DNA from: Streptomyces sp. f51
GTDB taxonomy: Bacteria > Actinomycetota > Actinomycetes > Streptomycetales > Streptomycetaceae
Reading direction: 5' to 3'
Length of the DNA stretch: 64,000 nucleotides
NCBI RefSeq assembly: GCF_037940415.1
Contig: NZ_CP149798.1
Span: forward strand, 62,001 to 126,000
Of this stretch, positions 1-64,000 are shown piece by piece. The position numbers were made by a program, and so were the translations under genes. Below the pieces are notes generated by a model that was not told the origin of the DNA, ran no database searches, and saw only the letters and a list, made by a program, of their open reading frames with translations. Each line of letters starts with the position of its first letter. Positions within the stretch are counted from its first letter, which is position 1.

Positions 1-315
1 GACGGCTGGCGCGTGGCTCCGCCGCGCAGGGCCGAGAACCGCGTCCGGGTCCGCGCTCGGGACGGCCGCGGGCGGCGTCTGGAGGTCGCCTTCCGGCCCG
101 TGGCCGAGCCGCTGCCGGACGAGGACACGCCCTCGCGCTCAGGACGCCCGGGCGGCCCCGGTCCACCGCTCCGTCTCGTGGTGCACCGCGGAACCTTCAC
201 CCGGCGTGACGTCCAGTGGGCACGACGCCAGGGCGGTGTCCGTCTGATCGACGGTCCGTGCCTGAGGCGGTGGGCACACGGGACCCCGCTGAACGAACTG
301 AGCGACTCCTCCTGA
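1..315 (+). CDS. Mrr-like restriction endonuclease-fold protein, C-terminal part (5' end outside window)
   Basis: The frame is open from base 1, so only the last 104 codons are visible. The piece begins with DGWRVA, resembling the 'GW.V' start of Mrr-type catalytic domains. It ends with LVVHRGTFTR and then VRLIDGPCLRRW, closely matching the C-terminal half of the Mrr_cat fold (strand, FT..A, then LIDG..L). The central stretch, where an active Mrr nuclease has D and Q/E-x-K residues, reads EVAFRPVAEP here, so the usual catalytic residues are not seen. It may be an inactive or highly diverged member. The missing N-terminus could hold membrane or other domains. The family call is inference from short motifs. 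Confidence 0.45.
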   Translation, partial: DGWRVAPPRRAENRVRVRARDGRGRRLEVAFRPVAEPLPDEDTPSRSGRPGGPGPPLRLVVHRGTFTRRDVQWARRQGGVRLIDGPCLRRWAHGTPLNELSDSS

Positions 316-638
316 GCCCGTACGGGCCCGATGTCCCGGACCGCCTCGTCGACCTACGCGTACGCCCCTGGCGGCACCGCGCCGCGGCGGGACCGGCGCC
401 CGGTCCGCGCTCCGCCCGTCCGTTCCGGCCGGACCACAGATCTCACTCCGGGCACGCCCGCAACAGCGGTTTCTCCGACAACAGACGAGGTCAGCGGCGT
501 GGACACGCTCCCACCAGGTAGTTGAAGGAAAGCCCTTCGCACGGACCGACGAGCCGCATAGCGTTCGAGGACCCGAGCCGTCCCCCCACCGTCCCGCGGT
601 CCGCGCACGCCGGGCCCGCACCCCACGAGGAGACCGGC
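316..638. other. Intergenic region without a convincing gene
   Basis: This 323-base gap separates the Mrr-like tail from the DUF485/symporter pair. Short frames cross it but none has codon bias or a ribosome site. It presumably holds the promoter of the DUF485 gene. A purine-rich GAGGAGA at about 627-633 is the ribosome-binding site of that gene. I see no clear -35/-10 pair. Confidence 0.5.
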
Positions 639-1076
639 ATGTCGTACGACAGTTCCGCCCCGCGGCCCGCACGACCGCCCCGGGGACACCACAGCTCGTT
701 CGCCGACCACGTCCCCGACCCGTCCGCGGCGGAACCCTTACGCGGCGGGGCAGCACCCCGCGCCTGGACCGGACACCACCGCGATCTGCGGATCCTGCGC
801 CGCGCCTACCGCCGCCAGCGGCGCGTGACCACCTTCGCGGTGCTCGGCTGCTTCACCCTCTTCCTCGGCCTCTGCGCCGGCTGCCCCACCCTGATGGACC
901 GTCCCGTCACCGGTGGTCTCTCGACCGGCCTGGTGATCGCCCTCGCCCAGATCCCCGCCACCTGGCTCGCCGTGCTCGCCTACGAGCGCACCGCCCGCCG
1001 CTACGTCGACCCGCTCGCCCACCGCGTGAACCGGAGCGTTCCGTGGGCCGGCGGCGAGCGGGAGCGGACGCGGTGA
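639..1076 (+). CDS. DUF485 family small membrane protein, partner of the symporter
   Basis: A 145-residue protein with a proline/arginine-rich cytosolic N-terminus (about 1-60) and two membrane segments (about 68-88 and 95-118), ending in a basic tail. This is the layout of DUF485 proteins that sit directly upstream of acetate-type sodium:solute symporters. The start ATG has a GAGGAGA ribosome site; longer in-frame starts lack one. The stop codon overlaps the start of the symporter (GTGA), so translation is probably coupled. Codon 34 is TTA (738-740), the rare leucine codon that in Streptomyces depends on bldA tRNA. It is the only in-frame TTA I noticed in the window and would tie uptake to development. 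Confidence 0.8.
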   Translation: MSYDSSAPRPARPPRGHHSSFADHVPDPSAAEPLRGGAAPRAWTGHHRDLRILRRAYRRQRRVTTFAVLGCFTLFLGLCAGCPTLMDRPVTGGLSTGLVIALAQIPATWLAVLAYERTARRYVDPLAHRVNRSVPWAGGERERTR

Positions 1077-2689
1077 GCGCCTTCTCCGGCTCCACCCAGT
1101 CCTGGTCCCTCGTCGCCTTCTCCATCGCCGTCACGGTCACCCTGCTGCTGTGCGTGCTGACCGGCCCCGACAGCGACGATCTCGCCGAGTTCTACACCGG
1201 ATACCGCTCGCTCTCCCCGCTGCGCAACGGACTCGCCATCGCCGGCGACTACATATCCGCCGCGACCGTCCTGACCATCGGCGGCGTGATCGCGCTGTGC
1301 GGTTTCGACGGCGTCGTCCTGGCCCTGAGCACCCTGCTCTCGCTGCTGGTCCTGATGTTCCTGCTGGCCGAACCCCTGCGGAACACCGGCAAGTTCACCA
1401 TGGGCGACGTACTGGCCCGCAGAATGCCCGGACGTTCCGTACGGATCACCGGGTGCGCGGTCACGATCGCCGCCCTCGTGCCGATGATGCTCGTCCAACT
1501 CGCCAGTACGGGGCAGCTGCTGGCGTTCATCCTCGGCTTCACCGACAGCTCCATGAAGACGGGCTGCATCGTCGGGGTCGGCGCTCTGATGATCACCTAC
1601 GCGGCCATCGGCGGTATGCGGGGCACCGCGTTGATCCAGCTCCTGAAGATGGTCGCGCTCCTGGGCTCCGGCATCGTCGTCGCGCTGCTCGTCCTCGGCC
1701 GGTTCCACTGGAACCCCGGAGAGCTGTTCACCGCGGCCGCGCGGCGCAGCGGTTCACCGGACGCGTATCTGCACGGCGGGCTCGAGTTCGCCGGCGGCCC
1801 GCACCCCCGGCTCGACATGATCAGCACCCAGTTCGCCATCGTGCTGGGAGGCGCCTGTCTGCCGCACGTGACCATGCGGATGTTCACCGCCAACAGCGCC
1901 CGCCAGGTGCGGCGTTCGATGTCCTGGGCCGTGTCCTCGGTGGCGTTGTTCATGCTGGTGGCGGGAGTTGTGGCCGTCGGCGCTACGGCGTTGATCGGCC
2001 GGACCGGTGTCACCGCCGCCGACCCGCGTGGCCACACCGCCTATCTCCTGGGCTCACGTGCGGCGTTCGGCCCCGTGGTGTCCCGGGCGGAGACCCTGGT
2101 GTTCACCACGGTCACCACCGCCATCTTCCTCACGCTGCTCGCCTCCGTCGCGGGAATGACCCTAGCCTGCGCCAACTCGCTCGCCCACGACGTCTTCGCG
2201 GGCCGCGGAACGGCCATGTCGTCCCAGCGCGAGACCGGATTCGCCCGCGGCTCGGCGCTGGTCGTCGGCGCGCCCGTGATCGCCCTCGCGGTCGTCGTCC
2301 AGAACCGGAGCCTTCAGCCCCTGGCCACGATGTCCTTCTGCGTGGGCGCCTCCGCGATCGCGCCCGCCCTGGTCTACAGCCTCTTCTGGCGCCGCTACAC
2401 ACGCGCAGGTCTGCTCAGCACGCTCATCGGCGGCACCCTCGCCGTGCTGGTCCTGATGCCGGGCACCCGGCTGGTGTCGGGCTCCCCGATATCCGCCTTT
2501 CCCGACGCCGACTTCAACTGGTTCCCGTTCACCACCACGGGGCTGGTGTCCATCCCGCTCGGCTTCGCGTTCGGCTGGCTCGGCAGCCTGCTGTCCGGAC
2601 GGCGTGCGGCCGACCGTGAGCGAGGGGTGTACGAGAGTGTCGAGAGCCTGATCCTCGCGGGACCGCGACCGCGGCCGAAGGAGCGGTGA
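1073..2689 (+). CDS. actP: Cation/acetate (monocarboxylate) symporter, SSS family
   Basis: A 538-residue integral membrane protein with about 13 hydrophobic helices. The signature near the N-terminus, NGLAIAGDYISAAT, is the conserved first-helix motif of sodium:solute symporters of the ActP/MctC group, which import acetate, pyruvate or propionate with a cation. The GTG start overlaps the DUF485 stop (GTGA). The family and the DUF485 pairing fit acetate uptake; the actual substrate is not shown by the sequence. The last codons fall inside the first copy of a 26-bp tandem repeat that continues past the stop. Confidence 0.8.
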   Translation: MSAFSGSTQSWSLVAFSIAVTVTLLLCVLTGPDSDDLAEFYTGYRSLSPLRNGLAIAGDYISAATVLTIGGVIALCGFDGVVLALSTLLSLLVLMFLLAEPLRNTGKFTMGDVLARRMPGRSVRITGCAVTIAALVPMMLVQLASTGQLLAFILGFTDSSMKTGCIVGVGALMITYAAIGGMRGTALIQLLKMVALLGSGIVVALLVLGRFHWNPGELFTAAARRSGSPDAYLHGGLEFAGGPHPRLDMISTQFAIVLGGACLPHVTMRMFTANSARQVRRSMSWAVSSVALFMLVAGVVAVGATALIGRTGVTAADPRGHTAYLLGSRAAFGPVVSRAETLVFTTVTTAIFLTLLASVAGMTLACANSLAHDVFAGRGTAMSSQRETGFARGSALVVGAPVIALAVVVQNRSLQPLATMSFCVGASAIAPALVYSLFWRRYTRAGLLSTLIGGTLAVLVLMPGTRLVSGSPISAFPDADFNWFPFTTTGLVSIPLGFAFGWLGSLLSGRRAADRERGVYESVESLILAGPRPRPKER

Positions 2690-2748
2690 CGGTGGCGCGG
2701 CCGAAGGAGCGGTGACGGTGGCGGGGCCGAAGGAGCGGTGACGGTGGC
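2671..2748. repeat. 26-bp tandem repeat, three copies, at the 3' end of actP
   Basis: Three consecutive copies at 2671-2696, 2697-2722 and 2723-2748 share GGCCGAAGGAGCGGTGAC. The first two are identical; the third begins GGGG instead of GCGG. Copy one contains the actP stop codon, so each unit carries a TGA. The array lies between convergent genes. The unit is not a multiple of three, so it is not a coding duplication. Confidence 0.95.
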
Positions 2749-2783
2749 GGGGCCAGCGCCACCGAGCACTCCGGCCGGCCGGT

Positions 2784-4277
2784 TCACATGCCGTCGACCA
2801 CGATCTCGCGCTTGAGGATCTTGCCCGTGGGGCCCTTGGGCAGCTCGGCCGTGATCTCGACGACCCGGGGGTACTTGTACGCGGCGACCCGCTCCTTGGC
2901 GTGGGCGCGGATCTCCTCGGCCGTGGCCTCGGCCCCCGGCCTGAGCGTGACCACGGCCGCCACCTCCTCGCCGTGCAGGGGGTGCGGCACCCCCACGACG
3001 GCGGCCTCGGCGACGGCGGGGTGCTCGTACAGCACCTCCTCGATCTCACGCGGGTAGACGTTGTAGCCACCGCGGATGATCATGTCCTTCTTGCGGTCGA
3101 CGATGAAGTAGAAGCCGTCCTCGTCGACGCGGGCCAGGTCTCCGCTGTGGAACCAGCCGTCGCGGATCGCCTCCGCCGTGGCGTCCGGGCGGTTCCAGTA
3201 CCCGGTCATGACGTTCTCGCCGCGAATGGCGATCTCGCCGACCTCACCGGGCGCGGTCGCGCCGCCGTCCTCGGCGACGAGCCGCATCTCGACCCCGCGG
3301 ACGGGCACACCGATCGAGCCCGCCTTTCGGGGGCGGTCCGGGTGGTTGAACGCGGCGACCGGTGACGTCTCGGACAGTCCGTAGCCCTCCAGCACGGCGG
3401 CACCGAAGCGCCGCTCGAACCCGAGCAGGACCTCGACCGGAAGCGCGGCCCCGCCCGAGACGGCCAGGCGCAGCAGACCGGCGTCGAAGCCGTCCGGAAG
3501 GTCGGCGTGCAGCAGCGCCGCGTACATCGTCGGCACCCCGAGGAAGACGGTGACCTTGTCGCGGGCGACGACCTCCAGGGCGCTTCGCGGGTCGAACCGG
3601 GGCAGCAGGGTCAGCGTGGCTCCGGTCGCGACGGCCACGTTGAGCGCGCAGGTCTGGCCGAAGGCGTGGAAGAGGGGCAGGCCGCCGAAGAGGACGTCGT
3701 CCGGTCCGACCTGGAGGAGGGTCTCGGCCGTGGTGAGGGTGTTGCGGGCCAGGTTCCGGTGGGAGAGTTCGGCGCCCTTGGGGGTTCCGGTGGTGCCCGA
3801 GGTGTAGAGGATCAGGGCGGGATCGCCGTCGGCCCGGTCCGGGGTGTCGCGCAGGGGCTCATGGCCGCGCAGCACGGCGTCGAAGGCTCCGGGCTCCGTG
3901 ACCAGGCAGTCGGTGCCCGTCTCCGCGGCGGCCTTGGTCACCTCCTCGGCGAACAGCGGGTGCACCAGGGCGGTCCGCGCTCCGCAGTCGCGCAGGGTGA
4001 AGGCGACCTCGCGGGCCTTGAGCAGGGGATTCAGCGGGACGACGACTCCGCCGGCGCGCAGGATGCCGTAGTAGAGGACCGGGAAGAGCGGCACGTTGGG
4101 CATGGTCAGCGCGACCCGGTCACCCGGGGTGAGACCGCGGTCGAGCAGCAGCGCGGCCACGCGCGCACTGGCGTCGTCCAGTTCGGCGTAGGTGAGCGTG
4201 CTGTCGTCGTGGCGGACGGCGACGCGCTCGCCGTGGGCCGCGACGGTGGCCGCCAGAAGGGTGACGAGGTTCGTCAT
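2784..4277 (-). CDS. Acyl-CoA synthetase (long-chain fatty acid-CoA ligase type)
   Basis: A 497-residue ANL-superfamily enzyme that adenylates a carboxylic acid and transfers it to CoA. The ATP-binding motif LYTSGTTGTPKG lies at about residues 157-168, an A8-type hinge (DRKKD, then GGYNVYPREIEE) follows near 400, and the catalytic lysine motif PTGKILKRE is near the C-terminus. Length is normal for single-domain FadD-like ligases. The ATG overlaps the stop of the upstream dioxygenase (ATGA), so the two are translationally coupled and likely handle the same compound. Substrate chain length cannot be read from sequence. Upstream in-frame starts would lie inside the dioxygenase gene and are disfavoured. 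Confidence 0.85.
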   Translation of the reverse strand: MTNLVTLLAATVAAHGERVAVRHDDSTLTYAELDDASARVAALLLDRGLTPGDRVALTMPNVPLFPVLYYGILRAGGVVVPLNPLLKAREVAFTLRDCGARTALVHPLFAEEVTKAAAETGTDCLVTEPGAFDAVLRGHEPLRDTPDRADGDPALILYTSGTTGTPKGAELSHRNLARNTLTTAETLLQVGPDDVLFGGLPLFHAFGQTCALNVAVATGATLTLLPRFDPRSALEVVARDKVTVFLGVPTMYAALLHADLPDGFDAGLLRLAVSGGAALPVEVLLGFERRFGAAVLEGYGLSETSPVAAFNHPDRPRKAGSIGVPVRGVEMRLVAEDGGATAPGEVGEIAIRGENVMTGYWNRPDATAEAIRDGWFHSGDLARVDEDGFYFIVDRKKDMIIRGGYNVYPREIEEVLYEHPAVAEAAVVGVPHPLHGEEVAAVVTLRPGAEATAEEIRAHAKERVAAYKYPRVVEITAELPKGPTGKILKREIVVDGM

Positions 4278-5452
4278 GCCGGGTATCTCCTCGGGTTCGT
4301 CGCGCCGGGCGCGGCGGTGGAGCGCGGTCGGATCACATCGCGAAGCGTGACCCACGGGTGGGCGTCCTGGCCACCGGGTCCCCGCGGAAGGGCCAGCCAC
4401 AGGCGCAGCAGGTGGCTTGAAGGGTCCGGCGGCCCGTCGTCCTCGAAGGCCGGACGGGCGTGCATGACCCGGTGGGTGTTGACCAGCAGCAGGTCCCCGG
4501 CCGTGAGACCGAGGTCGAGGCGGTACTCCGGGGAGGCGGCCACGGAGTCGACGAGGTCGAAGAGTTCCCGGTCTGCGGGCTCCAGCCGGGGCACCTCGGG
4601 GAAACGCTGGGCGGATTCGATGCGGCGCCGGTCGTACCGGGTGCTGGGCGCGCCGCCGGGGCCGTCGTGGCGGGAGAACAGCGGAGCGGTCGTCCAGGGC
4701 CGCTCACCAGGAGCGTGCTCCCCGCGACGGTCGAAGTGGTACGTGCGGTGGAGGCGCTCGGCGAGATCGGGGCGCCGCTCCTGGACGGCGCCCAGGACCG
4801 CGGCCGAGCCGGCCAGACGGACGCGTGTGCCGGTGCTGGGCGTGCGCAGCGCCAGCAGGGCGAGGAGATCGGTGGGGTCGGTGTGCAAGGGCTCGGCCTC
4901 GCGGGTCCGGTGGCCGGGTGCCGAGGGGGCGGTCTCGAAGGGCGCGGCCTCGCGGCTTCGGTGGCCGGGTGCCGAGGGGGCGGCCTCGAAGGGCTCGGCC
5001 TCGCGGGTCCGGTGGCCGGGTGCGGAGAGGGCGCCCGGGTCCCGTCCGGTGTCCCGGAGGTGGCCTAGGACGAGTCCGTCGGCGTTCTGCGGGACCGGCT
5101 GCCCGAGATGCCGGCCGATCCCCCAGAACACGGTGCTCGCGGCGGTCTCGCCGAGGCGCTCGACGGGGATCCCCCGGACGACCGCGAACCCGCGGCCGCC
5201 TTCGAGGGTCTCGGAGAGACGCGCCAGGCCGGCGGCGAGGCTCGGCAGCGGGAAGTCCGCGGCCGTGAGCCTGAGCAGCGTGAGGTCCCGTCTGCGCGTC
5301 TCGCGCAGGGCGGAGTCGATCTCGGCGATCCGGGCCTCCGACAGACGCAGCCGCCACTGCCCGGGCCGTGCCAGCTCCGGGCCCTTCCAGACCGAGGGGT
5401 CCGCGTCGGCACCTGCCGCGGGCACCTCGCCCGCAGCGGACAGTCCTGTCAT
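4274..5452 (-). CDS. TauD/TfdA-family Fe(II)/2-oxoglutarate dioxygenase with a triplicated metal loop
   Basis: A 392-residue non-haem iron oxygenase. The facial triad is visible: H190-x-D192 in EPLHTDPTD and the distal H331 in NTHRVMHARPAFED, with R350 as probable 2-oxoglutarate anchor. The start ATG has a GGAGG site six bases upstream; the longer TTG alternative does not. Just before the HxD motif lie two extra 17-residue copies of the same loop (143-159 and 160-176) in which His and Asp are replaced (E156/A158 and E173/A175). These enlarge the loop by 34 residues. The gene is coupled to the acyl-CoA ligase. It may hydroxylate or decarboxylate an amino- or fatty-acid-like substrate; the exact reaction is unknown. 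Confidence 0.75.
   Translation of the reverse strand: MTGLSAAGEVPAAGADADPSVWKGPELARPGQWRLRLSEARIAEIDSALRETRRRDLTLLRLTAADFPLPSLAAGLARLSETLEGGRGFAVVRGIPVERLGETAASTVFWGIGRHLGQPVPQNADGLVLGHLRDTGRDPGALSAPGHRTREAEPFEAAPSAPGHRSREAAPFETAPSAPGHRTREAEPLHTDPTDLLALLALRTPSTGTRVRLAGSAAVLGAVQERRPDLAERLHRTYHFDRRGEHAPGERPWTTAPLFSRHDGPGGAPSTRYDRRRIESAQRFPEVPRLEPADRELFDLVDSVAASPEYRLDLGLTAGDLLLVNTHRVMHARPAFEDDGPPDPSSHLLRLWLALPRGPGGQDAHPWVTLRDVIRPRSTAAPGATNPRRYPA
4876..5028. repeat. 51-bp in-frame tandem triplication inside the dioxygenase gene
   Basis: Three 51-bp units (4876-4926, 4927-4977, 4978-5028 on the + strand) encode three 17-residue blocks beginning SAPGHR. On the coding (minus) strand the last unit, nearest 4876, carries the true HxD metal motif. 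The other two are near-identical in DNA but have lost it. High DNA identity suggests a fairly recent expansion. Confidence 0.93.
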
Positions 5453-5621
5453 GCTCGCCTCCAATCCATCACACGTTCACCGGCCGGTGAGCGGCCACCC
5501 GCTGGGGACTCACCAGGGGCCCGGCCGGCGAACGGCGTCATGCTAGGTTCCTCGACCACCGCCGCGCTTGCCGTCGCGGGACAGGAGACTTGGCTTTTCG
5601 GGACATCTCTGGAGTGCGCCC

Positions 5622-6623
5622 ATGAGACCGCTGGTCCGCACCGCCGCCCTGAGCGGCTACGTCGAGCTGTGCCGCTCCCTGGGGATCGACCCGCAGGCGC
5701 TGCTGAAGCGGGTGGGCCTGGACACCGCCGCCCTCACCGTCCAGGACCGGTGGATCTCCGGTACGGCGGCCGTCCAGGTGCTCGAGCTGTCGGCGGCCGA
5801 GTCCGGTCACGAGGACTTCGGCGTGCGGCTCGCGGAGTTCCGCCGTTTCTCGACGCTCGGTCCCATCAGCCTGGTCGTCCGCGAGGAACCGGACGTCCGC
5901 AGCGCGCTGGAACTGCTGATCCGCCATCAGTACATGTACAACGAGGTGCTGCACACCCGCCTGTCCGAGGGGGACGGACTGGCCACGCTGAAGGTGGACC
6001 TGCGGCTCGGTGAGGCGATGGAGTCCCGGCAGGCCACGGAGCTGGCCGTCGCCGCGTACCACCGCATCCTGAGCGACTTCCTGCACGCCCGCTGGCAGCC
6101 GCTCTCCGTGTGGTTCCGGCACTCCGCGCCGGCGGACACCTCGGCGCACCGGCACGCGTTCGGGCCCATCGTGGAATTCGACCGCGAGGTCGACGGGATC
6201 GTCTTCTACGCCGACGACCTCGACGCCCCCAACGCGATGGCGGACCCGTTGATGCGCGAGTACGCCCGTCAGTACTTCGACGCGATCGCCGTCCCGAAGG
6301 ACACCACCGCCGCGGACCGGGTGCGCGAACTGATCGAGGTGCTGCTGCCGACCGGGCGCTGCTCGATCGAACAGGTCGCGCGCAGCCTCGGCGTCGACCG
6401 GCGCACCGTCCACCGTCATCTGGCCGCGTCGGGCGAGACCTTCTCCTCGCTGCTCAACGTCACCCGCCGCCACCTCGCGGAGCAGTTCGTGGCGAATCCC
6501 CGACGGTCGCTGACGGAGATCTCGGACCTGCTGGGGTTCTCGTCGCTGAGCGGGTTCTCGCGGTGGTTCCGGGAGCAGTTCGGGTGCAGCCCGAGAGCGT
6601 GGCGCAACAGCAGGCCCCTGTAG
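5622..6623 (+). CDS. AraC-family transcriptional regulator
   Basis: A 333-residue regulator. Residues about 20-200 match the arabinose-binding-like sensor domain of the OruR/ArgR-type AraC group, beginning SGYVELCRSLGIDPQALLKRVGL. The C-terminus (about 235-330) carries two helix-turn-helix units, the second reading EISDLLGFSSLSGFSRWFREQFG and then SPRAWR, the classic AraC signature. The ATG at 5622 follows GGAG with seven bases spacing. It is divergent from the dioxygenase/ligase pair and directly upstream of the BKACE gene set, so it is the obvious candidate regulator of one or both. The effector is unknown, presumably the substrate or an intermediate. Confidence 0.85.
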   Translation: MRPLVRTAALSGYVELCRSLGIDPQALLKRVGLDTAALTVQDRWISGTAAVQVLELSAAESGHEDFGVRLAEFRRFSTLGPISLVVREEPDVRSALELLIRHQYMYNEVLHTRLSEGDGLATLKVDLRLGEAMESRQATELAVAAYHRILSDFLHARWQPLSVWFRHSAPADTSAHRHAFGPIVEFDREVDGIVFYADDLDAPNAMADPLMREYARQYFDAIAVPKDTTAADRVRELIEVLLPTGRCSIEQVARSLGVDRRTVHRHLAASGETFSSLLNVTRRHLAEQFVANPRRSLTEISDLLGFSSLSGFSRWFREQFGCSPRAWRNSRPL

Positions 6624-7002
6624 CGGTCCCCGCGCGCAGAGGCGTCAACTCCCGTGCCTGGACACCGCAGTGACGGAGGAGACGGGTGTACGGGCCACAC
6701 GTCCCTTGGTCCGTGCGCCGCGTCGCCGATGTCCCCAAATGGCAAATCATCCGTCCCCTGACGGCAAGCACGCCCCAGGACTCGGCCCTACCTTTGCACC
6801 ACCGCACAGAAAGACGCGGTCGGCCGTCGGAGGGAGCCGCGCCACTCCCCCGGACTCCCTCCGGACCGGCCGACCGCGGTGGGCCGGCTCGCGCCCGCTG
6901 TCACCGGTGACCCGCATCGATCCCCGCCGGAACTCCCAGGCCCGCGCAGCGCGCGGCGATGCCCCCGGCGAGTGATCACCGATCCGACGAAGGAGACGGA
7001 CC
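6624..7002 (+). promoter_or_regulatory. Promoter/leader region of the BKACE gene cluster with a long hairpin
   Basis: This 379-base gap has no gene. A TACCTT at 6789-6794 could be a -10 element. Downstream lies a near-perfect inverted repeat: left arm 6816-6836 (GCGGTCGGCCGTCGGAGGGAG) and right arm 6855-6877, differing only by a small bulge. In RNA it would form a roughly 20-bp stem about 125 bases ahead of the BKACE start. An AT-rich AAATGGCAAATCATC near 6736-6752 stands out and could be an AraC-type site. GAAGGAGA ahead of 7003 is the ribosome site. Confidence 0.5.
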
Positions 7003-8055
7003 GTGCACTTCCACGACGACTCGCTCTTCCCCGAGAACCAGGAAAAACTGGTCATCCAGGCCGCTCCCTACGGGCCCGAATGGCTTCCCGGCGACGCCGA
7101 CGACCTTCCCCTGACGATGGACGAGCACGTGCAGGCGGCCGTCGACTGTTACAACGCCGGTGCCACCGTCCTCCACATCCACGTCCGCGAGCTCGACGGC
7201 AAGGGCTCCAAGCGGCTGTCCATGTTCAACGAGTTGATCGGACGCCTGCGCGAGGCCGTGCCGGACATGGTCCTCCAGATCGGCGGGTCGATCTCCTTCG
7301 CCCCCGAGGGCGCGGGCTCGGAGGCGAAGTGGCTCGACTTCGACAGCCGTCACATGCTCGCCGACCTGGACCCGAAGCCCGACCAGGTCACCATCGCCAT
7401 CAACACCAGCCAGATGAACATCGTCGAGATCATGACCGACGACGATCTGGAAGGCACCTCGATCGCCAAGCCGGACTACTACAAGGCGTACCGGGACATG
7501 TACCTGGAGGCCGGTCCGGACTTCTACCTGGAGCACCTCAAGCGGCTCGGTGCGAGCGGGATCCAGCCGCACTTCCAGCTCGCCACCCTCGCCCAGCTCG
7601 AAACCGTGGAGCGCCTGATCCGCTCGGGCGTCTACAGCGGCCCGCTGGTCCTCAACTACGTGGCGATCGGCGGCGGTTTCGCCGGCCGGCACCCGGCCGA
7701 CCTGATCGAGTTCGTCCGTCGCGTCCCCGACGGCGCCGTCCTCACCATCGAGAGCTCCATGCGCGCGGTGGCGCCCATGAACGCGATCGGCATCGCGCTC
7801 GGTGTGCACGTCCGCGTGGGCAACGAGGACAACCTGTGGCGACGCAAGGGCGAGCGCATGTCCAGCGTCGAGCAGGTCGAGCAGATGGTGCAGATCTCCG
7901 AGGCGCTCGGCCGTGACATCGCCACCGGCGCGGAGGCCAGGAAGATCTACGGGATCGGCGAGACCTACTCGGGCACCGACGAGACGCTCGCCCGGCTCGG
8001 CATGGTGCCCAACCGCCGCCCCGGACAGCGCGGGTTCATGCTCCGCGACGTCTGA
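7003..8055 (+). CDS. BKACE-family (DUF849) beta-keto acid cleavage enzyme
   Basis: A 350-residue TIM-barrel enzyme of the family that condenses a beta-keto acid with acetyl-CoA and splits it into a new acyl-CoA plus acetoacetate. Conserved features are the zinc ligands H58-x-H60 in TVLHIHVRE, and R271 with E275-D276 in VRVGNEDNLW. This reproduces the Arg-x3-Glu-Asp spacing of characterised 3-keto-5-aminohexanoate cleavage enzyme. The N-terminal strand and loop (AAPYGPEWLPGD) and the SISFAPEGAG stretch differ from the common aminohexanoate and dehydrocarnitine groups, so the substrate is probably different. The GTG start has a GGAGA site. It leads a six-gene run. Confidence 0.85.
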   Translation: MHFHDDSLFPENQEKLVIQAAPYGPEWLPGDADDLPLTMDEHVQAAVDCYNAGATVLHIHVRELDGKGSKRLSMFNELIGRLREAVPDMVLQIGGSISFAPEGAGSEAKWLDFDSRHMLADLDPKPDQVTIAINTSQMNIVEIMTDDDLEGTSIAKPDYYKAYRDMYLEAGPDFYLEHLKRLGASGIQPHFQLATLAQLETVERLIRSGVYSGPLVLNYVAIGGGFAGRHPADLIEFVRRVPDGAVLTIESSMRAVAPMNAIGIALGVHVRVGNEDNLWRRKGERMSSVEQVEQMVQISEALGRDIATGAEARKIYGIGETYSGTDETLARLGMVPNRRPGQRGFMLRDV

Positions 8056-8074
8056 CCCGAGGGTTCGCCACCGC

Positions 8075-8135
8075 GACGGGCCGGGCCCGTCCCGCCACGT
8101 GGCCGCCGGGGCCAGACCCCCCGGCTCCGGCGGCC
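8075..8135 (+). other. Intercistronic hairpins between the BKACE and MDR genes
   Basis: Two stem-loops lie in the 119-base gap: GACGGGC/GCCCGTC with loop CGG at 8075-8091, and GGCCGCCGG (8101-8109) pairing with CCGGCGGCC (8127-8135). There is no U-tract. They may protect or differentially stabilise the upstream message, or partly terminate it. Confidence 0.6.
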
Positions 8136-8174
8136 CCTCCCCCATCCACCCGACACGAGCAACGGAGCGCCCCC

Positions 8175-9149
8175 GTGGCCCACGCCATTCGATTCAAGGA
8201 GACCGGCGGTCCCGAGGTCCTGCGCCGGGAGGAGGTCGTCGTCGGCGACCCCGGCCCCGGCGAGGTCCGGATCCGCCACCATGCCGTCGGACTCAACTTC
8301 GCCGACACCTACTTCCGCACCGGGCTCTACCCCGCGCCGCTGCCCGCCGGTCTCGGCGTCGAGGCGGCGGGCGTGGTCGAGGCCGTGGGCGCGGGCGTCA
8401 CCGGGTTCACCGAGGGCGACCGGGTCACGTACACCGGCAGCCCGCTCGGCGCGTACAGCACGGAGCGGGTCATGCCCGCCGGGTCCCTGATCCGGCTCCC
8501 GGACGGCATCGCCTTCGAGACGGCCGCGGCGATGACCATGCGCGGTCTGACCTCCGCCTATCTGCTCCGCAGGATCCACCCGCTCACGGCGGGGGACACG
8601 ATCCTGCTCACCGCGGCGGCGGGCGGCGTCGGGCTCATCGTCTGCCAGTGGGCCAAGCTGCTCGGCCTGAACGTGATCGGCACCGTCTCCACCGAGGAGA
8701 AGGCCGAACTGGCCCGGGCCCACGGCTGCGACCACGTCATCCACTACCGGCGCGAGAACGTGGCCGAGCGCGTGCGCGAACTCACCGACGGCGCCGGGGT
8801 ACCGGTCGCCTTCGACAGCGTCGGTAAGACCACGTACGCCTCCTCGCTCGCCTCGCTGCGCCGCCGCGGACTGCTCGTCTGCTTCGGCACCGCCTCCGGT
8901 CCCGTCCCGCCCATCGACGCCATGCAACTCGCCGTCCAGGGCTCCCTGTTCGTCACCCGCCCAGCACTCGCCGACTACATCGCGGACCCCGCCGAACGGG
9001 CCGAACTCGCCGGCGAACTCTTCGACCACGTCCGCTCCGGACGCATCGGCATCAAGGTCAACCAGCGCTACTCCCTCGAGGACGCCGCCCAGGCGCACCG
9101 CGAACTCGAGGCGGGCGGGACCACCGGATCGTCCGTCTTCGTGCTCTGA
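8175..9149 (+). CDS. Quinone oxidoreductase-type zinc-less MDR (alcohol dehydrogenase superfamily)
   Basis: A 324-residue NADPH-dependent oxidoreductase with a GroES-like N-terminal domain (1-120) and a Rossmann domain (about 130-260) carrying TAAAGGVGLIVCQWAK, the QOR signature. The cysteine/histidine ligands of zinc alcohol dehydrogenases are absent. NFADTYFRTGLYP is typical of the QOR1 group. The GTG start sits after a CGAGCAACGGAG site. In this cluster it could oxidise or reduce the hydroxy/keto intermediate handled by the neighbouring dioxygenase and BKACE enzyme. That role is inference, since QORs more often reduce quinones or enones. Confidence 0.85.
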   Translation: MAHAIRFKETGGPEVLRREEVVVGDPGPGEVRIRHHAVGLNFADTYFRTGLYPAPLPAGLGVEAAGVVEAVGAGVTGFTEGDRVTYTGSPLGAYSTERVMPAGSLIRLPDGIAFETAAAMTMRGLTSAYLLRRIHPLTAGDTILLTAAAGGVGLIVCQWAKLLGLNVIGTVSTEEKAELARAHGCDHVIHYRRENVAERVRELTDGAGVPVAFDSVGKTTYASSLASLRRRGLLVCFGTASGPVPPIDAMQLAVQGSLFVTRPALADYIADPAERAELAGELFDHVRSGRIGIKVNQRYSLEDAAQAHRELEAGGTTGSSVFVL

Positions 9150-9198
9150 ACCCACCACTCCCCCGCGGTCAACTCCACTGCCACCAGGAGGAAGCACC

Positions 9199-10107
9199 AT
9201 GGAACACACGCTCGCTCCGCCCGAGGGCGCGCCGGTCCGCGCCCACCACCGCGGCTCGATCCGGGTCGAACCGCTGACCTGCTCGATCGGCGCGGAACTG
9301 TCCGGCGTGAACCTCGGGGACGCCGCCCGCGACGACGACCTCTTCGCGGAGATCAAGTCCCTGCTGCTCCAGTACAAGGTGCTGTTCCTGCGCGACCAGG
9401 ACCTCACCCGCGCCGAACACGTCGCCTTCGCCGAGCGGTTCGGCGCCCTGGAGGACCACCCGGTGGCCGGCAGCGACCCCGAGCACCCCGGCCTGGTGCG
9501 GATCTACAAGGACCTGGACAGTCCGGCCGAGCACTACGAGAACGCCCTTCACACGGACGGTACTTGGCGCGAGAACCCCGCCATGGGCGCCGTACTGCGC
9601 TGTATCGAGGGGCCGCCCGTCGGCGGCGACACGATCTGGGTCAACATGGCCGAGGCCTACCGGCGGCTGCCCGAGGAGATCCGTACGAAGATCCGGGGGC
9701 TGCGGGCCCGGCACAGCATCGAGGCCACCTTCGGCGCCGTGATGCCCGAGGAGAGGAGGCACGCGCTCAAGGCGCAGTTCCCGGACGCGGAGCACCCGGT
9801 GGTGCGTGTCCACCCGGAGACCGGCGAGGAGATCCTCTTCGTCAACGCGTTCACCACCCACTTCGTCAACTACCACACGCCCGGGAACGTGCGCTTCGGG
9901 CAGGACTTCGCCCCCGGCGCGGGCCTCCTGCTCAACTACCTGATCGCCCAGGCCGCGATCCCGGAGTACCAGGTGCGCTGGCGCTGGACCCCGAACAGCG
10001 TCGCCGTCTGGGACAACCGCTCCACCCAGCACTACGCCGTACAGGACTACTGGCCCGCAGTCCGCCGCATGGAGCGCGCGGGCATCGTCGGCGACAGACC
10101 GTTCTAG
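9199..10107 (+). CDS. TauD/TfdA-family 2-oxoglutarate dioxygenase
   Basis: A 302-residue Fe(II)/2-oxoglutarate oxygenase of standard length. The metal ligands are H118-x-D120 in NALHTDGTW and H278 in STQHYAVQDY; Arg289/290 probably binds 2-oxoglutarate. Layout matches TauD/AtsK and TfdA (LFLRDQDL near 63, FGALEDHP near 81). The ATG has an AGGAGGAA ribosome site. Within the cluster it is the natural enzyme for introducing a hydroxyl or freeing an amine or sulfonate from the imported compound. The same superfamily includes gamma-butyrobetaine hydroxylase, which makes a beta-hydroxy acid upstream of a BKACE step in carnitine breakdown. Substrate unknown. Confidence 0.85.
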   Translation: MEHTLAPPEGAPVRAHHRGSIRVEPLTCSIGAELSGVNLGDAARDDDLFAEIKSLLLQYKVLFLRDQDLTRAEHVAFAERFGALEDHPVAGSDPEHPGLVRIYKDLDSPAEHYENALHTDGTWRENPAMGAVLRCIEGPPVGGDTIWVNMAEAYRRLPEEIRTKIRGLRARHSIEATFGAVMPEERRHALKAQFPDAEHPVVRVHPETGEEILFVNAFTTHFVNYHTPGNVRFGQDFAPGAGLLLNYLIAQAAIPEYQVRWRWTPNSVAVWDNRSTQHYAVQDYWPAVRRMERAGIVGDRPF

Positions 10108-10140
10108 CCCCCTTCTTCAACAGCGCGTGAGGTGATGACA

Positions 10141-11493
10141 ATGGAGTTGCACACCACTGCTGGATCCATCCCCGGGACGGACTCGACCGCCCCGTCCGGA
10201 TGGCCCGTGTCACGACGTTATGCCTGGGTGGTCTTCGCCCTCAGTTTCGGCCTGCTGCTGTCGGACTACATGTCACGGCAGGTCCTCAACGCCGTCTTCC
10301 CCGACCTCAAGAGCGCGTGGCTGCTCACGGACGCGAAGCTCGGCACGCTCAGCGGTGTCGTCGCCCTCATGGTCGGTCTGTTCACCTTCCCCATGTCGCT
10401 GATCGCCGACCGCTGGGGCCGGGTCAAGAGCCTGCTGCTCGCCGCGGGGATGTGGAGCGTGGCGACCCTGGGCTGCGCGGTCTCGGCCAACTACGGCCAG
10501 CTGTTCGTCGGCCGCCTCTTCGTCGGCATCGGCGAGGCGGCGTACGGAAGCGTCGGCATCGCCGTCGTCCTGAGCATCTTCCCGATCGCCCTGCGTGCCA
10601 CCCTGTCCGGTGCCTTCATCGCGGGCGGTGCCTTCGGTTCGGTCCTGGGCGTGTCGATCGGCGGCGCGGTCGCCCAACACCTGGGCTGGCGCTGGGCGTT
10701 CGGGGTCATGGGCATCTTCGGCCTGGTGCTGGCCCTGGTCTACGGCTTCGTCGTCACCGAGAAGAAGCTGACGCCGGAGGCCGGTTCCGGGGACGCCGGG
10801 TCCGATCCCGGGGTCCGGGGCCGGCTGCGCGTGCTGCTGCCGCGGCTGTTCTCCTCGGTCTCGGTGATCAGCGCCTACGTGGGCAGCGGTCTCCAACTGT
10901 TCATCGCCGCCTCGCTGATGGCCTGGCTGCCCAGCTTCTTCAACCGCTACTACGACATGCCCACCGCGAAGGCGGGCGCGACCGCCGGTGTCTTCATCCT
11001 CGTCATCGGCGTCGGCATGATCGGCGGCGGCATCGTCTCCGACCGCATCAGCCGGGCGTTCCCGCTGCGCAAGTGGTCGGTGGCCATCGCGTGCAGTCTC
11101 GGCTCGCTCGCCCTGCTGATGACGGCCTTCCGGCTGCCGACCGGCCCGCTCCAGCTGGCGGTCCTGGCCGCCGGAGCCCTGCTCTCGGCCGGCACCGCGG
11201 GCCCCGCGACCGCCATGGTGGCCAATCTGACCCCGTCGTCCATCTCCGCGACCGCGTTCGCCACCCTGACCCTGGCCAACAGCCTGCTCGGACTGGCTCC
11301 GGGGCCCGCCGTCACGGGCGCGCTCGCGGACGGCACGGGCCTGCTCGGCGCCCTGCGGATCATCCCGCTCACGGCACTCGCCGCCACCCTCGCGTTCCTG
11401 GTCGGCCGCCACTTCTACGAGCGTGATCTGCGCCGCCTGACGGGCGACCCCGCCCCCGCGCCGGAGCCCGAGGACGCGGTGGTGACCGCGTGA
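10141..11493 (+). CDS. MFS transporter, probable carboxylate importer
   Basis: A 450-residue 12-helix major facilitator. The loop between helices 2 and 3 reads SLIADRWGRVKSL (D..GR motif), and the central loop between the two six-helix bundles is at about 205-230. The start ATG at 10141 is eight bases after GAGG; the two starts just before it are too close. It resembles sugar-acid/aromatic acid-type MFS carriers more than drug pumps, which fits import of the cluster's substrate. Its last codons overlap the start of the hydrolase gene (GTGA), so expression is coupled. Confidence 0.8.
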   Translation: MELHTTAGSIPGTDSTAPSGWPVSRRYAWVVFALSFGLLLSDYMSRQVLNAVFPDLKSAWLLTDAKLGTLSGVVALMVGLFTFPMSLIADRWGRVKSLLLAAGMWSVATLGCAVSANYGQLFVGRLFVGIGEAAYGSVGIAVVLSIFPIALRATLSGAFIAGGAFGSVLGVSIGGAVAQHLGWRWAFGVMGIFGLVLALVYGFVVTEKKLTPEAGSGDAGSDPGVRGRLRVLLPRLFSSVSVISAYVGSGLQLFIAASLMAWLPSFFNRYYDMPTAKAGATAGVFILVIGVGMIGGGIVSDRISRAFPLRKWSVAIACSLGSLALLMTAFRLPTGPLQLAVLAAGALLSAGTAGPATAMVANLTPSSISATAFATLTLANSLLGLAPGPAVTGALADGTGLLGALRIIPLTALAATLAFLVGRHFYERDLRRLTGDPAPAPEPEDAVVTA

Positions 11494-12068
11494 GCGCCAC
11501 CGCCGAGCCGGTCGTCGTGATCGTCCCGGGACTGCGCGGGCATGTCGCCGACCACTGGCAGACCCTGCTGGCGAACCGGCTGGCCGAGGCCGGGCGCACC
11601 GTGCACACCGTCCCGCCGCTCACCGAGGACCCGCTGAGCCGCGAGGCTCGCGTGGCGGCGCTCGACAAGGTGGTCTCGGGGACGGCGGGACCCGTGGTGC
11701 TCGTCGCGCACAGCGCCGGAGTGATCACCACGGTCCACTGGGCCGGGACGAGCACCGCACGGGTGCTCGGAGCGCTCCTCGTGACACCGCCGGACTTCGG
11801 CACCCCGCTGCCCGAGGGCTATCCGACTCCCGAGGAACTCGGCGAGAACGGCTGGACACCGGTTCCCCGGAGTCCGCTGCCCTTTCCCAGCGTCGTGGCC
11901 GCCAGCTCGAACGACCCCCTCGGCACCGCCGAGCGGGTCGCCGGGCTGGCCCGCGACTGGGGTGCCGACCTGGTGGAACTCGGCGAGGTCGGCCATCTCA
12001 ACCCCGCGTCCGGCTACGGCCCGTGGCCGCGCGCGGAAGAACTGCTCCGCGACGTCGAAGCCGGCTGA
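11490..12068 (+). CDS. Small alpha/beta hydrolase, RBBP9/YdeN family
   Basis: A 192-residue serine hydrolase with the RBBP9/YdeN pattern: PGLRGHVADHWQ at the oxyanion side, nucleophile S75 in VAHSAG, acid D142 in SSNDPLG and H169 in GEVGHLNP. The GTG overlaps the transporter stop. In the cluster it may hydrolyse an ester, amide or thioester of the substrate or product, for example releasing the acid from the CoA ester formed by the BKACE enzyme. That is a guess from position, and members of this family often lack a known substrate. Confidence 0.8.
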   Translation: MSATAEPVVVIVPGLRGHVADHWQTLLANRLAEAGRTVHTVPPLTEDPLSREARVAALDKVVSGTAGPVVLVAHSAGVITTVHWAGTSTARVLGALLVTPPDFGTPLPEGYPTPEELGENGWTPVPRSPLPFPSVVAASSNDPLGTAERVAGLARDWGADLVELGEVGHLNPASGYGPWPRAEELLRDVEAG

Positions 12069-12097
12069 AGGCCGCGTCCAGCCCAGGAAGGCAACCG

Positions 12098-14080
12098 ATG
12101 AACACCGACACCGACCTGCTGTGGTCCCCCGGCCGCCGCGAGTTGGAGGACTCCAACGTCGCGGGCTTCATGCACTGGCTCGGCGAAACGCGGGGTCTTC
12201 GCTTCGACGACTACGCCGAACTGTGGCGGTGGAGTTCCACCGACCTCGCGGGATTCTGGTCGGCGGTGTGGGAGTTCTACGGGCTGGACGCGGTGGGTGG
12301 TTACGACCGTGTGCTGGGTGAGGCGTCCATGCCGGGCGCGGAGTGGTTTCCCGGTGCCCGGCTGAACTTCGCCGAACGCTGCTTCGCCCGGGCCACGGAC
12401 GCCCGCCCCGCCCTCGTCTGCCTGACCGAGGACGGCAGCCCCGAGGAGACCTCCTGGGAGGAGCTGCGCCGGCAGGTCGCCGATGTCGCGGCGGCGCTGC
12501 GCCGCATGGGCGTCGCTCCGGGCGACCGCGTGGCCGGCTATCTGCCGAACCTCCGCCAGACCGTGGTGGCGCTGCTGGCCACGGCCGCCGTCGGCGCCGT
12601 GTGGACGGCCTGTTCCCCGGAGTTCGGCACGCCCAGCGTGCTCGCCCGGCTGCGTCAGGCGGAGCCGAAGGTCCTCGTGGCCGTGGACGGATACCGCTAC
12701 GGCGGCAGGATCCACGACAGGCGGCCGGAGGTCGCCGAACTCGTGGAGGGCCTGCCCACCGTGCGCCATCTCCTCGCCGTCGACAGCGTCTTCACCGCGA
12801 AGGCCGGGCCGTGGCCGGGGCGACCCGGCGTCGAGCGGCACGACTGGTCCCAGCTGCCCGCGGCGGACGGTCCGCCGGAGTTCGCCGACGTGCCCTTCGA
12901 CCACCCGCTGTGGATCCTGTGGTCGTCGGGGACGACGGGCATACCGAAGGGGATCGTCCAGGGGCACGGCGGCATCGTGGTCGAACTGCTCAAGGCCCTC
13001 GGCCTCGGCGTCGACCTGCGCGCCGACGACCGCTACCTCTTCATCACCTCCACCGGCTGGATGGTGTGGAACTTCCTGGTCGGCGGGCTGCTGCACGGCA
13101 GCACCGTCGTCCTGTACGACGGCAGCCCGACGTATCCCGGAGTCGACGGCGCCTGGTCGGTCGCCGAACGGACCGGCGCGACCGTGCTCGGTCTGGGAGC
13201 CGCCTATCTCACCGCCGCGGAGAAGGCGGGCACCCGTCCCGCGGAGACGTTCGGGCTCGGCGGGCTCAGGACCGTCCTCCAGACCGGGTCGACCCTGCCG
13301 GACGGCACCTGGCATTGGGTCCACGGGGCGCTGGGGCCCGGCGTGCGGCTCCAGTCGATCTGCGGCGGTACGGACGTCTGCTCGGTCCTGGCGGGCAGCA
13401 CCCCCCTGCTGCCCGTCCGCGCCGGCCGGATCCAGGCGCCCGCCCTCGGTGTGGCCCTGGCCTCCTGGGACCCCGAGGGGCGCCCCCTGACGGGTGAGCA
13501 GGGCGAGCTGGTGGTGACCGCGCCCCTGCCGTCCATGCCGCTGTGCTTCGTCGGGGACGCCGACGGCGCCCGCTACCGGGCCAGTTACTTCGACACGTAC
13601 CCCGGGATCTGGCGGCACGGGGACTGGGTCACCGTCGACGCCGACCTGTCGGTGGTCGTCGCGGGCCGCTCCGACTCCACGCTGAACCGCTCGGGCGTCC
13701 GCATGGGTTCCGCCGACATCTACGCGGTGGTCGACCAGCTCCCGGGAATCGCCGACAGTCTCGTCGTCGGTGTCGAACAGCCCGACGGCGGCTACTTCAT
13801 GCCGCTGTTCGTCGTGCCCGCCGAGGACACGGCGTTCGACGAAGGGCTGCGGCGGTCCGTCGTCTCCGCCATCAGGGCCGAGCTGTCCCCGCGCCATGTG
13901 CCCGACGTGATCGTGGCCGTCCCGGCCGTCCCGCGCACCCTCACCGGCAAGAAGCTCGAAGTCCCCGTCAAGCGCGTCCTCCAGGGCGCCCGCCCCGGCG
14001 AGGTCAGCGGCGAGGGAGCCGTCACCCATCCGGAGATGCTGACGTGGTTCGCGGAGTTCGCCGCAGGACGACATTCCTGA
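12098..14080 (+). CDS. Acetoacetate-CoA ligase (acetoacetyl-CoA synthetase)
   Basis: A 660-residue ANL enzyme with the acetoacetyl-CoA synthetase arrangement: an N-terminal ACAS domain starting LLWSPGRR, FAGFW-like motif DLAGFWSAVW near 49, NFAERCF near 90, ATP motif WSSGTTGIPKG at about 275-285, and the C-terminal lysine motif TLTGKKLEVPVK. Length (about 650) is diagnostic against ordinary acyl-CoA ligases. It converts acetoacetate, ATP and CoA to acetoacetyl-CoA. Since BKACE enzymes release acetoacetate, its presence at the end of the same run strongly supports a shared pathway. The ATG follows AGGAAGG; upstream in-frame starts lie inside the hydrolase gene. Confidence 0.88.
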   Translation: MNTDTDLLWSPGRRELEDSNVAGFMHWLGETRGLRFDDYAELWRWSSTDLAGFWSAVWEFYGLDAVGGYDRVLGEASMPGAEWFPGARLNFAERCFARATDARPALVCLTEDGSPEETSWEELRRQVADVAAALRRMGVAPGDRVAGYLPNLRQTVVALLATAAVGAVWTACSPEFGTPSVLARLRQAEPKVLVAVDGYRYGGRIHDRRPEVAELVEGLPTVRHLLAVDSVFTAKAGPWPGRPGVERHDWSQLPAADGPPEFADVPFDHPLWILWSSGTTGIPKGIVQGHGGIVVELLKALGLGVDLRADDRYLFITSTGWMVWNFLVGGLLHGSTVVLYDGSPTYPGVDGAWSVAERTGATVLGLGAAYLTAAEKAGTRPAETFGLGGLRTVLQTGSTLPDGTWHWVHGALGPGVRLQSICGGTDVCSVLAGSTPLLPVRAGRIQAPALGVALASWDPEGRPLTGEQGELVVTAPLPSMPLCFVGDADGARYRASYFDTYPGIWRHGDWVTVDADLSVVVAGRSDSTLNRSGVRMGSADIYAVVDQLPGIADSLVVGVEQPDGGYFMPLFVVPAEDTAFDEGLRRSVVSAIRAELSPRHVPDVIVAVPAVPRTLTGKKLEVPVKRVLQGARPGEVSGEGAVTHPEMLTWFAEFAAGRHS

Positions 14081-14251
14081 TCACCAGCCGGGCAACGACG
14101 ATCACTTCCATGCCTCTCGAAGCACCGTTCCATGCTCCTTCCGCCAGTCCCGAAACAACCCGGCCGCACGCGGCGGACGGTCCGTAGGGTCCGGGACACC
14201 GGCCGGTCGGGAACTCCTCCGTCCGCGCGGTGACCCGAAGGAGACATCGGT

Positions 14252-14626
14252 ATGGCAAATGTGGAGATCTCCCTCAAGGAGACGATGACGTCGATCGAGG
14301 GCGCTCTGGGCGTGGCTCTCGTCGACTACACGAGCGGGATGGCACTGGGCACACTGGGGGGCGGCAAGGATCTCGACCTGAACGTCGCCGCGGCCGGCAA
14401 CACCGACGTGGTGCGGGCCAAGGTGCGCACCATGGAGCACCTCGGACTCAAGAGCAAGATCGAGGACGTACTCATCACCCTGGAGAAGCAGTACCACCTG
14501 ATCCGCCCGCTCACGGGCCGTGACGGCAACGGGCTGTTCCTGTACCTGGTGCTCAACAAGGCGACGTCGAACCTGGCCATGGCCCGCCACCAGCTCGCCC
14601 GCATCGAAGCCGAACTAGAGGTGTAG
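14252..14626 (+). CDS. Roadblock/LC7-like small protein
   Basis: A 124-residue protein beginning NVEISLKETMTSIEGALGVALVDYTSGMAL, a helix followed by the strand pattern of roadblock/LC7 and MglB-like proteins. These usually dimerise and modulate small Ras-like GTPases. The ATG has an AAGGAGA site. No GTPase, DUF742 or sensor kinase gene is adjacent, so it is not part of a typical four-gene conservon. It follows the catabolic cluster by 171 bases and is probably separately transcribed. Assignment rests on fold-like pattern, not a strong signature. Confidence 0.65.
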   Translation: MANVEISLKETMTSIEGALGVALVDYTSGMALGTLGGGKDLDLNVAAAGNTDVVRAKVRTMEHLGLKSKIEDVLITLEKQYHLIRPLTGRDGNGLFLYLVLNKATSNLAMARHQLARIEAELEV

Positions 14627-14642
14627 ACAGCCACGTTCTCCG

Positions 14643-14723
14643 CGCCTTCGCATGCCCACGACTTGAAGACTTCTTCAATTAGGTAAATCCAGATCGAGTC
14701 AATCACGTGGGCATGCGGAGGCG
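14643..14723. promoter_or_regulatory. 18-bp inverted repeat enclosing an AT-rich palindrome upstream of the arsR-type gene
   Basis: Left arm CGCCTTCGCATGCCCACG (14643-14660) pairs with right arm CGTGGGCATGCGGAGGCG (14706-14723); the single mismatch becomes a G-U pair in RNA. The 45-base loop is unusually AT-rich for this genome. It contains the palindrome TTGAAGA-CT-TCTTCAA at 14663-14678, a plausible ArsR-type operator. The element could be a nested operator, the terminator of the upstream roadblock gene, or a small mobile-element relic. Confidence 0.7.
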
Positions 14724-14825
14724 GAGCGGCCAGGATCGGTCCTTCAGGCACCGCTCGGGCACGCGGACAACCACCGCACCAGCGGGAGAGACAGCCCGTC
14801 CCCAGGCGGCAGGGAGCGAACGAAT

Positions 14826-15248
14826 TTGACCAGGCAGGTTCCCCTCTACCAGGCCAAGGCCGAGTTCTTCCGCATGCTCGGACACCCCGTGCGCATCCGC
14901 GTCCTGGAACTGCTCCAGACCGGCCCGGTCTCGGTGCGCGACCTGCTCAGCGAGATCGAGGTCGAACCGTCCAACCTCTCGCAGCAGCTGGCCGTGCTGC
15001 GCCGCTCGGGAATCGTGGTGTCCATCCGCGAGGGATCGACCGTCAGTTACGCGCTGGCGGGCGGGGACGTCGCCGAACTGCTGCGCGCCGCCCGCCGCAT
15101 CCTCACCGAACTGCTCGCGGGACAGACCGAGTTGCTGGCGGAACTGCGGCAGGCCGACGTCGACACGGGCCTGCCTCCCGGTCCGCGCGAACCGGACCTC
15201 GTCGTCACCCGGTCCGCGCGGCCCTCGCCCGCCGTCCGCAGCCACTGA
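14826..15248 (+). CDS. ArsR-family winged-helix regulator
   Basis: A 140-residue repressor-type protein. Residues about 8-85 form the ArsR domain: AEFFRMLGHPVRIRVLELL, then VSVRDLLSEIEVEPSNLSQQLAVLRRSGIV (recognition helix around SNLSQQ), then a beta wing (IREGSTVSYALAG). There is no CxC or other obvious metal-binding cysteine set, so it may sense something other than arsenite. The start appears to be TTG with GGGAG upstream. A second helical segment (about 90-120) may dimerise. The inverted repeat and palindrome at 14643-14723 are likely its operator, implying autoregulation. Confidence 0.8.
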   Translation: MTRQVPLYQAKAEFFRMLGHPVRIRVLELLQTGPVSVRDLLSEIEVEPSNLSQQLAVLRRSGIVVSIREGSTVSYALAGGDVAELLRAARRILTELLAGQTELLAELRQADVDTGLPPGPREPDLVVTRSARPSPAVRSH

Positions 15249-15275
15249 CGCCGCGGGCAGCCACCGTACGGACGG

Positions 15276-16250
15276 TCAGGCCCAGCCCCTGCGGGCGGCG
15301 TGCCAGCCGAGCTGGATACGGCTCTCGGCGCCGGCCCGCGCCATGAGTTCACCGATGCGCCGCTGCACGGTGCGACGGGAGACGCCGAGGCGCGCGCCGA
15401 CCGCCTGGTCGGTGAGTCCCGCGAGCACGAGGGCGAGCATCCGGGCATCGAACTCGTCTATGGCGTCCGGTCGTTGTTCCATCAGCCCGTCACCCGCCGC
15501 CTGGGGCGACAGCGGGTGGGCCTGCTCCCAGGCGAGCTCGAAATAGGCGACGAGGGCGTCCAGCAGGCCCCCGGGGTGCACCAGGACGGAGGCGGCGGCC
15601 GTGTTGCGGCCGCTGAACAGGGGAAGCATCGCCAGGTCGTGATCCGCGATCATGAGCTTGACGGGCACGGCGTCGGCGACCCCCACCCGCTGTCCCGCCG
15701 CCAGCACCGCGAGGGCCTGCGCCACCATGCCGGGCTCGGTCAGCGCGTCCCGGTGCAGGATCGTCCGGTAGAGCACTCCGCGGCGCATACCGGCCCCCTC
15801 CGCGGTGTTGTCGTCGCGCGAGACGACACTCTGCTCGGGCACCATCATCGACCGCACCTCGTGCCGGGCGGACTCCTGGAGCTGCCGGAACCGGTGCCGT
15901 ACCGCGTCGACGTCGCTGATCACCTCCACCGCCCCGCCCTCGGCTCCCGTGCGGTGCTGCTCGGCAAGCGTGAGCACCGCGTGCTCCGCCGCGCTCAACT
16001 CGTCGCGGCGGCGCCGCAGTTCCCCGCCGAGCGCGACCGCGGGAGGCGCCGCCACGAACAGGGCGGCCGCGCCGTCGACCGGCTGCGGGACGACGAGGCC
16101 GCGCCCGGCCAGCGCGGCGAGGAGGTCACGCGTCTCGGACTCGGGGCGGCCGCTGTCGGCCGCCAGTTCCTGGACGGCCGCCCGGCCGCGCTTCACCAGG
16201 AGACGGTAGACCTCCTCCTCGGCCGGACCGAGACCGAGCGCGGCGAGCAT
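15276..16250 (-). CDS. TrmB/LuxR-type helix-turn-helix regulator
   Basis: A 324-residue regulator with two DNA-binding-like regions. The N-terminus (LGLGPAEEEVYRLLVKRGRAAVQELAADSG) resembles the TrmB winged helix. The C-terminus (about 255-315) is a LuxR/GerE-like helix-turn-helix, GLTDQAVGARLGVSRRTVQRRI. The middle (about 120-235) resembles the phospholipase-D-like sensor region of this streptomycete family (EVRSMMVPEQ). The ATG has an AGGAG site nine bases upstream; the longer frame lacks one. It is convergent with the arsR-type gene and divergent from ligA. Target genes unknown. Confidence 0.8.
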   Translation of the reverse strand: MLAALGLGPAEEEVYRLLVKRGRAAVQELAADSGRPESETRDLLAALAGRGLVVPQPVDGAAALFVAAPPAVALGGELRRRRDELSAAEHAVLTLAEQHRTGAEGGAVEVISDVDAVRHRFRQLQESARHEVRSMMVPEQSVVSRDDNTAEGAGMRRGVLYRTILHRDALTEPGMVAQALAVLAAGQRVGVADAVPVKLMIADHDLAMLPLFSGRNTAAASVLVHPGGLLDALVAYFELAWEQAHPLSPQAAGDGLMEQRPDAIDEFDARMLALVLAGLTDQAVGARLGVSRRTVQRRIGELMARAGAESRIQLGWHAARRGWA

Positions 16251-16465
16251 GGGCCACTCCTTGAAGTCGGCTGGCGGGACCGGGGCGGGGCAGCCCGCAC
16301 GGCGGAGCCCGCGTCCGCGCGGTCCCACGGATACGCCAAGGTCTACTTCACCCTCCGGGCCCCTGTCATCTCCGGGTGGCGCACTTGCCCGCATCGCCCC
16401 AAGTGCGTGCCCGGGCGGGGCCCGTCGGAAGGGCATTGTCAGTGGTGGCAGGCAGGATGACGGGT

Positions 16466-18550
16466 ATGACAACACCTGTTGCAGTGATCGTGGACGCCGT
16501 CGCCTACGCCCAGGCGGTCGAGGACGCGCTGAAGGCATCGGCCGCCTACTACGAGGGCGGCACGTCCGTGCTGGACGACGACGCGTACGACCGGCTGGTG
16601 CGGGGCATCGCCGCGTGGGAGGCCGCCCATCCCGATCAGGTGCTGCCCGACTCGCCGAGCGGGAAGGTCGCGGGCGGCGCCGTCGAGGGGGACGTCCCGC
16701 ACACGGTGCCGATGCTCAGCCTGGACAACGTCTTCTCGGCCGAGGAGTTCACCGCCTGGACGGCCTCGCTCGCCCGGCGGACCGGTCACGAGGTGGAGCG
16801 GTACAGCGTCGAGCCGAAGCTGGACGGTCTGGCCATCGCCGCGCGCTACCGCGAGGGCCGGCTCACCCGGCTGATCACCCGCGGGGACGGCACGGCCGGT
16901 GAGGACGTGTCGCACGCCGTCGGGACGATCGAGGGGCTGCCCGCCGAGCTCGCCGAACCCCTCACCGCGGAGGTGCGCGGCGAAGTCCTCATGACCACGG
17001 CGCAGTTCGAGCACGCCAACGAGGTGCGCACCGCGCACGGCGGTCAGCCGTTCGCGAACCCGCGCAACGCCGCGGCGGGCACACTGCGCGCCAGGGAACG
17101 CGCCTACACCGTCCCGATGACCTTCTTCGGCTACGGCCTGCTGCCTGTGCCCGGCACCGACGCGGACACGGCCGCCCGGCTCGACGAGCTGGCGCACAGC
17201 GAACTGATGGCCAGGGCCGCGGAATTGGGTGTGAACACCACGGCGAGCACAGCGGTCCCCGGCGTCACCGCGGCGACCGCCGAGCAGGTCCTGGACCGGG
17301 TGCGGGAGATCGGGGGGCTGCGCGCCGAACTGCCGTTCGGGATCGACGGCATCGTCGTCAAGGCCGACCTCGCGGCCGACCAGCGGGCGGCGGGGTCCGG
17401 TTCACGCGCGCCGCGCTGGGCGATCGCGTACAAGCTGCCCGCCGTCGAGAAGATCACCCGGCTGCTGGCCGTGGAGTGGAACGTGGGCCGCACCGGCATC
17501 GTCGCCCCGCGCGCCGTGCTGGAGCCGGTGGAGATCGACGGCTCGACCATCACGTACGCCACGCTCCACAACCCGGCGGACATCACGCGCCGCGATCTGC
17601 GACTGGGCGACCATGTGATGGTGCACCGCGCCGGGGACGTCATTCCCCGTGTCGAGGCGCCCGTCGCCCATCTGCGCACCGGCGAGGAACAGCCCATCGT
17701 CTTCCCCGAGGCCTGCCCGAACTGCGGGTCGGCCATCGACACCAGCGAGCAGCGCTGGCGCTGCGAACAGGGACGCAACTGTCATCTGGTCGCCGCCCTC
17801 TCGTACGCCGCCGGGCGCGACCAGCTCGACATCGAGGGACTCGGTCACACCCGGGTCGTCCAGCTCGTCGAGGCGGGCCTGGTCACCGATCTCGCCGGTC
17901 TGTTCGGTCTGACCCGCGAGCAGCTGCTCGGTCTGGAGCGGATGGGCGAGACCAGCACCGACAACCTCCTCGCGGCGATCGAGAAGGCCAAGGGCCAACC
18001 GCTGTCCCGGCTGCTGTGCGCGCTCGGTGTCCGCGGCACCGGCCGCTCCATGTCCCGGCGCATCGCCCGGTACTTCGCCACGATGGACGCGGTCCGCGCG
18101 GCGGATGCGGAAACGATCCAGCGCGTCGAGGGCATCGGCACGGAGAAGGCACCGTCGATCGTCGCGGAGCTCGCCGAGCTCGCCCCGCTCATCGACAGAC
18201 TCGTCGCCGCGGGGGTCAACATGACCGAGCCCGGCGCCACCCCGCCCCCCGCGCCCGGCGAGGACGGCCCGGAGGCGGAGGGCGGCGAGACGGCCGGGGG
18301 GCCGCTGGCCGGGATGACGGTGGTGGTCACCGGGGCGATGACCGGAGCCCTGGAGCAGCTCAGCCGCAACCAGATGAACGAGCTCGTCGAGCGGGCCGGC
18401 GGCCGTTCCTCCTCCAGCGTGTCGAAGAAGACGAGCCTGGTCGTCGCCGGGGAGGGCGCCGGGTCCAAGCGCGCCAAGGCCGAGACCCTCGGGATCCGGC
18501 TGGCGACACCGGAGGAGTTCGCCGAACTGGTCGCCGACCACCTCACCTGA
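16466..18550 (+). CDS. ligA: NAD+-dependent DNA ligase (LigA type)
   Basis: A 694-residue enzyme that seals nicks using NAD+. Order of domains: an N-terminal Ia domain with YYxG-type [17 protein letters not shown], adenylation domain with the nucleophilic K118 in [12 protein letters not shown] fold, four-cysteine zinc finger (CPNCG, then CEQGRNC, about 418-439), helix-hairpin-helix region, and a C-terminal BRCT domain beginning [10 protein letters not shown] and including [20 protein letters not shown]. An acidic linker precedes the BRCT domain. Streptomycetes often carry two LigA-type genes and this N-terminus resembles the shorter-leader paralogue, so it may be an accessory copy. Start could also be the ATG three codons upstream. 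Confidence 0.88.
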
Positions 18551-18855
18551 TCGCCGCACCAGGGCCGGTCGCCGACCACCGCACCCGATCGCGCGCCCGG
18601 CGGGTCGGCGGCCGGCCCGATGAACGCACCCGAGCGGGTCACAGGCAACCTCGTCCGGTCACCCAAGCGAGCTGGTCACCTGCGACCTCATCCGGTCATC
18701 GCACCCCGAGCGGCTTGGTCGGCCACCTCAGCCCGTCACCACACCCGAGCGGATCGGCCCGCCACCTCAGCCCGTCACCACACCCGAGCGGGTCGGTCAG
18801 CCGCCTCAGGCGGTCACCGCACCCGAGCCGGTCGGCCGCTGCCTCAGCCGGGCAG
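18529..18855. repeat. Degenerate ~39-bp tandem array between ligA and a convergent acetyltransferase gene
   Basis: About eight imperfect copies of a 38-39-bp unit fill the whole gap. The consensus runs CACCCGAGCGG-TCGG, then GCCACCTCAGCC-GTCACC. The best two neighbours lie at about 18688-18806. A first copy (GGTCGCCGACCACC, 18529 and again 18567) starts within the last codons of ligA. The final copy runs into the 3' end of the acetyltransferase gene. No reading frame is conserved across copies. Confidence 0.88.
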
Positions 18856-19398
18856 GTCACCGATCCGTCGGGCCAGGACCTGGCCCGGCCAGGTGCCGGA
18901 CAGGAACGGCTCGGTGGGGGTGAATCCCTGGCGCTCGTAGTACGCGACCAGTTCGCCCCCGCCGCCCGCCCAGCAGTCGACCCGCAGCAGGCCGACGCCG
19001 GCCCGCCGTGTCTCCTCGGCAGCGTGGGCCAGGAGCGCGGCCCCGATGCCCCGGCCGCCGTGCCGACGGTCGGACACCAGCAGCCGGACGTAGCGCTCGG
19101 GTTCTCCGGCGGGCCCGATCGGCATGCTCGGGGCGGGTCCGGTGTCGAGGACGACGGCTCCGACGGGTGTTCCGCCGGTCTCCGCGACGAAGGCGGCGTT
19201 CTCGGTCAGGTACCGATGGATCCGCTCCACGAGGCTCGGCGTCGTGGAGAACGGGGTCGTGCCCCACTGCTCGGTGTTGCCGCGGGCGTTCATCCAGACC
19301 ACGGAGCCGTCGAGCATGTCCAGAACGGCCCCCGCGTCGGCCGGCTCGCCCGGCCGGATCCGTATCGCCTGTGAGGTGTCCCACTCGATCTCGTTCAC
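18844..19398 (-). CDS. GNAT-family N-acetyltransferase
   Basis: A 184-residue acetyl-CoA-dependent transferase. Motif A, the acetyl-CoA pyrophosphate loop, is RRHGGRGIGAALLAHAAEE at about 110-128; motif B includes LLRVDCWAGGGGELVAYYERQGF near 137-160, typical of amine or antibiotic acetyltransferases. The start is GTG at 19398. The gene ends inside the tandem array shared with ligA. The substrate cannot be told from sequence. Confidence 0.85.
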   Translation of the reverse strand: MNEIEWDTSQAIRIRPGEPADAGAVLDMLDGSVVWMNARGNTEQWGTTPFSTTPSLVERIHRYLTENAAFVAETGGTPVGAVVLDTGPAPSMPIGPAGEPERYVRLLVSDRRHGGRGIGAALLAHAAEETRRAGVGLLRVDCWAGGGGELVAYYERQGFTPTEPFLSGTWPGQVLARRIGDLPG

Positions 19399-19430
19399 GG
19401 CGGAAGCCTAGGGGGCGATCCGCCCGGATC

Positions 19431-19841
19431 CTAGGCGCACGAAGGGCACAGTCCGCGGTAGGTGACCTCGACGGCGGCGACCGTGAAACCGAATCGTTCC
19501 GTCGCCGGGAGGTCGGCCAGCGGGTTCCCGGTGGGGTGGACGTCCCGGACGGTGCCGCAGCTGGAGCACACCAGATGCTGGTGCGGGTGGTGGGCGTTGG
19601 GGTCGTAGCGCTTGGCCCGGCCGTCGGTGGAGACCTCGATCACCTCGCCGAGCGAGACCAGCTCCCCCAAGGCGTTGTACACGGTCGCCCGGGAGATCTC
19701 GGGCAGCCGCTCGACCGCGCGGGCATGCACTTCGTCGGCGGTGAGGTGTACGTGGTCGCCGTCGAGGACCTCCGCAACGACACGCCGCTGGGAGGTCATG
19801 CGCCAGCCACGCCCTCGCAGTCGCTCCAGCAGGTCACTCAT
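19431..19841 (-). CDS. Fur/PerR-family metalloregulator next to katG
   Basis: A 136-residue Fur-family repressor. The DNA-binding helix region is RMTSQRRVVAEVL then ISRATVYNALGEL. The regulatory metal site is HHPHQHLVCSSC and the structural zinc cysteines are CSSC (about 95-98) and CPSC at the C-terminus. It is divergent from katG. In Streptomyces such genes (FurA/FurS, CatR) repress the adjacent catalase-peroxidase until oxidant or metal status changes. The ATG has an AAAGGTG ribosome site. Whether it behaves as FurA (iron) or CatR (peroxide) cannot be decided here. Confidence 0.87.
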   Translation of the reverse strand: MSDLLERLRGRGWRMTSQRRVVAEVLDGDHVHLTADEVHARAVERLPEISRATVYNALGELVSLGEVIEVSTDGRAKRYDPNAHHPHQHLVCSSCGTVRDVHPTGNPLADLPATERFGFTVAAVEVTYRGLCPSCA

Positions 19842-22655
<2,814 letters not shown>

Positions 22656-22664
22656 TGCCTGGCA

Positions 22665-22699
22665 TGAGGGCCGGCTCCCGCCCCGGGGGCCGGCCCTCA
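22665..22699 (+). terminator. Terminator-like hairpin after katG
   Basis: TGAGGGCCGGC (22665-22675) pairs perfectly with GCCGGCCCTCA (22689-22699), starting ten bases after the katG stop. There is no U-run, as is common for streptomycete terminators. Confidence 0.7.
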
Positions 22700-22770
22700 C
22701 GCGTGCCGCGGCGCGGTGGCCCAGGGCCTTCCCGGCCGCGCCCGTCCCCTCGCCCGGGCCGCCGCCGTTC

Positions 22771-22776
22771 TAGGCT
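22771..22776 (+). promoter_or_regulatory. -10 element for leaderless lpdA
   Basis: TAGGCT fits the TANNNT pattern and lies seven bases before the ATG. The upstream bases lack a ribosome site, so transcription probably starts at the A of the start codon. Confidence 0.55.
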
Positions 22777-22783
22777 GGCCGCC

Positions 22784-24184
22784 ATGAGCACTCACTTTGA
22801 CGTGGTGGTCCTGGGCGCCGGCCCGGGAGGATATGTCGCGGCGATCCGGGCCTCGCAGCTCGGACTCAGCACGGCGATCGTCGAGGAGAAGTACTGGGGC
22901 GGTGTGTGCCTGAACGTGGGGTGCATCCCGTCGAAGGCACTGCTGCGCAACGCCGAGCTCGCCCACATCTTCACCCAGGAGGCCAAGACCTTCGGCATCC
23001 AGGTGAACGGCGAGGTGAGTTTCGACTACGGCGCGGCCTTCACCCGCAGCCGCAAGGTGGCCGACGGACGCGTCAAGGGCGTCCACTACCTGATGAAGAA
23101 GAACAAGATCACGCAGTACACCGGCCGCGGCACCTTCCGCGACGACCGCACGCTCGACGTCGCCCTGTCCGACGGCGGCACGGAGACCGTGACCTTCGGC
23201 CACTGCATCATCGCCGCCGGCGCCACCACCAGGCTGCTCCCCGGCACCTCGCTGAGCGAGCGCGTGGTGACGTACGAGGAGCAGATCCTGTCGGAGACCC
23301 TGCCGGACAGCATCGTCATCGCGGGCGCCGGAGCCATCGGCGTGGAGTTCGCCTACGTGCTCCACAACTACGGGGTCCAGGTCACCCTCGTCGAGTTCCT
23401 CGACCGGATCGTCCCACTGGAGGACGAGGAGGTCTCCGCCGAACTGGCCCGCCGCTACAAGCGGCTCGGCATCAACGTGCTGACGTCCACCCGGGTCGAG
23501 GCGATCGACGACTCCGGCGACCGGGTCAAGATCATGGTGACCACCGGCGGCCAGCGGCAGACGCTGGAGGCCGGCAAGGTGCTCCAGGCCATCGGGTTCC
23601 AGCCGCGTGTTCAGGGCTACGGTCTGGAGAACACCGGGGTGAAGCTCACCGACCGCGGCGCGATCGACATCGACGGCCGGTGCCGTACGAGCGTGCCCCA
23701 CATCTTCGCGATCGGTGACGTGACGGCGAAGCTGATGCTGGCCCACGCGGCCGAGTCGATGGGGATCGTGGCCGCCGAGACGATCGCCGACGCGGAGACG
23801 ATGGAACTCGACTACGTCATGATCCCGCGGGCCACCTACTGCCAGCCGCAGATCGCCAGTTTCGGCTGGACCGAGGCGCAGGCCCGCGAGCAGGGCTTCG
23901 ACGTCCAGGTGGCGAAGTTCCCGTTCACGGCGAACGGCAAGGCCCATGGTCTCGGCGAGACGGCGGGATTCGTGAAGCTCCTCAGCGACGCGCGCCACGG
24001 CGAACTCCTCGGCGCCCATCTGATCGGCCCCGAAGTCACCGAGCTGCTGCCGGAGTTGACGCTCGCCCAGCAATGGGACCTGACGGTCCACGAGGTCGCG
24101 CGCAATGTGCACGGCCACCCGACGCTCGGCGAGGCGGTCAAGGAGGCCGTACACGGACTGGCGGGCCACATGATCAACATGTGA
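22784..24184 (+). CDS. lpdA: Dihydrolipoyl dehydrogenase
   Basis: A 466-residue FAD disulfide oxidoreductase, the E3 component shared by 2-oxo acid dehydrogenases. FAD-binding GAGPGG at 11-16, redox cysteines C42 and C47 in [16 protein letters not shown]-binding [10 protein letters not shown] near 185, and the C-terminal dimer motif with His-Glu pair HGHPTLGE. No Shine-Dalgarno is visible. A TAGGCT (22771-22776) ends seven bases before the ATG, the spacing expected of a leaderless transcript with the promoter -10 right upstream. Stands alone, not next to E1/E2 genes. Confidence 0.95.
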
Positions 24185-24194
24185 CACACGAACA

Positions 24195-24253
24195 CCGCCG
24201 CGCCTCTTCCCGGCCCGCTGCGCCGATCGCCGATCGCGGGGGAAGGGGTGCGG
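24195..24253. terminator. Imperfect inverted repeat between convergent lpdA and marR-type genes
   Basis: CGCCGCGCCTCTTCCC and, downstream, GGGGAAGGGGTGCGGCG are inverted copies with a few mismatches and a loop of about 25 bases. Its position between convergent stops suggests a bidirectional terminator. Confidence 0.45.
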
Positions 24254-24283
24254 CGACCTCGCGAGCCCTCGAAGGGGGCCGGC

Positions 24284-24709
24284 CTACCTGGATTTCAGGT
24301 GCGCGGTCAGGCGGGACAGCAGAGGCAGCGCCGCGGCCAGTGTCTGGCGTTCGTCGGAGTTCAGGGCCTCGTTGATCGCGGCGCCGAGCCAGTCCTCGCG
24401 CCTTCGGCGCTCCTCGGCCAGTCGGCCGCTGCCCGCCGTCGTGAGGTGGAGCAAGAGCTTGCGCCCGTCGGTGGGATGGGGCTCGGCACGCACAAAGCCC
24501 TGACCGAGGAGTTCCTTGACCGCCTTGGCGACCGACTGATGGCTCACGCCCCGCTGTTGGGCGATGTCGGCCGTGGTCAGCGGACCACCGCGGTCCAGAT
24601 ATCCCAGGACGGCGGCCTCGCCGGGAGGCATCTGGTCGGCGGGGCGCACGGCGCGTACGAGCTGCCCGACGGCCAGGCGTAGATCTTCGGCCAGCCGATC
24701 GTCGTCCAT
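24284..24709 (-). CDS. MarR-family regulator
   Basis: A 141-residue winged-helix regulator: LTTADIAQQRGVSHQSVAKAVKELLGQGFV is the DNA-reading helix pair, followed by the wing EPHPTDGRKLLLHLT with the conserved D.R of MarR proteins. It is divergent from a metal-dependent hydrolase gene. The shared promoter contains three TGTACA motifs that are probable operators. Ligand unknown. Confidence 0.85.
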   Translation of the reverse strand: MDDDRLAEDLRLAVGQLVRAVRPADQMPPGEAAVLGYLDRGGPLTTADIAQQRGVSHQSVAKAVKELLGQGFVRAEPHPTDGRKLLLHLTTAGSGRLAEERRRREDWLGAAINEALNSDERQTLAAALPLLSRLTAHLKSR

Positions 24710-24743
24710 GGTGCGAGCCTACCCCGCAACTCACCACCCAGGC

Positions 24744-24852
24744 TGTACACCCTGGGTGCAGGGTTCGCCGGTGCGCGGCGCGAGCGCGCCCCCTTCGGCC
24801 GAAGCCGAGCCGCTCCACCCCTCGCTCTCATTATGTACAACCAATGTGTACA
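24744..24852. promoter_or_regulatory. TGTACA operator cluster between marR-type and metallo-hydrolase genes
   Basis: Three copies of the palindrome TGTACA occur at 24744-24749, 24834-24839 and 24847-24852. The last two are 13 bases apart, in an AT-rich stretch just upstream of the hydrolase gene. This spacing fits a dimeric MarR-type repressor. Confidence 0.55.
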
Positions 24853-24892
24853 GTTTAGCTGTAGGAATTCGCTCGGCCGGAAAGGACTCCCC

Positions 24893-25537
24893 ATGAAGCT
24901 GACCAAACACGCCCACGCCTGCGTCACGCTCGAGAAGGACGGCACTCGCCTGGTCATCGACCCCGGCACCTTCACCCCGGACGCGGCAGAGGCCGTCTCC
25001 CGGGCCCACGCCGTACTGATCACTCACGAGCACTTCGACCACTTCGACGAGAAGCTGGTCGCCGCGGCCCTCGAAGACCGGCCCGACCTGCACGTCTACG
25101 GCACCGCGGCCGTCGCGGCCGCCCTGGGCGGGCAGAGCAGCCGCGTCCACACCGTCATCGCGGGCGACACCTTCACCGCCGGGTCCATCGCCGTCTCCGT
25201 GCACGGCCACCGCCACGCGCCGATCCATGCCGACATCCCGTGCCCCGACAACGTCGGCTACCTCCTCGACGGGGGCGTCCTCTACCATCCCGGCGACGCC
25301 TACTTCGCGCCCGAGGCTCCCGTGCGCACCCTCCTGCTGCCGACCAGCGGGCCGTGGACCAAGCTCGGCGAAGCCGCCGACTACGTACGCGCCGTCAAGC
25401 CCGAGCGCGTCATCCAGATCCACGAACTCATGCTGAGCGAACTCGGCCGGCAGTCCACCGCCAACCTCCTCGGCGAGAAGGGCCTGACGGGCACCCCGAT
25501 CGACCTCCTGGAGCCCGGCACCACCGTGCAGTTGTAG
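24893..25537 (+). CDS. MBL-fold metal-dependent hydrolase, UlaG-like
   Basis: A 214-residue metallo-beta-lactamase-fold protein. Metal ligands are visible in ITHEHFDHFDE (HxHxDH about residues 45-50), GHRHAPIH (near 105), HPGDAYF and the C-terminal IHELM. It belongs to the compact group related to UlaG and RNase-Z-like hydrolases; the reaction is unknown. The ATG follows AAAGGA. Probably repressed by the divergent MarR-type protein. Confidence 0.8.
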   Translation: MKLTKHAHACVTLEKDGTRLVIDPGTFTPDAAEAVSRAHAVLITHEHFDHFDEKLVAAALEDRPDLHVYGTAAVAAALGGQSSRVHTVIAGDTFTAGSIAVSVHGHRHAPIHADIPCPDNVGYLLDGGVLYHPGDAYFAPEAPVRTLLLPTSGPWTKLGEAADYVRAVKPERVIQIHELMLSELGRQSTANLLGEKGLTGTPIDLLEPGTTVQL

Positions 25538-25573
25538 AGATCCCGGTACGGGACTCGTGTTCCCCTTCGCGGG

Positions 25574-26308
25574 TCAGGCGATGTCGAGCAACAGTCCGCC
25601 GAGCTCCGCGGGCTGGGTGATCATGCAGTCGTGACCGGTCTTCAGCTCGTATACGCGGGAAGGCTCACCGTTGGGCTGCATCTCCGGGACGGGCCGACGG
25701 GCGACGCCCTCGGGCGCACCGCCGACACAGAGAATGTGAACCCGTGGGATCAGCGCCTGCGCGGGGTTGTCCATCTCGGCCGGCTGCTGGAAGCAGAGGA
25801 CCGACTCGTCCGTGAGCGTGCTCTTGAGCCAGGCGATGTCATCGGGGTCGGTGACGCCGAACAGCCCGAGCGGCGCGGGGAGCTCCGGCAGCGGCGGAAT
25901 GCGCCAGGGCTGGGCACCAGCCGCGGCACCGTCGATCATGACCTGCGTGATCGGCATGACGTCGATGGCGTTCTCGCCGTGCGTCGGCACCATCGCGTCG
26001 ATGTACACCAGGCGCGCGATGCGCTCGGGGACCCGGTCGGCCACGCTGGAGATGACCATTCCCGCGTAGCTGTGCCCGGCGAGGACGACATCGCTCAGGT
26101 CGTGGCCGAGGATGAGGCCGACGATGTCGTCGACGTGGGTGGTGAGCCCGACATGGGGGCTTAGCAGGTGCGCCTTGTCCCCGTGGCCGGTCAGGGACGG
26201 AGCGAAGACGCGGTGGCCCTGGGCGGTGAGCAGCGGGACGACGCGGTCCCAGGCCTGCCCGTCGTGCCAGGCCCCGTGGACGAGAACATAGGTGGTCGGG
26301 TCGGACAT
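25574..26308 (-). CDS. Alpha/beta hydrolase (esterase/EstC-like)
   Basis: A 244-residue hydrolase: oxyanion motif LVHGAWHDG near 11, nucleophile in LAGHSYAGMV (Ser about 82), and catalytic histidine in KTGHDCM near the C-terminus. It resembles the EstC/salicylate-esterase-like group. The start at 26308 has GAGGG upstream; the longer start lacks a ribosome site. It is divergent from an HxlR regulator, implying induction by an electrophile or aromatic signal. Confidence 0.85.
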   Translation of the reverse strand: MSDPTTYVLVHGAWHDGQAWDRVVPLLTAQGHRVFAPSLTGHGDKAHLLSPHVGLTTHVDDIVGLILGHDLSDVVLAGHSYAGMVISSVADRVPERIARLVYIDAMVPTHGENAIDVMPITQVMIDGAAAGAQPWRIPPLPELPAPLGLFGVTDPDDIAWLKSTLTDESVLCFQQPAEMDNPAQALIPRVHILCVGGAPEGVARRPVPEMQPNGEPSRVYELKTGHDCMITQPAELGGLLLDIA

Positions 26309-26387
26309 GGCGACTTCCCTCACGTGAACACATGGATCTACTGGCCGGCGCGGTCCTGCGCACGTGTTCGACGTTAGAGAGTCGATA

Positions 26388-26403
26388 GGTACCCGAAGGT
26401 ACC
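26388..26403. promoter_or_regulatory. Tandem GGTACC operator for the HxlR regulator
   Basis: Two GGTACC palindromes at 26388-26393 and 26398-26403 are separated by four bases, immediately upstream of the hxlR-type start codon. They are the most likely binding site for the adjacent regulator, in the promoter shared with the divergent hydrolase gene. Confidence 0.55.
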
Positions 26404-26412
26404 CTTCGGCTC

Positions 26413-26781
26413 ATGAGCCCCCGTCCAGGAACCGTCTTCCTCGCCGACTGCCCCGCCCGACTGGCCATCGAGGTCATTGCCGGCAAGTGGGCCGTCGTCA
26501 CGCTCTTCGCGCTGAGTGACGGTCCCCTGCGGCACGGGGAGTTGGTCGAGCTGATCGGAGGCGTCTCGCGCAAGGTGTTGACGCAGACGCTGCGCCGGCT
26601 CCAGGGCAACGGGCTCATCGAACGGCGCGTGTACGCCGAAGCGCCACCCCGTGTGGAATACGGCTTGACCGAGCTGGGGCGCACGCTGGAGGAGCCCATC
26701 GCAAGGCTCACCGAATGGGCGAGATCCAACGGTGAAGCGATCGCCGCCTTTCATGAGGCGGCCGGGGCGGCAGACGCCTAG
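26413..26781 (+). CDS. HxlR-family regulator
   Basis: A 122-residue winged-helix protein with the HxlR signature: a cysteine near the N-terminus (ADCPAR, C13), IAGKWAVVTLFAL, LRHGELVELIGGVSRKVLTQTLRRL, and the wing VYAEAPPRVEYGLTELG. The N-terminal Cys is the usual redox or electrophile sensor of this family. No clear ribosome site precedes the ATG. Confidence 0.88.
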   Translation: MSPRPGTVFLADCPARLAIEVIAGKWAVVTLFALSDGPLRHGELVELIGGVSRKVLTQTLRRLQGNGLIERRVYAEAPPRVEYGLTELGRTLEEPIARLTEWARSNGEAIAAFHEAAGAADA

Positions 26782-26890
26782 GGCTGCCCATTTGGTGGCC
26801 GAAAGCCGTGCTCGGTCCAGGGATTGAGCAAGCCCGATCGGCGAGGCCAGCGGTGGGGCGGGCCCGGCGCGGCGAACGCTCCTGTGCTGC

Positions 26891-27850
26891 TCAGGGCACC
26901 AGCACCACCCTCCCGAAGACCTCTCCCTCGTCCATCTTGCGGTGGGCCAGAGCCGCCTGGTCCAGCGGCAGCACCTCGTGCACCACCGTGCGCAGGCCCC
27001 CGAGCGCCGCGTCGGCGAACTGGGAGGCCCGGACGGCCTGCCGGACGGCGCCGGGCACGGTGTCGGAGCTGAAGGTGGCGAACGACAACGATCTGCGGAA
27101 GGCGTCCATCAGCCGCATGCCGAAGTCCGCCGGCGGCTGTCCACCGACCACGCCGACCGCCACGTACCGCCCGTTGGCGTTCAATCTGTCCAGGAAGAGG
27201 GGAAGTTGGGGACCTCCCACGACATCGATCACCACGTCGAAGCCCGGTGCGTCCTTGCCGCCCTCGCCGGCGCGGTCCAGGACGTGCGTGGCGCCCAGTT
27301 CCCGGAGTCGGGCACCACGTCCGGCCGATGAAGTGGTGACCGCCACCGAGCCCGCGCCGTTCCTGGCCGCGAGCTGGACCGCAGTGATACCGATGCTGCC
27401 CGCCGCCCCGCGCACGAGCACCGCCTCTCCTGGTGCGAGGCGGGCCCTTTCCAGGGCGAAGTGAGCCACCACGCCGGAGCCGCCGAGAGAGACCGCTTGG
27501 GCGCCGGTCAGACCGGCGGGCAGCGGCAGCACGTCATCGACCGAGGCGACGGCTTGCTCGGCATACCCGCCGGACAGACCGGTGAACGCCCACACCCGCC
27601 GCCCCGTCCACGAGGCGTCCACGCCCTCTCCCACCGCGGTGACGCTTCCGGCGACCTCACTGCCCAGGAGATGGCCCTCCCGGAAGCCGTGGGCGGCGAG
27701 CGTTCCCCGGCGGATCACGGCGTCCACACCGCCCACTCCGATCGCCTCGGTGTCGATGCGCACCTGCCCCGGAGCGGGAACCGGCACGGGCACATCGACG
27801 ACCTCCAGGCCCTCGGGGCTTCCGAATGTCCTGATGACGACGGCCTTCAT
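26891..27850 (-). CDS. Quinone oxidoreductase-type zinc-less MDR
   Basis: A 319-residue NADPH oxidoreductase. GroES-like domain 1-115, Rossmann domain with VRGAAGSIGITAVQLA (about 145-160) and the usual FGSPEGLEVVDVPVP N-terminus. No zinc ligands. ATG at 27850 has a GAGGAG site. It is divergent from a TetR regulator and is a likely target of it. Probably reduces quinones or enones; the physiological substrate is unknown. Confidence 0.87.
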   Translation of the reverse strand: MKAVVIRTFGSPEGLEVVDVPVPVPAPGQVRIDTEAIGVGGVDAVIRRGTLAAHGFREGHLLGSEVAGSVTAVGEGVDASWTGRRVWAFTGLSGGYAEQAVASVDDVLPLPAGLTGAQAVSLGGSGVVAHFALERARLAPGEAVLVRGAAGSIGITAVQLAARNGAGSVAVTTSSAGRGARLRELGATHVLDRAGEGGKDAPGFDVVIDVVGGPQLPLFLDRLNANGRYVAVGVVGGQPPADFGMRLMDAFRRSLSFATFSSDTVPGAVRQAVRASQFADAALGGLRTVVHEVLPLDQAALAHRKMDEGEVFGRVVLVP

Positions 27851-28010
27851 TCCCTGCTCCTCGGGGCGGTGGACGGACGGGCGCGACTGCTGCGACCGTG
27901 GGTGTCGAATCGGCGCCGCCATCGGGGCCGGCGGTGGATTGCCGGGCGGGGCGGCGGCACACCGTCGGACCGTAACGGGCGCCCCGTCCGTCCGGCTGAA
28001 GTGAGAGACG

Positions 28011-28580
28011 ATGACCGGGTACTTGCCTCGGACAGTGCGCGCCGACGCCCGCGACAACCGGGCGCGCATCCTGGACGCCGCCCGCACGGTGTTCGGCGAG
28101 GAGGGCCTGGGCGCACCCATGCGCGCCGTCGCCCGGCACGCGGAACTCGCCCCCGCCACGCTGTACCGGCATTTCCCGACCAAGCAGGCACTGATCGCGC
28201 AGACCTTCGCCGAGCAGCGCCGGGCCTGTCACGCCGCCGTCCGCGACGCCCTCGCGCACGCGGACCCGTGGTACGGATTCCGGAGCCTGATCGAGCGGAT
28301 CTGTGAACTCCACGCGCACAGCCGCGGATTCGGCGACGCCTTCATGACGGCCTTTCCCGAGTCCATGGACTTCGCCGCCGATCGAGAGCGGACCGTACGC
28401 GCGGTCGCCGAAGTGGCCCGCCGTGCCCAGGAGACCGGCGAGCTCCGGCCCGGCTTCATCGTCGACGACCTGATCCTCATGCTCACGGCCCACCAGGGCC
28501 TCCAGCACGCGCCCCGCCCGGCCCGGCTCACGGACTCCCGCCGCTTCGCCGCCTACGTGATCGACGCGTTCCGCTCCTGA
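28011..28580 (+). CDS. TetR-family regulator
   Basis: A 189-residue repressor. N-terminal HTH: RILDAARTVFGEEGLGAPMRAVARHAELAPATLYRHFPTK in pieces about 20-60, with the recognition helix ending TLYRHF. The helical C-terminal ligand domain (70-185) matches the DUF-type C-terminal domain of SCO TetR proteins. Divergent from the MDR gene, which it probably controls. Confidence 0.88.
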   Translation: MTGYLPRTVRADARDNRARILDAARTVFGEEGLGAPMRAVARHAELAPATLYRHFPTKQALIAQTFAEQRRACHAAVRDALAHADPWYGFRSLIERICELHAHSRGFGDAFMTAFPESMDFAADRERTVRAVAEVARRAQETGELRPGFIVDDLILMLTAHQGLQHAPRPARLTDSRRFAAYVIDAFRS

Positions 28581-28724
28581 CAGGGAACCGGCGGGCTCGC
28601 GGTACCGCTGGACCGGGACGGACGTGAAACGGCCAGGAGGCCATCGGCGCAGGTCAGCGTCCGTCGGCACGTCGCCGGGCCGCCCCGTGTCTTGATCCGC
28701 ACGCGGCACGCGACAATCACCACC

Positions 28725-29459
28725 ATGGACGAAGGATCGAACGACACCGAGAGCCGGCTCGTCAGGATCGAGCGGCTCCTGGAGTCCGGTGGGCACGAGG
28801 TGGCGCCCGCCTGGCGGAGGGCGACGCACGGTGAGCCGCGCTGGGCGGTGACCATCGTGACCCTGGCGGCGGTCGCCCTCCAGCTGAAACTGCCCGAGCA
28901 TCTGACGCTGCTGCCGTTCGGGGTGCTGCCGGGCCTGGAGGTGGTCCTGCTCATAGGTCTCGTCGCCGCCAACCCCCGCCGGGTCGAGCCCCGGAACAAG
29001 CGGCTGCGCTCACTGGGCCTGACGCTGATCGGGCTGATCAGCCTCGCCAACGGCTGGGCCGCCGCCCAGCTGGTGCGCGGCCTCGTGCACGGCACCGAGG
29101 CGTCGGGGGCCGCGAATCTGCTGCTGACCGGCGGCAACATCTGGCTGACGAATGTCATCGTGTTCGCCCTGTGGTACTGGGAGTTGGACCGGGGCGGACC
29201 GGCGAACCGGATGATGGGCCACCGGCAGTTCGCCGACTTCCTCTTCGTCCAGATGCAAAGCCCCGAGTCCGCCCGGCCGGACTGGGAGCCGGCGTTCCTC
29301 GACTACCTGTATCTGTCCTTCACCAACTCCACCGCGTTCAGCCCGACCGACGTGATGCCGCTGTCCCGCTGGGCCAAGATGCTGATGATGGTCCAGTCCA
29401 CGGTGTCCCTGATGACGGTCGTCCTGGTGGTGGCCCGCGCGGTCAATATCCTGAAGTGA
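28725..29459 (+). CDS. Membrane protein, potassium-channel-like/DUF1345-like
   Basis: A 244-residue protein with about five to six membrane segments (about 40-57, 62-80, 95-113, 130-148, 190-200, 218-238). The stretch YLYLSFTNSTAFSPTDVMPLSRWAKMLMMVQS and the final VVARAVNIL recall the pore-to-helix segment of channel-like DUF1345 proteins. The N-terminal 35 residues are polar. No ribosome site is seen before the ATG, so the transcript may be leaderless. Function unknown. Confidence 0.7.
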   Translation: MDEGSNDTESRLVRIERLLESGGHEVAPAWRRATHGEPRWAVTIVTLAAVALQLKLPEHLTLLPFGVLPGLEVVLLIGLVAANPRRVEPRNKRLRSLGLTLIGLISLANGWAAAQLVRGLVHGTEASGAANLLLTGGNIWLTNVIVFALWYWELDRGGPANRMMGHRQFADFLFVQMQSPESARPDWEPAFLDYLYLSFTNSTAFSPTDVMPLSRWAKMLMMVQSTVSLMTVVLVVARAVNILK

Positions 29460-29545
29460 CCGCGCCGTCCACGACCCGGACGCGCCGGCAACAAGATGCC
29501 CACGACATCTAGTGTGCGAGGGGACCGATCGAGGGGAGCCGGGGC

Positions 29546-30379
29546 ATGGCCGAGGTGCGGACCGAGCCGGACGTCAGGGACAGGGAGACGGTGGTCGCGC
29601 TCCGCGATGTGAGCGTCCACCGGCACACGAACAGCCAGGTGATCCTCGCCGGGGTCGACTGGACGGTCAGGGCCGGTGAGCACTGGGCCCTGCTCGGAGC
29701 CAACGGCGCGGGCAAGACGACCCTGCTGCGGCTCCTGGGGGCCCTGATGCATCCGACCACGGGGAGCGTGGAGGTGCTCGGCTCCCGGCTCGGCCGGGTC
29801 GACGTCCGTGAGCTGCGCGCCCGGATCGGTCATGTGAGCACGGCCCAGCGGGTTCCGCAGGACCTCGACGCCCATGGAGTCGTCCTGACGGGCCACACCG
29901 GCACCGTCCAGCCGCTGTGGCGGAAGTACGACGCCGAGGTGCGCCGGCGCGCCCACGAACTGCTCGCCGAGCTGGACATCAAGGAGCTGGCCGACCGGCC
30001 GTACGGGGTCTGCTCGGGTGGTCAGCGGGCCCGCGTCCTGATCGCCAGGGCGCTGACGGCCGAGCCGGCCCTGCTGCTGCTCGACGAGCCGTTCAACGCC
30101 CTGGACCTGCCCTCCCGGGAGGACCTCGTGGAGGCCATGCAACGGCTGGCCGAGAGCCGCCCGGACCTGGCGACGGTGACGGTCACCCACCATCTGGAGG
30201 AGCTGTCCCCGGCGGTCGGCCACACCCTCCTTCTGCGCGAGGGGCGCGTCCTGGCGCAGGGGCCCGTCGAGAGCACCCTGACCGACCCCTGGATGACGAC
30301 CTGCTTCGGCCGGCACATCACCGTGGTCCGCCATGGCGGGCGATGGGCGGCCTATTCCGGCTCCCACCAGGGTAGTTGA
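29546..30379 (+). CDS. ABC-transporter ATP-binding protein, stand-alone
   Basis: A 277-residue ATPase. Walker A GANGAGKTT (about 51-59), Q-loop near STAQR, signature CSGGQRARVLIARAL (the leading Leu of LSGGQ is Cys), Walker B LLLLDEPFNALD, and H-loop VTVTHHLEEL. It resembles ModF/YlmA-type ATPases. No permease or binding protein is adjacent, so it may work with a distant partner or in a non-transport role. Confidence 0.85.
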   Translation: MAEVRTEPDVRDRETVVALRDVSVHRHTNSQVILAGVDWTVRAGEHWALLGANGAGKTTLLRLLGALMHPTTGSVEVLGSRLGRVDVRELRARIGHVSTAQRVPQDLDAHGVVLTGHTGTVQPLWRKYDAEVRRRAHELLAELDIKELADRPYGVCSGGQRARVLIARALTAEPALLLLDEPFNALDLPSREDLVEAMQRLAESRPDLATVTVTHHLEELSPAVGHTLLLREGRVLAQGPVESTLTDPWMTTCFGRHITVVRHGGRWAAYSGSHQGS

Positions 30380-30638
30380 CAGCGGTACGAAGCAACTCGC
30401 GGCGCGGGAAAGGGACATGACGGGCGCGTCTCGACGCCCAGTGAGCGTGGACGGCGTGCGCGGGCGGCGCCGGAGCGGCCCCCGCAGTGCGGTCATCCGC
30501 CGCGCGGGGCGCACCAGTTGAGGCAATGTGCCCTGTACGCGCCCCCGTCCGCACGGCGAAAATGCGCCTGTCGACGGTGATTGCGCCAAGACACCGAGTA
30601 CCCCGCCGCCAAGTCACCAGGAAAGCAGGTCGGCTGTC

Positions 30639-31361
30639 GTGCTGTTGCGTCTGCCCAAGTCCGTGTCCGAAGCACAGGAGTACCTGACCGAAGGGGCGGT
30701 TCCGATCGGCGGGGCGACCCTGGTGTGGGCCACCTGGCAACGGGACGGCTTTCCCGACCGCGCCATGTCGCTGCGCGACCTCCCCGAGGCCAACACGATC
30801 GAGCGCGAGGCCCTGGGCGCCGCCGTGGTGCTGAACCGTATAGACGACCGGGTGCCCGAGGTGCTGCGCCGGGCGGCCGCCGGCGTGGGGACCGGCGCCG
30901 TACGCCGGGCCGCCACGGTGGGCGGCAACATCGTCGGCAGCACGCTGCGTTGTCTGCTGCCCGCGGCCCTCGTCCTCGACGCCCGGGCGGTCATCCTGGA
31001 GCCTGAGGGAGTCACCGAGACCGATCTGGCCGAGGTGCTCGCCAAGCGTCAACTGCTCCTGAGCCTGCGCTGGCGCACACCGGTCACCAGCAACTACCAC
31101 AAGGCCGCCGCCGAGCCGGGCGGCGCGTCGCCGCTCGTCGTCGCCGCGGCGCTGCACGCGGAGGACGACGGCACCAACCGCTTTCGTGTCGCGGTCCGTT
31201 CCGAGGACGAGGTGTTCTTCGAGAGCGCCGTGCGCGAGGGCGAAGCGGATGGCATTCCGCGCTCGCTCTGGGACGGTTCCTTCGCTCGGCTTCCGGACAC
31301 GGCCCGGGAGCTGGTCGGCAGGCAGGTGACCGAGCTGCTGGCGCGCCCCGCCGCCGCCTAG
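30639..31361 (+). CDS. FAD-binding domain protein of the molybdopterin dehydrogenase family, stand-alone
   Basis: A 240-residue protein matching the FAD-binding subunit (CoxM/XdhB-like). EGAVPIGGATLVW replaces the usual PIAGGT, and RRAATVGGNIVGS is the second FAD contact. It is somewhat shorter than the usual 280-residue subunit. The molybdenum-cofactor and iron-sulfur subunits that normally accompany it are absent nearby. The GTG at 30639 follows AGGAAAGCAGG. It may serve a different flavin role, as seen for orphan copies in secondary-metabolite contexts, or supply a distant complex. Confidence 0.75.
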   Translation: MLLRLPKSVSEAQEYLTEGAVPIGGATLVWATWQRDGFPDRAMSLRDLPEANTIEREALGAAVVLNRIDDRVPEVLRRAAAGVGTGAVRRAATVGGNIVGSTLRCLLPAALVLDARAVILEPEGVTETDLAEVLAKRQLLLSLRWRTPVTSNYHKAAAEPGGASPLVVAAALHAEDDGTNRFRVAVRSEDEVFFESAVREGEADGIPRSLWDGSFARLPDTARELVGRQVTELLARPAAA

Positions 31362-31465
31362 TCCGCGCGCGTCCCAGCGCCGCGTAGTCCGCGCGTCCCG
31401 CCGCCGCGCAGCCCCGCAGGCCAGTCCGCGCGGGCCCCGCCTCCGTGCGGTCCGCGCGGGCCCCG
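31350..31465. repeat. GTCCGCGCG repeat cluster at the 3' end of the FAD-domain gene
   Basis: GTCCGCGCG occurs at 31361, 31387, 31424 and 31450 with spacings of 26, 37 and 26 bases. The flanking GC-rich sequence is also partly repeated. The first copy overlaps the stop codon of the FAD-domain gene. Confidence 0.8.
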
Positions 31466-31792
31466 TCGTCCGGGCAGCCGCCCCAGGTCCAGAAGCGCGG
31501 GCCCGGAATGGGCGGGCCCGGAAATTCAACAGCGGCCGGACCGTCAAGCGGATCCGGGAACACCGACGGCGGCGCGCTCACCCCCGGTGGGCCGCCGCCC
31601 CGGCTGCTCCGACGCGTTGACCTGCTCGTTCACCGGGATCGGAGTCGAGCCGACACATCCGTACACGACCCCAAGAGACCGGCAGCAGCACCCCGGCCCT
31701 AATTCATCGACATGGAAGTCACACGGCGGACTCCCGACTCTGGATCCAGGCACCGGGAACCTCCCGGACCGCTCGGACGAAGGACGGAGCCC
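31362..31792. other. Gene-free region upstream of the MFS gene
   Basis: This 431-base gap contains the repeat cluster and then a less GC-rich stretch around 31695-31725 that probably holds the promoter of the MFS gene. The ribosome site GAAGGACGGAG lies just before 31793. No credible reading frame was found. Confidence 0.5.
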
Positions 31793-33355
31793 ATGCCCTC
31801 CACGCGCGCCCCCGCCGCCGGTCCCGTACCGGCCGCACGTCACAACCTGGTCCTGGTGGTCACCTGCCTGGCACTCGGCACGGTGGTCGCCGCCATGGCG
31901 TCGCTCAATGTGGCGCTGCCCGATCTCGCCCGCGAGACCCACGCCACGCAGACCCAGCTGTCCTGGGTCATCGACGCCTACAGCCTGGTCTTCGCCTCCC
32001 TGCTGTTGCCGGCCGGCGCCCTGGGTGACCGCTTCGGCCGCAGGCGCGCCCTGCTCGCGGGCCTGACGATCTTCGGCGCCGGATCCGCGGCCGCCGCGCT
32101 CACCACCGAGCCCTCCACGCTGATCGCCCTGCGGGGCGTCCTCGGGGTCGGCGCGGCCCTGGTCATGCCGGCCACGCTGTCGACCATCACCAGCACCTTC
32201 CCGCGCGCCCAGCGGGCCCGGGCCGTGAGCGTCTGGGCGGCGGTCGCCGGAGCCAGCGCCCTGGTGGGCCTGTTCGCCTCCGGTGCCCTGCTGGAGGGCT
32301 GGTCATGGCGCTCGGTGTTCCTGCTGAACGTCGCCCTGGCCCTGGTCGCCCTCGTCGGGACGCTGCTGTTCGTGCCGGAGTCGGCGGAACCGCGGCAGCC
32401 GCGGCTCGACGTCGGCGGCGCGCTCCTCGCCGTCGCGGGTCTGGTCACCCTGGTCTACTCGGTCATCGAGGCCCCGACCCGCGGGTGGGCCGACCCGGTC
32501 ACCCTCGCCGGCATCGGTCTCGGACTCGCCGTCCTGACGGGATTCGTCCTCTTCGAACTGCGCCGCGAGAACCCGCTCCTCGACCCCCGGCTGTTCCGCA
32601 ACCGCCACTTCTCCGCGGGCTCCCTGTCGATCATGCTTCAGTTCTTCGTGTTCTTCGGGTTCGTCTTCGTCATGATGCAGTACCTGCAACTGGTGCGGGG
32701 CGACAGCGCCTTGATGGCGGCCACCTCCATGCTGCCCATGGCCCTCACGATGGTGCCGGTCTCCCGTGCCGCGCCCGTGCTGGTCGGCCGGTTCGGCTTC
32801 CGCGGGCCCTGGGTGGCCGGTCTCGCCGGTGTCGCGGCGGGCATGGGGATCCTCTCGCGGCTCGACGCGTCGAGCCCGTACTGGCTGATCGCCGCCGGTC
32901 TCGTGCCGCTGGGCGCCGGGATGGGTCTGGCCATGACACCGGCCACGACGGCCATCACGGACGCCCTGCCGCGCTCGCTCCAGAACGTCGGTTCGGCCAT
33001 GAACGACCTGGCGCGCGAACTCGGCGGCGCCCTCGGGATCGCCGTTCTCGGCAGCCTGCTGAGCGCCGCCTACCGCGACCACCTGAGTCTGCCCGGACTG
33101 CCGCAGCAGGTCGCGGACGCGGCCCGCTCCTCCCTGGCCGCCGCCCACGCCATCGGCGGCCCGGTCTCCGGCCGGGCGACGACCGCCTTCGTCGACGGCA
33201 TGCACCTGGCGCTCCTCGGCGCGGCCTCGGCCGCCGTACTCGCCGCCGTCGCCGTCGCGGCCCTGCTGCGTTCGGCCCCGCGGCCGGAGGCACCCGCCGA
33301 GGACCAGGACGTGCCGGAGGCGGCCGACACGCGGAAGCAGCCCTCGTACCGCTGA
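31793..33355 (+). CDS. MFS drug efflux transporter, DHA2 (14-helix) type
   Basis: A 520-residue membrane protein with about 14 hydrophobic helices. Helix 1 region NLVLVVTCLALGTVVAAM followed by NVALPDL, loop 2-3 GALGDRFGRRRALL, and the proton-coupled exporter motif C region GASALVGLFASGALLEGWSWRSVF. ATG 31793 has a good ribosome site. It probably expels toxic compounds. A TetR regulator is convergent downstream and may control it. Confidence 0.87.
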   Translation: MPSTRAPAAGPVPAARHNLVLVVTCLALGTVVAAMASLNVALPDLARETHATQTQLSWVIDAYSLVFASLLLPAGALGDRFGRRRALLAGLTIFGAGSAAAALTTEPSTLIALRGVLGVGAALVMPATLSTITSTFPRAQRARAVSVWAAVAGASALVGLFASGALLEGWSWRSVFLLNVALALVALVGTLLFVPESAEPRQPRLDVGGALLAVAGLVTLVYSVIEAPTRGWADPVTLAGIGLGLAVLTGFVLFELRRENPLLDPRLFRNRHFSAGSLSIMLQFFVFFGFVFVMMQYLQLVRGDSALMAATSMLPMALTMVPVSRAAPVLVGRFGFRGPWVAGLAGVAAGMGILSRLDASSPYWLIAAGLVPLGAGMGLAMTPATTAITDALPRSLQNVGSAMNDLARELGGALGIAVLGSLLSAAYRDHLSLPGLPQQVADAARSSLAAAHAIGGPVSGRATTAFVDGMHLALLGAASAAVLAAVAVAALLRSAPRPEAPAEDQDVPEAADTRKQPSYR

Positions 33356-33495
33356 AGAGCGCCACGACACCCCGGACCGGCACCTCGCCCGCGCGAGGCG
33401 CCGGTCCTCGGTACGTGGCGCGGGCCAGCGGCACACGACCGGGGTTCCGCCGCGTGGCAGCCCGCCCCGCGGGCGGCAAGGAGCGGACCGGCGGA

Positions 33496-34146
33496 TCAGG
33501 GGCGCGGTGCCGTACGCCCCATCGGCCGGGTGGTCCGCACCGGCCGTCCGGGTCCGCGCAGGGCCAGCCGCAGATGCGGGCTCACATGGCGGACCACGTC
33601 GTCGTCCGTCATGGAGACGATCGGCTCCAGGCGGAGCAGATAGCGGCCGGTGATCAGTCCGGCGACCACGGTGGTGAACGCGGCGGCCCGCTGCCGGGCG
33701 TCCCGTCCGGGCACCAGGCCCGCGATCCGCTCGACGATCTCGCGCTCGACGGCCTCCTTCACCAGCGAGCCGAGCGAGTCGTCGTCGATCGCGGTCTTCA
33801 GCATCGCGATCAGGGGCGGACCGGTCACGGGGTCGTCCCAGACGGCGAGCACTTGGCGGACGACCCGTTCGGGGAGCGTGGTGAGGTCGCCCTCCTCGAC
33901 GGCCCGCGCGAGGAGTTCGGCCGGGTTGGCGCCCAGCGCCAGCGCGGCGCCGAACAGCCCCTTCTTGGAGCCGAAGTAATAGCTGATCAGGGCGAGGTCG
34001 ACCTCGGCCTCCGCGGCGACGGAACGCAGGGTCACGGCGTGATAGCCGTCCTCCAGGAAGCGGCGCCGGGCGACGTCCAGGATGGCGGCCCGGGTGTCGG
34101 GGCTTCCCCGCCTGCGGCCGCGCTGCGCGCCCCGGTTATTCATCAC
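33496..34146 (-). CDS. TetR-family regulator
   Basis: A 216-residue repressor with HTH TRAAILDVARRRFLEDGY and then VAAEAEVDLALISYYFGSKKGLF near 17-62. The C-terminal ligand-binding domain is of the TetR_C_7/33-like type. GTG (34146) and ATG (34143) are adjacent. A TAGAAT -10 (34153-34158, minus strand) ends about six bases before the GTG, so the message may be leaderless and start at GTG. Convergent with the MFS gene. Confidence 0.87.
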   Translation of the reverse strand: MMNNRGAQRGRRRGSPDTRAAILDVARRRFLEDGYHAVTLRSVAAEAEVDLALISYYFGSKKGLFGAALALGANPAELLARAVEEGDLTTLPERVVRQVLAVWDDPVTGPPLIAMLKTAIDDDSLGSLVKEAVEREIVERIAGLVPGRDARQRAAAFTTVVAGLITGRYLLRLEPIVSMTDDDVVRHVSPHLRLALRGPGRPVRTTRPMGRTAPRP

Positions 34147-34419
34147 GGACGAATTCTACGGCGCCGACGGGGACGGCCGCCGAGCGCCGGGGCGTCGCTC
34201 CACTCGCCGGAGCGTCGCCCTGCGTCCTGACGCGCGACCCTGCGTTCCGACAGATCGCGCTGTGTCCTGATACGTCACTCCGCGTGCCGTTGTCGGCCGG
34301 TTCTCACGAAATGGCATCGTTAATCCGTATGAGTGGTACATCACACACCGAGGCCGTAGCGTCGAGGCAGAGCCGACACGCTGACGGCCCCATGACAGAG
34401 CGTCCCGCACGGAGCTGAT

Positions 34420-34875
34420 ATGCGCACAAACTCGATCCGGACCGCGTTCACCGTTCTCGCGGCCGCGGCGCTCGCAGCGGTGATGGGTACCGCTTCCGCA
34501 GCCCCCGCCTCCTCGCACCCCGTGAAGCAGCGGCAGACGACCCCCGTACTGGTGGACTGCCTCTGGCACCCGGATGTGCGCCCCGCCGACTTCATCCTGG
34601 CCTGCGGCGACGGCAACAGCCGTCTCACCTCGCTCGACTGGTCGCACTGGAACCAGCGTTCCGCCGTCGCCGAGGGCGTCAACATGGTGAACGACTGCAA
34701 GCCGTACTGCGCGGCCGGCAAGTTCCACTCGTACCCGGTCGTCGTCGTGCTGGACCAGCCGCAGCAGTGGAAGAAGCAGCCGCAGGTCCAGCACTACACG
34801 CGGATGACGCTGATCTACACCCACGACCACCCGGACGGCTACGCACAGAAGGTCAGCTACCCGCTGTGGAACTGA
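34420..34875 (+). CDS. Secreted hypothetical protein with four cysteines
   Basis: A 151-residue protein with a clear signal peptide (basic MRTNSIRTAFTVLAAAALAA, cleavage near ASA-APA about 27). The mature part has cysteines in VDCLWHP, ILACGDG, NDCKPYC; these likely form disulfides. The motif SLDWSHWNQ followed by AVAEGVN recurs in small streptomycete exported proteins. No known enzymatic motif. Preceded by a monocistronic promoter region. Confidence 0.75.
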   Translation: MRTNSIRTAFTVLAAAALAAVMGTASAAPASSHPVKQRQTTPVLVDCLWHPDVRPADFILACGDGNSRLTSLDWSHWNQRSAVAEGVNMVNDCKPYCAAGKFHSYPVVVVLDQPQQWKKQPQVQHYTRMTLIYTHDHPDGYAQKVSYPLWN

Positions 34876-35018
34876 CGCCCGCCGCTCGCCGGCCCGGTAC
34901 GGCGCGCTGACGGTGCCCCCGGGAGGTCATTCCGGGGGCACCGAGCGCCGGCACCGGCGCGGGACTCGCCGACGGTGGACACCGTGCGGAACCCCGTCGC
35001 CACAGAAACAGGTACAAA

Positions 35019-36221
35019 ATGGGGCATGTGGGTATCCGGCGCATGTCAGTGGACCGTCTCGTGGAGCAACCGTCGGGCCGCGGTCTGGTGGCGATCCCGC
35101 TCGCGCTGATCGTCGTGATCACCGTGGTGGACATCCGCTCCCCCACCGACGTCCACCTGGGCCCGCTGCTCGTCATCGCCCCGACCCTGACGGCCTCGCT
35201 CGCCGGCCCCGCCCTGACCGCGCTGGTCGGTCTGCTCGCCATCGCGGCCCAGATGATCATCGGTGTCCTGCACGGCGGACTCGGCACCACCAATCACATC
35301 GCGCAGCTCATCGCCCTGGCCGTACTCACCGCGCTGGTGGTGTTCGTGTGTCATGTACGGGAGCGGCGCGCCCGGGAGCTGGTGCGGGCGCGCTCGATCG
35401 CCGAGACCGCGCAACGGGTGCTGCTGCGGCCCCCACCGCGCCGGATCGGCCCGCTGCGGGTGGCCTGGCTGTATCTGGCCGCCGAGGACGACACCCAGAT
35501 CGGCGGTGACCTGTTCGCGGTCACCCGGGCCGCCGGGGCGTCCACCCGCGTGATCATCGGGGACGTACGGGGCAAGGGCCTCGCCGCCATCGGCGAGGCC
35601 TCGGTGGTCCTCGGCGCGTTCCGCGAGGGCGCCCACCGGTACGCCACCCTGCCCGAACTGACGGCGGTCCTGGAGGTGAGCGTGTGCCGGGACCTGGACG
35701 AGGTGGCCGACACCGAGCACGATCCGGGCGAGCACTTCGTCACGGCGCTGGTCCTCGACATCCCGGACGACGGCACGCAGGTCGAAATGATCAACTGCGG
35801 TCATCCGCCGCCCCTCCTCCTGCGGGATCGCCGGGTCGGCGTCCTGCACGCACGGCACCCGGTGCCCCCGCTGGGCATGTGCGAGCTGCCCGCCTCCAGC
35901 CACCGCACCGACCCGTTCTCCTTCGAGCCCGGCGACTTCCTGCTGCTGTACACGGACGGGGTGATCGAGGCCCGCTCCCCCGACGGCACCTTCTATCCCC
36001 TGGCCGAGCGGGTCGCCGGCTTCAGCGCCTCCAACCCCGACGTCCTGCTGCGGCAGATCCACGACGACCTCGTCCGGCACATCGGCGACCTGCCGGGCGA
36101 CGACGCCGCTTTCCTGATCATCGAGCGCACCGGCGCACACCACCTCCACCTCCCCCACCGTCCCGTGGACGGCCATCACCGGCTCCCCACCGACGGTTCG
36201 CCGCCCGCCGCGCCCCGCTGA
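35019..36221 (+). CDS. Membrane-anchored SpoIIE-type PP2C protein phosphatase
   Basis: A 400-residue protein. Three or four N-terminal membrane helices (about 25-110) are followed by a short coiled linker and a PP2C domain of the RsbU/SpoIIE type (about 140-370): QIGGDLFAV, IIGDVRGKGLAAI, INCGHPPPLLL, LLLYTDGVIEAR and GDDAAFLII supply the metal-binding aspartates. It should dephosphorylate an anti-sigma antagonist or similar. In-frame GTG (35028) and ATG (35043) are alternative starts. Confidence 0.85.
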   Translation: MGHVGIRRMSVDRLVEQPSGRGLVAIPLALIVVITVVDIRSPTDVHLGPLLVIAPTLTASLAGPALTALVGLLAIAAQMIIGVLHGGLGTTNHIAQLIALAVLTALVVFVCHVRERRARELVRARSIAETAQRVLLRPPPRRIGPLRVAWLYLAAEDDTQIGGDLFAVTRAAGASTRVIIGDVRGKGLAAIGEASVVLGAFREGAHRYATLPELTAVLEVSVCRDLDEVADTEHDPGEHFVTALVLDIPDDGTQVEMINCGHPPPLLLRDRRVGVLHARHPVPPLGMCELPASSHRTDPFSFEPGDFLLLYTDGVIEARSPDGTFYPLAERVAGFSASNPDVLLRQIHDDLVRHIGDLPGDDAAFLIIERTGAHHLHLPHRPVDGHHRLPTDGSPPAAPR

Positions 36222-36302
36222 CGCCCGAGTAGCAGGCGGGTGGCCCCGGGGCCACGATGGGAGAGATCGACTCGACCCAGGGGGCTCGTACAGGGAGGCT
36301 CC

Positions 36303-37955
36303 GTGGCGCACACCTTCGGAACCGATATCGTGGTGGCGGGTGCGGGCCCGGTGGGTCTGACCGCGGCGGCGGCACTGCGCGGACGCGGGGTCCGCTGCCG
36401 GATCGTGGACCGCCTTCCGGCCCGGCTCCCGTACGCGAAGGCGGTGGGCGTCCAGCCGCGCACGCTGGAGATCTGGGACCACATGGGGCTCACCCGCACG
36501 GTGCTGGAGGCGGCCGTGCCGATGTACGGGCAGCTGGCCTACGTCAACGGCGCCGAGCAGGCCCGGATCGACCTCGTCCTGCCGCCCGACGTCCCGTACG
36601 GATTCGCCGCGTTGCCGCAGTACGAGACCGAGCGCATCCTCGAAGCGCATCTGGCGCGGTTCGGGACCGGGATCGAACGGGGCAGGGAACTGGTCTCGTT
36701 CGGCCAGGACCCCGACGGGGTGACGGTCGCCCTGCGGTCGGCGTCCGGGGCCGAGGAAGAGGTCAGGGCGCGCTATCTGGTGGGCTGCGACGGCGCGCAC
36801 AGCCTCGTACGCAAGCAGTTGGGGCTTTCCTTCGAGGGGAGCGCGTTCCCGGAGGAGTACATGCTCGGGGACGTCGAGGTGGACTGGGACATGCCGCCCG
36901 GCTACGGCGTCCGCGCCATGCACAAGAACGCCGACGGCGCCGTGGACGACCTGCTGGTGTGCATCCCGCTGCCCGGCCCGAACCGGTACCGCATGTCGAT
37001 GACGGTCCCGCCCGAACTCTCCGCCGCGGGCAAAGGGGACGGACCGGGTGAGCCGGGGGACGGCGTCGTCCACGGTCTGGAGGCCGGCCACGGGCCCGCG
37101 CTCGCCGACATCCAGGCGGTCATCGACCGGCTGTCCCCCCGGCCCACGACCGCCTCCCGTCTGCGCTGGTCATCGGTCTTCCGCATCAGCCACCGGATCG
37201 TCGACCGCTACGGCGACGGCCGGGTCTTCGTGGCGGGCGACGCGGCGCACATCCACCCGCCGACCGGCGCCCAGGGCATGAACACCGGCATCCAGGACGC
37301 CTGGAACCTGGCGTGGAAGCTGGCCCTCGCCATCGAGGGCGGCGCCGACGACGGTCTGGCGCGGAGCTACGACGCCGAGCGCAGGCCCGTGGGCGAGGAG
37401 GTCGTCCAGCGCACGGTCCGCCACGCGACCCAGGGTATTCAGGCCGACCCCGCCGACCCGGCGACGCTCCTGCTGCGCGAGGCCCAGCTCCTCGTCGGCT
37501 ATCGCGGCAGCCCGTTGGTGGGCCCGGCCTCGGAGGGGCCCGGACCCCAGCCGGGCGACCGCGCGCCCGACTGCGCCGGCCTCGCGGCGCACATCGCGGC
37601 CTTCCCGCTGCGGCTGTACGACCTCCTGCGCGACCGCGGGCACACGCTGCTGGTGTACGGGGACGGCGAGGCGCGGGGCGGTCAACTCGCCGAAGCGGCC
37701 GCCGAGTTCTCCGGGGGACGGGTCGGCACCTGCGTGATCCGGCCCTCCGGCACCGCCCTGGAGACCTCGTTCCCGCCCGTGTACGTCGACACGCTCGGCG
37801 CATTCGCCCGCCTCTACGGGGTCTCCGACGAACCGGTCGCCTTCCTGGTCCGCCCCGACGGCTACATCGGCGCCCGGCTCTCCCCGCCGACGTCCGCACA
37901 GCTGACGGCGCAGCTCGCGCGCACCTTCGCCCCGGCGGACTCCGTCACCGGGTGA
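36303..37955 (+). CDS. FAD-dependent aromatic monooxygenase (PHBH/pentachlorophenol type)
   Basis: A 550-residue flavoprotein hydroxylase. FAD GAGPVGLTAAAAL near 10-22, the DG motif YLVGCDGAHSLVRKQLG near 155-170, and the GD motif VFVAGDAAHIHPPTGAQGMNTGIQDAWNLAWKL (about 300-330). A C-terminal thioredoxin-like domain (about 400-540) is typical of the phenol hydroxylase/PgaE group acting on phenols or polyketides. GTG at 36303 follows AGGGAGG. No aromatic pathway or polyketide genes adjoin it. Confidence 0.85.
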   Translation: MAHTFGTDIVVAGAGPVGLTAAAALRGRGVRCRIVDRLPARLPYAKAVGVQPRTLEIWDHMGLTRTVLEAAVPMYGQLAYVNGAEQARIDLVLPPDVPYGFAALPQYETERILEAHLARFGTGIERGRELVSFGQDPDGVTVALRSASGAEEEVRARYLVGCDGAHSLVRKQLGLSFEGSAFPEEYMLGDVEVDWDMPPGYGVRAMHKNADGAVDDLLVCIPLPGPNRYRMSMTVPPELSAAGKGDGPGEPGDGVVHGLEAGHGPALADIQAVIDRLSPRPTTASRLRWSSVFRISHRIVDRYGDGRVFVAGDAAHIHPPTGAQGMNTGIQDAWNLAWKLALAIEGGADDGLARSYDAERRPVGEEVVQRTVRHATQGIQADPADPATLLLREAQLLVGYRGSPLVGPASEGPGPQPGDRAPDCAGLAAHIAAFPLRLYDLLRDRGHTLLVYGDGEARGGQLAEAAAEFSGGRVGTCVIRPSGTALETSFPPVYVDTLGAFARLYGVSDEPVAFLVRPDGYIGARLSPPTSAQLTAQLARTFAPADSVTG

Positions 37956-37989
37956 CGGCGCAGGCCCGTTCCCGCCTCAACAGCCTTTC

Positions 37990-38442
37990 TCAGTCCATCA
38001 GTCGGGCCGCGAGGGCGGCGCCGAGTTCCCAGCACGCCTCGATGTCGCTCTTGCCCGGCTCGCCGGTCACCCGCACCGCCTCGGCCGCGCGGCGCCAACC
38101 GAGGCCGGTCGTCACGGAGTCGATGCCGCGCACGGCTCCCATGACGTCGTTCCCGCCGTGGACGTAGTAGCCGAACGGGCGTCCGGCCGTCGTGTCCAGG
38201 CAGGGGTAGTAGACCTGGTCGAAGAAGTGCTTCAGCGCCCCGGACATGTAGCCGAGGTTGGCCGGGGTGCCGAGCACGTAGCCGTCGGCGGCCAGCACGT
38301 CCGAGGCGGTGGCCTCCAGCGCCGCCCGCCGCACCACCCGGACGCCCTCGATCTCCGGCGCCGTCGCCCCGGAGAGCACGGCCTCGAACAGGGCCTGGCA
38401 GTTGGGCGACGGCGTGTGATGGACGATCAGCAGCGTAGGCAC
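37990..38442 (-). CDS. Flavodoxin-fold NAD(P)H-dependent oxidoreductase
   Basis: A 150-residue protein: LLIVHHTPSPNCQALFEAVL is the FMN phosphate-binding start, and GYVLGTPANLGYMSGALKHFFDQVYY is the flavodoxin/WrbA-like loop that contacts FMN. It probably reduces quinones or supplies reduced flavin. It is convergent with the FAD monooxygenase gene. Start is GTG at 38442, within the long antisense-open frame of adhE. Confidence 0.8.
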   Translation of the reverse strand: MPTLLIVHHTPSPNCQALFEAVLSGATAPEIEGVRVVRRAALEATASDVLAADGYVLGTPANLGYMSGALKHFFDQVYYPCLDTTAGRPFGYYVHGGNDVMGAVRGIDSVTTGLGWRRAAEAVRVTGEPGKSDIEACWELGAALAARLMD

Positions 38443-38646
38443 ACCCCGCACCCTGCCCCGCCGCCCGCCGTCACCGCAAGCACCGACGGGACGAGCCCCC
38501 GTCGGCACCGTCCGTGACGTGCGGCGCACACCCGGGAGGCGAGGCTCGGCCCGGCTGCACGATCGGACGCTCGGTGCAAGGCTTGAAGTAATCCGGAGCC
38601 GCTGGAGCCCGGCTGTTTCGGCACACCTCGACCGAAGGGTGATCCG

Positions 38647-41337
38647 ATGACAAGCCGCCGAAAGAAGGACGGCCAGCACTCCTCCGGGACCGGCGCAGCC
38701 GCCGCACCCTCCCCTCGATCCCAGTCCGCCGGGGTGGAGCAGGATGTCGACGAACTGGTGGCGCGCGGCCTGGAGGCATTGGAGGAATACGCCGACTACA
38801 CACAGGAACAGATCGACCACATAGTGAAGAAGGCCAGTCTGGCCGCGCTCGCCGAGCACACACGGCTCGCCATGATGGCGGTCGAGGAGACCGGGCGCGG
38901 CGTCTTCGAGGACAAGGCCGTCAAGAACATCTTCGCCTGCGAGAACATCACCCACTCGATGAAGGGCGTGAAGACCGTCGGCGTGATCCGCCGCGACGAC
39001 ATCGACGGGATCGTGGAGATCGCCGAGCCGGTCGGGGTGCTCGCCGGGGTCACTCCCGTCACCAACCCCACGTCCACCACCATCTTCAAGGCCCTGATGG
39101 CGCTGAAGACCCGCAACCCGATCATCTTCGGCTTCCACCCCGCCGCGCAGAACTGCTCCGCCGAGGCCGCCCGGATCGTCCGGGACGCGGCCGTGCGGGC
39201 GGGCGCCCCGGCCCACTGCGTGCAGTGGATCGAGCGGCCCTCGAAGGACGCCACCAGCGCCCTGATGAACCACCCGGGAGTCGCGTCGATCCTGGCCACG
39301 GGCGGCAACGCGATGGTCAGGGCCGCCTACAGCTGCGGCAAGCCCGCGCTGGGCGTCGGAGCCGGCAACGTACCCGCGTACATCGAGAAGAGCGCCCAGA
39401 TACGGCGTGCGGTCAACGACGTGGTGCTGTCCAAGACCTACGACTACGGCATGGTGTGCGCCTCGGAGCAGGCCGTGATCCTGGACCGGGAGATCCGCGA
39501 CGAGGCGATCTCCGAGTTCCGCAAACTCAAGGCGTACACGGTCAACGACCATGAGAAGGCGCTCCTGGAGGCGTATCTCTTCGGCGTCGCGGCGGACGAG
39601 CAGGGCGGACGGAACTGCGCGGGCGCGCAGTTGAACGCGGACATCGTCGGGCAGAGCGCCGTCGCGATCGCCGAGGGGGCGGGCTTCGAGGTGCCCAAGG
39701 ACACCTCGGTGATCCTCGCCGAGGTGTCCGAGGTCGGCGTCGACGAGCCGCTGACCCGGGAGAAGCTCTGTCCGGTGCTGGCCGTGCTGACCGTGGACGG
39801 CCGGGCCGACGGGGTACGGCTGGCGACCGAGATGGTGGAGTTCAACGGTCTGGGCCACTCGGCAGCCGTGCACACCGAGGACGCGGCCTTCGCCGAGGAG
39901 TACGGGCACGCCGTCAAGGCCTGCCGGGTGATCTGGAACGCGCCGACCTCGCAGGGCGGGATCGGTGACGTCTACAACGCGTTCATGCCGTCCCTGACGC
40001 TCGGCTGCGGTTCGTACGGCAGCAACTCGGTCTCCGGGAACGTCACCGCGCTCAATCTGATCAACATCAAGCGGATCGGGCGGCGGAACAACAACATGCA
40101 GTGGTTCAAGATCCCCTCGAAGATCTACTTCGAGCGCGACTCCGTCAAGTACCTCGCCGACATGCGGCGCGGCAGCCGGGTCGTCGTCGTCACCGACAAG
40201 ACCATGGTGGAGATCGGCCACCTGGAGCGGATCCGCACCGTGCTGCGGCGCCGCAGCACGCCCACCGAGGTCCGGGTGATCGACAACGTCGAACCCAACC
40301 CGAGCATCGACACCGTGCGCGCGGGCGCCGAGATGATGCGTCACTTCGCGCCGGACACCATCATCGCCCTCGGCGGCGGTTCACCGATGGACGCGGCCAA
40401 GGTGATGTGGCTGATGTACGAACACCCGGAGGTCGAGTTCGGGGACCTGAAGGAGAAGTTCTTTGACATCCGCAAGCGGGCGTTCACCTTCCCCGACCTG
40501 GGGCAGAAGGCCGACCTGGTGTGCATCCCCACCACCTCGGGCACCGGCAGCGAGGTCACGCCGTTCGCCGTTATCACCGACACCGCGACCGGGCAGAAGT
40601 ACCCGCTGGCCGACTACGCGCTGACCCCGAGCGTCGCGATCTGCGACCCGGCGCTCACCACGCACCTGCCCAGGGACATCACCGCGGACTCCGGCTTCGA
40701 CGCGCTCACGCACTGCCTGGAGACCTATGTCTCGGTGTACGCCAACGACTTCACCGACGGCCTCGCGCTCCAGGGCATCCGGCTGATCTTCGGCAACCTG
40801 GAACAGGCCGTGCTGAACGGTCCTGACGACCCCGTGGCGCGGGAGAAGATGCACAACGCCGGCACGATCGCCGGCATGGCCTTCGGGTCGGCGTTCCTCG
40901 GCGTGGTGCACGCCATGGCGCACACCCTCGGCGCGACCTTCCACGTCGCCCACGGCCGCACCAACGCGCTCCTGCTGCCGCACGTGGTCCGCTACAACGG
41001 ATCGGCGCCGACCAAGGTCACCAGCTGGCCGAAGTACCACGAGTACATCGCCCCCGAGCGCTACCAGGACGTCGCCCGGATGCTCGGCCTGCCCGCCGAC
41101 ACCCCGGAGGAGGGGGTGGAGTCCCTCGCCCACGCCCTGGAGGAACTGCGCGAGAAGGTCGGCATCCCGAGGTCGTTCAAGGACGCCGGGGTCGACGAGG
41201 CCGCGTTCCTCGACGCCCTGCCCGAGCAGGCGATGAACGCCTACGAGGACCAGTGCGCGCCCGCCAACCCGCGGCTGCCGATGCTGGCCGACATGCAGGA
41301 ACTCATGCGCCGCGCCTACTACGGCGACCCGGTGTGA
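38647..41337 (+). CDS. adhE: Bifunctional acetaldehyde-CoA/alcohol dehydrogenase AdhE
   Basis: An 896-residue fermentative enzyme that reduces acetyl-CoA to ethanol via acetaldehyde, regenerating NAD+. The aldehyde dehydrogenase half (about 35-460) has catalytic Cys in [11 protein letters not shown]; the iron-type alcohol dehydrogenase half (about 480-890) has [22 protein letters not shown] and [16 protein letters not shown] with the metal histidines. A 30-residue polar N-terminal extension is unusual. It begins an operon with pflB and pflA, with 52 bases to pflB. Upstream region 38443-38646 holds the promoter; I could not identify an Rex or FNR site. Confidence 0.95.
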
Positions 41338-41389
41338 GCCCCCGTACGAACGGCACGCCATCGACCGACCGAGAAGGAGTCGTACTCCG

Positions 41390-43654
41390 ATGACCACGCA
41401 GCAGCAGCGGCCCGTGCGCAGCGCCTGGGACGGCTTCCGGGGAGGTCTGTGGCGGGACGAGATCAACGTGCGGGACTTCATCCAGCAGAACTACACCCCG
41501 TACGAAGGCGACAGCTCCTTCCTGGCCGGTCCCACCGAGCGCACCACGGCCGTGTGGAAGAAGATCACCGATCTGTTCCCCGAGGAGCGCGCCAAGGGTG
41601 TCCTGGACGTGTCGTACGACGTCCCGTCCACCATCACCGCCCACCCGCCGGGGTGGATCGACCGCGACAACGACCTGATCGTCGGCCTCCAGACCGACGC
41701 CCCGCTGAAGCGGGCGATCATGCCCTACGGCGGCTGGCGGATGGTGGCGGGGGCGCTCCAGACGTACGGCTACCCGGTCTCGCCGGAACTGGAGAAGGTG
41801 TTCACCCAGTACCGCAAGACCCACAACGCCGGGGTGTTCGACGCCTACACGCCGCAGATCCGCGCGGCCAGGAAGGCGGGCATCGTCACGGGCCTGCCCG
41901 ACGCCTACGGCCGGGGCCGCATCATCGGCGACTACCGCCGGGTCCCGCTGTACGGCGTGGACCGGCTGATCGAGGCCAAGCAGGAGGAGAAGGCCGATCT
42001 GGACGCCATGCCCCGCGAGGCCACGCGCCTGGAGGAGGTGATCCGCGAACGCGAGGAGATCTCCGAGCAGATCAGGGCGCTGGGCGAGCTGAAGGAGATG
42101 GCCGCCTCCTACGGGTCGGACATCTCGGGTCCGGCGAGCACCGGCCGGGAGGCCGTGCAGTGGCTGTACTTCGCCTACCTCGCGGCGGTGAAGGAGCAGA
42201 ACGGCGCGGCGATGTCGCTCGGCCGCACGTCCACGTTCATCGACGCCTATCTCCAGCGGGACATCGACGCCGGGCTCCTCGACGAGAGCGCGGCGCAGGA
42301 GATCGTCGACGACTTCATCATCAAACTCCGGATCGTACGGTTCCTGCGCACCCCGGAGTACGACGAGTTGTTCTCGGGCGACCCGACCTGGGTCACGGAG
42401 TCCATCGGCGGCATCGGCACGGACGGCCGCACCCTGGTCACCCGTACCTCCTTCCGGTATCTCCAGACCCTGTACAACCTGGGGCCCGCGCCCGAGCCGA
42501 ACATGACGGTGTTCTGGTCGCCGGCGCTGCCGCAGGGCTTCAAGGAGTTCTGCGCGCAGGTCTCGATCGACACCTCCAGCCTCCAGTACGAGTCGGACGA
42601 ACTGATGCGTCCGCGCTTCGGCGACGACACCGCGATCGCCTGCTGTGTCTCGGCGATGGAGGTCGGCAAGCAGATGCAGTTCTTCGGCGCCCGGGTCAAT
42701 CTCGCCAAGACCCTGCTGTACGCCATCAACGGCGGCCGGGACGAGAAGTCGGGCGCCCAGGTCGGTCCCGAGACCGGGGCGATCACGGCCGGGACGCTGG
42801 ACTACGACGAGGTGGTGGCCCGCCTCGACCGGCAGATGGAGTGGCTGGCCGAGACCTATGTCCACGCCCTCAACGTCATCCACTACATGCACGACAAGTA
42901 CGCCTACGAGCGACTGGAGATGGCGCTGCACGACCGGGACATCCGGCGCACGATGGCGTGCGGCATCGCCGGTCTCTCGGTCGCCGCGGACTCCCTGTCG
43001 GCGATCAAGCACGCCCGAGTGACGCCCGTGCGGGACGAGACCGGGCTGGTCGTCGACTACCGCACCGAGGGCGAGTTCCCGGCGTACGGCAACAACGACG
43101 AGCGGGCCGACTCGATCGCGGTGTGGCTGGTCGAGGAGTTCATGCGCAAGGTGCGCAAGCACCCCACCTACCGGGGCGCCGAGCACACCCAGTCGGTGCT
43201 CACCATCACCTCGAACGTGGTCTACGGCAAGAAGACGGGCAACACGCCCGACGGCCGTCGGGCGGGCGAGCCGTTCTCCCCGGGCGCCAACCCGATGAAC
43301 GGGCGTGACACCCACGGGTACGTCGCCAGCGCGCTGTCGGTGGCCAAACTGCCCTACGAGCAGGCGGAGGACGGGGTCTCGCTCACGAACACGATCACGC
43401 CCGACGCGCTGGGGCGCACCCCCGAGGACCGGATCCGCAACCTCGCGGGAGTCCTGGACGGCTTCGTGACCTGTCAGGGCTTCCACATGAACGTCAACGT
43501 GCTGAACCGGGACACGCTGATCGACGCGATGGATCATCCGGAGAACTATCCGCAGCTGACCGTGCGGGTCAGCGGTTACGCGGTCAACTTCGTGCGGCTG
43601 ACGCGCGAGCAACAGCTCGACGTCCTGAGCCGTACCTTCCACGGGTCGCTGTAG
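41390..43654 (+). CDS. pflB: Pyruvate formate-lyase
   Basis: A 754-residue glycyl-radical enzyme converting pyruvate and CoA to acetyl-CoA and formate, active only without oxygen. Adjacent active cysteines C418-C419 (AIACCVSAM) match the position in the E. coli enzyme, and the radical glycine is G729 in VRVSGYAV near the C-terminus. Full length. Ribosome site GAAGGAG. Together with adhE and pflA it makes a complete mixed-acid module. Confidence 0.95.
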
Positions 43655-43665
43655 CCGGGCTCGTC

Positions 43666-43700
43666 CCCCGGGGGAGCGCGACCGCCGCGCTCCCCCGGGG
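43666..43700 (+). terminator. Strong stem-loop between pflB and pflA
   Basis: CCCCGGGGGAGCGCG (43666-43680) pairs perfectly with CGCGCTCCCCCGGGG (43686-43700) around a five-base loop. It lacks a U-run and lies inside the operon, so it may lower pflA expression by partial termination, or protect the adhE-pflB message. Confidence 0.75.
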
Positions 43701-43744
43701 AACCGTGAGGACGTCAGGAGGCCGGGAGGCCGGAAGGATTGATC

Positions 43745-44569
43745 ATGTCCCTGATCCAGCCGGGTGAGCTGCTGCCCCTCATCCCCGTCAGCACCGACAC
43801 CCCCGCCGAACAGGCGGCCACGCTGCGCGGGACCGGCCCGGTCAGCGGTTCCGTGCACTCCTGGGACCTGTCGACCGGCGTGGACGGACCCGGCACGCGC
43901 TTCGTCGTCTTCGTCGCCGGCTGTCCGCTGGCCTGCCTGTACTGCCACAACCCCGACACCCTGCGCATGCGCAACGGCAGACGCACGACGGCCGACAAGG
44001 TCGTCGAGGAGGTGAACAAGTACGTCCCGTTCATCCGTGCCGCGGGCGGCGGCTTCACCATCAGCGGCGGCGAACCGCTGCTGCAACCGGACTTCACGGG
44101 GGAGATCCTGCGGCTCTGCCACGAGGAGCTGGGCCTGCACACCGCCCTGGACACCTCGGGCTTCCTCGGGGCCCGCGCCTCCGACACCCTGCTGGCGGAC
44201 GTCGACCTGGTGCTGCTGGACATCAAGTCCTGGGACCGCGAGCTGTATCTGCGCCTCACCGGGCGGCAGCTGGAGCCCACCCTGGCCTTCGCCCGCCGTC
44301 TGGCCGAGCTGCGCAAGGAGGTCTGGGTCCGTTTCGTCCTGGTTCCGGGGCTGACCGACGCCACGGAGAACGTGGCGGGTGTCGCCTCGTTCGCGGGGTC
44401 CCTCGGGAACGTGACGCGTGTCGACGTCCTGCCCTTCCACAAGCTCGGCACGGCCAAGTGGGAGGAACTGGGCCTGGAGTTCACGCTCGCCGACACCCCG
44501 GTCCCGACCTCGGCCCAGGTCGCCAGGGCACGCTCCGTCTTCACCTCGTACGGTCTCAACGCGGTGTGA
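43745..44569 (+). CDS. pflA: Pyruvate formate-lyase activating enzyme (radical SAM)
   Basis: A 274-residue radical-SAM protein that installs the glycyl radical on PflB. Iron-sulfur motif C60-x3-C64-x2-C67 (CPLACLYC), glycine-rich SAM motif FTISGGEPLLQ, and later LDTSGF. Slightly longer N-terminus than the E. coli enzyme. ATG at 43745 follows GGAAGG. Last gene of the fermentation operon. Confidence 0.93.
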   Translation: MSLIQPGELLPLIPVSTDTPAEQAATLRGTGPVSGSVHSWDLSTGVDGPGTRFVVFVAGCPLACLYCHNPDTLRMRNGRRTTADKVVEEVNKYVPFIRAAGGGFTISGGEPLLQPDFTGEILRLCHEELGLHTALDTSGFLGARASDTLLADVDLVLLDIKSWDRELYLRLTGRQLEPTLAFARRLAELRKEVWVRFVLVPGLTDATENVAGVASFAGSLGNVTRVDVLPFHKLGTAKWEELGLEFTLADTPVPTSAQVARARSVFTSYGLNAV

Positions 44570-44603
44570 CCAGGACCCGGCAGGGGAGCCACTGAACGGC
44601 TGA

Positions 44604-44761
44604 TATGCTCATCACAGAGCGCGCACCGAGTACTCGGTGACGAGCCAGGCGTTGGTGGTCCAAGGAAAGACGCCCCGCTTCCTGCGGGGAAATGCAGGTG
44701 CAAGGCCTGCCCGGCGCTCCGTGAACACCGCCTCCGGTCATCGACCGGAGGCGGTGTTTTT
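44604..44761 (+). ncRNA. Candidate stand-alone structured RNA with cobalamin-riboswitch-like core
   Basis: Between pflA and a convergent kinase gene, a TATGCT -10-like hexamer (44604-44609) is followed by about 145 bases of structured sequence ending in a textbook terminator. Helices: TTGG/CCAA (44652-44663) inside GGCGT/ACGCC, CCCCGC/GCGGGG (44673-44689), and GCAGG/CCTGC (44694-44710). The run GGGGAA, then GGTGCAAG, then CC resembles the P4-P5 core of AdoCbl riboswitches, but the usual GCCACTG end is not present. No gene follows on this strand, so if it senses a ligand it would act as a free RNA. It could equally be an unrelated sRNA. Confidence 0.5.
44726..44761 (+). terminator. Intrinsic terminator
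   Basis: CACCGCCTCCGGTC (44726-44739) pairs with GACCGGAGGCGGTG (44743-44756), followed by TTTTT (44757-44761). It is the most classical terminator in the window and could serve pflA read-through or the candidate small RNA. Confidence 0.9.
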
Positions 44762-44793
44762 CGTGCGGTCCCGGACCGCGCGCATCGCCCCCG

Positions 44794-45387
44794 TCAGTGC
44801 CCGGGGACCACGAGGTCCGCCCGCTCCCGGGGCCGGGTCGTGCTCACGTAGTGCTCCTCGGCCAGGCGCCAGCGGGCCTCCCAGTCGAGGGGGCCGTGGT
44901 CGTCCCCCCTGGCCCGGAGCCGGCGCATGGACTCGTCCGCCGGGGTGTCGACGTACACGACCAGGTCGTAGTGGTCGGCGAGTTCGGGCCGGGCGGTGTA
45001 CACGCCCTCGACGAGGACGATGCCGTCGCAGGTGACGGCGCACAGCTCGTCGGTCACCAGGGAGCCGGTCGGCCAGTCGTAGCGCCGGTAGTGCGCGTGA
45101 TGGCCGGTGGCGAGCGGGGTGAGGACCTCGTCGCGCAGCCGCTCCCAGTCGAAGTAGCGGTCGTAGCCCTGGGCGGGGGTCAGCGCGGCGCGTTCGTCCG
45201 GGTCCATCGGACGGTAGAAGTCGTCCCCGTGCACGACCGCGGCACCGGCGAGCCCGGCCACGGCCGAGGCCAGGGTCGACTTGCCGGATCCGCCCATGCC
45301 GTCGACCGCGATCAGCACCCGGCCCGAGCCGCCGCGGGCGTGGGCGGCTGCCACGACGCGCTCCGCGACTGTTTCGATCTTCGTCAT
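44794..45387 (-). CDS. Uridine kinase-like P-loop protein
   Basis: A 197-residue nucleoside kinase-fold protein: Walker A GMGGSGKST at 30-38, VHGDDFYRPMDP with the catalytic aspartate near 55, YDRYFDWERL, and VLVEGVYTARPELADHYDLVVYVDTP as the Walker-B-like strand and nucleoside-binding section. Typical of streptomycete 'uridine kinase' annotations. Single gene, convergent with the small RNA region. Confidence 0.85.
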   Translation of the reverse strand: MTKIETVAERVVAAAHARGGSGRVLIAVDGMGGSGKSTLASAVAGLAGAAVVHGDDFYRPMDPDERAALTPAQGYDRYFDWERLRDEVLTPLATGHHAHYRRYDWPTGSLVTDELCAVTCDGIVLVEGVYTARPELADHYDLVVYVDTPADESMRRLRARGDDHGPLDWEARWRLAEEHYVSTTRPRERADLVVPGH

Positions 45388-45489
45388 GGGGTGATTGTGT
45401 CGGCGTCAACCACTTCGCCTCCGCCGAACGGGCACACTCGTACGTTCCGACGAAATGCCGGTGCCCGGCGGTCTGGAGCAGAGCACGAC

Positions 45490-45520
45490 AGAGGGGCCGA
45501 CAGATGCTGTCGGCCCCTCT
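45490..45520 (-). terminator. Hairpin downstream of the initiator tRNA gene
   Basis: A perfect 14-bp stem, AGAGGGGCCGACAG (45490-45503) with CTGTCGGCCCCTCT (45507-45520), lies ten bases past the tRNA 3' end on the minus strand. Likely terminator of the tRNA transcript. Confidence 0.8.
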
Positions 45521-45529
45521 GGTTTCGAG

Positions 45530-45603
45530 TAGCGGGGACAGGATTTGAACCTGCGACCTCTGGGTTATGAGCCCAGCGAGCTACCGAGCTGCTCCACCCC
45601 GCG
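45530..45603 (-). tRNA. Initiator tRNA-fMet (CAT)
   Basis: The minus strand folds into a 74-base tRNA: acceptor CGCGGGG with CCCCGCT, D arm GAGCAGCTCGGTAGCTC, anticodon arm CTGGGCTCATAACCCAG, and T arm GCAGGTTCAAATCCTGT. The anticodon stem carries three consecutive G-C pairs next to the loop, and positions 1 and 72 (C and U) do not pair; both mark initiator tRNA. The terminal CCA is not encoded. Confidence 0.95.
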
Positions 45604-45689
45604 TCGTTGAACCCAACTCTACGTCATCATTCACGGACCCACGACCATGATCGCCCGTCGGCGGGCGATCAGGCCGTTTCGAGGGCACG

Positions 45690-46121
45690 TCACACGTCGG
45701 TGGGCAGACCGCTCACCTCGGCGATGCCCCGCAGTTCCTCGTCCTGGCGGTGCCGCTCCCCGATGAAGTCGGCGATCTCCCTGCACCGCTCGGGATCGTC
45801 CGCCGTGCCCGAGTCCGTGACGACCCGCACGACGCCGATCTCCTCGGTCTCCAGCTCGACGATCCGGTTGTCCAGGCGTCCCGTGACGGCCACGGCGACC
45901 ACGAGGGACGCCTCGTCGCGAACCTCCTGCGGGACGCTCTCGGGTTCCTCGCCGTCCAGACACAGTTCGATCGCTCCCACCCTCTCCTCCCTGATCGCTT
46001 CGAGTACGGGCTCGACCATGCGCAGCAAGAGCGCGTAGTCCGCCGGAGCCATACGCAGGCGGAGCATTTCGAGGTACAGGTCGAGGGGCCGGTCATCCGG
46101 TGCCTGCTCTGATGCGTCCAT
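45690..46121 (-). CDS. Hypothetical acidic protein
   Basis: A 143-residue soluble acidic protein, starting MDASEQAPDDRPLDLYLEMLRLRMAP, with alternating helices and strands and a REIADFIGERHRQDEELR segment near the C-terminus. The ATG at 46121 was chosen because upstream codons have poor bias. No membrane or signal segments and no known motif. It is probably a small conserved streptomycete protein of unknown role. Confidence 0.65.
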   Translation of the reverse strand: MDASEQAPDDRPLDLYLEMLRLRMAPADYALLLRMVEPVLEAIREERVGAIELCLDGEEPESVPQEVRDEASLVVAVAVTGRLDNRIVELETEEIGVVRVVTDSGTADDPERCREIADFIGERHRQDEELRGIAEVSGLPTDV

Positions 46122-46322
46122 GGAGCTTCGCCTTCCCCAATGTGGACGACATGATCGCGTCTTCCACCAGCATGCTGTGAATCGGCGCACACCGCCGGTC
46201 GAGACGGCCGCCCTAAACACGGCCGAGGGGGCCCGTGCCCTGTCCTCACAGGCCACGAACCCCCTTCAAACTCGTCCGTCAGGACGCGTCCGCCGGACTC
46301 GTCCGTCCGGGTCCCGTCCCCG

Positions 46323-48473
46323 TCACCCGTAGGTGCGCCGGATGCGGTAGAGGACGAAGACGCCGGCCAGGACGAAGATCCCGCCGATCGCGCCCGGCCA
46401 CAGGTTCGCACCGGTCTCGGCGAGGCCGCCGGTCCCGACCGCCTGCGGCTCGACCCCCGAGGTGGCCGAGGGGTAGCCCCCGGCCGCGGGCTCGGTCTGC
46501 GCGGGCGTGCCCACCTCGCCGCCCTGGTCGGCGCCCGGGGTCTCCTGCGCGGCGGACGAGCCGTCGCCGGCCGACGAGGTCACGTCGGACTTGGGCTCGA
46601 CCGTGGCGGGAGGCGCGTCGCCGCCCGCGGGCTCGGTGCCCGGCGACCCGGCGGTCGGCTCGGCGCTCTGGCCGCCGCCGTTGTCGCCGGAGCCGGTGCC
46701 GTCCTTGCCGCCGGTGCCACCGTTACCGCCCTTGCCGCCGTTGCCGCCCTTGCCGTCGGACGGGTCGTCCGCGGTGGGTGCCGGCTGCTCGGAGGGGTTC
46801 CCGGAGGGGTTCGGGTCCGCCTCGGAGGGGTTCGGGGCCGCCTCCGAGGGGTTCGGCTCGGCGCTCTGCGTGGGCTTGTCGGTGGCCGGAGGGGTCTCCT
46901 GCTGCCCGCCACCGTTGCCGTTGCCGCCGCCGTTGCCGCCGCCATTGCCGTTGCCGGCGCCCGCGCCGCACTTCTTGCCGCTGTTGATGCAGTCGACCAT
47001 CTCGTTCATCAGACTCTCGTCGAAGACGTTGATGAAGTCGCCGTGGTCCGTGACCGGCTTGTGGAGGTTCTCCGGGAAGGAGTCCACCGCGAACAGCGGT
47101 GACGTACGGCCGCCGTCCTGGAGGCTCGGGGCGTTGATGGCGTAGACGATGCGCTGCACCAGCTGCGGGATGGCCTTGAAGCCGCCGGGGCAGTTGCCCT
47201 GGGCGTCCGCGAAGGCCACATGGGTGCGGTGGTTGGCGCTGTCGATGTTCGCGCCGTCCCAGCAGCTCTGGAACTTGAAGGTGCGCACCACGTCACTGCC
47301 CTGCGGGCAGAGCGGGTACTTGTCCTTCAGCTGCCGGTCCTCGAAGCCGGTGCAGCTCCAGGAGGCGTTGGCGTTGGCGGGGCCGTTGACGAACGCCTTG
47401 GCGTCACCGGTGATGATGCGCAGCAGGCGGGGCATCGCCGTGACCTTGCTGCGCGGGTTGCCGACGAAGGTCAGCGTGACCTGCTTCGGCGTGACGATCT
47501 GTCCGGCGTTGCCCTCGGTCCCGCCTCCGGGCGAGCCCGCGTCGCGTTCCTGCTTGCCGTTCTGGAGGCGCACCACGGGCCAGTAGTACGAGGACTTGTC
47601 GCCCTTGTCCTGGCAGGAGGTGTCGGCCTTGGCCAGGTCGTCGTCGCTGGCGAACGCGGTGTTGGACTGGTTGCCGACGTAGTCGTGGAAGTGGTGGGCG
47701 CCGTTGCTGACACCGGGGGCCACGATCACGTTGTCCGAGTTGAACAGTCCGTTGGCGTTGACACCGCAGCTGGAGACGAACTCGCCCCGGGAGGCGTCGG
47801 CCTGGGGCTGCGCGTTCTGCGCGTTGGGCTGGACGGACTTGATGTCGGCGTAGTCGCCGGCCACGGGGCCGTTGCCGGCCGGCGGAGTGCCGCCCTGCTG
47901 GCCGCCCTGGTTCTGGGCCGTGCCGCTCGGACTCGGGGACGCACTCCCCTGGTCCTGCGGCGAGGCGCTCCGGCCGTTGTCCGCGCCGGTGCCGGGCTGA
48001 TTGCCGGAGGGGCGCAGGATGCAGGCGGCGAAGGCGTCGAGCCCGCTCGGCGGGTCGCCCGCCGCGTCGATGGCGGCCACGATGCGGCCGATCGACTCGG
48101 CCCGTTTGTCCTTCAGCGGAATCATCACCGCGTCGGCGCCGCTGTCGCCGCTCTGCTGCATCTGGTCGGCGCTCGCCTGGAGTTGACGGTAGGCCTCGGC
48201 GATCTGCTGGTCCAGACCGGCGAGTTCCTTGTCGACGTCCGCCTTGGCGGCGTCCGGGACCGTCTTCAACTGCTCCCCGACGTCAGGACAGTCGATCGTG
48301 GCGGAACCGGCGGACAGGACGTGAACGCCCGTCGGGTCGCCCCCCGTCCCGGTCTCGGTCGCCGATGCGTAGACGTTGACTGCCAGCAGTCCGCCTCCGC
48401 CCAGGATCAGTGCGAAAGCGGCAGAGGTCGCGCGGCGTGCGCCCGTGGGGCGTCTTCGCGTGTTGCGTCCCAA
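46323..48473 (-). CDS. DUF1996 cell-wall protein with sortase-type LAETG anchor
   Basis: A 716-residue exported protein. A basic N-terminus and hydrophobic helix (about 18-35) act as signal. The DUF1996 domain (about 225-490; FVSSCGV, NGAHHFHDYVGNQ, and GNCPGGFKAIPQL with conserved His and Cys) is thought to bind or act on polysaccharide. A long Gly/Pro/Ser-rich linker (about 500-680, with repeated PNPSE) leads to LAETG (684-688), a hydrophobic helix and RIRRTYG, the LAxTG signal of actinobacterial class E sortases. TTG at 48473 is preferred over GTG at 48533 because AGGAG sits seven bases upstream. Confidence 0.85.
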   Translation of the reverse strand: MGRNTRRRPTGARRATSAAFALILGGGGLLAVNVYASATETGTGGDPTGVHVLSAGSATIDCPDVGEQLKTVPDAAKADVDKELAGLDQQIAEAYRQLQASADQMQQSGDSGADAVMIPLKDKRAESIGRIVAAIDAAGDPPSGLDAFAACILRPSGNQPGTGADNGRSASPQDQGSASPSPSGTAQNQGGQQGGTPPAGNGPVAGDYADIKSVQPNAQNAQPQADASRGEFVSSCGVNANGLFNSDNVIVAPGVSNGAHHFHDYVGNQSNTAFASDDDLAKADTSCQDKGDKSSYYWPVVRLQNGKQERDAGSPGGGTEGNAGQIVTPKQVTLTFVGNPRSKVTAMPRLLRIITGDAKAFVNGPANANASWSCTGFEDRQLKDKYPLCPQGSDVVRTFKFQSCWDGANIDSANHRTHVAFADAQGNCPGGFKAIPQLVQRIVYAINAPSLQDGGRTSPLFAVDSFPENLHKPVTDHGDFINVFDESLMNEMVDCINSGKKCGAGAGNGNGGGNGGGNGNGGGQQETPPATDKPTQSAEPNPSEAAPNPSEADPNPSGNPSEQPAPTADDPSDGKGGNGGKGGNGGTGGKDGTGSGDNGGGQSAEPTAGSPGTEPAGGDAPPATVEPKSDVTSSAGDGSSAAQETPGADQGGEVGTPAQTEPAAGGYPSATSGVEPQAVGTGGLAETGANLWPGAIGGIFVLAGVFVLYRIRRTYG

Positions 48474-48834
48474 GGTGGTGCTCCTACGCTTCGTGGTCGG
48501 CTCGGCATGGAAATCCCCCGGCCCTATACGCACACGGCTCGCGTTGTGTTCAAACGTCTTCGGGATTCACAGTGACCCCGTACGGAGCAACTGGCCGAGA
48601 ACGCTTCGGCGGTCACCGGAGACCCCCTCGCGCCGCGCTCCCCGGCCACCGGTCGGCGCCCCACGCGCCCCCGCGGTTGCGCCGGGCGCCGACCGGTGGC
48701 CTGATGGGAGCACTGCACCACGGGTACGCCCTGACGTGGGCCCCGGTCGTGTCCCGGGCCGGTGGGACAGGGCAGGGTGCTCCGCCGCATCGACCGTGGG
48801 CACGGCCAGGGCAGCGGCGTGAGGCGGTGAACCG
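48474..48834. other. Divergent region with an 18-bp perfect inverted repeat
   Basis: This 361-base gap separates the DUF1996 gene (or its longer form to 48533) and the PAS-PP2C gene. GGCCACCGGTCGGCGCCC (48644-48661) and its exact reverse complement (48684-48701) surround a 22-base spacer. It would make a strong hairpin or cruciform in the leader of the phosphatase gene, or bind a regulator. Nothing else recognisable was found. Confidence 0.75.
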
Positions 48835-50064
48835 GTGACGGGAGCGGAGATCGACTTCGGCGCTGTCTTCCACGCCCTGCCCGGCATGGTCGCGCTGCTC
48901 ACCCCGGACATGGTCTTCCTCGACGCGAACGACGACTATCTGAGCAACTCCGGGCGTTCCCATGAGCAGTTGGTGGGCCGCTATCTCTTCGACGTCTTCC
49001 CCGACCGGCCGGGCGATCCCGCCTCCACCGGGATGCGGAACCTGGAGGCCTCCTTGCGCCGGGTGGTGGAGACCGGGCAGCGCGACGCCATGGCACTCCA
49101 GCGGTACGACGTGGAGTCCCTCGACCGGCCGGGTGTCTGGGAGGTGCGGTACTGGAGTCCGGTCAACGCGCCCGTGCTCCACCCGGACGGCACGGTGGCC
49201 CTGGTGGTCCACCGGGTGGAGGAGGTCACCGAGTTGATCCGGGCCCGTGGCGGTCTCGACCGGGACGACCGCAGCCCGGTGCTGGAGGCCGAGCTGTACA
49301 CGAGGGCCAGGGAACTCCAGGAGCTCAACGAACGGCTGCGCCGCGCCCACGCCCGCGAACGGGAGGTCGCCGTCGCCCTCCAGGACGCTCTGCTGCCCTC
49401 CCCGAACCAGCGCGGGCCGCACCACGCGGCCGTGCGCTACCGGCCGGCCACGAGCTCGCTGAACGTGTGCGGGGACTGGTACGACCTGGTGGCGCTGACC
49501 GGGGAGCGGATGGCGGTCGCGGTGGGCGACGTGGTGGGGCACGGGCTGTCCGCCGCCTGTGTCATGGGGCAGCTGCGCAGCGCCCTCAGCGCCGCGTCCC
49601 GTGCCGCGACGGGTCCCGCCCGGGCGCTGGAGGTGCTCGGACTGTACGCGCGCTCCGTGGAGGGAGCCGAGTCCACCACGGCGGTGACGGCCTGGATCGA
49701 CTGGAAGGCCAACACCATCACGTACAGCAGTGCCGGACATCCTCCGCCGGCGCTGCTGCGCGGCGACGGGAGCGTGGAGTTCCTGGACGGGGCGACGGAC
49801 CCGCCGCTGGGGGCCCGCCCGGAGCACGTGGAGCGCCCGGAGGCCGCGACGGGCTTCACCCCGGGCGACACGCTGGTCCTGTACACCGACGGACTGATCG
49901 AACGCCGCACCGAGGACATCGACGTGGGCCTCGGCCGCCTGGCCACCGCGCTGGCCCACCACCGGCTGGCCGAACCCGAGGCCCTCGCCGACGCGCTGCT
50001 GACGGACCTGCTCCCGCCCGGCGGCATGACCGACGACACGGCCCTGGTGATCCTCCCTCTGTGA
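48835..50064 (+). CDS. PAS-domain SpoIIE-type PP2C phosphatase
   Basis: A 409-residue soluble signalling protein. N-terminal PAS domain (about 5-125: FHALPGMVALLTPDMVFLDANDDYL), a coiled-coil linker (about 145-185, rich in E/L/R), and a PP2C domain (about 190-405) with VCGDWYDLV, VAVGDVVGHGLSAA, TYSSAGHPPPALL, LVLYTDGLIE and MTDDTALVIL. It probably controls an anti-sigma-factor antagonist in response to the PAS signal. GTG start. No partner anti-sigma gene is adjacent. Confidence 0.88.
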   Translation: MTGAEIDFGAVFHALPGMVALLTPDMVFLDANDDYLSNSGRSHEQLVGRYLFDVFPDRPGDPASTGMRNLEASLRRVVETGQRDAMALQRYDVESLDRPGVWEVRYWSPVNAPVLHPDGTVALVVHRVEEVTELIRARGGLDRDDRSPVLEAELYTRARELQELNERLRRAHAREREVAVALQDALLPSPNQRGPHHAAVRYRPATSSLNVCGDWYDLVALTGERMAVAVGDVVGHGLSAACVMGQLRSALSAASRAATGPARALEVLGLYARSVEGAESTTAVTAWIDWKANTITYSSAGHPPPALLRGDGSVEFLDGATDPPLGARPEHVERPEAATGFTPGDTLVLYTDGLIERRTEDIDVGLGRLATALAHHRLAEPEALADALLTDLLPPGGMTDDTALVILPL

Positions 50065-50081
50065 ACCCGCCCGGCCGCGAC

Positions 50082-50180
50082 GTCCGGTGGTGGCGGGCGC
50101 GGTGGTGGCGGGCGAACCGCGAAAGACGCACGGCGGACGGCAGGCGGCAGGCGGCAGGCGGCAGGCGCAGGCGGCAGGCA
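50082..50180. repeat. Short tandem repeats between convergent genes
   Basis: Two adjacent copies of GGTGGTGGCGGGCG (about 50086-50114) are followed by a microsatellite-like run of GGCAGGC units (about 50139-50180, six copies, one with a 1-base loss). They fill most of the gap between convergent stop codons. Confidence 0.88.
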
Positions 50181-50199
50181 TCGGACGGCACGGACGGCG

Positions 50200-50892
50200 T
50201 CACACGATGCAGCTCGCCGGGGTGAGGCGGTGGGCGCGGACGACCGCGAGCACGCATCCGGCGATCAGGACCGCGACCAGGGTGGCCGAACCGCGCAGCG
50301 GCCCCTCCGTCACCGGGCCCCCGGCCAGGGCACGGGGCGGTATGCGGCCCTGCGGGTCATAGACGACGGCGAGCACGTCCCCCGGCCTGGTGGTCCGCCC
50401 GCATCCCCGCCGGATGCGGACCTTGAACGGTGCCCCGTCAGGGCGCACGACCGAGCACCGGTAGCCGGGGCGGTTCGCGCCCTCCTGCCCGCCGCCCTCG
50501 ACGGACGTGACGACCATGGGTGCCACCCGCTCCCCGTCCGCGGGCACCACGTCCGCCGCCGCCCGCGGGACCTGGAGGGCGAGGCACACACCGAGGGCCG
50601 CGACGACGCCGACCAGCGCCCTCCCCGCCCGCAGGCGGACCAGGTGCAGGACGAGGACCCCGGCGCACACGAGCCCCGCCTCGCCGCTTTCGAGTACGGG
50701 GATTCCGGTGCGGTCGCCGACGACCCCCGCGCCCACGATCGACCCGGCCCCGAACACCCCGGTGAGGATCCCCTCCCCCACCAGCCTCCGGGGCGGCCAC
50801 CCGGCGAACTCGGCGGGCCCCCACACCGTGCTGCGCACGTACTCCGTCAGGTCCGGCTCCTGGACGGACGGAGGACGATCCCACCGGCGCAT
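50200..50892 (-). CDS. Hypothetical membrane protein
   Basis: A 230-residue protein. A polar N-terminus (PPSVQEPDLTEYVRSTVWGP) precedes about three helices (about 45-62, 72-88, 95-112), then an extracellular-looking region with two cysteines (YRCSVV, RRGCGRT) and a C-terminal helix (about 205-225). The middle resembles a small beta-rich domain (VLAVVYDPQGRIPPR). ATG at 50922 is an alternative start. Function unknown. Confidence 0.7.
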   Translation of the reverse strand: MRRWDRPPSVQEPDLTEYVRSTVWGPAEFAGWPPRRLVGEGILTGVFGAGSIVGAGVVGDRTGIPVLESGEAGLVCAGVLVLHLVRLRAGRALVGVVAALGVCLALQVPRAAADVVPADGERVAPMVVTSVEGGGQEGANRPGYRCSVVRPDGAPFKVRIRRGCGRTTRPGDVLAVVYDPQGRIPPRALAGGPVTEGPLRGSATLVAVLIAGCVLAVVRAHRLTPASCIV

Positions 50893-51110
50893 AGCTGTAC
50901 CACCCCCAGCAACGTTCGTCATCTGACAGCGGCTCGTATCCTGCCGCCCGGGTGCCTGCCGCGGCCCTGCCTCCGCCCGGAACAGATGCCGTGGACAACG
51001 TTGCCGGAAGTCGGCAGCGAAGCACCCCTGCGAGCGTCAGGACGATCCGCACGGACAAGTGACGGAGCATCACATGCATGGCTGGACAGACGAGTTGACT
51101 CGGTCGGTTC

Positions 51111-52064
51111 TCAGCTGCGGGGCTCGGCCGCCGAGGATCTCGCCAGCAGGACGCGTCCGCTGAGGCCGGTCAGGAGGAGCCCGGCCACCATGGCGACGAG
51201 ACAGAGGGCCGGGCCCGAGGACCAGTCGACGGCCGGGGCGCGGCAGACCAGGACGACGGTCAGGGCGACGGCGGTGCCCGGCAGCGCGATCAGGGCCGGG
51301 CCGGTGCGGCCCAGGTCGTCCTCGGCGAGCGCGCCGAGGACACCGACGCCGAGAGCCAGTGCCCACACCCCGAGCGCCCTCGCGTCGAGGCGGTCGACGC
51401 TCCACGGCACGAAGCCGGCCCAGAACGCGGGCCGGACCAGCAGCCCCGTACCCATCCCGAGCCATGCCGAACCGAGCACGGCCAGCGCCGGCTTCGACCA
51501 GCCGGGCAGCGGCGCGCCGTTCGGGCCGACCGGCCGGCCGGGGGCGAGGTACTGCCAGGCCAGCGCGATCAGGGCGCACACGCACAGCGTGCCGAGCACG
51601 AGGAGCCAGCCGAGGCTGAACAGGACCGGGACGATGGAACCGCCCCGGGCCACGTACAGCTGCCCGGCGTCCAGCAGGCTCACGGTGAACAGCCCGATCA
51701 GCACCACGGCCAGCGGGTGGACGAGCGAGCGGGCCTCGTGCCAGGCGCGGGCCCGGTTCACGGCGAACAGGCCGGGCGCGGTGCCGAGCATGGCCGCGCC
51801 GATCAGCCCCGGGGTCAGCGACTCGGGGGACCGCCAGGCGCCGAAGGGGTGTCCGGTCAGGGCCACGGCCGCGAGTAGCCCGCCGACGAGGACGCTGACG
51901 ACGGCCACCGCGGTGGCCAGCATCGCCACTCCCGCGGTCAACGGCCGCCCGCCCGCCGCGAGAGGCGCAAGCACGCCGCCCGGAGACTGTCCGGGGCGCT
52001 CCGGGGAACCGCCGGACGGGTTCGGGTCGTTCGGGTCGGATGCTGATGCTGATGCGTCGGGCAT
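51111..52064 (-). CDS. Hypothetical polytopic membrane protein
   Basis: A 317-residue protein with a Ser/Pro-rich cytosolic N-terminus (about 1-40) and about eight hydrophobic helices. No known motif. It lies 97 bases downstream of the DUF2306 gene on the same strand and may be co-transcribed with it and the PadR-type gene. Confidence 0.7.
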   Translation of the reverse strand: MPDASASASDPNDPNPSGGSPERPGQSPGGVLAPLAAGGRPLTAGVAMLATAVAVVSVLVGGLLAAVALTGHPFGAWRSPESLTPGLIGAAMLGTAPGLFAVNRARAWHEARSLVHPLAVVLIGLFTVSLLDAGQLYVARGGSIVPVLFSLGWLLVLGTLCVCALIALAWQYLAPGRPVGPNGAPLPGWSKPALAVLGSAWLGMGTGLLVRPAFWAGFVPWSVDRLDARALGVWALALGVGVLGALAEDDLGRTGPALIALPGTAVALTVVLVCRAPAVDWSSGPALCLVAMVAGLLLTGLSGRVLLARSSAAEPRS

Positions 52065-52160
52065 GGTGATTCCGTTTCCGGGCGAGGGGCACGACGGGAT
52101 GAACGGGAGTGCCGAGGGACAGCGGGGGCCACGAACGGGCGGCCGGGGCGGGCCGGGCGG

Positions 52161-53336
52161 CTACGCGACCGGTGCCGAGAGACGGGTGCCCGAACCGGGG
52201 GCGGGCGCGGCCCTCTTGAGAACCTCCCGGGCGTACATGACGCGCATGCTCACCGCCAGGGTCGCCATGAACGCCGTCACACCGCAGCCGATCGCCGCGC
52301 CCGCGGCCAGCGCCGTGAGTCCGTCGAGTCCCAGCGACCGCTCGAAGAGCGGGGCCGCCCCGACCGACAGCACCGGCGCCAGACACAGGGCCACCCAGTG
52401 GAGCCGCCACTCCTCACGCGCCCAGAGGCGTCCCTCCCGGCCGGCCCGTCGCGCCCGCAGGGCCATCACCGCGTACGAGACGGCGTACGGCAGGAGGTAG
52501 GCGAGCAGAAGTCGTCGCCCCTGCGCGCCGTGATGCAGCGAGGCTCGGGCGATCCAGGCCAGCGCGGCCACCCCCGCCAGGTGCGCGAGGGCCAGGACGG
52601 GCACGGGCGCCCAGCTTCCGGACACCCCGGCGACCTTCTCGCGCCGGTCGAGGGAACGCGAGGCGATCAGCGCGCCGAACGCGACGACGGAGCCCAGGTG
52701 CATGGTGGCCAGCTGGTTGATCTCGGCCATGGAGAGCCCGGGCAGGAGCATCGGCAGGCCGCCCCACTCGAACCGGAGCAGCGGAGCGGTCATCAGAAAG
52801 GCGTAGCACAGCAGCATCCAGCGCTGGTGCAGATCGGGGAACCCGCCGACGGCGGCGAGCACGCCGAAGGTCACGCTCATCACGGTGCCCACCAGGATGG
52901 TCGCGAGCACGATCCAGAAGGCGGCGCCGCTGAAGGCGTCCTCGGGTGCCGTGCGCGCCAGATACAGTCCGGCGCCCGCCATCGAGGCGTACACCGTGAC
53001 CGCGAAGACCACGCCGAGGGCCCGGTGCAGGCGTACGCGACGCCGTACGGCGGTGAGCACCTGGGCGGGGCCGAGCAGCATCAGCACACCGCCGAGCACC
53101 GAGTGCACGATCATCGGCACGAGGCTGTGGCGGTACGGCCCGATCCGGGTGGCGAGCGCGTCGGCCACGTAACGCGGCGAGACCACGTGCGCCAGGATCC
53201 ACTCGCCGTACGCCGGAGCGCCTGGGCGCGCGTACGGCCACAGCTCGGTCATCGCGATCGGCGCGTAGCCCACACACACGGCCGTCAGGGCGATGACGGC
53301 GAGGCGGCGCCAGGTGGTGCCCGTCGGACGACGCAC
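52161..53336 (-). CDS. DUF2306 membrane protein
   Basis: A 391-residue protein with about eleven membrane segments. RYVADALATRIGPYRHSLVPMIVHSVLGGVLMLLGPAQ, LHRALGVVF and DLHQRWMLLCYAFLMTAPLLR match the DUF2306 family, whose histidines may bind haem-like cofactors. GTG start with AGGGAG. It is immediately downstream of a PadR-family gene and a strong palindrome, so is likely repressed by that protein. Function unknown. Confidence 0.8.
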   Translation of the reverse strand: MRRPTGTTWRRLAVIALTAVCVGYAPIAMTELWPYARPGAPAYGEWILAHVVSPRYVADALATRIGPYRHSLVPMIVHSVLGGVLMLLGPAQVLTAVRRRVRLHRALGVVFAVTVYASMAGAGLYLARTAPEDAFSGAAFWIVLATILVGTVMSVTFGVLAAVGGFPDLHQRWMLLCYAFLMTAPLLRFEWGGLPMLLPGLSMAEINQLATMHLGSVVAFGALIASRSLDRREKVAGVSGSWAPVPVLALAHLAGVAALAWIARASLHHGAQGRRLLLAYLLPYAVSYAVMALRARRAGREGRLWAREEWRLHWVALCLAPVLSVGAAPLFERSLGLDGLTALAAGAAIGCGVTAFMATLAVSMRVMYAREVLKRAAPAPGSGTRLSAPVA

Positions 53337-53370
53337 GACGACTCCCTGCTCGTGGCCGCGACCCGGCCAT

Positions 53371-53393
53371 CGATAGTCTCGTTTGGACTATCG
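53371..53393. promoter_or_regulatory. Probable PadR operator upstream of the DUF2306 gene
   Basis: CGATAGTC (53371-53378) and GACTATCG (53386-53393) form a perfect 8-bp inverted repeat with a 7-base spacer. Overlapping it, TCTCG and CGAGA make a second one. It lies between padR-type stop and DUF2306 start, 35 bases from the latter, in the least GC-rich part of the area. The ATAGT/ACTAT-type arms fit PadR-family sites. Confidence 0.65.
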
Positions 53394-53420
53394 AGACGGT
53401 AGAGCCGTCCACGGCCGGGG

Positions 53421-53951
53421 TCAACGGTCTGTCGTGTCCTCGTCCCTGCGCTGCACCCATCCCCAGAAGTCGATCATCATGCGCTCGTACCGGATGCCGA
53501 ACTCCAGGGCGTCCCGCTGCCCGCGCGTCAGCAACTCACCGACACTCTCCGCGAGTTCCTCGTACTCGCCCAGGGTCCTGCGGTGCTCGTCGAGCTGTAC
53601 GGGACCGAGCACCTCGGGCCGGCCGCCGAACCACAGCTTGAGGATGCCGCGCTCGCGGGCCTCCACCGGCACGAACGCGGAGTCGTCGAGCCAGCCCCGC
53701 AGGGCCGCCCTGCCCTCGTCCGTCAGCGTCAGCACCCTGCGGTTGCGGCCGCTCTCCTGCCGTACCTGCGACAGCATCCCGGCGTCGAGGAGACGGTCGC
53801 ACTGCGCGTACACCTGCGCGTGGGGGACGGACCAGAAGGGCGCGACCGTCCGCGCCGCCTCCCCCTTGACGTCGTACGCGCTGGCCTCGCCCAGCTTGTC
53901 GATGATGCCGAGGACGAGATACGAGGGGGTGGTCAACCGAGCGTCAGCCAT
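53421..53951 (-). CDS. PadR-family regulator
   Basis: A 176-residue winged-helix regulator: LTTPSYLVLGIIDKLGEASAYDVKGEA, VPHAQVYAQCDRLLDAGML and QESGRNRRVLTLTDEGR form the PadR DNA-binding domain. The C-terminal half is a helical PadR_C2 (Vir-like) dimerisation domain. Start ATG at 53951. Its gene precedes the DUF2306 gene on the same strand with the probable operator between them. Confidence 0.88.
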   Translation of the reverse strand: MADARLTTPSYLVLGIIDKLGEASAYDVKGEAARTVAPFWSVPHAQVYAQCDRLLDAGMLSQVRQESGRNRRVLTLTDEGRAALRGWLDDSAFVPVEARERGILKLWFGGRPEVLGPVQLDEHRRTLGEYEELAESVGELLTRGQRDALEFGIRYERMMIDFWGWVQRRDEDTTDR

Positions 53952-54142
53952 GGGCCGACCGTATCGCCACGCGATCACCGCACGGCAGGCACCGTCCGGC
54001 ACCGGTGACGCGGCCCGCGGCGCGGCGGGCGGCCGCGTCCGACGCGAAGAAGATCCGGGTGCCCGGCACAATGCGGGGTAGACGGGCGATCACGCAACCG
54101 ACCGCACCTCAGCCCCTCGGCCCGGCCGCACTAGGAGTTCCT

Positions 54143-54457
54143 GTGACCACCTACGTCATCACCGTTCCCGGGACGTTCGTCCACGGCGTCTCGGACGCCT
54201 CCCGTGCCGACGTGGAACGCAGGCTTCGCCCCCAGGACCCGCAGAACACGGACCTGGGCGAGAGCGAGGAGCTGAGCCTGCTGACCGTCGACGACAACCG
54301 GTTCTCCGTCCGGCTCGAGGTCGAGGCGACGGACCGGAGGAGCGCCGAGGCCGAGGCCGTGCGGCTGGTCTCCGGCGCGCTCCGGGACAGCGGCCTGTCC
54401 GCGGACGACGCCCCGCTGGGGCCCGCCTCCGTCACGGGGATCGACAGCGAGTTCTGA
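54143..54457 (+). CDS. Hypothetical small protein
   Basis: A 104-residue protein starting VTTYVITVPGTFVHGVSDASRADVERRLRP, ferredoxin-like alternating strands and helices, and an Ala/Glu-rich helix (RSAEAEAVRLVSGALRDSG). GTG start with AGGAG seven bases upstream. Single gene, convergent with the C40 peptidase gene. No known domain. Confidence 0.7.
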   Translation: MTTYVITVPGTFVHGVSDASRADVERRLRPQDPQNTDLGESEELSLLTVDDNRFSVRLEVEATDRRSAEAEAVRLVSGALRDSGLSADDAPLGPASVTGIDSEF

Positions 54458-54467
54458 CGGCGGGCCG

Positions 54468-54490
54468 CCGCCCCGGCTCGGCCGGGGCGG
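54468..54490. terminator. Bidirectional terminator
   Basis: A perfect 10-bp stem (CCGCCCCGGC at 54468-54477, GCCGGGGCGG at 54481-54490) with a TCG loop lies between two convergent stop codons. Confidence 0.75.
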
Positions 54491-54492
54491 TG

Positions 54493-56439
54493 TCAGACCG
54501 GCCGGACGACGCTGTGGACGGCCGCCTGCCCTGCGTACGCCACCGACTCCTCGGAGATCCTCGCCCCGGGACTCGGCGCGTGGACCATCATGCCGTCGCC
54601 GACGTACAGACCGACGTGGCTCACATTGGCGTGGAAGAAGACCAGGTCACCGGGCTGCATCTCGGTGAGGGCGACGGCGGGACCGGCCTGCGCCTGGTCC
54701 TGCGTGGCGCGGGGGAGCATGACCCCGGCGCTCTTCCAGGCCGCCTGGGTGAGTCCCGAGGGGTCGTACGACCCGGGTCCCGACGCTCCCCACACGCACG
54801 GCCTGCCGACCTGCGCGCGGGCGAAGGCGACCGCCTCCGCGGCCCTGCTGTCGTGTCCGACGACCGGCGGGGCGGCGGGGGCGACGAGGCTGTCGATGTT
54901 GAACCCCGGGTTCGTGCCACCGGAGGGAGCGGCGGGCCACGCCTGCTGCTCGCCGGTCGGCCGCAGCGCCTGACGCCAGGCGTCGTCGGCGGGCGGCGCC
55001 ACCGGCTCGCTCATCGGAGGCATGGGAGCCGACTGGTACGCGGGGGCGGGCGGCGCGGACTCGAAAACGGGGGCCTGCGGCGCGGGCGCGCTCGTCGGAG
55101 GCATCGGAGCCGGCTGATACGCGGGGGCGGGCGGCGCGGGTGCGTAGACGGGCGGCTGGGGCGCCGGTTCGCTCACCGGAGGCATGGGGGCGGACCGGTA
55201 GGCGGCGGCCGGGGAGACGGGCTCGTACACGGGCGGCCGGGGCGCCGGCTCGCTCACCGGGGGCTCCGGAGGCGGCCGGTACCCGCTGGGACGGGCCGGC
55301 GTCTCGTACGACAGCGGCAGGAGCACCGACCTGTACTCGGAGTCCGGGGGCGTCGGCTCGTACGAGAGGGGCAGGAGCACCGATCTGGACTCGGCGGCCG
55401 CGGGCGCGGGCTCGTACACGCGGGGCATGGAGCCGGTCTGCTGCACCTGGGGCATCGGGCCCGTCTCGTACGCAAGCGGTATCGAACCGGTTTCCTGCAC
55501 CCGGGGCATCGAGCCCGTGTCGTACGCGTGGGGCATCGAGCCCGTGTCGAAGGGCTGCGGTGCGGGCGCGGCCTGGAACGGGGTGGACTGGGGCAGCTGC
55601 TCGAACGCGGCGGTCCGGGGCGCCTGTTCGTACGCGACGGACTGCGGCGCGGGCTGGAACGCGGGGGCCGGAGCGATCGACTGGTACGCGGCTGTCTGCG
55701 GGACCGGGGGGAGGGACGGGAACAGGGGTTGCTCCACCGGCCTGTACTCGATCGCCGGAGCCTGCGGCTGAGGCGGGACGGGCAGGCTCTGCCGGGCAGC
55801 GTGCCGGGCCATCAGCTCCTGCGCGGCGGCGAGCTTGCGCCGGGCGGACTGCTTCCTGCCGTGCAGGGACGCCTTCTGCGAGGCGGGGGCAGGGGCGGCT
55901 CCCGCCGGGAGCGCCGCACGGACCGCCACGCCGGCTCCCGTGGCCGCCTGGGCGCCACCGGTCTCGGCCACCGGACCGGCGGTCAGCTCCAGGACGGGGC
56001 GCGCCGACGGTTCCGCGGACGGGCCCGCGGTCAGCTCAAGCACCGGGGCCGCCGTCAACTCGGCTACGGGCCGCACGATCTGCTCCAGCTCGTACACCGT
56101 CGGAAGGTCGGACGAGGACCCCCTGGAACCTCGCGCACCCTCCTTCGGGCGGGCGCCCGCGCCGCTTCGGTCGGGCAGCCGGTCGGCCGGAAGGACGGCC
56201 GGAGCCGAGGGTCCGAACTTGGAGCGCGCCCCGTCGAAGTACCGCCGCATCAGGTCTTCCTGGGCGGGCTCGGAACCGCCGCCCCCCTGGCCGGAGCCTC
56301 GCCTGCCCGGCCTGCGGGTGGAGTTCGCCAGGGCGCGGGTCCCGTTGAAGTTACCGGTGGCCATCTCCGCCTGGTCGTAGAGGGACGAGAGCCGTCGGGC
56401 GACTTCTTCGCTGCTGGGCGGGGTGCTTTCCGGCGCCAT
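54493..56439 (-). CDS. NlpC/P60 (C40)-like protein with catalytic Cys position replaced by Pro
   Basis: A 648-residue protein: helical N-terminus (EEVARRLSSLYDQAEMATGNFNGTRALA), a very long Pro/Ala-rich low-complexity middle (about 120-500) with two repeat types (TGSMP about every 11-12 residues; VYEPAPP-PAY-type units), and a C-terminal NlpC/P60 domain (about 530-645). In the family the nucleophile is in YDCSGL, here YDPSGL (P560). The histidines H608 (SHVGLYVG) and H620 remain. A cysteine at 548 (PCVWG, usually Y) is close by but not at the right place. There is no signal peptide. ATG with AAGGAG. It is probably an inactive scaffold or a peptidase with an altered active site. Confidence 0.8.
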   Translation of the reverse strand: MAPESTPPSSEEVARRLSSLYDQAEMATGNFNGTRALANSTRRPGRRGSGQGGGGSEPAQEDLMRRYFDGARSKFGPSAPAVLPADRLPDRSGAGARPKEGARGSRGSSSDLPTVYELEQIVRPVAELTAAPVLELTAGPSAEPSARPVLELTAGPVAETGGAQAATGAGVAVRAALPAGAAPAPASQKASLHGRKQSARRKLAAAQELMARHAARQSLPVPPQPQAPAIEYRPVEQPLFPSLPPVPQTAAYQSIAPAPAFQPAPQSVAYEQAPRTAAFEQLPQSTPFQAAPAPQPFDTGSMPHAYDTGSMPRVQETGSIPLAYETGPMPQVQQTGSMPRVYEPAPAAAESRSVLLPLSYEPTPPDSEYRSVLLPLSYETPARPSGYRPPPEPPVSEPAPRPPVYEPVSPAAAYRSAPMPPVSEPAPQPPVYAPAPPAPAYQPAPMPPTSAPAPQAPVFESAPPAPAYQSAPMPPMSEPVAPPADDAWRQALRPTGEQQAWPAAPSGGTNPGFNIDSLVAPAAPPVVGHDSRAAEAVAFARAQVGRPCVWGASGPGSYDPSGLTQAAWKSAGVMLPRATQDQAQAGPAVALTEMQPGDLVFFHANVSHVGLYVGDGMMVHAPSPGARISEESVAYAGQAAVHSVVRPV

Positions 56440-57107
56440 GGAGTGGTACTCCTTCCGTCGTCCGCCTACCGGGTTAGCTGTCGGGTTCGGGCGGACGATT
56501 CCGGAAGGTATGCCCTACGGCCCCTGCCCCGAAAGGCGGTTGGCCGATTCACCCCAGGTTCGGTGGGTCCCCGGCTCCAGCCGCCACGAGGGCGGACAGG
56601 ACTCGGCGGAGGCCGCGCCGCCCGGCGAACTTCGCCGGAGGGAGTCGGGCGACCTGGTCGCCAACTTAGCCATGTTGTGCACCGGATGTGAAGATCCACG
56701 CCCCAGATGTCCGATACGTTTTCGTGACCTTCGTCGCACCACCCCGCAGTGCGACGGTGAGGACACACGCCGTGCTCGAAAAGGCGACTGAGCACGGCCG
56801 TTGAGGCGATCGGCCCCGGCTCCCGCCCGGCCGGGCGACTCGGCCGAGTCCGCCCGCGTGGGGATCCGCTCGAACCGAGCGGCCGGATCACGCGGCCCCG
56901 GAAGGGCCGGTCACACGCTCGGTCGTCTCGCCTGTGTCGAAAGTGTGCACAGAACTGGCGCTCCCCGGCACACCGTTCGACATCGGCGGAGCCGATCGGT
57001 CGGACCTTGACCGGTTCTGGCCGAACTGGCCGGACGACTGCTGCGGTCATCTGCCGGCCGTACCGTCGAAGCACGTCAGACCACGAGAGCGAGTCGAGGA
57101 TCCCCAC
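56440..57107. other. Long gene-poor region
   Basis: A 668-base gap upstream of the C40-like gene. It contains an imperfect inverted repeat (CCTTCC-GTCGTCCGCC near 56453 with GGCGGACGATTCCGGAAGG ending near 56514) in the leader/promoter of the C40-like gene, and a hairpin CCGCTCG-AAC-CGAGCGG at 56866-56882. Short frames cross it but have poor codon bias. It presumably holds divergent promoters. Confidence 0.5.
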
Positions 57108-57332
57108 GTGCACGATGCGCCGATCTACGCCCAACTGATCTCCGAACGCGGCGACATACCGACCCTCGTACGGAGCGAGGCCCGTCGGCTGCAACGCGAC
57201 TTCGAGTGGATCCTGAGCTGGGATCCGTCGACGGGCGCGCCTCTCCCCTCGTCCGCGGGCCGGCCCGCGTCCGGCGGCCGCCGGACGCTGTCCCCCACCC
57301 CGAACCCCGACGACCGGCTGGACGCGCCCTAG
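57108..57332 (+). CDS. Small hypothetical protein
   Basis: A 74-residue protein beginning VHDAPIYAQLISERGDIPTLVRSEARRLQRDFEWIL, an amphipathic helical N-terminal half, and a disordered basic/Pro-rich tail. GTG start with GAGGA eight bases upstream. Its TAG stop overlaps, in a shared CTAG, the stop of the convergent hydrolase gene. Small proteins with this kind of N-terminus are common in Streptomyces; function unknown. Confidence 0.6.
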   Translation: MHDAPIYAQLISERGDIPTLVRSEARRLQRDFEWILSWDPSTGAPLPSSAGRPASGGRRTLSPTPNPDDRLDAP

Positions 57333-58075
57333 AGCACCTCGGGTTCGCCGCCCGAGCGTTCGGCGGGGAGCGGGTCGAGCCCCTCGGCGATCCGGGAGAC
57401 CAGGCCGGCGACCGTCGCGGCCGTCACCCGGTGCCAGGTCCGCGCCCGCCGCAGCATCCCGTGGTCACCGCCCGCGACCCGCACGGCGTTCGCGGCGGAG
57501 CCCGCCTCCACCGCCCGGCGGACGAGGGCGAACGACTCCGCGGGGTCGGTGATCCGGTCCCGGTCGCCGTGCAGCACGATCACCCGCTTGTCCCGGAGGT
57601 GGGCCACCGGCTCGCCCTCCGGGCACCAGGGCGCCAGCGCCACCACGGCCCGGACCCGCGGTACGGCAGCAGCCCGCAGAGCGGCGCGCCCGCCCATCGA
57701 GTGCCCCACGAGCACGACCGGCACCTCCCCGACCAGGGCGGAGAGTTCGTCCAGGGCCCGCAGGACGTCGGCGACGGGGTCGGCGTCCGCGCCGTTCCAG
57801 CCCCGGTGGCGGTAGCGCACCTGCCCGACGAAGGTGCCGTCGTCCGGCAGGGCCCGCGTCACATGGCGCAGGAACGGCCTCATCCGTGCGCGTGCGGCGT
57901 TCCAGGGCCGCGGCGGGGCCTTGCCGTCGGCGGCACCACCGTGCAGGACCAGGACGGCGGCGCGCGTCGGACCGGACCCGGCCGGGGCCACGTGCCACGG
58001 CATGAGCGCCGGCGGGCCGTTCACCGCCACGGGCCGGGACACCTCGCCGGCGGATCCGCGCGCAGAGTCTCGCAT
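57329..58075 (-). CDS. Alpha/beta hydrolase (dienelactone hydrolase/lysophospholipase-like)
   Basis: A 248-residue hydrolase: LVLHGGAADG oxyanion region, nucleophile in VGHSMGGRAAL (Ser about 128), HGDRDRITDP near the acid residue, and GGDHGMLRR with the catalytic histidine. ATG with GGAGAGG site; the upstream GTG is less likely. Single gene. Substrate unknown. Confidence 0.85.
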   Translation of the reverse strand: MRDSARGSAGEVSRPVAVNGPPALMPWHVAPAGSGPTRAAVLVLHGGAADGKAPPRPWNAARARMRPFLRHVTRALPDDGTFVGQVRYRHRGWNGADADPVADVLRALDELSALVGEVPVVLVGHSMGGRAALRAAAVPRVRAVVALAPWCPEGEPVAHLRDKRVIVLHGDRDRITDPAESFALVRRAVEAGSAANAVRVAGGDHGMLRRARTWHRVTAATVAGLVSRIAEGLDPLPAERSGGEPEVL

Positions 58076-58214
58076 GACACCTCTCCCCCGCACGGCGCTC
58101 TCCGCGCCCCGCACTCGACCATGAGAAGGATCGTCTCATCGGCCGCCGGTCGTCCGTGACCGGGCGGGTCCCGTCTTCGCTGCCGGGCGGATCGTACGGG
58201 GCGGTGGCCAGGCT

Positions 58215-58388
58215 TCACTCCGTGTCGTCGGACCGGGCACGGTGGCCGTTGCGCCACTCCTGGTAGTACCGCCACAGGCGTGCGGCCTGCGGGCAGCGCC
58301 CCGATTCCCGTTGGCACGTGCGGCAGTTGCCCACATGGCTGATGTAGGCGGTCTCGGGGGCGTCCCGCCCCGGATGCGGATTCGGCAT
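58215..58388 (-). CDS. Small CxxC protein
   Basis: A 57-residue protein, MPNPHPGRDAPETAYISHVG then NCRTCQRESGRCPQAARLW. The H-x3-C-x2-C-x6-C arrangement could bind zinc or an iron-sulfur cluster. Good GAGGA ribosome site before the ATG. Similar short cysteine proteins are widespread in streptomycetes; role unknown. Confidence 0.6.
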   Translation of the reverse strand: MPNPHPGRDAPETAYISHVGNCRTCQRESGRCPQAARLWRYYQEWRNGHRARSDDTE

Positions 58389-58516
58389 GGTCCTCGGCAC
58401 CGGTCGGCGCGACGCGCACGAACGCGGCGTCGCTTCTGATGCCGTACTTCCGCGCCGAGGGCCCGGGCGGATGCACCTGCCGGGAAACGGTTCCAGGCCG
58501 GGGCGCGGGGGCCGCC

Positions 58517-59221
58517 TCAGTCGAGGAGGTCGACCTCGAACTCCGCCGTCGCCGGGAACGGCCTGTCGGCCGGGGGTCTGCGGACCGTCAGACGGCTCAC
58601 CTCGAAGTCCATCGCGGAAGCCCCGGGAGGCGGTGCGGGGTGGTAACGCCCGGCGCACACGGACAGGTTGACGATGAGATAGGCGTGCCAGGACCTGCCG
58701 ACGCCGCGCCGGTCGTCGAAGGCCTGGACCCCGTTGACCCACCACACCACCCGGTGGGCGCCGAACTCGACCATGATCTCGACCCAGCCACCGGGCCGGA
58801 TGGCCGGGTCGCGGTGGTAGCGGTGGGTGTTGCGCACGTGGTTGGAGAGTTCCAGCAGGTCCGGGTTGTCGGGGTGGTACTCGAAGACGTCGATCTCCTG
58901 ACCGCCGTCCCGCCACGTCCAGACCGCCGGCCAGGCCCCGGTGACGGTCGGCAGCTTGACCCGCGTCTCCAGCACGTCCCCCGTACGGACCATGAAACCG
59001 TCCGCGCTGCCCTCGGTGGTCAGCAGGCCCGTGTCCCAGTCGCCGTCCGGTCTCCGCGTGGCCCGGAAGCGGCCCGTACGGCTGTAGGAGGGGTCGGTCA
59101 CCAGGTGGTCGAGTTTCCCGTCGTCCGGGTTGACCGGACCGCCGTCGGGATAGGCCCAGGAATGGCCCGCGACCCATTGCCGGGGCGAGGCGAAATCCGC
59201 GGTGAAGACGACATCGGACAC
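58517..59221 (-). CDS. GH16-like beta-glucanase family protein without signal peptide
   Basis: A 234-residue jelly-roll protein with the GH16 active-site pattern ExDxxE: E109-I-D111-V-F-E114 in GGQEIDVFEYHPD. WPAVWTW precedes it and W-rich strands follow. This family usually cleaves beta-1,3- or beta-1,4-glucans outside the cell. Here the N-terminus (MSDVVFTADFASP) shows no signal peptide, so it is either intracellular or released by another route. GTG start with GAGGAG seven bases upstream. Confidence 0.8.
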   Translation of the reverse strand: MSDVVFTADFASPRQWVAGHSWAYPDGGPVNPDDGKLDHLVTDPSYSRTGRFRATRRPDGDWDTGLLTTEGSADGFMVRTGDVLETRVKLPTVTGAWPAVWTWRDGGQEIDVFEYHPDNPDLLELSNHVRNTHRYHRDPAIRPGGWVEIMVEFGAHRVVWWVNGVQAFDDRRGVGRSWHAYLIVNLSVCAGRYHPAPPPGASAMDFEVSRLTVRRPPADRPFPATAEFEVDLLD

Positions 59222-59367
59222 GCGGCACTCCTCGATGACGGCGTTGCGCGTACGTCCCAGGTTCTCCCCGGCGCGGTGACATCCACCCCCCGTTCGCGAC
59301 AACCCACCACAAAACAACCCATCGGGGTGAATCAGCCGCACTCCGGCGCACGGCACCCGCCTCGTGG

Positions 59368-59407
59368 GCCCGTCCGGGAGCGCCGTGCACGGCGCTCCCG
59401 GACGGGC
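59368..59407. terminator. 40-bp perfect palindrome after the VOC gene
   Basis: GCCCGTCCGGGAGCGCCGTG (59368-59387) is followed without spacer by its exact reverse complement (59388-59407). It lies just downstream of the VOC gene stop on the minus strand and would form a 20-bp stem; likely a terminator. Confidence 0.8.
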
Positions 59408-59416
59408 TTGTCGCGG

Positions 59417-59791
59417 CTACAGATACGGGCGGGTGATCAACTCGATCGCGTGGCCGGCCGGGTCCTTGAAGTAGACGCCCCGGCCTCCGTGTTCGGTGTT
59501 GGTCTCCCCCGGGCGCGTCATCCGGGGATCCGCCCAGTGCTCGATTCCCAGGTCGCGAAGCCGCCGGTACGCCCGGTCGAACAGGTCGTCGTCGACCAGG
59601 AAGGCGTAGTGCTGCATCTGGATGTCCACCGGGGGTTCGGCGAACTGGAGCAGGACACCGTCGGACAACTGGATGTTGACGAACGGGCCCCAGGACGGCG
59701 CTTCGGGCAGTTCCAGCAGTTCGCGGAAGAAGCGCGCGGACTCGTGGCGGTCCTTGGCTGCGATGATCGTGTGATTGAAGGTGACTGTCAT
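59417..59791 (-). CDS. VOC (glyoxalase/bleomycin-resistance fold) protein
   Basis: A 124-residue two-repeat VOC protein: FNHTIIAAKDRHESARFF, FVNIQLSDGVLLQF, HYAFLVDDDLFDRAYRRL and GRGVYFKDPAGHAIELITR. Metal-ligand positions include His7, His/Gln mid-chain and Glu in AIELI. Might be a dioxygenase, isomerase or binding protein; the substrate is unknown. GAGGT site before the ATG. Confidence 0.82.
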   Translation of the reverse strand: MTVTFNHTIIAAKDRHESARFFRELLELPEAPSWGPFVNIQLSDGVLLQFAEPPVDIQMQHYAFLVDDDLFDRAYRRLRDLGIEHWADPRMTRPGETNTEHGGRGVYFKDPAGHAIELITRPYL

Positions 59792-60041
59792 ACGGCTGAC
59801 CTCGGCGGTGCTCGGCGCGGAAGGGGACTCGCGGGTGCACGAGCGCCGGGAGGTCCGCGTGCCGGACGGAGACAGTGCCTCGGGGGCACCCTCCGCGCGG
59901 TCAGTCCTCCACCGGATCGCCGATCCGTGTGTGGCTGGGCGCCGGTCCGGTGTTCACGTCGGGTGACCCTACTCGATCCGGGTCGGCCGCGAAAGCGGGA
60001 AAGCCGCTGCCGGGGATGAGGTCAACGGCAGACTGGACGCC

Positions 60042-60635
60042 ATGACTTCACCGGATTCCAAGGCCGACCTGCACCGCTATCTCCAGTCGGCCCGTGACGC
60101 GCTCCTGTGGAAGCTCGAAGGTCTCTCGGAGTACGACGTCCGCCGCCCCTTCACGCCCACGGGGACCAACCTCCTCGGCCTGGTCAAGCACGTGGCCACC
60201 ATGGAACTGGGCTACCTCGGCGCGACGTTCGGACGGCCGTCCGCGGAGCCGCTGCCCTGGATGGAGCACGCGGCCGAGACGAACGGGGACATGTGGGCCA
60301 CCGCCGACGAGTCACGCGCGTTCGTCGTCGGCCTCTACCGCCGGGCCTGGGCCCACGCGGACGCCACGATCGACGCGCTGCCGCTGGAGACGACCGGCAC
60401 GGTGCCGTGGTGGCCGGCCGGGAGGGACGAGGTGACGCTGCACCACGCGGTCGTCCGGGTGATCGCCGACACGCAGCGGCACGCCGGGCACGCGGACATC
60501 ATCCGCGAACTCATGGACGGCGCCGTCGGGATGAGCCAGGAGAACGACAGCATGATGCCGGGTGGCCCGGCCTGGTGGGAGGACTACCGGGCCCGGCTGG
60601 AGCAGGCGGCCCGGGACGCCGACAAGGACGAGTGA
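60042..60635 (+). CDS. DinB/DUF664-family protein
   Basis: A 197-residue four-helix-bundle protein. Metal-site histidines: LLGLVKHVATMELGYLG (H about 49), and DTQRHAGHADIIRELMDG (H about 147 and 150), the DinB/YfiT triad. Such proteins may be bacillithiol- or mycothiol-dependent enzymes. ATG start; no strong ribosome site. Confidence 0.85.
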   Translation: MTSPDSKADLHRYLQSARDALLWKLEGLSEYDVRRPFTPTGTNLLGLVKHVATMELGYLGATFGRPSAEPLPWMEHAAETNGDMWATADESRAFVVGLYRRAWAHADATIDALPLETTGTVPWWPAGRDEVTLHHAVVRVIADTQRHAGHADIIRELMDGAVGMSQENDSMMPGGPAWWEDYRARLEQAARDADKDE

Positions 60636-60669
60636 CAGCGGGACCCGGAGCCCGCTCGTACGAGCCGTA

Positions 60670-60691
60670 GCCCGGGGAACACGTCCCGGGC
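60670..60691. terminator. Terminator-like hairpin between convergent genes
   Basis: GCCCGGG (60670-60676) and CCCGGGC (60685-60691) form a stem between the DinB gene and the exonuclease gene, which converge here. Confidence 0.55.
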
Positions 60692-60701
60692 GTCGGGGCC
60701 G

Positions 60702-61265
60702 TCAGGCGTCCGGCCAACTCCCGCTCCCCGCAAGGTCGAGGACGAGCGCGGCGATGTTCCACGCGTCGTCCTCGCCGCGGTGGTGCCTTCCCTCCAGCGG
60801 CAGCCCGGCCAGACGCAGGGCCTGTGCCATCCCGGGCCGTTTCCGCAGCCCGCGGGCGGTGGTGAAGACCGCCTTGGCGTTGGTGTGCCGGCGGCCGAAG
60901 GGGTAAGGGGTCGTCGTGGCGGCGCACTGGCGGGTGAACTGATGACGGTCGTAGTCGCCCCAACTCGCCCACGGCCGCCGCCCCGCGTGATGCAGCGCGG
61001 CCAACTCACGGCAGGCGTCGGGGAATTCGAGTCCCCGCTCGACCTCGTCCTGTGTCAGTCCGGTGAGTTCCGTGCAGAAGTCGCCGACGGTCGACCGTGC
61101 GGGCCGCACCAGGATGCGGTGCTTCGCCACTCGGACACCCTCGTCCAGATCGACGACCGTCAGGCCGATCTCGATGATCTCGCTCACCGCTCCGGGCGGC
61201 GGAGTGCCGTCCCAGCAGGTGGCCTCGACATCGACGACGTTCAGGAGTCCCCCGGCACTGTTCAT
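60702..61265 (-). CDS. DEDDh 3'-5' exonuclease (DnaQ/ERI1-like)
   Basis: A 187-residue exonuclease-fold protein. VVDVEATCWDG holds the first catalytic D-x-E, WASWGDYDRHQF the third region with Asp, and HHRGEDDAWNIA the His-x4-Asp of motif III. ELTGLTQDEVE is typical of the ERI1/KapD subgroup acting on RNA or DNA ends. ATG start. Length normal for a single-domain enzyme. Confidence 0.85.
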   Translation of the reverse strand: MNSAGGLLNVVDVEATCWDGTPPPGAVSEIIEIGLTVVDLDEGVRVAKHRILVRPARSTVGDFCTELTGLTQDEVERGLEFPDACRELAALHHAGRRPWASWGDYDRHQFTRQCAATTTPYPFGRRHTNAKAVFTTARGLRKRPGMAQALRLAGLPLEGRHHRGEDDAWNIAALVLDLAGSGSWPDA

Positions 61266-61368
61266 GCGGGCGAGCGTAGAAGGGAGAGGCCCTGGACGGC
61301 ACCGGGTTTTCCTCCCCGCCGCGCCGGCCGGACGGCGGGGTCCGGCGCGACGGCGGTCGGAGCGGAGG

Positions 61369-61824
61369 TCACGGGCGCGGCCAGGGACGTCCGCCGATGC
61401 GCTCGATGTCGGTGTTGAAGCGCCGGAGGTACGAGGCGAAGGCGGCGATGTCCTCCTCCGGCCAGTCGGCCATGACGCGGTCCAGCGAGCTGATGAGCCC
61501 CTGCCGTTCCTCGTCGAGAAGCCGCGCCCCCTCGTCCGTGATGCGGAACTTGCGGGCCATGCCGCCGTCGGGGTCGGGGATCCGCTCCACCAGGCCGGCG
61601 CGCATCGCCGCCGCGGTCTGCCGGTTGAGGGTGGAGGCGTCGAGCCCGAAGGCGTCGCTCAGCTCACCGATCGACATCGGCCCCTGGATCCGGATACGGC
61701 TGAGCAGGATGTAGGCGCTGCGCTCCAGCACGCCGTCCTTGGTCCGGCCGCCTCTGTGGTTCATCCATCCATGGCGGCTGAGCAGCATCTGCTCGTACTC
61801 GACCTCGTGTGTGGGCCTGACCAT
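61369..61824 (-). CDS. MarR-family regulator
   Basis: A 151-residue winged-helix regulator: YILLSRIRIQGPMSIGELSDAFGLDASTLNRQTAAAMRAGLVERIPDPDGGMARKFRITDEG shows helix-turn-helix plus wing with the DPDGG.ARKF turn. ATG at 61824 was chosen; the longer frame runs through the palindrome array. It is divergent from an MFS exporter gene that it probably represses. Confidence 0.87.
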   Translation of the reverse strand: MVRPTHEVEYEQMLLSRHGWMNHRGGRTKDGVLERSAYILLSRIRIQGPMSIGELSDAFGLDASTLNRQTAAAMRAGLVERIPDPDGGMARKFRITDEGARLLDEERQGLISSLDRVMADWPEEDIAAFASYLRRFNTDIERIGGRPWPRP

Positions 61825-61903
61825 CCGCCTGCCGCCTCCCGCTGTTCCCTGGGCCGCGCGCCCCGCGCATATCGGTGCGACCCGGCTCCATGGTCCCACA
61901 TCC

Positions 61904-61963
61904 GCATGCACGGCCCACATCACATGCATGAGCCACACAGCATGCGCGATACATAAGACATGT
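61904..61963. promoter_or_regulatory. Array of CATG palindromes in the marR/MFS promoter
   Basis: GCATGC (61904), CATGCATG (61923), GCATGC (61940) and ACATGT (61958) occur at 16-20-base spacing in an AT-richer stretch between the divergent genes. This looks like a multi-site operator for the MarR-type regulator, possibly overlapping a -10 in GATACATAAG. Confidence 0.55.
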
Positions 61964-62009
61964 ACGATGCACACCTCTTGCCCCGCAGACAGAACCCGAG
62001 GAGTCCCTC

Positions 62010-63464
62010 ATGGACGCCCCCCAGCCCTCCGCCCGAGCGGGTGGTGTGGTCGCCACGCTCGCCTTCGCCGGCACCGTGGCGGCGATCATGCAGACGCTGG
62101 TCACTCCGCTCATCGCCGAGCTCCCCCAGATCCTGCACACCACACCCGCGAACTCCGCCTGGGTGATCACCGTGACGCTGCTGGTCGCGGCCGTCTGCGT
62201 CCCGGTCTCCGGCCGCCTGGGCGACCTGCTGGGCAAGCGGCGCATGCTGCTCGCCTGTTCCGTCCCGCTCGTGGTCGGCTCCGTGGTCTGCGCGCTCTCC
62301 TCGTCCGTCGTCCCGATGATCGTCGGGCGCGGTCTCCAGGGCATGGGCATGGGCATGGTGCCGCTGGGCATCGCCCTGCTGCGTGACGTGGTGCCCGCCG
62401 AGAAGCTGAGTTCCTCCATCGCGCTGGTCAGCGCGTCCATGGGCATCGGCGGCGGCCTCGGTCTGCCCATCTCGGCCGCGGTCGCCCAGTACGCGAACTG
62501 GCGCGTGCTGTTCTGGGGCTCCGCCGTGCTCGCCGTGACGATCGGAACGCTGATCTGGTTCCTCATCCCGGACGTGCCGGCCGGCGCCAAGGGTCAGCGC
62601 TTCGACGTCCTCGGCGCGCTCGGGCTCGGCGTGGGCCTGGTCTGCCTGCTTCTCGGCGTCTCCAAGGGTGCCGACTGGGGCTGGGGGTCCGCGACGACCG
62701 TCGGACTCTTCGCCGCCTCCGTCGCGGTCCTGATCGCCTGGGGCGCCTGGGAGATGCGGACCCAGGACCCGCTGATCGACCTGCGCACCACGGCCCGCCC
62801 CCGGGTGCTGCTCACCAACGTGGCCTCGATCTTCGTCGGCTTCGGCATGTACGCCAGCATGCTGATCATCCCGCAGCTGCTCCAGTTCCCCGAGGCCACC
62901 GGCTACGGCCTGGGCCAGTCCATGCTCGCGGCCGGTCTGTGGATGGCCCCCGGCGGCATCATGATGATGATCGTCTCGCCGCTCGGCGGGAAGCTGACCG
63001 ACGCCCGCGGCCCGAAGTTCACGCTGGTCTGCGGTGTCCTCGTCATCGCGCTCGGCTACGGTCTCGCGCTGGGCCTGATGGGCACGCCCTGGGGTCTCAT
63101 GCTGACCGGCATGGTCATCAACAGCGGCGTCGGCCTCGCCTACGGCTCGATGCCGGCCCTGATCATGAGCTCGGTCCCGCTCTCCGAGACCGCCGCCGCC
63201 AACGGCTTCAACACCCTGATGCGCTCGCTCGGCACCTCGGTCGGCTCGGCGGTCATCGGTGTCATCCTCGCCCAGATGACGACCAGCGCGGCCGGCTACA
63301 CGTTCACCTCCGAGGGCGGCTTCCGCACCGGCCTCGTCGTCGGCGGCTGCGTCGCCCTGATGGCCGCCGCCATCGGCGCCGTGATCCCGGCGGCACGCGC
63401 CGCCGCGGGAGCCGGCACGACGGGCCCGAGCGCGGAGCCGGAGACCGCCGCGGCAGCACGCTGA
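62010..63464 (+). CDS. MFS multidrug exporter, DHA2-like
   Basis: A 484-residue 14-helix-type transporter with SGRLGDLLGKRRMLL (loop 2-3 motif A), LGIALLRDVV and motif C-like LVSASMGIGGGLGLPIS, typical proton-coupled exporter features. ATG has a GAGGAG site. Divergent from the MarR regulator. Probably exports an antibiotic or dye. Confidence 0.88.
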   Translation: MDAPQPSARAGGVVATLAFAGTVAAIMQTLVTPLIAELPQILHTTPANSAWVITVTLLVAAVCVPVSGRLGDLLGKRRMLLACSVPLVVGSVVCALSSSVVPMIVGRGLQGMGMGMVPLGIALLRDVVPAEKLSSSIALVSASMGIGGGLGLPISAAVAQYANWRVLFWGSAVLAVTIGTLIWFLIPDVPAGAKGQRFDVLGALGLGVGLVCLLLGVSKGADWGWGSATTVGLFAASVAVLIAWGAWEMRTQDPLIDLRTTARPRVLLTNVASIFVGFGMYASMLIIPQLLQFPEATGYGLGQSMLAAGLWMAPGGIMMMIVSPLGGKLTDARGPKFTLVCGVLVIALGYGLALGLMGTPWGLMLTGMVINSGVGLAYGSMPALIMSSVPLSETAAANGFNTLMRSLGTSVGSAVIGVILAQMTTSAAGYTFTSEGGFRTGLVVGGCVALMAAAIGAVIPAARAAAGAGTTGPSAEPETAAAAR

Positions 63465-63586
63465 AGCCCGCCGCTTCCCGCACCGGCTCCGACGGCCCCT
63501 GGTCCGTCCGAGCCGGTGCACCGCGCGTCCTCGCGGCGGCGCCGCCTCGCACCGGCGCGTGAACACCCTTGATCGGGCGCGGAGTT

Positions 63587-64000
63587 CTAGCGATTGTCCG
63601 CCGGATCTCGCCCGCCGACCGGGGCCGAGGTGCCATGGCCGGGCCACGCGAGGCCGTCGACGGCGAGGAACGGCTCGCCGGGCATCGCCCCCGGGGTCGT
63701 CCCGGCGAAGGCCATGACGTCCCGGTGCAGATGGGACTGGTCCGCGTATCCGGTGTCGGCGGCGACCCGGGCCGCGCTCTCGCCGGCGACCAGGCGGTGC
63801 GCCGCGTGGTCGAAACGGACCAGCTTCACGGCGTACTTGGGCGGCAGGCCGAGCTGCGACCGGAACCGCGACCACAGCCGCTTACGGCTCCACCCGACCT
63901 CGGCCGCGAGGTCGTCGACCCGGATCAGCCCCCGGGCGGCGACGATCCGTTGCCAGGCCCGGGCCACCTCCGGGTCCACCGGCGGCCCCGTCCCGTACCG
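63587..64000 (-). CDS. AraC-family regulator, C-terminal part (5' end outside window)
   Basis: The last 137 codons are visible; the frame stays open to the right edge. VARAWQRIVAARGLIRVDDLAAEVGWSRKRLWSRFRSQLGLPPKYAVKLVRFDHAAHRL and TGYADQSHLHRDVMAFAGTTPGAM give the two AraC helix-turn-helix motifs. The missing N-terminus may be the DUF6597-type domain seen in this group. Convergent with the MFS gene. Confidence 0.87.
   Translation of the reverse strand, partial: RYGTGPPVDPEVARAWQRIVAARGLIRVDDLAAEVGWSRKRLWSRFRSQLGLPPKYAVKLVRFDHAAHRLVAGESAARVAADTGYADQSHLHRDVMAFAGTTPGAMPGEPFLAVDGLAWPGHGTSAPVGGRDPADNR

Follow-up and report, generated by a model that had tools for sequence, protein, structure and literature searches.

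The streptomycetes are generally classed as strict aerobes. Pyruvate formate-lyase (PFL), once activated, is sensitive to oxygen. In E. coli, where pflB, pflA and adhE belong to mixed-acid fermentation, adhE lies outside the pfl operon and control is exerted by FNR/ArcA and others. For streptomycetes, work on anoxic survival covers the OsdR regulon (PMC5069765) and nitrate reductase in spores (PMC7931247), to judge from the available portions of these papers. The available part of a third entry describes a PFL gene in S. lividans whose expression follows OsdR (SCO0206 in S. coelicolor/S. lividans); the genes lie in the OsdR region, and the annotation treats pflA as a pseudogene fragment (PMC6302529). 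Apart from this entry, the papers searched included no recognised account of an intact PFL/AdhE system in the genus, as judged by titles and the starts of abstracts.

The locus compared here lies in a 64-kb stretch of Streptomyces DNA (the window, bases 62001-126000 of an 8.09-Mb contig) and carries adhE, pflB and pflA as intact, co-directional ORFs (Table 1). Its enzymes are of the same three families as those of E. coli and have the same catalytic residues, whereas its three genes are contiguous and an FNR site was not found. It differs from the SCO0206 system in that all genes are intact, adhE is attached and an OsdR box was not found. With a probability of roughly 0.75, we interpret it as a functional, selectively maintained fermentation operon, a formate/ethanol module that would serve redox balance under anoxia.

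Table 1. Features of the adhE-pflB-pflA locus, in positions of the window.
Feature	Position	Strand	Details
adhE, bifunctional acetaldehyde-CoA/alcohol dehydrogenase	38647..41337	+	896 aa; PRK13805.1 1365.6 bits, cut-off 951
pflB, pyruvate formate-lyase	41390..43654	+	754 aa; TIGR01255 1176.9 bits, cut-off 994.2
pflA, PFL-activating radical-SAM enzyme	43745..44569	+	274 aa from ATG; TIGR02493 294.8 bits, cut-off 231.75
Hairpin in the pflB/pflA gap, 15-bp, without U tail	43666..43700	+	Possible partial terminator/attenuator; fold z -3.39 for 43655-43744
Region upstream of adhE	38515..38646	+	Partly conserved with L111, L112; OsdR, DevR, Rex and FNR sites not recognised
Block absent at the same site in G024 (L274)	38498..44591	.	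Collinear flanks to 38497 and from 44592
tRNA-Gly (tcc)	44649..44720	+	Just downstream of pflA
FMN-reductase/flavodoxin-fold-like gene, divergent, left flank	37990..38442	-	PF03358 26.1 bits, cut-off 24; present in operon-less G024

AdhE, PflB and PflA all exceeded their curated NCBIfam equivalog cut-offs, with agreement from the Pfam domains, which bears out the complete gene set named in the original prediction; chance comes nowhere near to explaining three full-length equivalogs side by side. The TIGR01255 match to pflB spanned profile positions 1-744 of 744, and AdhE was found to consist of fused acylating ALDH and Fe-ADH domains. PflB aligned with the E. coli PFL structure 1h16 over residues 8-753, AdhE with the solved AdhE 7dag over 33-895, and PflA with the solved PFL-activating enzyme 3c8f over 35-273. 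The catalytic residues were intact, as had been predicted: PflB has the adjacent C418/C419 and the glycyl-radical motif RVSGYAVNF with G729, and PflA has the cluster motif CPLACLYC (C60-x3-C64-x2-C67) plus GGEP. The VCASEQ and Fe-ADH histidine motifs of AdhE were also present. The start of pflA was placed at ATG 43745, with GGAAGG upstream, rather than at TTG 43739; the C60/C64/C67 numbering fits only the ATG. For AdhE, similar N-termini in the related loci L111 and L112 speak for a start at 38647.

The intergenic gaps measured 52 bp between adhE and pflB and 90 bp between pflB and pflA, and hairpins comparable to that in the second gap were predicted in L111 and L112. Given this strong hairpin, the term operon here denotes probable read-through, perhaps attenuated before pflA, and such attenuation may hold the activase below the level of its substrate. 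A sigma-70 promoter scan of 38400-44800 found 0 sites versus 0.3 expected.

The steps proposed for the pathway derive from the enzyme families. Without oxygen, PflA would install the glycyl radical on G729 of PflB, which would convert pyruvate and CoA to formate and acetyl-CoA. AdhE would carry part of the acetyl-CoA to ethanol, consuming two NADH and regenerating NAD+; the return of NAD+ would let glycolysis run, and acetate formed from part of the acetyl-CoA would yield maintenance ATP. Transcription of the three genes as a unit, activity of the enzymes and this physiological role are what we infer, and the part in anoxic survival that the original prediction gave the operon is plausible. 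The window genome (G000) was searched for PFL, AdhE, NarG, the formate/nitrite transporter (FNT), one molybdopterin enzyme (from nitrate cluster L107), OsdK and OsdR. It gave one FNT match. As NarG did not exceed its cut-off there, fermentation would be one of the main ways to dispose of reductant under anoxia. No respiratory formate sink emerged from the NarG and molybdopterin enzyme searches; the best match to the latter has 37% identity and falls at 15.8 kb, within a 1378-aa gene elsewhere.

Across 295 Streptomyces genomes scored with NCBIfam cut-offs, TIGR01255 matches occurred in 113 and exceeded the cut-off in 104; sub-cut-off pieces only were present in 9/113, which suggests that PFL decays often. 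A phylum-wide draw gave PFL over cut-off in 30/396 genomes. PFL in Streptomyces is common and patchy, and the enzymes of the window operon are ordinary, not exceptional for the genus. The operon had been presented as a streptomycete oddity, a view that finds no support in these counts or in the PFL gene of S. lividans reported in the available part of PMC6302529. Full AdhE over cut-off was found in 73/295 genomes. Both enzymes occurred in 71 genomes, PFL only in 33, AdhE only in 2 and neither in 189 (Fisher p ~1e-39, with shared ancestry ignored). The two AdhE-only exceptions, G034 and G106, have PFL in sub-cut-off pieces, and in G042 and in G260 the two genes are present as fragments on a single contig; full AdhE was never seen in this sample without PFL or PFL remains. 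NarG and PFL occurred together in 53 genomes, PFL only in 51, NarG only in 45 and neither in 146. Since the two co-occur, PFL is no alternative to nitrate respiration genus-wide; NarG over cut-off was missing in 32 of the 71 genomes with AdhE and PFL.

Genomic context was compared at 105 streptomycete loci in which the pflB ORF is complete, namely the window, those from the contig scan and the stretches fetched. Some genomes contribute two of these loci, at least two species are represented twice (L042/L120, L046/L147), and of the genomes in which PFL exceeded its cut-off, 22/104 lie outside the fetched pflB loci. The contig scan covers the best 80 of 586 relatives and provides examples, not frequencies. 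Relatives of OsdR, OsdK, universal stress protein (USP) or pyruvate-phosphate dikinase (PPDK) were present somewhere in 50/105 loci, one of which, L160, also has an adjacent adhE. A nitrate-type context, with narK at most two genes and/or a molybdopterin reductase at most five genes from pflB, was seen in 37/105. Adjacent adhE alone marked five loci (the window, L111, L112, L152 and L158), and 13/105 had none of the island, nitrate or adjacent-adhE contexts. The marker proteins were taken from L107, L160 and L069; USP alone is a weak marker, and the PPDK marker was confirmed as TIGR01828 at one locus. The names 'OsdR' and 'OsdK' in L160 were assigned solely from domain content (a LuxR-type response regulator and a GAF-GAF-HisKA_3 kinase), from the neighbouring USP and CBS genes and from the account of the S. 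coelicolor locus given by the available part of PMC5069765.

The window has a minority form, in which adhE-pflBA stands alone with an FMN-reductase-like gene on one side and tRNA-Gly on the other; two relatives share it. Kitasatospora phosalacinea (L021) and G231 (L160) likewise have adhE directly upstream of pflB. L160 adjoins genes for a LuxR-type regulator, a GAF histidine kinase, USP and CBS proteins and has an OsdR box scoring 16.5, and L021 has a box scoring 11.6 (350 bp upstream scan), whereas the window has neither such neighbours nor a box. The closest pflB genes in the nitrate clusters of other Streptomyces (e.g. L107) are 85-88% identical to that of the window, and have nitrate genes instead of adhE. 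The order in L107 is nirB-narK-pflB-pflA-membrane protein-molybdopterin reductase-4Fe4S-Rieske. Formate dehydrogenase (FDH) chains are the closest PDB relatives of its 770-aa molybdopterin enzyme, but the alignment places Cys-Met where FDH has Sec-His, a residue pair that we take to distinguish FDH from nitrate reductase. NasC was its best family, below cut-off (764 vs 1100), and its neighbours include narK, nirB and a sub-cut-off nitrate reductase gamma match (14.4 vs 22.9 bits). We lean towards a nitrate reductase.

Candidate OsdR boxes, which are 16-nt palindromes, were scored over 300 bp upstream with a symmetric weight matrix built from 20 OsdR sites published for S. coelicolor, and a score of at least 9 was counted as a box. 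Boxes were present at 66/105 pflB promoters. Outside the nitrate clusters the count was 50/62 (shuffles 3.7%), and 26/40 unlinked adhE promoters were boxed (shuffles 5.8%), the best site starting at -107 or -108 in 10 of these 40. High-scoring cases include the unlinked adhE promoter of L223 (13.4 at -107) and the pflB promoter of L170 (21.0 at -131). Nitrate-cluster pflB promoters had boxes in 15/37 cases (median 7.5; shuffles 2.7%), a rate only about twice that of the control, distant genes of the same loci (136/705; shuffles 4.1%, from 150 of these). By this scoring, adhE and pflB have predicted OsdR-type boxes in common even when unlinked. The claim is weakened by high scores that turn up fairly often upstream of the remaining genes at these loci, where 10% of 1635 reached at least 13.2, partly because many of these genes sit in the OsdR island.

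Six adjacent adhE-pflB operons were scored and only L160 was boxed; the window gave 6.4, L112 5.5, L111 0.5, L152 7.8 and L158 3.0. Scans of the window upstream region (350 or 300 bp) ran from the AdhE start given by a simple GC-frame gene caller, 38734, not from 38647, and covered the intergenic region. A consensus search of 38443-38760 gave best mismatches near shuffle means (in brackets) for Crp 3 (3.7), FNR 4 (4.3), DevR 6 (5.0) and OsdR 6 (5.7). A Rex site, which the original prediction suggested looking for, did not appear there either, the best match to TGTGAAN4TTCACA having 5 mismatches of 12 (shuffle mean 5.1). With no OsdR box found at the window operon, it is probably controlled differently from its relatives.

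Whether the operon is maintained was judged from dN/dS. Between the window and L111 the ratios were 0.177 (adhE), 0.144 (pflB) and 0.189 (pflA), and between the window and L112 they were 0.171, 0.187 and 0.313; constraint on pflA was weaker in wider comparisons (0.31-0.46 against L112, L107 and L160). These ratios indicate that the window operon is under purifying selection. Broken PFL remnants in other genomes of the genus would make a non-functional relic conceivable, but this is highly improbable for the window, where the three ORFs and their motifs are intact and dN/dS is 0.14-0.19 against L111. The synonymous divergence dS from L111/L112 was 0.17-0.39 for the operon and 0.16-0.39 for flanking genes, and from this similarity the block was probably already in the ancestor of the window, L111 and L112, with no recent transfer among these species. 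The three grouped with support 1.0 in a PFL tree (144 sequences; FastTree, midpoint-rooted), within a 31-member clade (1.0) of mostly nitrate-cluster genes plus L160 and L021, and an AdhE tree (70 sequences; same method) united window, L111, L112, L160 and L021 with support 0.955. The dS agreement, together with a block of just three genes and no integrase, argues against a recently gained mobile cassette integrated at tRNA-Gly, which we consider unlikely. Such a cassette would account for G024, which has tRNA-Gly in place and collinear flanks and lacks the 6.1-kb block at the same site, and for the apparent variability of the spot, since other genes, among them a BTAD/NB-ARC/TPR regulator, lie beyond tRNA-Gly in G024; yet loss in G024 would explain the gap as well as gain in the ancestor of the window, L111 and L112. 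Comparison of tRNA-Gly with the left edge for att-type repeats of at least 10 bp gave one 10-mer only, not conserved in L111 and L112. Thus, among the features of a tRNA-integrated element, the empty site in a relative was found, and an integrase and att repeats were not.

Control of the window operon by OsdR through a non-consensus or distant site has a similarly small chance of being correct. The window genome does encode an OsdR-like response regulator, 78% identical to that of L160, and the gene for it has a box scoring 18.1 at 94 bp upstream; the published regulon has targets without a consensus site, according to the available part of PMC5069765; and the related operons L160 and L021 are boxed. 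The best scores upstream of adhE in the window, L111 and L112, by contrast, lie close to the medians of the controls (4.4 and 4.8), and no OsdR site scoring at least 12 was found in the 64-kb window. The neighbours of the OsdR-like regulator gene, judged by eye from their sequences, resemble universal stress proteins, and the kinase closest to OsdK (54%) is elsewhere in the genome. By their N-termini, the OsdR-island flanks in G000 (L281, L282) resemble the pflB-island flanks of G095 (L284, L285 around L156), and the only PFL match in G000 is the window copy, so an island pfl copy was apparently lost or never gained there. A further alternative, somewhat less probable than the two just discussed, gives PflB/PflA a mainly anabolic or micro-oxic respiratory role, with formate as a source of C1 units or electron donor; AdhE would act mainly in aldehyde detoxification, ethanol oxidation or PFL quenching, and ethanol fermentation would be secondary. 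It draws on the 33/104 PFL genomes in which AdhE over cut-off is missing and on the 37/105 loci with pflB near narK and/or a molybdopterin reductase, which indicate that PFL can be tied to respiration. The window pflB, however, adjoins adhE and not nitrate genes; in the window genome NarG is not found over cut-off and the L107 molybdopterin enzyme has a best match of 37% identity; and PFL was over cut-off in 71 of the 73 AdhE genomes. Points against the fermentation reading itself are the frequent decay of PFL, the 33 PFL genomes without AdhE over cut-off, a co-occurrence statistic that ignores shared ancestry, the weaker constraint on pflA in wider comparisons and a hairpin that could cut pflA expression.

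For the genus, the preferred reading of the locus as a maintained formate/ethanol operon can be extended, tentatively and with more doubt than confidence, to a wider picture. Many Streptomyces, a large minority, may be facultative fermenters in which this pathway is usually coupled either to the dormancy regulator OsdR or to a cluster for nitrate reduction. The window lineage may have brought the genes together as adhE-pflBA next to tRNA-Gly and freed them from OsdR control. The operon would then provide an anaerobic energy route that does not depend on nitrate, in a genome that lacks NarG. The interest lies in the wide distribution of fermentation genes across a genus regarded as aerobic, in the OsdR-type boxes common to adhE and pflB even when unlinked, and in the stand-alone, box-less form of the window lineage. 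With PFL in 104/295 and AdhE in 73/295 genomes and boxes at 66/105 pflB promoters, fermentation in the genus is directly testable. The fermentation genes would give the OsdR regulon a concrete metabolic output, and the window operon offers a natural contrast, with the same enzymes and no box.

Across the streptomycete loci fetched, pyruvate formate-lyase (PFL) genes were not confined to stand-alone operons. At L107 and similar loci the pair pflB-pflA is enclosed by genes for nitrate reduction, its partners being nirB, narK, a membrane protein whose NarI match fell below the cut-off, a NasC-like molybdopterin reductase, and 4Fe4S and Rieske proteins. A narK gene, a reductase gene or both lay near pflB in 37 of the 105 streptomycete pflB loci of the fetched set. 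This arrangement is a PFL-linked nitrate module.

Coordinates of the features discussed, with strand where assigned.
Feature	Position	Strand	Remark
tRNA-Pro(cgg)	46597-46685	+	ARAGORN
143-aa protein	45690-46121	-	no family match
Nitrate-reduction cluster enclosing pflB-pflA	L107:2800-15289		similar loci e.g. L101, L116, L022
Split PFL	L269:2975-6366		genome G567

The enzyme itself was found in pieces at L269, where a 728-aa PFL-type protein without the glycyl-radical domain is followed by a separate 83-aa ORF matching GrcA3 (NF038360, 167.2 bits against a cut-off of 158), and then by an ORF that is a putative activase by its CxxxCxxC motif. Separate pieces of this kind occurred in 11 genomes of two families in the phylum-wide draw of 396 genomes, and 7 further genomes of that draw carried the same pieces in one frame with an insert. 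Such a split PFL may already be known, since the alignment to PDB chains 38la/38lb (formate acetyltransferase) is limited to residues 3-677. Two other loci, L139 (contig C89 of genome G024) and L153 (G257:C7), hold a full pflB with no recognised pflA adjoining, and their activase may be encoded elsewhere.

Downstream of the operon in the window, the 143-aa protein had no match in NCBIfam or Pfam. It is 99% identical in the operon-bearing relatives L111 and L112 and 96% in L274, the collinear locus lacking the operon, with dN of 0.003-0.019 across the three; the remaining shared genes around it are 70-94% identical. The protein is thus unusually conserved. The nearby tRNA-Pro(cgg) call is probably a false positive, because it falls within a called CDS (46323-48269) and is absent from the same three collinear loci.

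On the 11.54-Mb contig G254:C1, two copies each of PFL, AdhE and the nitrate reductase marker NarG were found at mirrored positions (~0.17-0.20 Mb and 11.34-11.37 Mb), with equal scores within pairs. Such copies near both chromosome ends suggest that the fermentation genes of G254 sit in terminal inverted repeats.
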